From the NCBI GenBank assembly GCA_947632135.1, contig CANRNZ010000005.1:1-40141 (forward strand): 40,141 bases of DNA. Direction: 5' to 3'. Position 1 is the stretch's first letter. Each line of letters opens with the position of its first letter. This DNA comes from an uncultured Clostridia bacterium (GTDB taxonomy: Bacteria > Bacillota > Clostridia > Oscillospirales > CAG-272). Under the pieces are notes generated by a model. It searched no databases. It saw nothing but the letters and a program-made list of their open reading frames with translations, and had not been told where the DNA came from. This document shows positions 1 to 40,141 of this stretch, piece after piece. The translations under genes and the position numbers were made by a program.

Positions 1-87
1 TTTTCTTTGACGCAATCGGCCGGGAGAAAAGCTTCAAAAGAAACGCCAAAAACGGGGGCTCTGCCCCTCGACCCCGCCGCCTTTTGG

Positions 88-176
88 AAAAGGCGGGCGA
101 AAACTTCCCGAACAAGTTCGTGCGAACTTTGAAAAAGGCGCGCGAAAACTTTTGTGTCGGGTCTGTGCGAACTTTG
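88..176. repeat. Two imperfect ~45-bp tandem units (aaaggcgsgcgaaaactt...gtgcgaactttg) next to a GGGGGCTCTGCCCCTCGACCCC segment
   Basis: Both units begin aaaaggcgggcgaaaactt / aaaaaggcgcgcgaaaactt and end gtgcgaactttg; read directly from the sequence. Confidence 0.6.
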
Positions 177-193
177 AAAATAAAAATAAAACT

Positions 194-847
194 ATGTACA
201 AAAATATAATCTGCATAACAAACAGAAATCTGTGCCCGAACGGGCTCGAAAATCAAATATCGAAAATCGTCTCGGGCGACGTAAAGCCTCGCGCCGTAAT
301 CCTTCGCGAAAAAGACCTCGACGCGGACTCGTACATCGCCCTCGCAGAGAAAATTATGCCCTTGTGCCGCGAGAACGGCGTTCGCTGCGTGCTTCACACG
401 TTCGCCTCCGCCGCGCTCTCGCTCGGCGCCGACGCCCTGCATTTGCCGCTTTGCGCCATGCGCTCCCTTACCCAAAATGAAAAGGACTCCCTCGGCGTTA
501 TCGGCGTCTCCTGCCACAGCGTGTCTGAGGCAAGGGAGGCCGAGGCTCTTGGCGCGGGATACATAACGGCGGGGCACGTTTTCTACACCGAGTGCAAGAA
601 GGGAGCGCCTCCGCGCGGCGTCGGTTTTTTGAATGACGTATGCCGCGCCGTGTCAATTCCCGTTTTCGCGCTCGGCGGAATCACGTCGGAAAATTACGCT
701 CTCGCGCTGCGCTCCGGCGCTTTCGGAGTCGCGCTCATGAGCTCCCTTATGGCTTCGGAGTCTCCGAGCGAGTACATGTCGCTCTTTAATTTGCCGGGTC
801 GGCCTCGGGATGAAAATATTTTTGACGGTTTTAATCGTAAAGTCTGA
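194..847 (+). CDS. ThiE/TenI-like (thiamine phosphate synthase superfamily) protein
   Basis: TIM-barrel TenI/ThiE pattern (ADALHLP, GVSCHSVSEAREAEALGAGYITAGHVF, VFALGGITSENY); start taken at MYKNIICITNRNLC. Confidence 0.75.
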   Translation: MYKNIICITNRNLCPNGLENQISKIVSGDVKPRAVILREKDLDADSYIALAEKIMPLCRENGVRCVLHTFASAALSLGADALHLPLCAMRSLTQNEKDSLGVIGVSCHSVSEAREAEALGAGYITAGHVFYTECKKGAPPRGVGFLNDVCRAVSIPVFALGGITSENYALALRSGAFGVALMSSLMASESPSEYMSLFNLPGRPRDENIFDGFNRKV

Positions 848-938
848 GCGCGAGCTCAAACGCAAAGCGCAAAAAGCAAACATAAAAACATAAAGCCATA
901 AAGCCATAAAAACATAAAAAATCGGAGGAAATGCGAAA

Positions 939-1601
939 TTGACAGAGCGGGAAAAGCTTATTTTGTACGCCGTCACCGACAGAAAAAAGGACGAAAGCTT
1001 CGATGCGCTCCTTGAAAAAACCGAAAAGGCAATTATCGGCGGGGTGACCTGCGTGCAGCTTAGGGAAAAGCGCTGCGGCACCGACGCCCTTGTCGAGATG
1101 GCAAAAAAGATGAAAAGGCTGTGCTCAAGGTACGGCGTGCCGCTGATTGTGAACGACGACTTTCGCGCCGCAATCAAAGCGGGCGCCGACGGGGTTCACG
1201 TCGGCATGGAGGACGCGGGGGCGCGCGAAATAAGAAAGGCGGCGGGAGACGGCTTTATAATCGGCGTTACCGCAAAAACAACGGAGCAGGCAAGAAAGGC
1301 CGAGGAGGACGGGGCGGACTATCTCGGAGTCGGGGCGGTATTCCCGTCGCCGACAAAAAGGGACGCCGTGAGAATAACTCCCGAGAGGCTGAGGGAGATA
1401 ACTCAATCCGTGAAAATACCCGCCGCCGCGATAGGGGGCATAAACCTTTCAAACGTCGCGTCTCTTTCGGGTACGGGAATATGCGGCGTTTGCGCCGTAT
1501 CGGCGATTTTTGACTCGGACGACACGGAGGGCGCGGCAAGGAAACTGAGGGAGGCGGCGGAAAAAATGCTGAGGGCCTCTCCCGAGAGCGCGAAGGCGTG
1601 A
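939..1601 (+). CDS. thiE: thiamine-phosphate synthase
   Basis: Motifs LYAVTDR, CVQLREK, LIVNDD, ADGVHVGMED, GADYLGVGAVFPSPTKRDA, AIGGINLSNV; TTG start after a ggagg SD. Confidence 0.9.
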   Translation: MTEREKLILYAVTDRKKDESFDALLEKTEKAIIGGVTCVQLREKRCGTDALVEMAKKMKRLCSRYGVPLIVNDDFRAAIKAGADGVHVGMEDAGAREIRKAAGDGFIIGVTAKTTEQARKAEEDGADYLGVGAVFPSPTKRDAVRITPERLREITQSVKIPAAAIGGINLSNVASLSGTGICGVCAVSAIFDSDDTEGAARKLREAAEKMLRASPESAKA

Positions 1602-1706
1602 AAAAGCAAAATGATTTATAAAAAACAGAAAAGGCGAAATTTCGGGGAATTTCGGAAGTTTCGGGAATTTTAGGAATTTCAAAAGAATTAAAGGAGATTT
1701 TCAAAC

Positions 1707-2366
1707 ATGATAGAAGGCGCGATCTTCGACCTTGACGGAACGCTCCTTGACTCAATGCAGATATGGGATAATATGGGAGAAATATATCTGCGCTCTCTCG
1801 GGCTTGAGCCAAGGGATGATATAAACGAAAAATTTTTGTTGCTCAGTCTGAGGGAGTCGGCGGAGTTTTACATAAGGGAATACGGCGTCGGGCTTACGGT
1901 CGACGAGATAACAAGCGGAATAAACGCTCTCGCCGCGCGCTTTTACCGCGAGGAGGCAGAGACGAAGGAGGGAGTTTATGAGTTTCTCTCGGAGCTGAGG
2001 GGGCGCGGCGTTAAAATGTGCGTTGCGACGGCGACCGACCGCCCGCAGGTTGAGGCGGCTCTTAAAAGGTGCGGCATAAGGGATTTCTTTTCGGAAATAT
2101 TTACCTGCACCGAGGTCGGCTCGGGAAAAAACGCGCCCGACATATTCAGACGCGCCGTCTCCCATCTCGGCACAAAAAAAGAAAAGACAGTCGTTTTCGA
2201 GGATTCGCTCTTTGCGGTCAAAACAGCAAAAAGGGACTCTTTCAATGTTGTCGGCATAAAGGATTCGCACCAGAGGGGGCGGGATGAAATTCGCGCCTTG
2301 TCGGACGTTTTTCTTGACGGCTTTACGGACTGCAAAAGTTTTTGGGACTTTGCCGAGAGCCTTTAG
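1707..2366 (+). CDS. HAD-superfamily phosphatase (beta-phosphoglucomutase-like), in the thiamin cluster
   Basis: HAD motifs FDLDGTLLDS, CVATATDRP, VFEDSLFAVKTAK; start preceded by aaaggagatt. Confidence 0.85.
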   Translation: MIEGAIFDLDGTLLDSMQIWDNMGEIYLRSLGLEPRDDINEKFLLLSLRESAEFYIREYGVGLTVDEITSGINALAARFYREEAETKEGVYEFLSELRGRGVKMCVATATDRPQVEAALKRCGIRDFFSEIFTCTEVGSGKNAPDIFRRAVSHLGTKKEKTVVFEDSLFAVKTAKRDSFNVVGIKDSHQRGRDEIRALSDVFLDGFTDCKSFWDFAESL

Positions 2367-2375
2367 GTGATTTTT

Positions 2376-3266
2376 ATGGATTTTACAGATTATACGGATT
2401 GTACGAATTTTACGGATTCATCGAAAGAGAAAAACAAAGAAAAGCGCGCGGTGAAAACAGCGCTTACCGTCGCGGGCAGCGATTCGTCGGGGGGCGCGGG
2501 AATACAGGCGGACATAAAGACGATGACCGCAAACGGTGTGTACGCGATGAGCGCCGTCACCGCTCTCACCGCGCAGAACACGATGGGTGTGTCCGATATA
2601 CTGAGCGTCCCGCCCGAGTTTCTTTCGCGTCAGCTTGACAGCGTATTCGAGGACATATTTCCCGACGCCGTGAAGGTCGGCATGATGCCGTCGGGGGAGC
2701 ATATTTCTGCCGCCGTCGAGAGGTTTATCTATTACGGCGCAAAGAACATTGTAGTCGACCCCGTGACAGTGTCGACGAGCGGGCGGCGTCTTGCCGACGG
2801 GAGCGCCTTTTCGGCGATGACCGAGATGCTTTTTCCGATATCAGTTCTCGTAACGCCGAATATTCCCGAGTGCGAGATGCTGTGCGGCGTCATGATAAAA
2901 AACTCCGACGACGCGGAAAGAGCGGGGAGGGCGCTTTATGAAAAATATAAAACGGCGTTTCTCATAAAGGGCGGCCACGGCACGGGCGGCGCCGACGATT
3001 TTCTGATTGCCGATGGGCTTTCGGTGTGGCTTCGTGCCGAGAGGATAGAGAATAAAAACACCCACGGAACGGGCTGCACGCTCTCAAGCGCCGTCTCTGC
3101 GAATCTTGCGAAGGGCTTTTCACTTTACGAGTCCGTAAAAAGGGCGAAGGATTATATAACGGGCGCGATTTCGGCGCGGCTCGATATAGGCTGCGGCAAC
3201 GGCCCGATGTACCACGCCTTTGACATAGGCGGCGAATTTGCGAAATATCCCGAAGAAATTTTTTGA
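2376..3266 (+). CDS. thiD: hydroxymethylpyrimidine/phosphomethylpyrimidine kinase
   Basis: ALTVAGSDSSGGAGIQADIKT, TALTAQNT, DPVTVSTSGRRL, KNTHGTGCTLSSA; N-terminus carries an unusual repeat-coded extension. Confidence 0.9.
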   Translation: MDFTDYTDCTNFTDSSKEKNKEKRAVKTALTVAGSDSSGGAGIQADIKTMTANGVYAMSAVTALTAQNTMGVSDILSVPPEFLSRQLDSVFEDIFPDAVKVGMMPSGEHISAAVERFIYYGAKNIVVDPVTVSTSGRRLADGSAFSAMTEMLFPISVLVTPNIPECEMLCGVMIKNSDDAERAGRALYEKYKTAFLIKGGHGTGGADDFLIADGLSVWLRAERIENKNTHGTGCTLSSAVSANLAKGFSLYESVKRAKDYITGAISARLDIGCGNGPMYHAFDIGGEFAKYPEEIF

Positions 3267-3357
3267 ATTTTTTAAATAATTTGACATTTTTTGTTATTTG
3301 ACATAAAAAAGCGAAAACCGATAAAAAACACAAACACGAAAGAGAGATGCGTTTGAT

Positions 3358-4662
3358 ATGAGAAATTACACAACACAAATGGACGCCGCAAAGCGCGGCA
3401 TCGTCACTCCCGAAATCGAGACTGTCGCGAGAAAAGAGAGAATGACGGTCGGTGAGCTGCTCCCGCTCGTCGCCTCGGGTAAGGTCGCGATTCCCGCAAA
3501 TAAGAACCACAAATGTCTTGACCCCGAGGGGATAGGCTCCATGCTCCGCACGAAAATCAACGTGAACCTCGGCGTTTCAAGGGACTGCAAGGACTATGAC
3601 GTCGAGATGAAAAAGGTCATGTCGGCAGTGGAGCTCGGTGCCGAGGCGATAATGGATCTGTCAAGCCACGGCGACACGGAGCCTTTCAGGAAAAAGCTCG
3701 TCGCCGAGTGCCCCGCGATGCTCGGCACCGTCCCCGTGTACGACAGCGTCATACATTACAAGCGCGACCTCGACACTCTCAGCGCAAAGGATTTTATCGA
3801 CGTCGTAAGGCTCCACGCGGAAAACGGCGTAGACTTTGTGACTCTCCACTGCGGAATCACAAGAAAGACCATAGAGCAGATAAAAAAGCACAAGAGAAAG
3901 ATGAACATCGTGTCGAGAGGAGGCTCTCTCGTTTTTGCGTGGATGTGCATGACCGGGGAGGAAAATCCGTTTTACGAGTACTATGACGAGATTCTCGACA
4001 TATGCCGCGAGTACGACGTCACGGTGTCCCTCGGCGACGCGTGCCGCCCGGGCTGTCTTGCCGACGCCACCGACGTTTGCCAGATAGAGGAGCTCGTGCG
4101 GCTCGGAGAGCTCACAAAGAGAGCGTGGGAAAAGGACGTACAGGTTCTCGTCGAGGGGCCGGGGCACGTCCCGATGGACCAGATTGCCGCCAACATGAAG
4201 GTTCAGCAGACGCTGTGCCTCGGCGCGCCGTTTTACGTTCTCGGTCCGCTTGTCACCGACATCGCGCCGGGGTACGACCATATAACGGGAGCCATAGGAG
4301 GCGCGATTGCCGCAATGAACGGCGCGGCGTTCCTTTGCTACGTCACGCCGGCGGAGCACCTTGCGCTGCCGAACCTTGACGACGTAAAAGAGGGAATCAT
4401 AGCGAGCAAGATAGCCGCCCACGCGGCGGATATCGCAAAGGGTGTGCGCGGCGCGCGCGAGGCGGACGACAGAATGGGGGACGCGAGACGGGCTCTTGAC
4501 TGGAGTGCTCAGTGGGAGTGCGCCATTGACCCCGAAAAGGCGAAATCCATACGCGAAAGCCGCGCTCCCGAGCACGACGACACCTGCTCAATGTGCGGGA
4601 AATTCTGCGCGGTGCGCAGTATGAACAAGGCGCTGAACGGCGAGCATATAGATATTCTTTGA
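3358..4662 (+). CDS. thiC: phosphomethylpyrimidine synthase
   Basis: 434 aa with ThiC signatures: [45 protein letters not shown]-terminal CSMCGKFC cluster motif. Confidence 0.97.
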
Positions 4663-4742
4663 TATAATTTGATATAATTCGATAAATTTCGATAAGATTA
4701 TAAAAAACAAAAACTACGGAAAACGCAAAAAGGGAGTCTGTT

Positions 4743-5366
4743 ATGGAGCGCTGTGTCATAGTATCCGGCGGCGATATCGGAAATTACGGCAGAATACGGG
4801 AGTATTTAAGGGACGACGACTATCTTGTTTTCTGCGATTGCGGGCTTCGCCACGCGCAGCCCCTCGGGGTATCCCCCTCGCTTGCTGTCGGCGACTTTGA
4901 TTCGTTTGAAAAATGGGATTTCAGCGCGGAAACCGTAACCTTGCCGTGCGAGAAGGACGACACCGATACGATTTACGCCGTAAAGGAGGCGCTTCGGCGG
5001 GGATTTTCGGATTTTCTTCTGGTGGGCGCCCTCGGCGGCAGGTTTGACCACGCTCTCGGGAATCTCTCGATTCTTCTCATGCTCGACTCTCTCGGAAAAA
5101 AGGCAAAAATAGTGGACGACCTTTCAGAAACAGAGGTCGTCCCGCGCGAGGGCTTTGTCACCGTGGAGCCGTCTTATTCTTATTTTTCTCTTATCTCCCT
5201 TTCCGAAAGGACAGAGGGGGTAACCGTAAAAAACGCGAAGTACCCGCTGACGGACGGGGTTATAGGCTTTGAGTATCAGTACGGAATCAGCAATGAGACT
5301 CTCCCCGGAAAGAGCGCCGAGGTGAGCGTCAAAAAGGGTCGGCTGCTACTCATTAAGGTGTTTTGA
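4743..5366 (+). CDS. thiN: thiamine pyrophosphokinase
   Basis: VGDFDSF, KDDTDTIYAVKEAL, LLVGALGGRFDHALGNL; start after an agggag SD. Confidence 0.92.
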   Translation: MERCVIVSGGDIGNYGRIREYLRDDDYLVFCDCGLRHAQPLGVSPSLAVGDFDSFEKWDFSAETVTLPCEKDDTDTIYAVKEALRRGFSDFLLVGALGGRFDHALGNLSILLMLDSLGKKAKIVDDLSETEVVPREGFVTVEPSYSYFSLISLSERTEGVTVKNAKYPLTDGVIGFEYQYGISNETLPGKSAEVSVKKGRLLLIKVF

Positions 5367-5432
5367 AACGGGGCGGGATGCCTCGTGACCTTTTGTAAAG
5401 GAAAAGCCGCCCGCCCTTTTCGGTTAGTTGTA

Positions 5433-6395
5433 TCATGCCTCCGAGAGCCTTTGCAGAGCCTCGTCTGCGAGCTCGGATGCCCCTCTTACCGAGCCGTCCG
5501 CAAGGTCCGCCTCGATATGAAGAGCGTTTTTGTATCTTTTAAGCCACGTGAGCTGGCGCTTTGCGTAGTTGCGGCTTTGGCGCTTTATAAGCTCCGCCGT
5601 CTCGCCGAGGGTGCTCTCGCCCTTGAAGTACGGTATAAATTCCTTGTAGCCTATCGCCTGCGCGGCGGAGCATCCGACGTCAAGAAAGCCTTTTTTGAAA
5701 AGCTCCTCGGCTTCGGCTTCAAGGCCGTTTTCCATCATAATGTCGACTCTGCGGTTTATTCTTTCGTAGAGCGCGTCTCGGTTTTTGTAATCTATAACAA
5801 TGATTTTTGCCGAAAAAGGCGGCGCGCTCTCCTTTGACTCTCTGTCCCACTGTGTCTTTGTCTTGCCCGTCGTTTTGTATATTTCTATCGCGCGGATAAC
5901 TCTTTTCACGTTGTTTTCGTGAATCGACATTGCGGCGTCGGGGTCGATTTCCGCGAGCATACGGTGGAGGGCTGAGTTTCCCTCTTTTTCGGCAAAGCTC
6001 ATCAGCTCGCGCCGCACACCCTCGTCCTTTTCGGACTCCGAAAGGGATGAAATGCTTATAAGAGAGTCAAGGTACAGAAACGTACCGCCGCACATCACGG
6101 GGGTTTTACCCCTCGATATAATGTTCTCTATTACGCGCCCCGCCTCCCTTGCGTAGTCGCCGGCGGAAAACGGCGCGTCGGGAGGGAGTATGTCGAGCAT
6201 ATGGTGCGGCACGCCTCGGCGCTCCTCCCGCGAGGGCTTTGCCGTGCCGATATCCATGCCGCGGTAAATCTGCATTGAATCGCAGGAGACGACCTCACCG
6301 TCAAGTCGAAGCGCGAGCTCGACGGAGAGCGCCGTTTTTCCGGACGCCGTGGCACCGGTAACCGCTATAAATTCCTTTTTTGCTTCTTCATTCAT
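5433..6395 (-). CDS. miaA: tRNA dimethylallyltransferase
   Basis: AVTGATASGKTALSVELALRL, DSMQIYRGMDIGTAKPS, GGTFLYLDSLI, QAIGYKEFIPYFKG, RNYAKRQLTWLK. Confidence 0.96.
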   Translation of the reverse strand: MNEEAKKEFIAVTGATASGKTALSVELALRLDGEVVSCDSMQIYRGMDIGTAKPSREERRGVPHHMLDILPPDAPFSAGDYAREAGRVIENIISRGKTPVMCGGTFLYLDSLISISSLSESEKDEGVRRELMSFAEKEGNSALHRMLAEIDPDAAMSIHENNVKRVIRAIEIYKTTGKTKTQWDRESKESAPPFSAKIIVIDYKNRDALYERINRRVDIMMENGLEAEAEELFKKGFLDVGCSAAQAIGYKEFIPYFKGESTLGETAELIKRQSRNYAKRQLTWLKRYKNALHIEADLADGSVRGASELADEALQRLSEA

Positions 6396-6480
6396 AGTTT
6401 ATTATAGTTTATTATAGTTTATAACTTTTATAAATTTTAAATTACTTATAATTGAAAACCGAATAAAACGAGGTGACAAA

Positions 6481-7458
6481 ATGATTCAAAATATTAAAAT
6501 TACGCCGACTTGCGGCAGCGTATCTTATACGGGGCGGTGGGAGGTCACCGAAAAATACGCGGCGGCGACCGCCTGCGGCTCATCCTTCACAGTATCCTTC
6601 AAGGGGGAGAGCGCCGTTCTCATGTTCGACGTGTCGCGCTGCGAGGCGCCGTTTCCTCATATTTACGTCAGCGTCGACGGCGGCGCGATGAGCGAGTGCG
6701 TCATTGACAGTCTTATAAGGGTAAGATGCGGCGCGGGACGGCACGTTTTGAAGGTAATGCTGAAAAGCTCTCTCGAAACTCAAAACAGGTGGTCGTCCCC
6801 CATAGCGTCGGCGGTATTTCTCGGCTGCGCGGATACGGAGCCGGGCGCGCCCGAAAAGGACACTCGTCCCGTGATTGAGTTTGCGGGGGACTCCGTTACC
6901 GAGGGCAGCTCGGTCTTTCCCGAATATATCTGTCACAATGATGAAAGGTGGCTTGAGAATCTCGTTTGGACAAACGACGTGTGCGCCTCGTACTCCTACA
7001 AAACGAGCAAGCTTCTTAATATGAGAGGGGTCTTTATGGGGTACGGCTCGACAGGGGTCACGGTGTCCGGCGGGGGAGGAGTCCCGCGCGCCGCCGAGGC
7101 GTATCCGTTTGTCAGGGAAGGTGTGAGATACGCTCAGAGAGCCGATATTGTGGTTTTAAATTACGGCGCAAACGACAGGAGCGCCGAAAAGGACAGATTT
7201 ATGTCGTGCTACCGTGAGCTGCTCCATGCCGTCTCGTCCCACAATCCGAGAGCCGCTTTGTTCGCCGTTTCCCCGTTCTGCGGAGCCTTTGTCGACGAGA
7301 TATCAAGCGTCGTCGAGAGCTACAACAGGGAGAACGCGTCGAATGTAAGATTTGTCGACGCGTCCCATTGGATACCGCACGAGCCGCTGCACCCGAGCGA
7401 GGAGTCGCACAGGACTGCGGCAGAAAGGCTGTCGGAAATAATAAGAGGAACGCTTTGA
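6481..7458 (+). CDS. SGNH/GDSL-family esterase (CE2-like architecture)
   Basis: EFAGDSVTEGSSVFP (Ser block), GYGSTGVTVSGGGG, VVLNYGANDRS, HPSEESH. Confidence 0.8.
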   Translation: MIQNIKITPTCGSVSYTGRWEVTEKYAAATACGSSFTVSFKGESAVLMFDVSRCEAPFPHIYVSVDGGAMSECVIDSLIRVRCGAGRHVLKVMLKSSLETQNRWSSPIASAVFLGCADTEPGAPEKDTRPVIEFAGDSVTEGSSVFPEYICHNDERWLENLVWTNDVCASYSYKTSKLLNMRGVFMGYGSTGVTVSGGGGVPRAAEAYPFVREGVRYAQRADIVVLNYGANDRSAEKDRFMSCYRELLHAVSSHNPRAALFAVSPFCGAFVDEISSVVESYNRENASNVRFVDASHWIPHEPLHPSEESHRTAAERLSEIIRGTL

Positions 7459-7560
7459 GCGGCGCCGAGAAACGGGGCTTTAAATAAAAATTCCGGCTTT
7501 TTATATTTAAAATTATATTTAAAAAGTTAAATTTTTAAATATTCAAGAATTTAAAATGTT

Positions 7561-7597
7561 GCCGAAAAGCCTTGATATTACGGGCTTTCCGGCGCTT
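7561..7597 (+). terminator. Rho-independent terminator-like hairpin after the SGNH esterase gene
   Basis: gccgaaaagcc/ggctttccggc stem with one mismatch, followed by a T-rich tract. Confidence 0.45.
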
Positions 7598-7618
7598 TTC
7601 TTTTCGCCAAAATCTGTG

Positions 7619-8740
7619 TTAAAGGATGAGCATTGCATCTCCAAAGGAGAAAAATCTGTAATTCATATCGACCGCGGTTTTGTACGCTCTCAGGATATCC
7701 TCTCTCGTATAAAAGGCCGAGACGAGCATAAGAAGCGTGCTTTCGGGAAGGTGGAAGTTTGTTATGAGAGCGTCCGTGATTTTGAATTTGTAGCCGGGAT
7801 AAATGAAAATACCGGTGTCGCCTTTAATCGGGCGGAGAATTCCGCTGTCGTCCGAGGCGCTCTCAAGAGTGCGGCAGGAGGTCGTGCCGACGGCGATTAC
7901 TCTGCCGCCGTTTTTTCGGCGGGTGTTTATTATTTCGGCGGCCTCCTTGCTCACCTCGATGTATTCGGAGTGCATCTCGTGGTCCGCTATGCGTTCCTCT
8001 TTTACGGGTCTGAATGTGCCGAGCCCGACATGCAAAAGCACGGGGACAACGGCGACTCCCATTGACTTTATTTTTTCAAGCAGCTCGTTTGTAAAGTGCA
8101 GTCCCGCGGTCGGCGCGGCGGAGGAACCCTCGGTTTTCGAGTATACAGTCTGGTATCTTTCGCTGTTTTCAAGCTTTTCGGTTATATACGGCGGCAGAGG
8201 GGTCGTTCCCATTTCGTGGAGCGCGGCGTACACGCTGTCGTGTCGGGCGGGGTCGGCGGTAAATTTTACCTTTCTTATCCCGCCGTCCGCAAGGACGTCG
8301 ACTACCCTTGCGGTAAGGCTGCCGTCGCCAAAGGAGAGAGTGTCGCCGCGGCGCGCTCTTTTCCCGGGGCCGGCAAGAGCCTCCCACGTGTCGTTTTCAA
8401 GCTGTTTTAAAAGGAGCAGCTCGACGGGGGAGGCGCTCTCCGTTTTCACGGAGACGCCGCCCTCAAAACGGTGGGAGCGCACGCCGATAATCCTCGCGGG
8501 AATGACTCTCGTGTCGTTTATAACGAGAACGTCGCCCGCCCTCAGATAGTCGGTAATGTTCGAAAAGATTCTGTGGGACACGTCGCCGCTTTTCCTGTCG
8601 ATTACCATAAGGCGCGACGAGTCCCGTTTTTCAAGCGGCGTCTGCGCTATTCTCTCCTTTGGGAGCTCATAGTAAAAGTCACTCAGCAGAAGCTCCGTTT
8701 TCGGGAGCTCGTTTTTTACGGTTTTCATCTGTTCTGTCAT
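7619..8740 (-). CDS. queA: S-adenosylmethionine:tRNA ribosyltransferase-isomerase
   Basis: [88 protein letters not shown]. Confidence 0.97.
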
Positions 8741-8794
8741 AAGCTTTAGCTTTAAAATTAAATAATTCGTTGATTTGAATTTGAAACTTGCAAA

Positions 8795-8820
8795 ATACGC
8801 CCAAATAACCTTGGGCGTAT
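8795..8820 (-). terminator. Terminator-like hairpin between queA and proS
   Basis: Perfect 10-bp inverted repeat ATACGCCCAA/TTGGGCGTAT with a 6-nt loop, flanked by short T/A runs. Confidence 0.55.
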
Positions 8821-8902
8821 CTTATGTCTGTCTTTTTTGTATATAAAAATATTTAAAAATTTTCGGGAGCGGGATTTTCGCGCCGCGCGGCTTTATATGT
8901 CT

Positions 8903-10627
8903 TTATATGTCGTAGTTTGCCAAAAGCTCTTTTACAAGCTTTTTAATTTCAGACGCGGCGCTGTCAAGCGCGAACTCGGTCTTCAGGCTCTTGTCTCTGA
9001 GCGAGATCTCGACGACTCCCCTTTCGCACGTCTTCGGGCTGACCACCGCGCGAACCGGTATTCCGAAGAGGTCGGCGTCGGCGAACATCGAGCCGGGACG
9101 AACGTCGCGGTCGTCGTAGAGCACCTCGACTCCGTTTTCGCAAAGCTCTTCATACAGAGCGTCGGACACCGCGGATACCTTTTCGTCGGTGCATCTGAGA
9201 TTGCATATTTCGACCTGCCACGGGGCAATGGAGATAGGCCATATCGGGCCGTAGTCGTCATGGCTTTCCTCGCAAACAGACGCCATAAGCCTTCCGACGC
9301 CGATACCGTAGCAGCCCATTATCGGGTGCTTTGCCTCGCCGTCGCGGTCAAGGTATGTCATGTTCATCGCTTCGGTGTACTTTGTGCCGAGCTGGAATAT
9401 GTTCCCGACCTCGATTCCGCGCTTTACGGTTATCACGGGCTTTGAGCACGCGGGGCACACCGCGCCGTCGAATATCTTTGCGACATCGGCGTATTCAACT
9501 GCGCCGACGTCCCTTTCGATATTCATTCCCGTATAGTGGAAGCCCTCCTCGTTTGCCCCGCAGACAAGGGAATTTATTCCTTTAAGAGAGCTGTCGAACA
9601 CGGCGGTGCATTTTTTGCTGAGCCCGACGGGGCCGATAAATCCCGCGACGATGCCCGAGTCCTCGGTTATGACGGCGGCGGGATATATTTCCTCCTTCAG
9701 GAGGTTTCTCAGCTTTGTCTCGTTTACCTCAAGGTCGCCTCTAATGAATACGACGACGTATGAGTCGTCCTTATTTCTGCGATACACGACCGCCTTTGCG
9801 AATTTTGCGGCGTCGAGCGAGAGGAATTTTTCAAGCTCCTCTATGGTTTTAACTCCCGGAGTGCTCACCTTTTCGAGCGGCAATACCTCGCCCGGCTCAT
9901 TTTCGACCGAGCACTCGGCGACCTCCATGTTCGCCCTGTAGCCGCACTCGGGGCAGATTGCGATGCTGTCCTCGCCGATATCGGTCAGCAGCATGAACTC
10001 ATGCGATATGCTCCCGCCCATCATTCCCGAGTCGGATTTCACGGCGACGACGTTTTTCGCACCGGCTCTTTTGTAAATGCGCTCGTATGCCTTGAAGCAC
10101 CTGTCGTAGTATCTTTCAAGGTCCTCTGTCGAGGTGTGGAAGGAGTACGCGTCCTTCATTGTAAACTCGCGCACTCTGATAAGGCCTCCGCGCGCGCGCG
10201 GCTCGTCGCGGAACTTGGTCTGAATTTGATAAATCATAAAGGGGTATTGGGTGTATGAGCCCGCGGTGTTTCGCGCGAGGTGAACCGCCGCCTCCTCGTG
10301 GGTCATTCCGAGAACCATGCCGTTTCCGCTTCTGTCCTTAAAGCGGCAGAGCTCGGAGCCTATCGAGTAGTATCTTCCCGATTCCTCCCAGAGGGACGCG
10401 GGCATGACGACGGGGAAGAGCACCTCCTGACCGTCGATATTATCCATTTCCTCTCTGATAATGTTTTCGATTTTTTTGGCAATTCTCTTCGCGGGAGTGA
10501 AAAGGGAGTAAATGCCGTTTCCGACATACTTCATGTACCCGCCGCGCACCATCAGCTTGTGGCTGTCGATGGCGCATGAGGAGGGCGCCTCCTTGAAACG
10601 CTCGCCCAAAAGCGCTGAAACCTTCAT
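8903..10627 (-). CDS. proS: prolyl-tRNA synthetase
   Basis: VRGGYMKYVGNGIYSLFTPAKRI, QIQTKFRDEPRARGGLIRVREFTMKDAYSFH, GIEVGNIFQLGTKYTEAMN, GCYGIGVGRL. Confidence 0.97.
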   Translation of the reverse strand: MKVSALLGERFKEAPSSCAIDSHKLMVRGGYMKYVGNGIYSLFTPAKRIAKKIENIIREEMDNIDGQEVLFPVVMPASLWEESGRYYSIGSELCRFKDRSGNGMVLGMTHEEAAVHLARNTAGSYTQYPFMIYQIQTKFRDEPRARGGLIRVREFTMKDAYSFHTSTEDLERYYDRCFKAYERIYKRAGAKNVVAVKSDSGMMGGSISHEFMLLTDIGEDSIAICPECGYRANMEVAECSVENEPGEVLPLEKVSTPGVKTIEELEKFLSLDAAKFAKAVVYRRNKDDSYVVVFIRGDLEVNETKLRNLLKEEIYPAAVITEDSGIVAGFIGPVGLSKKCTAVFDSSLKGINSLVCGANEEGFHYTGMNIERDVGAVEYADVAKIFDGAVCPACSKPVITVKRGIEVGNIFQLGTKYTEAMNMTYLDRDGEAKHPIMGCYGIGVGRLMASVCEESHDDYGPIWPISIAPWQVEICNLRCTDEKVSAVSDALYEELCENGVEVLYDDRDVRPGSMFADADLFGIPVRAVVSPKTCERGVVEISLRDKSLKTEFALDSAASEIKKLVKELLANYDI

Positions 10628-11022
10628 TTTTTTCTCCTTATTTTCTCCTTATTTTTTCCTTACAGCTTTTTCAACAGCTTTTTACTGCTTTTTACTGCTT
10701 TTTACTGCTTTTTACAACTTTTTATATTTTTATATTCTTTTAAATTTATAATTTTTCGGTATTCTTTAAAGTTTACGGAGCAGCGCGATTATGATTTTTG
10801 CGCTTTCCGTATTTCCAATACAGTATACAGTAACTTTCGTGAAAAGTCAATATTTTCGTTGACGCGCGGGGGAATTTTCGGGAGCCAAAATGTTGACAGA
10901 AGTCGGTTTATAATATATAATTAACTGTTGGAAACAAAGTTTGGAAACAAAGTTTGGAAACAAATTACCCAAAACAAAACTCATAAAAAATATTTTCGCT
11001 CTGAAGGGAGCAGTGACAGTAA

Positions 11023-12033
11023 ATGTTTAAGGATAAGAAGGTCGTTTTTTCCGGAGTTCAGCCGACAGGTATGCTGACTCTTGGTAATTATCTCGGAGCA
11101 ATAAAGAATTTTTCGTCGTTTTCCGACGAGTACCGCTGCTACTACTGCGTTGTGGACATGCACGCGATAACCGTAAGACAAAACCCCGCCGAGCTGCGGC
11201 GGCGCACATACGATACTCTCGCGCTGTATATCGCCTGCGGGCTTGACCCCGAGAAAAACGTTCTGTTCGTGCAGAGCCACGTCCCCGCGCACGCGGAGCT
11301 CGCGTGGGTGCTCGACTGCTATACGATGTTCGGTGAGCTGTCGAGAATGACCCAGTTCAAGGATAAAAGCGCGAAAAACGCCGACAATATAAACGCCGGC
11401 CTTTTCACATATCCGACCCTTATGGCGGCGGACATTCTTCTTTATCAGGCGGAGCTGGTGCCCGTCGGCGACGACCAGAAGCAGCACCTTGAGCTCTCGC
11501 GGGACATCGCGAACCGCTTCAACGGGGTGTATGGGGAGACGTTTGTCGTACCCGAGGCATACATACCGAAAACAACGGCGAGAATATACTCTCTTGCCGA
11601 CCCGACAAAGAAAATGAGCAAGTCCGACGAGAACGAAAACGCCGTTATAAGAATACTTGACGAGAGGGACGTCATAATCCGCAAATTCAAGAGAGCGGTC
11701 ACCGACTCGGGGTGCGAGGTCCGACGCGGAGAGGGCAAGGAGGGGATTATGAACCTCATGTCGATTTACGGAGCTGTTACCGGTAAAAGCCCCGACGAGA
11801 TAGAGTCGGAGTTTTCGGGAAAGGGCTACGGGGACTTCAAGCTTGCGGTCGGCGAGTGTGTCGCGGACGCGCTTTGCGGTGTGAGAGAGGAGTTCGCAAG
11901 GCTTTCCGCCGACAAAAAATACCTCGAGGAGGTAATGGCGAGGGGCGCCGAGGAAGCCTCCCGCGCCGCATGCCGCACAATGTCGAAGGTAAGGCGAAAG
12001 GTCGGCTTTACGGACAGAGCCGACGTGCGGTGA
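11023..12033 (+). CDS. trpS: tryptophanyl-tRNA synthetase
   Basis: FSGVQPTGMLTLGNYLGAI, QSHVPAHAELAWVLDCYT, LYQAELVPVGDDQKQHLELSRDIANRFN, KKMSKSDEN. Confidence 0.97.
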   Translation: MFKDKKVVFSGVQPTGMLTLGNYLGAIKNFSSFSDEYRCYYCVVDMHAITVRQNPAELRRRTYDTLALYIACGLDPEKNVLFVQSHVPAHAELAWVLDCYTMFGELSRMTQFKDKSAKNADNINAGLFTYPTLMAADILLYQAELVPVGDDQKQHLELSRDIANRFNGVYGETFVVPEAYIPKTTARIYSLADPTKKMSKSDENENAVIRILDERDVIIRKFKRAVTDSGCEVRRGEGKEGIMNLMSIYGAVTGKSPDEIESEFSGKGYGDFKLAVGECVADALCGVREEFARLSADKKYLEEVMARGAEEASRAACRTMSKVRRKVGFTDRADVR

Positions 12034-12083
12034 AAACAAGGCGCGACGCTTTTTGAAATACCGCATTGAGCCGTACTTAAAGT

Positions 12084-12153
12084 TTGATAATTGATAATTG
12101 ATAATTGATAATTGATAATTGATATTTGATAATTGATATTTGATATTTGATAT
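12084..12153. repeat. Heptamer tandem array TTGATA(A/T), 10 copies
   Basis: Ten consecutive 7-bp units ttgataa/ttgatat counted directly. Confidence 0.95.
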
Positions 12154-12223
12154 TCGGCCGACATAACAGCGCAATTTATTTATATTTAAATAATATACCA
12201 ATATACAAAACGGAGAGAAAAAA

Positions 12224-13492
12224 ATGAAGACAAGGGCAATGAGGCTTTACGGGAAAAACGATATCAGAACGGAGGAATTCGAGCTGCCCGCAATGAAGGA
12301 CGACGAGATACTCGCAAAGGTAGTCTGCGACAGTATCTGTATGTCCTCTCACAAGGCGGCGCTTCAGGGCGCGTCGCACAAAAGGGTTCCCGACAACGTC
12401 GCCGAAAACCCCATAATACTCGGTCACGAGTTCTGCGGGGAGATAATAGAGGTCGGCGAAAGGTGGAAGGACAAATTCAAGGCGGGGGATCGTTTTGCGA
12501 TACAGCCCGCGTTGAACTACAAGGGCTCCCTTGCGGCTCCGGGTTACTCGTACGGCTGTATCGGCGGCGGCGCGACATACGTCATTATTCCGCCCGAGGT
12601 AATGGAGTGCGACTGTCTTCTTCCCTATAACGGCGACGCGTTCTTCTGGGGGAGCCTCGCGGAGCCGATGAGCTGCATTGTCGGCGGCTTTCACGCAAAC
12701 TATCACATAAAGCCCGGTACATACGTACACAAAATGGGTACGAAAAAAGGCGGAAATATGGCAATACTCGCCGGCGCGGGGCCGATGGGGCTCGGCGCGG
12801 TCGACTATGCTGTCCACGGGCCGAATCCCCCGTCGCTTCTTATCGTCACCGACCTTGACGACGCGCGCCTTGAAAGAGCGGCGTCGATAATCACGCCCGA
12901 GGACGCCGCAAAGAGCGGCACTCGCCTCGTGTATCTCAACACAGGAAAAATCGAGGATCCTGTCGCCTACGTAAAAGAGCTCACCGGAAATGCGGGGTGC
13001 GACGACGTATTCGTCTTTGCGCCCGTGCGTCCTGTCGTTGAAATGGGAGACGCGATTCTTGCAAGGGACGGCTGTCTCAATTTCTTTGCGGGCCCGACAA
13101 ATCCCGAATTTTCCGCGATGTTTAATTTTTATAACGTACATTACGGGGCGACGCACATAGTAGGTACGAGCGGTGGGAATACAGACGACATGAGGGAGTC
13201 GATAGAGCTCATGGAGAAAAAGGCGATAAATCCCGCCGCGATGATAACTCATATCGGCGGCTTGAACGCGGACGCCGAGACCACGCTGAATCTTCCGAAT
13301 ATACCCGGCGGGAAAAAGCTCATATATACTCATATTGACTTGCCGCTCACCGCGATAGCCGATTTTGAGTCAAAAGCCGCCGAAGGCGGCGAGCACGCCG
13401 AGCTGTTTTATGACCTTGCAAAAATATGCAGAAAATCAAACGGTCTCTGGTGCGCCGAGGCGGAGCACAGGCTTTTAAAGGAAACGAAATAA
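12224..13492 (+). CDS. zinc-type medium-chain alcohol/sorbitol dehydrogenase-like oxidoreductase
   Basis: ILGHEFCGEIIEVGERWKDKFKAGDRFAIQP, ILAGAGPMGLGAVDYAVHGP; start after a gagag SD-like stretch. Confidence 0.8.
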   Translation: MKTRAMRLYGKNDIRTEEFELPAMKDDEILAKVVCDSICMSSHKAALQGASHKRVPDNVAENPIILGHEFCGEIIEVGERWKDKFKAGDRFAIQPALNYKGSLAAPGYSYGCIGGGATYVIIPPEVMECDCLLPYNGDAFFWGSLAEPMSCIVGGFHANYHIKPGTYVHKMGTKKGGNMAILAGAGPMGLGAVDYAVHGPNPPSLLIVTDLDDARLERAASIITPEDAAKSGTRLVYLNTGKIEDPVAYVKELTGNAGCDDVFVFAPVRPVVEMGDAILARDGCLNFFAGPTNPEFSAMFNFYNVHYGATHIVGTSGGNTDDMRESIELMEKKAINPAAMITHIGGLNADAETTLNLPNIPGGKKLIYTHIDLPLTAIADFESKAAEGGEHAELFYDLAKICRKSNGLWCAEAEHRLLKETK

Positions 13493-13516
13493 TATAAAAT
13501 AAAGACCGAAAAAGAT

Positions 13517-13555
13517 AAGGGACGGCGCTGCGAAAACGCGCGCCGTCCCTTAAAT
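13517..13555 (+). terminator. Rho-independent terminator after the dehydrogenase gene
   Basis: AAGGGACGGCGC / GCGCCGTCCCTT 12-bp inverted repeat followed by taaattt. Confidence 0.7.
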
Positions 13556-13689
13556 TTATGTGAATTATGTGAATTTATGTGAAAACGAAAAAAGAACGCG
13601 GCTGATTTTCCCCTTTGATGTCGGCGGGCGGCGAATTATAAGTCGAATAAGTCGAATAAGCCGTATAAGTCGGAATTCGTCGGAATTTT

Positions 13690-14985
13690 TCAAAGCTTTT
13701 TTGAGCGCGACCCGGGGGATAATTTTATATTGGACAGCGCGGAGTCAGTCATTGACAGAGCCCTGAAAACGGCGCCTTTACCGTATACGGCGCGGAGAGT
13801 GTCGAGCGCTGCCTCGAGCTTTTCCCTTTTAACGATTTTTTGTATATCGGGGTCAAGGGAAAGCTGGACTTCTCCTGTCGAGTCAAGGTTTGACGCGCAG
13901 ACAGTAAGAGCGCGCACGGACTTTTTTCGCTCCGTGATTTTAAAGAGCTCGTAGGCTGCCGAAAATATTTCGCATGAGGTGCGGCAGGGGACGGTAAGCT
14001 TTTTCTGCTTTTCAAGCGAGGTGAAGTCGGAGTATCTGACGCTGAGCGACACGGTGCGGCACATGAGATTTTTTGCTCGGAGTCTTGAGGAAACGTTTTC
14101 GCAAAGCGGGTACAAAGCGCACCTCACGTCGTCGTCGCACACAAGGTCCCTCGGCGCAGTTCTCCCGCAGGAGACCGATTTTACCGTGTCGTTTTCGGAC
14201 GGCGGCGTTACGGGGGAAAAATCAAGGCCGTTTGCGTATTTCCAAAGCATAACGCCCGTTTTCCCGAGACAGTCCCTCACCCCCGAAAGAGGCGCGAGGG
14301 CAAGCTTTCCTATGGTATTTATGCCGCATTTTTTAAGTTTTTCCCCGACGGCGCGCCCGACGAAAAGCAGCTCCTCCACGGGGAGCGGCCAAACGGCGCT
14401 TTTAAAGTCGTCGGCGCTTATCACCGTCGTCGCGTCGGGCTTTTTGAGGTCGCTGCCGAGCTTTGCGAATACCTTGTTGAAGGATACCCCGACAGACACC
14501 GTGATTCCGAGCTCTTTTTTTATTCTGAGGCGAATTTCGTCCGCGATTTTTTTACCGTCGCCGAATATGCGGCGGCTGTCGCTCACATCGAGCCAGCACT
14601 CGTCGATTCCGAAAGGCTCCACAAGCTCCGTGTAATCGGAGTATATTTTTTTTGCCGCCTCGGAAAATTCCCTGTAAACCTCATAGTGCGGCCTGACGCA
14701 CACGAGAGACGGGCATTTTTTCAGAGCCTGAAACAGAGGTTCCGCGGTCTGTATGCCGTATTTTTTTGCCTCGTAGTTTTTTGCGAGAACAATCCCGTGA
14801 CGCGTTTCGGGGTCTCCCGTTACAGCGACGGGCTTTCCGCAAAGCGACGGGTCAAGACGGCACTCCGCCGAGGCGAAGAAATTGTTTAAGTCCGAATGGA
14901 GCACCGTTCTGTTCGTTTTGTTTACGGCGTCAATGCCGACTAAATCGCTTATGCCGCTCGTTAAAAATTCCGACTGCCCGCTCAT
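13690..14985 (-). CDS. Y-family DNA polymerase (DinB/ImpB/SamB type)
   Basis: VLHSDLNNFFASAECRLDPSLCGKPVAVTGDP, EPFGIDECWLDVSDSR, ISVGVSFNKVFAKLGSDLKKPDATTVI-type block; start at MSGQSEF. Confidence 0.92.
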   Translation of the reverse strand: MSGQSEFLTSGISDLVGIDAVNKTNRTVLHSDLNNFFASAECRLDPSLCGKPVAVTGDPETRHGIVLAKNYEAKKYGIQTAEPLFQALKKCPSLVCVRPHYEVYREFSEAAKKIYSDYTELVEPFGIDECWLDVSDSRRIFGDGKKIADEIRLRIKKELGITVSVGVSFNKVFAKLGSDLKKPDATTVISADDFKSAVWPLPVEELLFVGRAVGEKLKKCGINTIGKLALAPLSGVRDCLGKTGVMLWKYANGLDFSPVTPPSENDTVKSVSCGRTAPRDLVCDDDVRCALYPLCENVSSRLRAKNLMCRTVSLSVRYSDFTSLEKQKKLTVPCRTSCEIFSAAYELFKITERKKSVRALTVCASNLDSTGEVQLSLDPDIQKIVKREKLEAALDTLRAVYGKGAVFRALSMTDSALSNIKLSPGSRSKKL

Positions 14986-15104
14986 ATATGCCCCCGACGG
15001 TTTTTTGAAAAATTTTATCCGTTTGAAATAAAAAAACAAACATATGTTCGTATAGCTGTATGATACACCGAATTTCGGCATAAATCAAGCGCGAGGGACA
15101 AAAA

Positions 15105-15156
15105 CAGCATAATAAAATAAGCTGTTTTTTCGAATTTTTCTTATTTTATTATGCTG
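15105..15156 (-). terminator. Long AT-rich hairpin between the cysteine desulfurase and polymerase genes
   Basis: Perfect 17-bp inverted repeat CAGCATAATAAAATAAG...CTTATTTTATTATGCTG with an 18-nt loop; minus strand continues TTTTTG. Confidence 0.6.
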
Positions 15157-15180
15157 CCGGATTTTAAATTATTAAAATTA

Positions 15181-16362
15181 TTAAGGGCGCTTTGACGGCG
15201 CGAGCTTTGAAATTCCCTCTTTAAGGGACGATATGAAAAAGTCGATCTCATCCGTTGTGTTTTCAAACGAAAAGCTGAGGCGAAGCGTGCAGTCGACCTC
15301 TCTTTCGGAAAGCCCGAAATTCAGAAGAGTCGCGCTGAGATTTCGCGAGCGGGATGAGCACGCGGAGCTTTTCGAGACGCATATTCCGCGCGAGGAGAGA
15401 TAGTTCAGCATTGTCTCGCTCTTTATGTTGAAAACGGTGACGCTGAGTATGTGCGGAGCTCTCTTCGGCGGCAGATTGAGCCTCACGCCGTCCGTCGCCG
15501 AAAGGCGGCTCACGGCATATTCCGACAGCGATAAAAGCTTTTTTTGCCTTTCGGCAAGGCTTTTTTGCCCGTCGTCGGCGGCGGCGCCGAATGCGGCAAG
15601 GGCGGGGGTCGCCTCGGTTCCCGAGCGAAAGCCGTCCTCCTGTCCCCCTCCGTGTACCGTCGGGACTAATTTTTTCGCTTTTATAATACTTGAGGAAACG
15701 TAAAGCGCCCCCGCGCCCTTCAAGGCGTGCACCTTGTGCGCGCTGACCGACGCCATGTCGGCTCCGAGGTCAAACGGGGAAAACACGTCCGACTTGAGGT
15801 ATCCCTGAACGATGTCCGTATGAAATACCGCGTCGGGGGAGGACTCCTTTACGATGCGGGAGATCTCCTTTACGTCGTATACCGCGCCCGTTTCGTTGTT
15901 TACGAGCATGACTGAGGCGAGTATCACGTCGCTTGTGATATTTCTCTTTAGAAAGTCGATATCGCACACCCCGCCGCGGGTCGGTATTCTCAAAATCCGA
16001 AAGCCCTCTTTTTCGAGAAATGAGGCGCACTCGGCGACCGAGGGGTGCTCGGAGTCCGTTATGACGACTGTCCCGCGCGAGCCGTTTTTCATTTTTCTCT
16101 CTTTCGCGCCGACCGTCCCGAGTATCGCAAGGGAGTTGGCCTCGGTTCCGCCCGAGGTGAAAATCAGCTTTCCGTCGGAGGCGCGGCGAAGCCCCAGCGA
16201 GCGGGAGACAGAGTCTCTCGCTCTCTCGAGCATGCGGCGCGCGTCGTTTCCCGCAAAGTGAGTGGACGACGGATTCGCCCAGCTCTCCTGCGCGGCAAGC
16301 AATGCCGCCTCCAATGCGGCGTCGCTCGGTTTTGTTGTCGCGCTGTTATCAAAATATATCAT
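15181..16362 (-). CDS. cysteine desulfurase (NifS/IscS-like, class V aminotransferase)
   Basis: MIYFDNSATTKP, FTSGGTEANSLAI, SEHPSV, SVSAHKVHALKGAGALYV, GGGQEDGFRSGTEATP, SSACSSRSRNLS. Confidence 0.93.
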   Translation of the reverse strand: MIYFDNSATTKPSDAALEAALLAAQESWANPSSTHFAGNDARRMLERARDSVSRSLGLRRASDGKLIFTSGGTEANSLAILGTVGAKERKMKNGSRGTVVITDSEHPSVAECASFLEKEGFRILRIPTRGGVCDIDFLKRNITSDVILASVMLVNNETGAVYDVKEISRIVKESSPDAVFHTDIVQGYLKSDVFSPFDLGADMASVSAHKVHALKGAGALYVSSSIIKAKKLVPTVHGGGQEDGFRSGTEATPALAAFGAAADDGQKSLAERQKKLLSLSEYAVSRLSATDGVRLNLPPKRAPHILSVTVFNIKSETMLNYLSSRGICVSKSSACSSRSRNLSATLLNFGLSEREVDCTLRLSFSFENTTDEIDFFISSLKEGISKLAPSKRP

Positions 16363-16466
16363 GGCACATATACCCGAAAAGTTATTTTTAGTTATAAAAA
16401 TTTAAGGCAAGGCGCGAGGGTCGGCGCTGAAACGCGGGAGCGTGTCGGATAAGTCGGTTAAATTAC

Positions 16467-17063
16467 TCAGTTGAATTTAAAATTTTCCACCATTTTTTCG
16501 ACGTCGTCAATGTGCGCTTCGTATGTCTCGCCGTCGTTTAAGGACGTGTAGGTGAATACATAAGCCTTCGGCGCGCTGAGAGTGCCTTTTTTTATTGCCG
16601 ATATCTGCATAAATTTGTACTCTCTCTCGACGTCCTCCCCGGTGGAGGGGTCGACGCCGACAGTCATCTTGCCCGTGAACACCGTTCTCAGAGCGTCGAC
16701 TCCGTCAAGGACGGCGCTCTCGGAGGAAACTACCGTGAAATCGCGGTAGGTATTTTTAAAATCGGCCTGAAAGCTGTTCCACCAGTCCTCCGCAGTGTAG
16801 TCGGTGGCGTTTACGGTAAAGTCCATTACGCTGACGTTGGAGGTGTCGGTGTTGGAATAGTACGCGGTCGTCGCGCCCGTTTTGACGTCTCCTATCCAAT
16901 ACGAGCCGCTCGGGACGTAAAAGAGATAGTCCGCGTCCTCGCCCGAGATAAGCTTCATGCCCTCGGGGGCGCCGTCCGCGCTGCCCGAGCACGAGACAAG
17001 AAGGAGCGCCGAAAAAGCAGTCAGCGCAAGAATAAGAAACAAGGATACCGTTCTTTTTGTCAT
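16467..17063 (-). CDS. putative lipoprotein (PsbP/DcrB-like)
   Basis: Signal peptide with lipobox LLVSCSG; acidic C-terminal region without a clear catalytic motif. Confidence 0.75.
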   Translation of the reverse strand: MTKRTVSLFLILALTAFSALLLVSCSGSADGAPEGMKLISGEDADYLFYVPSGSYWIGDVKTGATTAYYSNTDTSNVSVMDFTVNATDYTAEDWWNSFQADFKNTYRDFTVVSSESAVLDGVDALRTVFTGKMTVGVDPSTGEDVEREYKFMQISAIKKGTLSAPKAYVFTYTSLNDGETYEAHIDDVEKMVENFKFN

Positions 17064-17069
17064 GTCGTT

Positions 17070-18071
17070 TTAACCTCCGCTCGGAGCGTCCTTTAAAAAC
17101 GCCTCCGAAAGTATTGTTTCGATTTCACTGTATGTTATGGCTCTGTTTATCCTGTCGCGGACAGACGCCGCTCCGCGGAGCCCTTTTATAAGATGTGCGG
17201 CGCGCCCTCTTGCCTCCGATACTCCGCGCCTTTCGCCCTTTTCCTCTATCATGTCCCTTATGAGGAGCAGCGCGGCGTCGACTCTTTGAAAAACGCTCGG
17301 CGCGCTGAAGCTCTCTTTGTTTACGGCGGCTTTTATTTCGGAGAATATCCAGAAATTTCCGAGCGCGCACCGTCCCACCATCACGCTGTCGCACCCCGTT
17401 TTCTCCATCATTGAAACGGCGTCGGTGCCGCTTGAAACGTCCCCGTTTCCGACGATGGGGAAATTTTCCCCGACGGCGTCCTTTACCGCTTTTATTACCG
17501 AAAGGTCGGCGGGTGGCGAGTACATTTGCTCTCTCGTTCTTGCGTGGACGGTTATGCAGGCGGCGCCCGAGTCGGCAAGAACTGAGGCGAGGTAAGGCGC
17601 GTTTACGGAATTATTGTCCCAACCGGAGCGTATTTTTACCGTGAGAGGGATACCGTATTTCTCAAGCGCGCGAGAGGTCTTTTTCACTATCTCGGCGGCA
17701 AGGGGAACATTTTGCATAAGAGCGCTGCCGTCCCCGACGGAGACTATTTTTTTCATCGGGCAACCCATGTTTATATCCACCGCCGCGGGGGGATTTTCGA
17801 AAGAGCAGCCGTCGAAATTTCCTTCGGCAATCATCTGCGCCGCCTCGGCGACGATATCCGGCTCATGGCCGAATAGCTGAACCGACGCCGCTTTTTCCTC
17901 AGAGGAAATCCTTGTCAGCGCCGCGGTCTTTTTGTCGTGATAGCACATGGCTTTTGCCGAGACCATTTCGGTAACAGTCATGTCGGCGCCGAGCGACGAG
18001 CAGATTCTTCTCATTGAGACGTCCGTAAAGCCCGCCATCGGCGCGAGAATAAATTTATTTTTAAAATCCAT
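17070..18071 (-). CDS. tRNA-dihydrouridine synthase
   Basis: FILAPMAGFTDVSMRRICSSLGADMTVTEMVSAKA, VDINMGCPMKKIV, LTVKIRSGWDNN, VHARTREQMY, IVGNGDV, VGRCALGNFWIF. Confidence 0.95.
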   Translation of the reverse strand: MDFKNKFILAPMAGFTDVSMRRICSSLGADMTVTEMVSAKAMCYHDKKTAALTRISSEEKAASVQLFGHEPDIVAEAAQMIAEGNFDGCSFENPPAAVDINMGCPMKKIVSVGDGSALMQNVPLAAEIVKKTSRALEKYGIPLTVKIRSGWDNNSVNAPYLASVLADSGAACITVHARTREQMYSPPADLSVIKAVKDAVGENFPIVGNGDVSSGTDAVSMMEKTGCDSVMVGRCALGNFWIFSEIKAAVNKESFSAPSVFQRVDAALLLIRDMIEEKGERRGVSEARGRAAHLIKGLRGAASVRDRINRAITYSEIETILSEAFLKDAPSGG

Positions 18072-18302
18072 ATGTCACTTGGATACAAAAGAATTTTTCA
18101 TGCAGACATCACGTATCCCGCGCGTGGCGCGGCATATCGCGGTGCGCGGCTTATTATAATTATCACAGATAGAATATCATATATTTGACTTGTTTTCAAG
18201 AGTTTTTTGAAAGTTGGAAAGTCGGCGCGGAGCCGAAAAAACGCTTGCCCCATTAAAAACGCGTTGTAATCGGGTCTGTATTGTCCGAGAGGAGGAAATA
18301 AT

Positions 18303-18959
18303 TTGATTTTTGACACGATGTTCTTTATAAGCGGCGCGCTTTTGGGCGTGGGGCTTGCGACGGACGCTTTTTCGGTCTCTATTGCGAACGGACTCGCCGA
18401 GCCGCAAATGAAAATGTCAAAGGCGCTTTTGATATCCTTTGTGTTTGCCGCCTTTCAGGCGGCAATGCCGCTTGTCGGCAGGTTTTTCGTGCATGGCGTC
18501 TCGGCGAGGTTTTCCGTCGTCAAGCGTCTTGTGCCGCTTATGTCGCTTGTTTTTCTTTCTCTTATCGGCTCGAATATGATATTTGAGGGCGTATGGGGCG
18601 TGGGATGTCCGGCACGTGAAAAAAGAGAGAAAAAAACGAAGGATAAAACGGAAAATAAAACGAAAGAGCGGGAAGAAATCGGAGATGGTGAAAAAAGCGA
18701 AAGAAAGCTCGGCGCGGCGGCAATTTTTCTTCAGGGAATCGCAACGTCGGTCGACGCCTTGTCGGTTGGGTTTACAATCGAGCATTACGACGCTGAAAGG
18801 GCCCTTTTGTGCGCCGCGATAATCGCAGTGGTAACTTTTTTATTATGCGTCCTCGGGAGCGCCGTCGGGAAAAAATTCGGCTCGAAATATTCGAAAAGAG
18901 CGAAAATTGCGGGCGGGATAATTCTTATCGCCATCGGGGTGAAGATTTATATTGGTTAA
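18303..18959 (+). CDS. mntP: MntP-family (DUF204) manganese efflux pump
   Basis: LGVGLATDAFSVSIANGL and second repeat GIATSVDALSVGFTIE; hydrophobic helices separated by a charged loop; TTG start after gaggaaata. Confidence 0.85.
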   Translation: MIFDTMFFISGALLGVGLATDAFSVSIANGLAEPQMKMSKALLISFVFAAFQAAMPLVGRFFVHGVSARFSVVKRLVPLMSLVFLSLIGSNMIFEGVWGVGCPAREKREKKTKDKTENKTKEREEIGDGEKSERKLGAAAIFLQGIATSVDALSVGFTIEHYDAERALLCAAIIAVVTFLLCVLGSAVGKKFGSKYSKRAKIAGGIILIAIGVKIYIG

Positions 18960-19252
18960 AGCGCGTCTGAACGCTTTGCATTTATAGGATTTATAGGAAC
19001 GAGAGATGAAAACTGTTTTACCGAAAAATAATAAACCGTTTGAATCAAAGGCGCAAAGCGAAAAGATAAGCGCAAAGCACTTGAAATCGAGCGGGGAAAG
19101 CCTTATAATATTTATAATAACCGTGTAGCGCCCGCGCTCGGATTTTAGAATTTTTTGAGTTTTTCGGGCGTTTTGAATCGGTGATTTTTAAAAATATCTT
19201 ATATACAAAAAATAAAAATATTTAATTAACGGAAGACGGGAATTGAAAAGAG

Positions 19253-21793
19253 ATGAAAAGAGAAGAGATACTGAATCTGCTTGAAAAAGCGAAAGAGATT
19301 GAAAGGCACCCCGAAAAGGCGGACGCGATGCCGCAGAATACCTTTTATATCGAAAAGGACAGCGTTCTGTGCTGCAAAAGAGACGACGGGGAGAGCCGCT
19401 TTCCATACGACTCCGACGGACTTGTCGTATGGATTTATTCCACGGGATTTATAAGCGCCGTCGAGAGCACCTTTACGATTTTCAGAAGCGCAAGCTTCGG
19501 GGAGGAATCGCCCGTCGCGTTTTTCGGCGGGATAAAGGAAGGCGACGGAAAATACACTCCCGTATCTATTACGGGGGCGGGCAGACGCGCCGTTGAAAAC
19601 GGCGTTTCAAGATATGTTTTTTACTTTTTAAAGCACGCCGTGTGCATTGCAGACACGCCCGACGTCGTTTTCGCCTTCAAGCTTTACGTCGACGCCGAAA
19701 AGCGCATACACATGGAGACCTCGGCGGTAAACAAGACCGACGGCGCGGCGCGCGTATATCTCGCGTCATTCGTTGAGGCGATGCTGAGAAACGCAGAGTT
19801 TGAAAAGTTCTGGAATAAAATGACAAAGTTCGGTAAAATACTCGATAACGGCTCGTTTATGCTGATGAGCCGAAACGAGACGGATGATATTCTCGTGATA
19901 AAAAAGAAAATATCGGGCGAGGCGCCGAGCGAGATATACAGCACTGCGTCAAGGAGCGTGTTTCTCGGAAGCAGGGGGCTTTCGGTGTCCAACGCGCTGA
20001 GCCTTGTCGAGGGGAAATTCAAAAAAGAAGCGCCGAGCGTCACGACGACGGACCTTCCCGCGGCGTCGGATATTATTCATTTTGACCTCTCCCCGCGCGG
20101 CGCGGCGTTTGTCTCGTATGAAATGACCGTCTGTCACAGCGAGGCAGAGGCGCTTGAAATATCGAAGGTCCCCGTTTGCGCCGAAAAGCGCGACGCCGAG
20201 TTAAGCTGCGTCGAGAAAAAGGAAAAAGAGGATTTCGACAATCTTAAAATAAATTTCGGAAAGTGGAAAACGGACGGGATAAAAAGCGGGGCGTTCAACA
20301 AATTTCTTCGCAGCGTACAAAAGCAGACGAGCTTTTGCGCTCACGGAAAAAATTACGCCGGCGCATACCTCGGAATCCGCGACGTTTTCCAACAGCTTGA
20401 GGGAGCTCTGATATGGCAAAGGGAAATAAGTCGGGAAAAAATCCTGTCCGCGATGAACTATATACTGGATACGGGCAGACCTCCGAGAATGTTCTCTTTT
20501 CCGAAAACACCCGATTCTCCGATACCGGTAGACCTTGAAAAGTACATAGACCAGGGGGTATGGATTATATCCGCTCTGTACACATATCTCGCCTATACGC
20601 GTGACTTTTCGATTCTCGACGAGAAGTGCGGGTACATTGACGCGCCCGACGAGCCGTGGTGCAATGCGGTGAGGACGGGGGAGGAAACGACTCTTGCCGA
20701 GCACCTTATAAGAATAACCGATTTTCTGATATCGAATATAGACGACAGGTACACGGGCGCTCTTCGCGTTCTCTTCGGGGACTGGAACGACGCCGTCGAC
20801 GGGCTCGGGCGGACAAAGGACGAGGGCGAGGAGTTCGGAAGCGGAGTTACAGTCATGGCGACTCTCCAGTTTTGGCAGAATCTTCGAGAGATGACGCAGA
20901 TACTCGGCGCCGTCGGCGGATATGACGATAAATGCGAAAGGTACAGAGAGATTTCCGAAAAAATAGAGAGGGGACTTGAAAGGTACGCCATAGACACCGC
21001 GGAGAACGGCGAGCGCCGCATAATACACGGCTGGGGGGACAAGGTCTCATATAAGGTCGGCTCGTTTTGCGACCCCGACGGCGTGTCAAGGTACAGCCTG
21101 ACGCCCAACGCTTTTTGGGCGATAACGGGATTTTTAAGGCGCGACCCCTCGCTCAAGGCGGAGATTTTAAAGTGCTTTGACGCCGTGTCCTCAAAATACG
21201 GGCTTAAAACCTTTGACAAGCCGTTCCCGAAGGACTGCGAGGGAGTCGGTAGGATAACGAACATAGTCCCGGGGACATACGAAAACAGCTGCGCATACGC
21301 TCACGCGAGCCTGTTCGGCACGATGGCGATGTTTGAGGTCGGCGAGAGCAGACGAGCATGGGAGGAAATAGAAAAAACGGCGGTCATAACTCACAAAAAC
21401 GCCTCGATGACGTCTTTCGTCATGCCTAATTCCTATACGGAAAATCCCGAATACTGCATGGACGGCGAGTCCCTCGGGGACTGGCACACGGGCTCCGGCG
21501 CGGTCCTCATAAAGGAAACGGTAAAATACGCTTTCGGCATATACCCGACCCTTGACGGGCTGTATGTAAGATTTCCGTCGTATTTCCCCGCGGAGGACGG
21601 CGAAATAGAGCTCACAGTCGGAAATTCTCACGTTAAGCTTTGTTACAAGGACGAAAAGAGGGGAGAGCGCGCGCTGAAAGTGAGCGGGGCGGAGGGCTTT
21701 ACCGAAAGCTTCGACTCCCTTATGAACATACCGGTTATATTCATTCCGTCGGACAAAATGGGAGATGAAATAAATATTACGGTTACGGACTGA
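19253..21793 (+). CDS. GH94-like glycoside phosphorylase/hydrolase
   Basis: 846 aa; FGDWNDAVDGLG, YAGAYLGIRDVFQQLEGAL, DGESLGDWHTGSGAVLI; (alpha/alpha)6 phosphorylase-like pattern. Confidence 0.75.
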   Translation: MKREEILNLLEKAKEIERHPEKADAMPQNTFYIEKDSVLCCKRDDGESRFPYDSDGLVVWIYSTGFISAVESTFTIFRSASFGEESPVAFFGGIKEGDGKYTPVSITGAGRRAVENGVSRYVFYFLKHAVCIADTPDVVFAFKLYVDAEKRIHMETSAVNKTDGAARVYLASFVEAMLRNAEFEKFWNKMTKFGKILDNGSFMLMSRNETDDILVIKKKISGEAPSEIYSTASRSVFLGSRGLSVSNALSLVEGKFKKEAPSVTTTDLPAASDIIHFDLSPRGAAFVSYEMTVCHSEAEALEISKVPVCAEKRDAELSCVEKKEKEDFDNLKINFGKWKTDGIKSGAFNKFLRSVQKQTSFCAHGKNYAGAYLGIRDVFQQLEGALIWQREISREKILSAMNYILDTGRPPRMFSFPKTPDSPIPVDLEKYIDQGVWIISALYTYLAYTRDFSILDEKCGYIDAPDEPWCNAVRTGEETTLAEHLIRITDFLISNIDDRYTGALRVLFGDWNDAVDGLGRTKDEGEEFGSGVTVMATLQFWQNLREMTQILGAVGGYDDKCERYREISEKIERGLERYAIDTAENGERRIIHGWGDKVSYKVGSFCDPDGVSRYSLTPNAFWAITGFLRRDPSLKAEILKCFDAVSSKYGLKTFDKPFPKDCEGVGRITNIVPGTYENSCAYAHASLFGTMAMFEVGESRRAWEEIEKTAVITHKNASMTSFVMPNSYTENPEYCMDGESLGDWHTGSGAVLIKETVKYAFGIYPTLDGLYVRFPSYFPAEDGEIELTVGNSHVKLCYKDEKRGERALKVSGAEGFTESFDSLMNIPVIFIPSDKMGDEINITVTD

Positions 21794-21960
21794 GCTTCAG
21801 TGAGTTAAAGTGACTTTAAGTGACTTTAAGTGAGTTTTAAAAATATTTTAATTGAATGTCAAAGGCATAAAATGAGCGCCGCGGAATTTCCGCGGCGGAT
21901 TGTAAACAGGAATTTTGAACGTAAAAACGTAAATAAAAACTTAAATAAAAACGTAAACAG

Positions 21961-21997
21961 GAAGGCGCTGACCTCGCAGGCCGCGCCTTTCTTTTTT
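21961..21997 (+). terminator. Terminator after the GH94-like gene
   Basis: AAGGCGC/GCGCCTT stem followed by TCTTTTTT. Confidence 0.65.
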
Positions 21998-22032
21998 GTG
22001 CTAATTATATTATGAATTACCGGATTTTTCAA

Positions 22033-22956
22033 TCAGTACCAATCATGCTTTTCGTGCCTGTCAAGTTCATTTATTTGCTGAATTTCCTCATTTGTAAGTT
22101 CAAAGTCAAACAAATCAAGATTTTCCCGGATGTGGTCGGGATTGCTCGAACCGGGTATTACCACCACGCCCTTTTGCAGATTCCACCGCAAAATCACCTG
22201 TGCCGAGGTAACATCGTGCGCTTTGGCAATCTCGGAAATAACGCTGTCGCCGAGCAATTCCGATGTGTGTCCTCTGCCGCCAAAGGGATACCAGCCCTGA
22301 ACGACAATTCCGAGATTTTGAATATACGGAATGACATCGTTTTCCTGATAGTACGGGTGAATCTCATTCTGCACCAGTGCCGGGGTGATGTTCACCTGCG
22401 GCAGAAACTCCTCCAGTTCCTCCACATAGAAGTTTGACAAACCGAGCGAGTGGATTTTTCCCTCCTCTACGAATTTTTCCATCGCAAGGTATGCTTTCAC
22501 GTCGTTCTCTCCCGGGTGATGAAGCAGCATCATGTCGATATAGCCGATGTCGAGCTTGTCGAGCGCATCCCGAATGGCTTTTTCGGGGTTCGCAAACTGC
22601 TCGCCGGGATAGATTTTCGTAATGACGAAAATTTCCTCCCTCGGTACATCGGAGTCCCGAACCGCCCGACCGACTGCAGCCTCGTTGCCGTACATATATG
22701 CCGTGTCAATCAGCCGCCCGCCGGACTTAAGCAGAGCCGTCACCGAATTGTAGCATTCTTCATCGGAAAGGCTGTAGGTTCCCAGCCCCATAATCGGCAT
22801 TTCATAGCCGCTGTTAAGCATTACGGTTTTCTTTTCAAAGTCAAATTTGCCGACCTCGGCGGAAACAGGTGCTTCATTTGGCTTTATGTTGTTTTCCTCA
22901 AGCCAGCTTTCGATTTCTTCTTTGGAAGTACCGCCGGCAAATCTTTTTCCATCCAA
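22033..22956 (-). CDS. aldo/keto reductase
   Basis: MPIMGLGTYSL, RLIDTAYMYGNEAAVGRAVRDS, IGYIDMMLLHHPG, LGLSNFYVEELEEFL, VIPGSSNPDHIREN. Confidence 0.93.
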   Translation of the reverse strand: MDGKRFAGGTSKEEIESWLEENNIKPNEAPVSAEVGKFDFEKKTVMLNSGYEMPIMGLGTYSLSDEECYNSVTALLKSGGRLIDTAYMYGNEAAVGRAVRDSDVPREEIFVITKIYPGEQFANPEKAIRDALDKLDIGYIDMMLLHHPGENDVKAYLAMEKFVEEGKIHSLGLSNFYVEELEEFLPQVNITPALVQNEIHPYYQENDVIPYIQNLGIVVQGWYPFGGRGHTSELLGDSVISEIAKAHDVTSAQVILRWNLQKGVVVIPGSSNPDHIRENLDLFDFELTNEEIQQINELDRHEKHDWY

Positions 22957-23112
22957 CCAGTTTGCACCCGTGACAAGGGAGTGAAGATTGTCGGCACTTG
23001 AACCGATTCCGCTTGAATGTGAAGTGCAGAACGGCAGAATCGTCTTGCCGGAAAAGTCATAACTTTCAAGAAAGGTATAGATGATTTTCGGCGCCTGCCC
23101 GTGCCAGTATGG
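22957..23112 (-). pseudogene. 5'-truncated flavodoxin C-terminal fragment in frame with the AKR
   Basis: Minus-frame translation PYWHGQAPKIIYTFLESYDFSGKTILPFCTSHSSGIGSSADNLHSLVTGANW runs directly into the AKR ORF; upstream frame reaches TAA at 23164-23166 with no ATG. Confidence 0.7.
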
Positions 23113-23399
23113 CTTTTCAGGATACCGACAACGATTTTCCGCCCCAAAAGGGGGTAAAGGGGGTTATTTACTATAATATACTTTACTTTACTTTACTTTT
23201 CTTTACTTTGCGGATAACCGCGCCGGAAATCTTCGGATATTCTCGTTTTCTGGTTTTTCCGCGTCGGAAATACCCGTTTCCGCGTCAGAAATGATGTTTT
23301 TGGCTCTTTCGCCTCCTTTTCTGTTTCAATGAATTTTTGCAAATAAAAGGTGCTGATTTCTCTTTTTTGCCTTGTTTTCGTGTCGAAAAAGGGATTTTC

Positions 23400-23444
23400 G
23401 GGGATTTCCGAAGTTATCCGTGGATTTCCGCTTCGGAAATCCCC
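23400..23444 (-). terminator. 14-bp perfect inverted repeat at the prophage edge
   Basis: GGGGATTTCCGAAG (23400-23413) / CTTCGGAAATCCCC (23431-23444), with a nested palindrome GATTTCCGcttCGGAAATC; minus strand continues GAAAATCCCTTTTT. Confidence 0.5.
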
Positions 23445-23462
23445 TTTTCCGCGTCGGATTTT

Positions 23463-23687
23463 TTATGTCATGTTCAACTTTCTGGCGGCTTCAATTCCAC
23501 CAGCGAATCCCTGCTTCTCGTAAGCTCTTACGAGTGTTCCGATAGCGATGTCAAGCTCGAAAAAGAGGTCAGTGTCTTTTCCCTTGAGCTTCGATAGAAG
23601 AGCGTTGGCGGATGCCTCCGCCTCGGTCGTTTCGGTCAATTCTTCGATGTCATCCTCGAACAAATTGTAAATTTTTTTGAAATCCAT
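23463..23687 (-). CDS. hypothetical small acidic protein
   Basis: MDFKKIYNLFEDDIEELTETTEAE...; SD ggaggaagtt upstream of ATG. Confidence 0.65.
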   Translation of the reverse strand: MDFKKIYNLFEDDIEELTETTEAEASANALLSKLKGKDTDLFFELDIAIGTLVRAYEKQGFAGGIEAARKLNMT

Positions 23688-23815
23688 TCTAACTTCCTCC
23701 ATAGATATTGACTTTCCCGCCTTGGAGTGATAGAATAGATTTATCCTCCAAAAGGGGATTCGCTCCTTACGGAGTGGGTGAGGCAGTCTGGCGTTTTGGA
23801 CGATGGCAGGCTGTC

Positions 23816-23989
23816 TCATTTCGTTTTTTCAGACAACATTTGCTCGACCGCGATTCTAATCGCTTCAGCCCGACCCAAATTGTGTTTTTTGCAATATTGC
23901 TCAAACTTTGCGAAAAGCTCGCCTGTGAACCTGATCGTGATGCGATTGTCTTTCGGGTCTTGAGAATGTGGTCTACCTGTGCGTGGCAC
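23816..23989 (-). CDS. ribbon-helix-helix (CopG-like) DNA-binding protein
   Basis: (M/V)PRTGRPHSQDPKDNRITIRFTGELFAKFEQYCKKHNLGRAEAIRIAVEQML; probable GTG start after an aggtg SD. Confidence 0.7.
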   Translation of the reverse strand: MPRTGRPHSQDPKDNRITIRFTGELFAKFEQYCKKHNLGRAEAIRIAVEQMLSEKTK

Positions 23990-24189
23990 ATATATCACCT
24001 CGCTCTCGTTGCCACTGCATTTAATTATAGTTTTTGGCTTCCAAAAAGTCAACTGATTGTCGTAAAAATCGGCTTTTTATTTTTCAGCAGGAGAGAATGT
24101 CCCGAAATGGGCCGCGCTGCCATCTTGAATGAAGTCCATAAAAGTGGTAAAATATTGATAATAGATTGTCCGAATCGAAGGTGCTGAAT

Positions 24190-24741
24190 ATGGGCCTCTT
24201 TCGCAGAAAAAAGAATGTCGAATGGATAAATCCATCGGAATACAGTTTTGAAAATTCACACATCAAGGATGAGTGCGTTTATGATGATGCTTCTCTCGCT
24301 GCCCTTTGCGCTCTTGTTTGCCCTACAATACCTCCGTCACGACAAAATTTGAAACTTATCGTCAAGTCTGTCGTCTCTTTGTGTGATACCACACTCCGCC
24401 ATGCAAATAAGTTTTATGCGATGGCCTGCTCCACGGCGGTTCCGAAGGAGTTTTTTGATGATATGAACGTCGTGCGGCGCGATATGGCACAGATACGGGA
24501 GATTGATAAATACGCATACTATGGCGGTCTGCTGAACGAAATGGAAAGTTACCGTATGGAGGAGCGTTACCAAATCGAGCTTCGTCACATGATTGACCGG
24601 GCTGCGGCTACCGTTTCTGCCTCCGCCTCCCCGGATGAGCTGGCCGCTCTCCATCTGGCCGTCTTTAAGGCTCATGCCTCCGAGCTTGACGCTCAGTCTC
24701 AAAAGAAGCTGACTTCAAAATACAAGAAATACATCGTATAG
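24190..24741 (+). CDS. hypothetical prophage protein
   Basis: Long ORF MGLFRRKKNVEWINPSEYSFEN...; only plus-strand gene recognised in the prophage. Confidence 0.6.
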   Translation: MGLFRRKKNVEWINPSEYSFENSHIKDECVYDDASLAALCALVCPTIPPSRQNLKLIVKSVVSLCDTTLRHANKFYAMACSTAVPKEFFDDMNVVRRDMAQIREIDKYAYYGGLLNEMESYRMEERYQIELRHMIDRAAATVSASASPDELAALHLAVFKAHASELDAQSQKKLTSKYKKYIV

Positions 24742-24875
24742 CCCGTTTTGGGTCAATCCAATATTGAACATGGCTCTCTGGACGCTCTCGGCGGCGTTCT
24801 GAGGGCTTTTCTTTTTCTGTGGGTATTTCCTACTATGAAACGCTTTCCGCGTCTCCTGCGCCATCCTGCGCGGCC

Positions 24876-25265
24876 TCAGCTATAAATCTCGTTGATGTTT
24901 ATGCACCGCTTCCGCATGACAATGGCGTTGGCCGCCACCTGCACCGTCTCTGCGTCGCAGTTGCCGATGATGTCCAGCGGGGTGTAGTCGTTGAAGAATC
25001 CGCCGTTGTAAAGATTCCCGGCGAGGGCCGCGAGGGTCCTCTCTCCGCCTGAAAGTCCGAGTTCATTGAGAATTGGGTCGAAGTCTATCCAGCCCTCATG
25101 AATGTGCTGCTTCACGCGCTGGTACATTCCCGGCAGCGCCGTGAGGGTGAAAAGGCTGGCCGCAAAGTCCGCCTTTACGGTGTTGTCATCCCTCAAAGCT
25201 CCGGCCCTGTCTACGGCCTCCGCCCAGCGAATTGCGTGGTCGTTGTCTCTAAAAAGCATTGTCAT
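24876..25265 (-). CDS. hypothetical prophage accessory protein (possibly DUF6075-like)
   Basis: MTMLFRDNDHAIRWAEAVDRAG...; ATGA overlap with the upstream gene. Confidence 0.65.
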   Translation of the reverse strand: MTMLFRDNDHAIRWAEAVDRAGALRDDNTVKADFAASLFTLTALPGMYQRVKQHIHEGWIDFDPILNELGLSGGERTLAALAGNLYNGGFFNDYTPLDIIGNCDAETVQVAANAIVMRKRCININEIYS

Positions 25266-25639
25266 CCCTCCGTTGTGAGTTTGATAAATTCTCCTGCATA
25301 GTCACAGATGGCTGTCGGGTGAATCCCGTCTGCTATGTATGCTCGTTCAAGGTTGCTCCGCGTGAGGCTCCGCGGCAAGAGGGCTATCACTTCCAGCGCC
25401 CAATGCCACTCCCAATAGTCAAGCCTGTCCCGGCGAACATCGAGCGTGACGGCCACGCAAACGGCTGTGATGGCTCTCCCGTGTGTTCTGAGCGCGTCGT
25501 TGAAGGTATCCCGCACCTTTGTAGTTGAAAGGTCTTTCCGGGCTGCATCCAGCCGTTTTAAGAGCGAGAATTTCGCTTCCCGGCTGCCGTCTCCTCCAAG
25601 CGCCTTTATCTCTTTGGCGAGTGTCCTGTCCAGTGTCAT
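25262..25639 (-). CDS. hypothetical prophage accessory protein
   Basis: ORF with 4-nt ATGA overlap with its downstream neighbour. Confidence 0.6.
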   Translation of the reverse strand: MTLDRTLAKEIKALGGDGSREAKFSLLKRLDAARKDLSTTKVRDTFNDALRTHGRAITAVCVAVTLDVRRDRLDYWEWHWALEVIALLPRSLTRSNLERAYIADGIHPTAICDYAGEFIKLTTEG

Positions 25640-25642
25640 GCT

Positions 25643-26029
25643 TTAGTCCTCCTCTCCGTTTCCGAGGTCTGTCCTGTGCGTTGCATAGTAGCTGATAAGC
25701 GCCCGGATTCCTCCCGCGTCTATCGTAAGGTCTTTTGCCCCGCTATCCTTATGCACGAGCCTTGCGCCGTAATGCACCTCGCCATCTCTTGTTTCATAGC
25801 CGAGCATTTTTATGAGTTCCCCGGTCTTATACGGGTCATGACCTTCGCTCTCCGGCTGCGTCTGCAATCCCATGTAGCTGCTCCGGCATTTTATGATAAG
25901 GTCAATCGCCTCTGCGATTTCCTTCCGGTAGTACGCCGGGACGAGTGTGGACGTCCCGGCGATATACCTGTAATTACAGTCGTCAAGCTCAATCGCCAGC
26001 TCATTTATAATCTTGTCGTAATTAACCAT
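25643..26029 (-). CDS. hypothetical prophage accessory protein
   Basis: MVNYDKIINELAIELDDCNY...; strong SD aggagggg. Confidence 0.65.
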   Translation of the reverse strand: MVNYDKIINELAIELDDCNYRYIAGTSTLVPAYYRKEIAEAIDLIIKCRSSYMGLQTQPESEGHDPYKTGELIKMLGYETRDGEVHYGARLVHKDSGAKDLTIDAGGIRALISYYATHRTDLGNGEED

Positions 26030-26041
26030 GCTGCCCCTCCT

Positions 26042-26356
26042 CTAACAATAGACCGGGTCTTTTCCTCTCTCCGTCGTCTCTCCTCTAAAACAGTGTCCCA
26101 TGTATTCCCATACGCCTTTATTCCAGCCTCCTTGCAGACACTTGAATGTGGCGTATGTCGCTCGCCATTTTCCGGTTTCAGGGTCCTCCCGGTGCGAATA
26201 AGGCTCACCAAGCTGTGCGCATCCGAGCCTCATGCAGGCGGGCGGGAGGCAGTCCATCGCCTCCATCACCACATCCGCGTCAACAAGGTCTCCGATCTTT
26301 GCTCTGTCGTAGCTGAAATTGTCCTCGGTAAAGACTTCTCTGCCGTTATAGGTCAT
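26042..26356 (-). CDS. hypothetical prophage accessory protein
   Basis: MTYNGREVFTEDNFSYDRAKIGDLVDADVV...; ATGA overlap with the upstream gene. Confidence 0.65.
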   Translation of the reverse strand: MTYNGREVFTEDNFSYDRAKIGDLVDADVVMEAMDCLPPACMRLGCAQLGEPYSHREDPETGKWRATYATFKCLQGGWNKGVWEYMGHCFRGETTERGKDPVYC

Positions 26357-26796
26357 TGTGCATCCTCTTTTCTCATAATTGTAATGTGCGCCTTTGTAAT
26401 GCCTCTGTTTAGGCGTTCATCGTTTACTACCTCCTCCGCAGTAAAGCCGAGAGACATTAACGCATCAGTTGTATCTCCGGTGTAGCCATATTCGTGATTT
26501 TCAAGTTCCGCGAGGAACATTTCATAGATAAATCCTTCGCCGGTTTTGTCTGCGTCGATGGCGGCTTGCATCTCCGCATCGTGCCTCTCTACCGTATCGT
26601 GCAGGAGCTTGCGGTCTTTTTTCTGGATAAAACTGCCCGCTACTGGCAACCTTAGAATTTTGTCGAGGTCCGTCTCCGGGTCGAGGCCCCAATTTCGCAT
26701 CATTTCATTGAACTGTTTATCGCTAAATGCAGCCCCAATCGGCAAAGCATCGAACTCCTCTTGCTGGCGCTGCCGCAGCTCCGTGTATCTGTTCAT
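26353..26796 (-). CDS. hypothetical protein, possibly DUF7659-like
   Basis: MNRYTELRQRQQEEFDALPIGAAFSDKQFNEMM...NHEYGYTGDT; SD aaaggag. Confidence 0.6.
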   Translation of the reverse strand: MNRYTELRQRQQEEFDALPIGAAFSDKQFNEMMRNWGLDPETDLDKILRLPVAGSFIQKKDRKLLHDTVERHDAEMQAAIDADKTGEGFIYEMFLAELENHEYGYTGDTTDALMSLGFTAEEVVNDERLNRGITKAHITIMRKEDAQ

Positions 26797-26809
26797 GTGT
26801 ATTCTCCTT

Positions 26810-27535
26810 TCAGCATCCGTACTTTCCGAGCGTGACTTCCTGCGCGGTTGCGATGATTTCATTCAGCTCCGCGCTGCCGTCCACGCGAATTGTCCAGTGT
26901 CTATTATGCGCCGTCTTAAAGTCTCCGGCGTAGTGGCGGAGCAGGTGCAGCAGGCCGGGGTCGAACTCGTCTACCCATAGCGAGAAGGTAGGGTATTCCT
27001 GACCTTCTTCCTTTTCGACCTTGTAGTAGTGCTGCCACACTGCTTCTCTCCGGGCCGTCAGCTCCGGGTCAAATGAGAACTCGTCCCCGTAGTAATAGCC
27101 GTCCGGCCCTTGGCAGCTCCTCGTTGAAGGGAACACCCGGTATCCACCAAGGTCTGGCAAGACCTTAATGGCATCAAAGTCTGCTCCGAGACTGTTAACA
27201 AAGTGGAGAATTTCTGTCTCCGTATACTCAAAATGTACGTTTTTCTCGACGGAACCGTTCCCAGCGCCCGGAAGCCGGACGCGGTGCTTATTGCAGTCGT
27301 CATTATCTCTGTCATTGGTAATGTAGTAGCAGTAATCAACAAATCCCGTGTACCTCCACTTGTAGACCGAGGTGCTGTTCTTTGTCCTCTCCGAGCCGAG
27401 GATTTCGAGATAGACCGCCCTCCCATCCTTGAGGTGGAACGCCGTCCGAATACGGCAGTTGCCGATGGTGGCCTTGCTGATGTCCGCTTCGCTCCATCCT
27501 GCGCCCTCAAAATAAAGTGTCTTGACCTGTTTCAT
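26810..27535 (-). CDS. hypothetical prophage accessory protein
   Basis: MKQVKTLYFEGAGWSEADISKATIGNCRIRTAF...; SD gaggagg. Confidence 0.65.
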   Translation of the reverse strand: MKQVKTLYFEGAGWSEADISKATIGNCRIRTAFHLKDGRAVYLEILGSERTKNSTSVYKWRYTGFVDYCYYITNDRDNDDCNKHRVRLPGAGNGSVEKNVHFEYTETEILHFVNSLGADFDAIKVLPDLGGYRVFPSTRSCQGPDGYYYGDEFSFDPELTARREAVWQHYYKVEKEEGQEYPTFSLWVDEFDPGLLHLLRHYAGDFKTAHNRHWTIRVDGSAELNEIIATAQEVTLGKYGC

Positions 27536-27561
27536 GTTCTCAGTCCTCCTCTGTTCTCCTT

Positions 27562-27834
27562 TCAATTCTCTACGACGAACGCGACGGTTCTGCCGCTACT
27601 ATCTGTTCCTTCCAATACCTTGCTGTCTTTCTCTCCGACTGCGGTGAGTTCATATTCTGCTGCCGCCTCAGATGTAATTGGCTCCCGGTATTCGATGAAT
27701 CCCCAAGCCTCGCGGTTGATTTCCTCGCAGAAAATCTTTCCCCCGAAAAAGTTTATGTAGCACTCCGTTCCATCCTGCCGGGGATAAGTCCCCGGCCCGA
27801 ACGGTCTTTGTGTGCTGTAATATCTATAAATCAT
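27562..27834 (-). CDS. hypothetical prophage protein
   Basis: MIYRYYSTQRPFGPGTYPRQDG...; SD aaaggaggt. Confidence 0.65.
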   Translation of the reverse strand: MIYRYYSTQRPFGPGTYPRQDGTECYINFFGGKIFCEEINREAWGFIEYREPITSEAAAEYELTAVGEKDSKVLEGTDSSGRTVAFVVEN

Positions 27835-27875
27835 ACCTGTACCTCCTTTATGTAATATCCGTAGACGAAACGGCT

Positions 27876-28346
27876 CTAACTTTTCTTTTCCCACCGTTCT
27901 TTGTCAGCTTTTCTTGTGTTTTCTGAAACGGTTATCCACTGACAGTTTTCCGGGAAATACCCTTTACTGCTGTCTATTCTGTCTATGGTTAATGTATCAG
28001 AATAACCATTTGACAATGCCCATTCTCTAAATGCAGAAAAATCATTAACCCATTCATCACATATTCCAATGCCTTTTCCACCGTAATATTTATAAAATCT
28101 GTGATTTGGATTCAAGCAACGCTTTTTCATAGATTGCCATATACTGTATAGGCGCGTGTATCTTCCGGCGTGTTTTTTCTTGTGGCACCCGCAAGAAACC
28201 GTCCGCCCTCTTTGCAAGTCATATCCATAGCAAATAATCTCATTCCCACAGTCGCATTTACATATCCATTTTAAGCTGTTTCCTGTTTTGAAATATTTAA
28301 TTGCTGTAAGTTTTCCAAATTTCATTCCAGTTAAGTCTTTAATCAT
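27876..28346 (-). CDS. HNH-type (AP2/HNH, homing-endonuclease-like) protein
   Basis: Zn-ribbon CKCDCGNEI...SCGCHKKK, RCLNPNHRFYKYYGGKGIGICDEWVNDFSAFREWALSNGY, LTIDRIDSSKGYFPENCQW. Confidence 0.8.
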   Translation of the reverse strand: MIKDLTGMKFGKLTAIKYFKTGNSLKWICKCDCGNEIICYGYDLQRGRTVSCGCHKKKHAGRYTRLYSIWQSMKKRCLNPNHRFYKYYGGKGIGICDEWVNDFSAFREWALSNGYSDTLTIDRIDSSKGYFPENCQWITVSENTRKADKERWEKKS

Positions 28347-28388
28347 TTTTCCTCCCGTGCCTCGTAACCTCCGGGGCGGGTTGTGGTT

Positions 28389-28841
28389 TCAGATGGCGTA
28401 TTTCTCTTTGATTGCCTTTAAGTCTGCTGCAACACGCTGCGCGTCCGATTCGGTTCCCTCAACCTCTACAACAGCTTCCTCAAGGAGCTTCGCTGTGTAA
28501 TACAGCGCTACGGTCTGCAAGAACTTCTTTCCGCAGAATCGAATATCTTTGAGGTAGCTCTGCGCCGCGCTGTTAAACGAACAGTAGCCCTCTCCGTAGA
28601 CGTTCGTGATTCCCTCGTCGTAAATCGTGTTGAAAACCTGCTCCGCGTCGAGAAGGAAGTTTCTCGCCTCCTCGCTGCGTTCGTCGTACCATGAATTTAC
28701 GAATCCCCATTGGTCATTCGAGCAATATTTGATATTCTTGAGCGCTTTCTGCTTCTTGATGCTGAGGGCCTTGATGCTTTCTACTCCGAATACCGTTCTG
28801 AGGTTCGGCATTCCGATGATTTCTCTATAATTCGTGTTCAT
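28389..28841 (-). CDS. hypothetical prophage protein
   Basis: MNTNYREIIGMPNLRTVFGVESIKALS...; SD gaaaggaaac. Confidence 0.65.
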   Translation of the reverse strand: MNTNYREIIGMPNLRTVFGVESIKALSIKKQKALKNIKYCSNDQWGFVNSWYDERSEEARNFLLDAEQVFNTIYDEGITNVYGEGYCSFNSAAQSYLKDIRFCGKKFLQTVALYYTAKLLEEAVVEVEGTESDAQRVAADLKAIKEKYAI

Positions 28842-28899
28842 ATCGTTTCCTTTCTCCCCGTGTGGCCGGTAGGACAGCCGTTCTGTTTTGGGGCGTTTG

Positions 28900-28915
28900 T
28901 GTTTCACGTGGAACA
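28900..28915. promoter_or_regulatory. parS-like ParB/Spo0J binding site
   Basis: TGTTTCACGTGGAACA, whose reverse complement TGTTCCACGTGAAACA matches the Bacillus-type parS consensus TGTTNCACGTGAAACA. Confidence 0.85.
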
Positions 28916-28953
28916 TTTTTGCCCCGTTTTGCGTCATTCGATGGTAAAAAAAT

Positions 28954-29652
28954 TTAGTCCTTCAATCTTGCCAGCCTTTCTAATAGTGCGTCGTACTTTT
29001 CTTTGGCCCTCTTGGCGCTGCGGTGGTCACTGACTGCATTTTTGAACGCTGCGCTTTCTGTTTCCTCGGCGGCCGATACGATGCGCTCCGCCGTTTCCTT
29101 AACTTCGTTGCTGAGGGCTGCCACTCTCTCAAGAACAAGTGCGATAACCGCGTCTGTGTCTTCGATATTCAGCGTCCTCTGCCGGAGTGAAGAAACTGAA
29201 CGGGAGTGGTTTTCCTTTTCTCTCTCGAGTGCGTCTCTGATGTCTCTCTCGTCGAGTTCTTTCAATTTGAGCTTTTTCTCGAGGGCTGCCGTCTGCTTTT
29301 CAGCCTCCTCTACTTTCTTTTCTGCGGCCTCCACCCGCTGTTTCATCGAACAGGCCCAGTCGTTTTCGATGTTCTCCTCTGCCAAATCGAAGCAACCCTC
29401 AAAAGCCGTTGCGATGTAGCTGTCTTTTCCGAGGCTTTCAACAATTTTCTTAATCTGTTCCAATGCCTTGCGCTCCTGCTCTTTTGTTGCCGGAGTGTTT
29501 TCAACAACAAGTTCAACACTTGTGATTGTACCATTGCCGTGTCTGTAAACCTCTTTGAAGTCCCTCCGAGCTTGCGCCTCTGTCGAAGCTACGAATCTGT
29601 CTGTGCCTGTTGTGCCGTTTTCTCTCTGGAATGTGATTTCGTAAGTGTTCAT
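28954..29652 (-). CDS. coiled-coil hypothetical prophage protein
   Basis: MNTYEITFQRENGTTGTDRFVASTEAQARRDFKEVY..., then long heptad-rich K/E segments; start at 29652. Confidence 0.7.
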   Translation of the reverse strand: MNTYEITFQRENGTTGTDRFVASTEAQARRDFKEVYRHGNGTITSVELVVENTPATKEQERKALEQIKKIVESLGKDSYIATAFEGCFDLAEENIENDWACSMKQRVEAAEKKVEEAEKQTAALEKKLKLKELDERDIRDALEREKENHSRSVSSLRQRTLNIEDTDAVIALVLERVAALSNEVKETAERIVSAAEETESAAFKNAVSDHRSAKRAKEKYDALLERLARLKD

Positions 29653-29849
29653 AATGTAACCTCCTGTGACCCGTTTTGGGGTGCTGCTTTGTTTTAGTCT
29701 CATTATAGTCCCTTTTAGGGGCATTGTCAACACTTTTTCCAAAACTTTTTCAAAAAATTTTTCCAGACGCTCCTTTTTGGGGCAAAAGGGCAAAAAAATA
29801 AAGCCCCTCCTATGAATTTCTCCATAAGAGGGGCTGACTGACTTGACGG

Positions 29850-30086
29850 TTATTCGTCGTCGGTGTCTGTGCCTGCGTCGGTTTCGCTGTTGTCTACCTC
29901 CGGCAGTCCGGCTACGCTCGTAAGTAACGAGAGCAGACCGGCGAGCGCCGATGCAGAAACAACCATTACCCAATTTACGTCTCCGATGACCGCGCTGGTC
30001 CCGATGGTGGCGACAGCGGTCTGCGCAACAGTTTTGATTGCGCGGATTCCTGCTGCCTTAATCCATTTCTTAAAGTTCTGTTTCAT
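29850..30086 (-). CDS. phage holin (r1t-like)
   Basis: MKQNFKKWIKAAGIRAIKTVAQTAVATIGTSAVIGDVNWVMVVSASALAGLLSLLTSVAGLPE; two hydrophobic helices, adjacent to the amidase. Confidence 0.75.
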   Translation of the reverse strand: MKQNFKKWIKAAGIRAIKTVAQTAVATIGTSAVIGDVNWVMVVSASALAGLLSLLTSVAGLPEVDNSETDAGTDTDDE

Positions 30087-30099
30087 TTTTCGTTCCTCC

Positions 30100-31347
30100 T
30101 CATGCCTTTGTGAAAGTACCTGCATCGACCCAACCATAAACGGTGCAACCGCTCCCGGTATGGATGAGGTGATACGGGTGTTTGCTCTTTCCAAGCTGAT
30201 AAATTTGTGTGATTTTTGCCTGTCCGCCTTTGCACGACACTCCGCTCGCCGCGTTCGCGCTGCTATAATGCATCGAGCCGGAATAATTCACAATGTCCCC
30301 GACAGCGGGTGTCCACGGTGCTGCTGACTGCGTTGCTTTCTTGACTACCGCGAGGGCCGAAACTTTAATTGGGCTGCAAATTGCATTACCGCCGTCCTCG
30401 CTCTTGTCAATGACGGCTCTGTCGCCTTTCACTTCCCGAACATACCAATTCTTTGCCTTTACCCAAGAAGGAATCGCGGCCCCGGAATAATATGTCGTTC
30501 CGACAATCTTCACGAGGTCGCCCACCTCGACGCTTCCTGTGGCGCTCTGGCCAGTCGAAATAGCCGTCAGGGTATTCTCGTCTACCCAACCATAAACACC
30601 GCTCACATAGGCTCCTGCGTCGTTCACAGCGCGGCAGTGGTACGGGTGCTTCCCGTTGTAGGTCTGCGTGATTTTCGCCTTGCCGCCCTTTACAGACGAG
30701 CCGGAAGTGGCATTTGAGCTTGAATAGTGTGTCCCTCCTGCAAAATTAACAATATCGCCAACTTTGAATTTGAGGGACGTGCTACCCGTTCCTGTGTCCG
30801 GCGTTGTCGTACTCGCGCCAAGTCGTTTGTTGACCTCTGCGGCGATTTCCCCGTGTCGCTCATAAAGATATGTTCCGGGGCAAGACTTGTTTGCATAGTC
30901 CCTGTGAACAGTCATATTGCAGCCGTTCAAATGGTTCATGCGGGTGTTCTTGTCGGTAGACCACACCAGCTTTTTGATTCCGTTGCGCTTGCAGATGTCC
31001 GTTACCAAATCGAGCATAGCGGCGTATGCTTTTGCTGTTACCGCGTATGGCTCCGTGGTGTCGCTGGCTACTTCAATAGTGATTGCTCGGTGGTCGTTAG
31101 ATGCCGAGGAAGTACACCAAGAACGGTTTTTCTCCTCGACGTACATTCCGATTTTACCGTCATAGCCTACACCGTAATTGGACGATGCCTGTCTTGACGT
31201 CGGTGCGAAAACTTCGCCCAGCGTCTGGACGGAGCATTGACCGACGACACAGTGGATTGTGATCGTGTCGATAGCGTGGTTTCTCTGGCCGCTGTGATTC
31301 GGGCTTAATTTGGTATAAGATACCAAAGGGCTGTTTGTATAAGCCAT
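30100..31347 (-). CDS. N-acetylmuramoyl-L-alanine amidase endolysin with three C-terminal SH3-like repeats
   Basis: ITIHCVVGQ...SNYGVGYDGKIGMYVEEKNRSWCTSSASNDHRAITIEVASDT...LNGCNMTVHRDYANKSCPG; three VGDIVN/VGDLVK repeats. Confidence 0.88.
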   Translation of the reverse strand: MAYTNSPLVSYTKLSPNHSGQRNHAIDTITIHCVVGQCSVQTLGEVFAPTSRQASSNYGVGYDGKIGMYVEEKNRSWCTSSASNDHRAITIEVASDTTEPYAVTAKAYAAMLDLVTDICKRNGIKKLVWSTDKNTRMNHLNGCNMTVHRDYANKSCPGTYLYERHGEIAAEVNKRLGASTTTPDTGTGSTSLKFKVGDIVNFAGGTHYSSSNATSGSSVKGGKAKITQTYNGKHPYHCRAVNDAGAYVSGVYGWVDENTLTAISTGQSATGSVEVGDLVKIVGTTYYSGAAIPSWVKAKNWYVREVKGDRAVIDKSEDGGNAICSPIKVSALAVVKKATQSAAPWTPAVGDIVNYSGSMHYSSANAASGVSCKGGQAKITQIYQLGKSKHPYHLIHTGSGCTVYGWVDAGTFTKA

Positions 31348-31460
31348 TATTCATCCTCTCCTTTGTTGTTTGAAAGTTCTTCGAGCGTCGCTTCGCTGAC
31401 TACTTCATCTTCCGTCAGCTCGATTCCGTCAAGTGTTTTCTTTTCATCTGTCGGTGCCAT
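31347..31460 (-). CDS. 37-aa acidic phage protein coupled to the endolysin
   Basis: MAPTDEKKTLDGIELTEDEVVSEATLEELSNNKGEDE*; SD gaggtat; stop overlaps the amidase start as TAATG; absent from the supplied ORF track. Confidence 0.6.
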   Translation of the reverse strand: MAPTDEKKTLDGIELTEDEVVSEATLEELSNNKGEDE

Positions 31461-31480
31461 AGAATATACCTCCGTTTCTG

Positions 31481-31882
31481 TTATTCAAGAAAATCATGCT
31501 CTTTCAAGCATTCGGCATATACCCTTTCGATGTTCGATATTGCCATTACCGCACGGTTGTTTTTGTAGTCCGGGTGCTTATCGCAGTATCTTCTGTAGGT
31601 ATCAATATCGCTGTTGATTTGGTCGAATGCTTCTTTGCTGTGTCTGACCTTGTGCCGGATTTCGTCAGAAAAACTTAAAATACGTATTCTGGCGTTGGTC
31701 GCACGGTCCTCTTTGATTTCGTTTCTCAGCGTATCAAGCTCCTCACGAACTTCCCCGATTGCATTCATGATGGTTTTGTGCTTTCCTGACTTTTCGTCAT
31801 GCCTCGTAATAAGGTACTGCAAAAAGGTAAGCAAAGCTCCGCCGCCAAAAACGCTGAGTATAATGGTTATCGTCTGTTCCAT
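31481..31882 (-). CDS. membrane-anchored coiled-coil phage protein
   Basis: N-terminal TM helix ITIILSVFGGGALLTFLQYLI followed by a charged helical region; next to the lysis genes. Confidence 0.6.
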   Translation of the reverse strand: MEQTITIILSVFGGGALLTFLQYLITRHDEKSGKHKTIMNAIGEVREELDTLRNEIKEDRATNARIRILSFSDEIRHKVRHSKEAFDQINSDIDTYRRYCDKHPDYKNNRAVMAISNIERVYAECLKEHDFLE

Positions 31883-31885
31883 CGG

Positions 31886-32305
31886 CTATACTTCTCTCCA
31901 TCCCTGCGGATAGTCTTTTGGAGACCACACATTGTTGTCAATGGTGGATTCATATACCGGGCCGTCCGCGTCGGGGTAGTGTACCTTGTCTCCGGTCATA
32001 TAGCCGTTGGTGCTTTCGGGCTGCTCCCAAACCGGGATTACCTCCGGTTCCGGGTTGAGAACTTTCGCAAAGAGTGATGTGGCCGTGTCCGGTGTCCAAT
32101 CCGGTTGCGAAAAATGCGGCTGCAAGACCTTGTAAAGCGTTCCGCCGTAACGCACCCGGTCTCCCGTCTGATAGGATTTATTTTCGCCGCTCCACGCAGG
32201 GAACAGCTCTGTATATCCTACCGCCTCATCGTCCGCAATATGGTCTGTTGCAAGGTTCTCAATCTTGGCCCGCAGCTCCCGCGCTCTTTCGATGATGTCG
32301 CTCAT
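31886..32305 (-). CDS. phage tail-associated protein with a carbohydrate-binding (CBM5/12-like) segment
   Basis: YQTGDRVRYGGTLYKVLQPHFSQPDWTPDTATSLF...GYMTGDKVHYP. Confidence 0.7.
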   Translation of the reverse strand: MSDIIERARELRAKIENLATDHIADDEAVGYTELFPAWSGENKSYQTGDRVRYGGTLYKVLQPHFSQPDWTPDTATSLFAKVLNPEPEVIPVWEQPESTNGYMTGDKVHYPDADGPVYESTIDNNVWSPKDYPQGWREV

Positions 32306-32308
32306 GGG

Positions 32309-32638
32309 TTATCCCTCCTCTCCCAAAAGAATTTTCCCGGCTTCGGAATACTCATCTGTTGCCTGAACATACTCGCCTCCGGTGAGGTAGAAATGGCCGG
32401 TAACAGTTCCGTCCGGGTTGTTGACCGTCTGCGTCCCGCTGAGGGAGGAGCCGGTGATGGTGTGTACGGTGCTGCCGTCCTCGGTAATCTGGATTTCAGA
32501 CAGATTGTCCTCCGTCATCTTCTCCCAAATTTCCTTGAATGCCGCCTCATCCGCGCAGGTGACAACATAGTGCTGCGTGTAGCCTGCCTCTACGATGTCT
32601 ACCTCCGTGCCGTCCTTGAGAATCAATTTGAGTTGCAT
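32309..32638 (-). CDS. hypothetical phage protein
   Basis: MQLKLILKDGTEVDIVEAGYTQHYVV...; SD gaaaggag. Confidence 0.65.
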   Translation of the reverse strand: MQLKLILKDGTEVDIVEAGYTQHYVVTCADEAAFKEIWEKMTEDNLSEIQITEDGSTVHTITGSSLSGTQTVNNPDGTVTGHFYLTGGEYVQATDEYSEAGKILLGEEG

Positions 32639-32724
32639 AATTCTGGTCTCCTTTCTGAAAATTTGCATAATAAAAGCACCTCCGGCGTAGAGGTGCTTTT
32701 ACAGCCGTATTTAGTTGGTTTCGG

Positions 32725-33873
32725 TCAGCCTGTTTCCGGCGCTGCTCTGTGCAGCCACGGAAATATAAACAGTTTATCGTATAGCCGTCCGATGCTTTGA
32801 ATGGTGCGCCAAGCGCTGAAATTGAGGGCATACGAGCGCCAGCTCTGCCAAGAGGTATAAATGTCCTCATAGGTCATTATTCCGGCCTCGTAAAGCGGAA
32901 CAAACTTTTTGAGCTTCCTCCGCTCCCGTGTTATGGACTGTTTGGGTATCTTTTTGAGTACCTTCCCGCTTTCCGTCAGGAAAATCCTCGCTTTCAGGAA
33001 TGTAAAGCCGTGTGAAATCTTTACGATATGCGTCTTTTTCTCGTTGAGGGATATTTCCAGCTCCGCGCAAATTTTACGGATTCCGTCGAGGCATTTCTGC
33101 AAATATTCCTTGCTCTCGTGGATTGCATAGCCGTCGTCCATGTACCGGCCATATCCGCGTATGCGGCAAACCTCCTTGATATAATGGTCTACCCGGTTTG
33201 GTACTGCAAGGGCAAAGGTCTGGCTAATCTGGCTGCCAAGCCCCAGCCCTATATCGCCAAACATATCTATGAAATGTTCGGTGATAGCGATTACCTTTTC
33301 GTCTGTAAATTCCCTGCGGAGTATTTCTTTGCAAATGCGGTGTGAAACGCTGTCGAAAAACTTTCGGAAATCGAATAGCAGGATATAGCCCTCGTTTCCA
33401 TGCTTCCGGTAGTGTTCTCTGAGGTGCTGGCATAGCCTCCTGATTGCAAAGTGATACCCTTTGTATTTCAGGGAGGCCGCGTTGTCATATATGAATGTTC
33501 GCCCAAGAGTGGGAACAAGCGCGTAATCGCAGAGGCATCTCTGCACCACTCGCTCATCAATAGTTACCGACTTGATATGCCGGAGCTTTCCTCGCTCGTG
33601 GATGTCAAATTCATAAAATCCACTTGACCGCCATTTGCCTTGCTGCAACCGTTCGTAGGTCTGCCGAACCAAGAGCGGTGCCTGCGTGATGTACTTTTGG
33701 ACGCTGGCTTTCCATGCTACGTTCCTCCGGCACATCTGGTATGAACGATAAAGATGCGCGTATGAAAACACTTCGTCGAATTTATCAAGACTTTCGCAGG
33801 CTTTGGCCTTTTTGGCCGCTCGCCTTGCTACGCGACGCTTGTAACGCGCCTCCTTCCGTTCCTCACTTGTCAT
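32725..33873 (-). CDS. DGR reverse transcriptase
   Basis: LLFDFRKFFDSVSH (motif A), GLGSQISQTFALAVPNRVDHYIKE (DGR-type xGxxxSQ block), GRYMDDGYAIH (YMDD catalytic motif); adjacent to TR and Avd. Confidence 0.96.
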   Translation of the reverse strand: MTSEERKEARYKRRVARRAAKKAKACESLDKFDEVFSYAHLYRSYQMCRRNVAWKASVQKYITQAPLLVRQTYERLQQGKWRSSGFYEFDIHERGKLRHIKSVTIDERVVQRCLCDYALVPTLGRTFIYDNAASLKYKGYHFAIRRLCQHLREHYRKHGNEGYILLFDFRKFFDSVSHRICKEILRREFTDEKVIAITEHFIDMFGDIGLGLGSQISQTFALAVPNRVDHYIKEVCRIRGYGRYMDDGYAIHESKEYLQKCLDGIRKICAELEISLNEKKTHIVKISHGFTFLKARIFLTESGKVLKKIPKQSITRERRKLKKFVPLYEAGIMTYEDIYTSWQSWRSYALNFSAWRTIQSIGRLYDKLFIFPWLHRAAPETG

Positions 33874-34107
33874 ATAGGCATTCCTTTCCTTGATGGAGCT
33901 TTACCCTCGTACCGCAGTCGGATGATTACAATAGCGGCATAAGGTCACCGGGCATGAAACGGTGCATCATCATCAAGCTCCGCCATGCAAGCAGCGTCCG
34001 CCCGGACCTATCAAGGGTATTATTTACGCTTGCGCGAGGGTCCCGCTCTCCTTCTCTCCCTCCACACTGATTTCGCCGCTTCCGGTTACTTTGTCTCGCA
34101 AGAGAGG
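33874..34107 (-). ncRNA. Spacer between TR and RT start, predicted 3' part of the DGR template RNA
   Basis: 234 nt without a convincing gene, in the position of the TR-RT spacer of characterised DGRs; RNA extent is inferred. Confidence 0.5.
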
Positions 34108-34229
34108 AGCCGAGCGCCACCGCCCCGGAGCTGTTAGCGTTGTTATTGTTGTTGGAGCCGTCGCTATTCACATTATTGAAATTGTTGTTGTTGTTAGCAG
34201 ACCGGAGCCACCACCACGAGGCGCTGGAC
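34108..34229 (-). repeat. DGR template repeat (TR)
   Basis: 122-bp near-copy of VR at 34855-34976; no gaps, 10 mismatches, all at coding-strand A (plus-strand T). Confidence 0.97.
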
Positions 34230-34259
34230 TAATATTCAGAGCAAAACCCATAAAAACCG

Positions 34260-34670
34260 TCACGGTAAATCTTTATACCGCTCCCGGTCTTTTTTCATTG
34301 TGCCTTTAATCAGCCGTATCTCTCTTTCAACGATGTCCATCCAGTATTTCATAACATTCTGCTCTAACCCAAAAAGCTCGTGCGCAACCTCGATTTGAGA
34401 AACAAGGCTGTTCAGCTCCGCGTTGGCGCGGATAAGATAGTCCCTGCGTATCTGCGCTTCGTGGGCGTTCAATGGGTATATGCTGTTTGCCATTTTTGCG
34501 TACTGATGGATTCTTGTCGCTGCCTCCGAAATTGGCTGACTGATATAGAATGTGTATCGCTTTGGGAAATTGACGCACTTCTGTATCGTATAAATCTGTA
34601 GCTCCCGCGCCGTATGGATAAATTCCATATCCGATTCTGCGCGTTTGCTTTTGATTACAGACAACCGCAT
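34260..34670 (-). CDS. avd: DGR accessory variability determinant (Avd)-like protein
   Basis: MEFIHTARELQIYTIQKCVNFPKRYTFYISQPISEAATRIHQYAKMANSIYP..., helical-bundle Avd pattern; between VR and TR. Confidence 0.88.
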   Translation of the reverse strand: MRLSVIKSKRAESDMEFIHTARELQIYTIQKCVNFPKRYTFYISQPISEAATRIHQYAKMANSIYPLNAHEAQIRRDYLIRANAELNSLVSQIEVAHELFGLEQNVMKYWMDIVEREIRLIKGTMKKDRERYKDLP

Positions 34671-34751
34671 CACCGTCCTGTCCTATTTTTATATCATTCC
34701 ATTATAACACAAAATTGCGAAAAAAGAGCCGCGATTTTGAAAAAAATTTTC

Positions 34752-34771
34752 GTCGCCGCTTACGCGGCGAC
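34752..34771. other. Perfect 8-bp GC-rich hairpin with 4-nt loop downstream of VR
   Basis: GTCGCCGC ttac GCGGCGAC (GTAA loop on the minus strand). Confidence 0.75.
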
Positions 34772-34800
34772 AAGGATTTACGGTTTTGGCTTCTGCTGGG

Positions 34801-34832
34801 TTTATCTGGCCCCACAAAGGGGGCCAGATAAA
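34801..34832. other. Perfect 13-bp hairpin with 6-nt loop downstream of VR
   Basis: TTTATCTGGCCCC acaaag GGGGCCAGATAAA. Confidence 0.85.
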
Positions 34833-34843
34833 TCGCGCATAGA

Positions 34844-37800
34844 TTATAAACAGAAGCCGAGCGCCACCGCCCCGGAGCTGTTAGCGTTGTTATAGCCGTT
34901 GGAGCCGCCGCTATTCACACTACTGAAACGGGAGTTGTTGTTAGCAGACCGGAGCCACCACCACGAGGCGCTGGACGCGCCTGCTTTCTTCTTGACGCGA
35001 GACGCATTATCCGGGAATGCCTCGTGATATAATCCGCTGCTGCTGAACATCTCTGTGTAAGAAGGAATCCACACATCATCGGTCGTGGTCTGTGTTTCGG
35101 ACGACCCGGCTGTGTTGTAAGAAGGTTGCGTTTTTGTTACCTCCTTGATGGAATTGCGTACTTCGTCAGGAATGAGCGGCTTTATAGTATCTTTGAAATA
35201 CTGTCTCATTTCGCTCTTTTCCCAACCACCTATTGCGCCGGTTCCTTCGTCGTAATTTCCAGAAGAACCAGAACGAGAAGGATTCATCCTATGGCTTGTC
35301 GCAAGTAGCTGTTCAGAAAGCCATGTAATAGGTGCCTTTCCGCCTCCGTCTGCAAGGTCATCGGTATCAAATGCAATAATTTGCATTGCCACAATTCCCT
35401 CTACGCCGAGGTCAATTTTCTTGGTATCACCAATGCTGTATTTGGTCTTGTAGCTGCCGTCTGCGCAAGCTGCAATAATCTCCTCCCAACTATCGGAAAT
35501 CGTTTCTTCAATTCCGATGAATTGGAACTGCGCATAACAGGATGTGTTTCCCTGAATGTTTGTGGGGGAGGGCTGCCATCCGCTGAATTTATAATCCTGC
35601 GGGTTATCCACGCCGGTCTTTACAGGCTCCGCCTCTGTGAACGTCGCTGAGCCACCCTGACGCACTCCAGTCACAGTCTGTAAGAGCTGATCGCCATTGT
35701 AAAAATAGACCGTGTATGTCGGGATGTACTGCGCGGTGTAAGTGGTGTTCCCGGTAACCGGTCCCACAGGCGGTGTCCAGCCGAGGAACGGGTCTCCGCT
35801 GCTGTTGGTCGGTGTCTGACCGTCATATTTCGGTGTCGTTCCATACGGAACATTCTGGTCGGTTTCAAGCGTAGTTCCGTCGCTGTTCTTCCAAGTTACC
35901 GTATAGGTCCTGACCGTCGCTGTGTAAGCCGCATAGACATCTCTGTCTGCCACGACTGCCTTGAGCGCATCCGCGTCCGCCTTGGTTGCGTTCTTGCTCT
36001 TGCTCCAACCGACGAACGAATAGGAATACTGCGCTGTGGAAGTCCTTGACGGCTGCTCTTTGTACTCTCCGCCGTCTCCACCGTCCTGTATCGTCTCCGT
36101 ATGGAGAAGCTGGCTTCCGTCATAGTTGTAATAGCGCAGATAGCTCGTAGTGTGGTCTGCGACGACGTTCACATACTGGTATCTCGCGTTGAACGAGGCA
36201 ATCTCCGCGCCAGTAAGAGCGCTTGTATGGATGGTGCCGGAAATCTGCGCTTTGTCCATATTCCCGCCGTACTCGTCAAGGCCGCGCATCTTATCCAGCA
36301 CATCAAAAAGCCCCTCGATTTCTTCCGCGTCCTCCGCTTCCCAACGGAAGTTTATAATACGAACACGGGAGCTTTCCGGGATTGCTTTCAGAATGGCCTT
36401 GCTGTCAACCGCAGCGCTTACATTGTCGAGCCATAACGTGGAAATATTCTCGTAGGACGGGATTTCCAGTTCCGTGATGGCCGTCTGGTTTCTGATGGTG
36501 AGGTTCGTCACCGTTTCCGGGAGGTGCAGTTTCTTGAGTATGCCGCCGTTCGGCAGGTCGATGCCGGTAATGCTGGTCCCGTCGAAATAGACTTCCTCGA
36601 TGTTCTTGCAACCGGAAATATCGACGGATTTCATATCGCCTTTTCCGAGGCTCTGGCAATTCCTCAAATCAAGGGTACGGAGCAGAACATTGTTGCCGAG
36701 GTAAAGCTCCTTCATATTGCCGTTGGTGTAGTCCGGGGAGCTGTCTCCGAGCTTAATGCTCTGTAATTTCGTACCCATGCTGAAATCAGCATATCCTACC
36801 TGCAAGCCGGAAAGGTCGCCCACAGACGCAAGCTGGCTCGCGGAATAGATGTAGATTTCCGTGTCGTTCACGTTGCTCAGGGGGCAGGTGAGAGTATAGC
36901 TCTGATTGCGTTGTGCGCGGGTCTGTTGCAGGTAAGAGCCGTACTTCACACTCGCGTAAACATCCGCATAGGGTGTTAACGTGATGTCAGCCTTTGCGTA
37001 GCCTCTGAGTTGAATAACATCGCTCTCCGCGTCTCCGGCGTTGTATTTGCTGTCAAGGTAACGGAAGCGGTTATAAAGCCACCATTTGCGCTGTTCTGCC
37101 TTGCTGCCTTGCAGCATCGCAAGATACGCTCCTGTTCCGCTTTCAATAAGAGGCTGCAAATACTTGAAATAAGCGTCCTCGTTGAAAATGGCTTCGCCCC
37201 ATTTTGCCTGATGCGTCTCGAACATCTCCGCAACCTTGTCATAGGAGAGCGCTCCGGTGCTTCGTAGCGTCTGGTACATGGCCTTAATGTCGTCATAAAA
37301 CGCCTGCCGGAGGTTTACCCACAATACGCTTTGCTGCCCGTTGAAAACATCGGCTCCTCCCTCGATGGTGTCAATGTCCTCAAGGTTGTACGAGAACACG
37401 AGAGCGCCCTCGTTATTGATACCAAGCGCGGTATCAAAGTCATAGGGGAGGGAGAACCATTTTGAGCCGCCAATGACGCTGGGGAATGAGTTCTTTGCTC
37501 GGCTGTCAACCATGAGGAACAGCTCTGTAAACAGGTAGTAGAAGATGACCGCGTCCTTCTCCAAATGGTCGGAAAATTCGTCCTTGAATTTTTGGAGCCG
37601 TGCTGCCTTTTCCTCCGGGCCGTCAACTGCGCTTTGGTCTGTCGATACAAGCCATTCCGCAAGCGCTTTCAGGTTCTCCGGGTTATCATTGTCCTCCGGG
37701 TAACGTGCCTCAAAGTCGCTTTTCCATTCGTCCGTGTCATAATCGGCGGATTTCCAGAGTACGCGGTCGCTTGTATTGTTCAGCGTCTCCCAGCTTTCAT

Positions 37801-40141
37801 CGCCCTCGGCAAATCCAAAGACTTCCGGCGTTCCTTTGTCGTTGTTGAAATTGTATTTTCCGAGGAATGTGGTGTTTTCCCCGTTATTCCAAAACACAAC
37901 GATGGGGAATCCGTCAATGCCCTGTCTGACGGCACTGTTGCTTTGCTGTGGCGCTGTTTTGTAAGGACAGCTATCGTTGTATAGGCGAGCCAATTCCACG
38001 TTGTTTGCGCCCTCTGAGGACGCAACATCCGCCTTGAAACAAAATTCTGCCGTAGGAATTGCACCGGGGCGAATAGGATAGCTTTCAACATGGCTACCGT
38101 TGTTCATGTCGAATCCGCCCTTGAATTTGATTTTGTAATTCTTCCGGGCGTAATACTGCGAGGAAGTACCTTGCACATCCGCCTGCGCTCCGGTCGCCGT
38201 GAAGCTCCGAGAGGTAGTTATCGGGTCAACATAGGTGATGCTGACGTCCTTTTTGTCTCCCTTGTACTGCGGAAGTTCCGGGCATTCGATAATCATGTAC
38301 GGCAGGTCGTTCGGGAGCCTTGCGATAACGATATTTCCGTATTCGTCATACACGTTGTTCCTCTGGTACCTTGCCAACATATCATCGACGAGCTGCGTGT
38401 CCGCAATCCAGTTGTTAAGTATCTGGCTGCGGTTCAGGTTGTTGTCATAAACCCTGATGCAGTACAGGTCAATCGTGCATTCGTTGGACCCGATGCTTAT
38501 TCCGACCGGCGTGGCCTGCGAGAAGTCGTCATTTGTCGGGTACTGTACCACGCCTGACATAATGCCGTTCACATAGATGTAAATGAGGCGGTTTTCGCTT
38601 CGCTTCTCAACGACGAACGAGATTCTGACGTGTTCCTCCTCTTTGTACTGCATGGAGATTTCAGACTGCTCCGACGCGAGCTTTGCAAGCTGCGCGGTGA
38701 GCGAAAAGCCTCTGCCGCCGTTCATGCAGGACATAATAACCGCGTCGTAGTCCATTACATCGCGGGTCGCAAATTCCAGCTCGATGGTCTTGCCGGTGCC
38801 ACGGAAATCTGACGCGAACGCTTGATAAGGAATTTCCACTCGCGCATCTCCGGCTACGCGGAGAACGGTGATTCCGTCGTCGTCGTTTACCCAGCCATCT
38901 GACTGATAGTTGAAGTTTTTGAACGTGGCCGAGATGTCCTCGTATTCCCATTTTCCGGGCGTTTCTTCGTTGTTGCTGCGTCCGGCGCTTGCAAGGTACA
39001 GTTTGAGCTGGTCCGTCTCCGCTTCCACATGGATGTCCGATTCTTTGATGTTGATTTCAATGGTTTTGGAGACCTCGCCGGAGGAAATAACGATACTGAG
39101 CGTCCCGGTGTCGTCTGCCCGGTATGTGAATACCTGCTGTGTCCTGTCTACCGTCAGTTTCGCTGCCTGTTCGCCGTTCACCGTGATAATTACATCCGCC
39201 GTCATGTGAAGCGGGTCATAAACAGTATAGTTGATGTGCAGCGTGGTGTACTGTGACGCCTCTTTTTGGTTGAAAGAGCTGACGATAATCGGCTCCGTAT
39301 TCAGCGGTTCAAGGCAGATAATCTCATAATAGAGATGGTTACTCTCAACCGTCTGGCCGTTAATATCGCAGCTAAAATAGGCCTCAAACGTGTGCGCCCC
39401 ATGCTTCTGCTGCGGGATTGTAAATGACATCTGCCTGCCGGAGACGGAGGTACTCGTAGTCCCGATTTCGCTGTTGTCGAGCAGGAAATGGAGCGTCTTG
39501 TTCACGCTGCCAACCGGCGTGTAGGGGAAGGAAATCGCGCCTGTATAAGGCGTAGAGGCATCGAAAGAGCTACTGAGGCTTATGGTGATGCTCGTAATGC
39601 TGAAATTGATGGTTCTGTTGTTGTCGTATACGTCCGAAATATTCACCTTTACGACGTTCGTTCCGGTCGTAATATAGGGAGCAAGGTTGATGGTAACTGT
39701 ACCTTGCTGAATATTCAGCATGGCCTTTACAATGCCGTTTACGGTGATTTTTGCGGTTCCGTCTCCGGTCGGCATATTGTCCTCAATGGACGACCAAAGG
39801 ATCTGTACCGGGCAGTCGTCCCCGTTGGCGATGGTGGTGGAAAGCCATCCGGTAACATTGCTGACCGAAAGCTCGGCATTATTGCCTCCGGTTCCGCCGC
39901 CTCCGCCTCCTGAACCGGCAAACGGTCCGTAAGGTCCGGCAATTCGCTCCCCGTTGTTCAGCAGGTAAACAAGGCCGTTTCCGTCCACTTCCAGCTCTTG
40001 AGCGTAGCTCGCGCCCTCCAATTCCAGCTTTTTGAGCTTGCTTTCAACATCGTCAACACGGTTGCTGAACTCTGCCGTTTCGTTTTCCGCGTTGGAGGCC
40101 TTTTCAAGGGCTTTTTTTGCCACCTCATCTGCGTCTGTCGT
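34844..40141 (-). CDS. DGR target: very large phage tail/adhesin protein (5' end beyond the window)
   Basis: Frame open to the window end; LamG-like, CotH-like (KNYKIKFKGGFD, GKYNFNNDKGTPEVFGF), LRR-like and InlB-type repeats, then a C-terminal WWWLRSA...SGAVALGFCL segment containing VR. Confidence 0.93.
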   Translation of the reverse strand, partial: TTDADEVAKKALEKASNAENETAEFSNRVDDVESKLKKLELEGASYAQELEVDGNGLVYLLNNGERIAGPYGPFAGSGGGGGGTGGNNAELSVSNVTGWLSTTIANGDDCPVQILWSSIEDNMPTGDGTAKITVNGIVKAMLNIQQGTVTINLAPYITTGTNVVKVNISDVYDNNRTINFSITSITISLSSSFDASTPYTGAISFPYTPVGSVNKTLHFLLDNSEIGTTSTSVSGRQMSFTIPQQKHGAHTFEAYFSCDINGQTVESNHLYYEIICLEPLNTEPIIVSSFNQKEASQYTTLHINYTVYDPLHMTADVIITVNGEQAAKLTVDRTQQVFTYRADDTGTLSIVISSGEVSKTIEINIKESDIHVEAETDQLKLYLASAGRSNNEETPGKWEYEDISATFKNFNYQSDGWVNDDDGITVLRVAGDARVEIPYQAFASDFRGTGKTIELEFATRDVMDYDAVIMSCMNGGRGFSLTAQLAKLASEQSEISMQYKEEEHVRISFVVEKRSENRLIYIYVNGIMSGVVQYPTNDDFSQATPVGISIGSNECTIDLYCIRVYDNNLNRSQILNNWIADTQLVDDMLARYQRNNVYDEYGNIVIARLPNDLPYMIIECPELPQYKGDKKDVSITYVDPITTSRSFTATGAQADVQGTSSQYYARKNYKIKFKGGFDMNNGSHVESYPIRPGAIPTAEFCFKADVASSEGANNVELARLYNDSCPYKTAPQQSNSAVRQGIDGFPIVVFWNNGENTTFLGKYNFNNDKGTPEVFGFAEGDESWETLNNTSDRVLWKSADYDTDEWKSDFEARYPEDNDNPENLKALAEWLVSTDQSAVDGPEEKAARLQKFKDEFSDHLEKDAVIFYYLFTELFLMVDSRAKNSFPSVIGGSKWFSLPYDFDTALGINNEGALVFSYNLEDIDTIEGGADVFNGQQSVLWVNLRQAFYDDIKAMYQTLRSTGALSYDKVAEMFETHQAKWGEAIFNEDAYFKYLQPLIESGTGAYLAMLQGSKAEQRKWWLYNRFRYLDSKYNAGDAESDVIQLRGYAKADITLTPYADVYASVKYGSYLQQTRAQRNQSYTLTCPLSNVNDTEIYIYSASQLASVGDLSGLQVGYADFSMGTKLQSIKLGDSSPDYTNGNMKELYLGNNVLLRTLDLRNCQSLGKGDMKSVDISGCKNIEEVYFDGTSITGIDLPNGGILKKLHLPETVTNLTIRNQTAITELEIPSYENISTLWLDNVSAAVDSKAILKAIPESSRVRIINFRWEAEDAEEIEGLFDVLDKMRGLDEYGGNMDKAQISGTIHTSALTGAEIASFNARYQYVNVVADHTTSYLRYYNYDGSQLLHTETIQDGGDGGEYKEQPSRTSTAQYSYSFVGWSKSKNATKADADALKAVVADRDVYAAYTATVRTYTVTWKNSDGTTLETDQNVPYGTTPKYDGQTPTNSSGDPFLGWTPPVGPVTGNTTYTAQYIPTYTVYFYNGDQLLQTVTGVRQGGSATFTEAEPVKTGVDNPQDYKFSGWQPSPTNIQGNTSCYAQFQFIGIEETISDSWEEIIAACADGSYKTKYSIGDTKKIDLGVEGIVAMQIIAFDTDDLADGGGKAPITWLSEQLLATSHRMNPSRSGSSGNYDEGTGAIGGWEKSEMRQYFKDTIKPLIPDEVRNSIKEVTKTQPSYNTAGSSETQTTTDDVWIPSYTEMFSSSGLYHEAFPDNASRVKKKAGASSASWWWLRSANNNSRFSSVNSGGSNGYNNANSSGAVALGFCL
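34855..34976 (-). repeat. DGR variable repeat (VR) at the 3' end of the target gene
   Basis: Encodes SASWWWLRSANNNSRFSSVNSGGSNGYNNANSSGAVALG; TR would encode SASWWWLRSANNNNNFNNVNSDGSNNNNNANSSGAVALG. Confidence 0.97.

Follow-up and report, generated by a model that had tools for sequence, protein, structure and literature searches.

The stretch of DNA analysed here (the window, 40,141 nucleotides) carries on its minus strand an intact-looking DGR, arranged in the order target gene, VR, hairpin, terminator, avd, TR, RT-2 RNA and RT:

34844..40123, minus strand: target gene, 1759 aa, GTG start as listed, C-terminus ...GFCL*; C-type-lectin-like C-terminus, Pfam DUF6273
34852..34976, minus strand: VR, 3' end of the target gene
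34842..34845, minus strand: first AATC copy, overlapping the stop codon at 34846-34844 (sequence; relatives show enrichment of the motif past VR)
34827..34830, minus strand: second ATC-type copy (TATC), within the 5' arm of the palindrome (sequence; motif count in relatives)
34801..34832, minus strand: palindrome, candidate homing hairpin/cruciform, 13-bp stem with coding-strand loop CTTTGT (sequence, fold, relatives)
34806..34827, minus strand: GC-rich 8-bp stem core CTGGCCCC/GGGGCCAG with the loop (sequence, comparison with relatives)
34750..34773, minus strand: terminator-like hairpin TTGTCGCCGC-GTAA-GCGGCGACGA, then AAATTTTTTT; counterparts in L001 and L002
34260..34673, minus strand: Avd accessory protein, 137 aa (phrog_3206 'Avd protein of DGR', E 9.5e-12)
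34105..34229, minus strand: TR (template repeat), from the TR/VR comparison
33882..34103, minus strand: RT-2 RNA, Rfam RF03077, directly 3' of TR, likely DGR spacer RNA (144.6 bits, E 3.3e-35)
32725..33873, minus strand: reverse transcriptase (RT), 382 aa (RVT_1, E 9e-15)

Of 125 positions, TR and VR disagree at 11, and 10 of these are TR adenines (P about 1e-5), the genes for RT and Avd are adjacent, and the target ends in a C-type-lectin-like domain; the C-lec fold is resembled by DUF6273-like domains (PMC10743442). Since an endolysin gene lies on the same strand, the DGR is of the prophage type, with a tail-type gene as its target; searched as DNA against the phage collection, the end of the target gave no matches. 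The RT-2 RNA, which is likely the DGR spacer RNA, also directly follows TR in 9 of the 10 relatives scanned and contains the conserved motifs AGACARAGTA and GAAATCAG. Just past the RT stop codon, a perfect 12-bp stem (TAAAAGCACCTC, loop of 7, 32671-32701) may terminate transcription of the DGR unit.

On the plus strand, the palindrome consists of the arm TTTATCTGGCCCC (34801-34813), the loop ACAAAG (34814-34819) and the arm GGGGCCAGATAAA (34820-34832), so that the coding (minus) strand reads TTTATCTGGCCCC-CTTTGT-GGGGCCAGATAAA, with all 13 bp paired around a loop of exactly 6 nt. The initial annotation had described a perfect 13-bp palindrome starting 11 bp beyond the target stop codon, and the sequence agrees on both points; the distance from VR, which it had put at 22 bp, is 19 nt with the VR end at 34852. 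No other perfect stem of at least 13 bp occurs in the 40 kb of the window when loops of 3 to 8 nt are allowed, and 60 dinucleotide shuffles of the window produced no stems of at least 12 bp and on average approximately 0.05 of at least 11 bp. The DNA fold of positions 34740-34870 has a z-score of -5.2, and the palindrome also folds strongly as RNA. In the DNA fold, GGCTTCTG (34850-34857, at the VR end) also pairs with CAGAAGCC (34788-34795), which would enclose the palindrome in a further stem of 8 bp; absent in L001, L002 and L083, this stem was rejected as unsupported.

Relatives were gathered by RT similarity alone, not by the presence of a hairpin, from genome contigs, from genomes of the family, order and class and further genomes, and from phage records, and their TR/VR pairs were located by script; the set includes a few near-duplicates (e.g., L062/L063 and L006/L007). 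To be counted, a hairpin needed a perfect stem of at least 6 bp with five or more G+C pairs, a 3-7 nt loop and a distance of no more than 75 nt from VR; on BPP-1, which served as positive control, the script recovered the published hairpin, GCGGGGCC-GAAA. A GC-rich hairpin follows VR in 38 of the 47 DGRs in which VR ends the target gene, compared to means of 1.3 in dinucleotide shuffles (maximum 5 in 200) and 1.7 at random places (maximum 6) for the same 47. The other 9 have no hairpin by this definition, some of them carrying imperfect ones (e.g., L057 and L030). Among 22 VRs that are internal to a gene or part of two-VR cassettes, with which two odd loci were grouped, only 1 has a hairpin. 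DGRs can thus exist without the hairpin, because some of the internal- or double-VR lineages have none. The hairpin-less loci with internal VRs (in tentaclin-like targets) or two VRs are L018, L019, L025, L052, L031-L033, L035, L039, L044, L048 and L069-L074, and display TATCTT-type repeats after VR, which may be mere coding sequence.

In the nearest relatives, the loop is kept while the stem has changed: TATCTGGCCCC-CTTGT in L083 (RT 67%), GTATCTGACCCC-CTTTGT in L002 (RT 66%), with a compensated G-C to A-T change relative to the window, and CCGCCCC-CTTTGT in L001 (RT 64%); the more distant L077 (RT 36%) has ATCTGTCCGG-CTTTGT. We aligned 16 loop-centred stems of the window's loop type, joining the arms without the loop. 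All ten stem pairs are changed on both sides; paired cells amount to 87.5%, compared to 56% in shuffled alignments and 41-51% with the partner slid, a percentage that is biased upward by the choice of stems for pairing, the unbiased test being the hairpin count in the 47 terminal-VR loci. Double-sided cells number 46, compared to 14.4 in the shuffles, none of 500 of which reaches the observed values. Pairing is conserved in the relatives and the stem sequence is free, which is the outcome of the comparison with related elements that the initial annotation had proposed.

The outer five pairs of the stem (TTTAT/ATAAA) are AT-rich and overlap the TATC copy. In the 40 nt following 48 terminal VRs, ATC occurs 101 times, compared to 31 expected, and GAT 11 times; 33 of the 48 VRs are followed by at least two ATC copies. 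Relatives repeat the AATC-type motif in the interval from VR to the hairpin, and although some copies overlap the stop codon, such overlap cannot account for the repeats. Because its outer pairs are AT-rich and lie over this recurring motif, the stem of the window consists of a GC-rich core of normal length (8 bp, CTGGCCCC) and a mirrored AT-rich flank over the conserved AATC-type motif. Accordingly, while the 13 bp do exceed the approximately 8 bp of the BPP-1 stem, as had been pointed out, the excess is mainly an AT-rich extension of a core that is itself 8 bp long. In BPP-1, 2 additional stem base pairs are tolerated and longer insertions lower the activity by degrees (PMC3240598). The AATC/ATCT repeats are strand-asymmetric and extend from the VR end to the hairpin (34827-34851 in the window; in relatives, the 40 nt that follow VR); BPP-1 has none between VR and its hairpin, and L079 has five AATC-type copies spaced approximately 8 nt apart without a perfect hairpin.

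Whereas the stem sequence is free, the loops fall into families, which were named after the loops had been inspected. Read on the sense strand, where the window has the CTTTGT hexaloop, the loops of the relatives are GNNA tetraloops (GAAA, GGAA, GACA, GATA, GTTA and others, a wider range than the published GRNA), YTTRT-type loops (CTTGT, CTCGT, CTTAT, TTTAT and CTTTGT) and a few others. Placed on a 70-row RT tree, the labels GNNA, YTTRT, none and other require 12 changes, compared to 36 when shuffled (0 of 200 shuffles reaching the observed value), and the window belongs to a supported RT clade of five, all with YTTRT loops. The loop family tracks the RT phylogeny.

Both its site just past the stop codon and its strong RNA fold would suit a palindrome that serves, independently of homing, as a transcription terminator or a stabiliser of the 3' end of the target mRNA. 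The minus strand carries no T-tract directly after the stem, as the initial annotation had remarked; CCCAGCAGAAGCC / CCCAGCAG stands there, and only 27 nt past the palindrome does a second hairpin with a run of seven T follow (34773-34750). A T-tract within 9 nt is found after only 1 of 39 hairpins, and the window, L001 and L002 have a separate terminator 3' of the hairpin. Since 38 of the 39 hairpins have no T-tract and the terminator of these three loci is separate, the palindrome is not a terminator, and the possibility that it only terminates transcription, raised earlier as a potential refutation, is answered. In other relatives, the hairpin lies shortly 5' of the avd start, without a tail; its loop family tracks the RT lineage, for which a terminator has no need; and G-U extensions of the stems are not in excess, a count made on hairpins for which perfect stems had been required. 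A role solely at the 3' end of the target transcript is therefore very unlikely. The second hairpin, GTCGCCGC-GTAA-GCGGCGAC, was also considered as the true homing hairpin and rejected: it lies approximately 80 nt past VR and carries the T-run, and the corresponding hairpins of L001 and L002 are terminators that lack a loop of 4 nt.

In many relatives the hairpin stands between the target stop codon and the avd ribosome-binding site, as would be expected if the palindrome acted as RNA, as a structured element of a target-avd transcript that modulates the translation of avd or the processing of the RNA. However, the hairpin is separated from avd by a terminator in the window and in both L001 and L002, and TATAAT-type sequences, TGTGTTATAAT in the window, follow the terminator and precede avd (terminator and TATAAT-type sequence together at 34690-34773 of the window, minus strand); in this subclade, the avd-TR-RT unit thus seems to have a transcript of its own, apart from that of the target. 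In addition, the loop is on the opposite strand in L084 (ACAAG, the reverse complement of CTTGT) and in L045 (TAAC, the reverse complement of GTTA), which a cruciform, having loops on both strands, would tolerate and an RNA loop would not; with two cases, this better fit to a cruciform is suggestive only. G-U pairs are rare in the stems, a weak argument since detection required perfect stems. Overall, we consider action as RNA unlikely. The loop could, in principle, dock by base pairing with the DGR RNA, as ACAAAG in the RT-2 RNA after TR is exactly complementary to CTTTGT, and both are present in the window and in L002. Yet AGACARAGTA is retained in the RNA regardless of the loop type, ACAAAG also occurs in L060 (loop CACT) and L067 (CTTAT), L001 has ACAGAG with a CTTTGT loop, and L067 and L073 share the same loop with different motifs, without covariation. 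With the motif conserved independently of the loop, such kissing was rejected and is, in our estimate, highly unlikely. A chance palindrome or a small mobile one (MITE/REP-like) has a negligible probability: nothing was found in its favour, the sequence occurs once in the 2.05-Mb genome in a search allowing up to 3 mismatches, and the hairpins at the same position in the relatives refute it.

We conclude that the palindrome is probably the target-site hairpin/cruciform of the DGR, with a loop of the YTTRT family of its lineage, aiding homing at VR. This reading is supported because hairpins recur after VR, their pairing covaries and T-tracts are almost absent; these observations, like its position and the conservation of the loop within the lineage, are direct, and they support the earlier proposal of a candidate homing cruciform. 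Its promotion of homing would follow by analogy with BPP-1, in which, as the initial annotation had stated, the hairpin 3' of VR is required for efficient homing, the stem acting by structure and the loop by sequence and size (PMC3240598). Where the DNA is supercoiled or transiently single-stranded, the arms of the palindrome would extrude just 3' of VR, at its IMH end, and would hold the target open and/or be recognised by the RT-Avd-RNA complex, whereupon mutagenised cDNA from TR would enter at VR. In E. coli, deletion of the hairpin severely impaired but did not abolish editing, the hairpin perhaps keeping the target open (PMC12875486). As in BPP-1, the stem would act by structure and the loop by sequence; in the RT lineage of the window, the YTTRT loop, here CTTTGT, would replace the GNNA/GRNA tetraloop and would presumably be read by the lineage's own RT/Avd.

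The hairpin of BPP-1 (Guo et al. 2011, PMC3240598) resembles that of the window in its site just past VR and the stop codon, in its GC-rich stem, conserved as structure and not as sequence, and in a short loop of conserved sequence. The 19-nt gap of the window falls within the 4-34 bp downstream of VR at which BPP-1-type inverted repeats lie, and the stem turnover matches theirs. The BPP-1 hairpin has 8 bp and a GAAA loop, and eight phage DGRs share a GRNA consensus with stems of 7-10 bp (PMC3240598), whereas the window has 13 bp in all, 8 of them in the GC-rich core, and in place of a 4-nt sense GRNA loop the 6-nt CTTTGT, of the lineage-wide YTTRT type. The initial annotation had taken stem length as the departure from BPP-1; the real departure is the loop, which it did not mention. 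Moreover, replacing GAAA with CTTT or lengthening the loop by 2 nt brings BPP-1 homing near background (PMC3240598), and hence the BPP-1 data do not imply that a CTTTGT hexaloop functions. A precedent for a lineage-specific loop is provided by nanoarchaeal DGRs (Paul et al. 2015, PMC4372165), although theirs is a three-nucleotide GRA loop inside the target gene, unrelated in sequence to YTTRT. Group IIC introns likewise are retroelements that use a DNA hairpin near the insertion point, but their targets are usually true terminators (PMC3240598), unlike in the window, where hairpin and terminator are distinct and no intron RNA is involved.

The hairpin as a DGR target element, GRNA loops and nanoarchaeal GRA loops were already known, whereas the YTTRT penta/hexaloop family and a loop type that follows the RT lineage appear to be new; we found no description of either in a search that covered few subscription papers, and the unpublished survey of Guo et al. 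could hold more. It is conceivable, and we propose it tentatively, that the hairpin loops form a code co-evolving with RT/Avd, in which YTTRT, as a family apart from GNNA/GRNA, has a reading machinery of its own and DGRs in the same cell would be orthogonal by loop. With a second loop family following the RT phylogeny, what reads the DGR target hairpin becomes directly testable. YTTRT loops also widen the signature for finding DGR targets, as searches for GRNA loops would miss them, and orthogonal DGR tools for directed protein evolution may follow.

Two further loci displayed particular arrangements. On one contig (L075; G337 contig 61), two DGR-type RTs lie 3 kb apart, and in the hairpin of the first DGR, a stem of 9 bp is followed by a 2-nt bulge and then 8 further pairs. 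Approximately 3 kb from the DGR of L084 lies a tmRNA gene (7711-8062), a possible integration site of that prophage.
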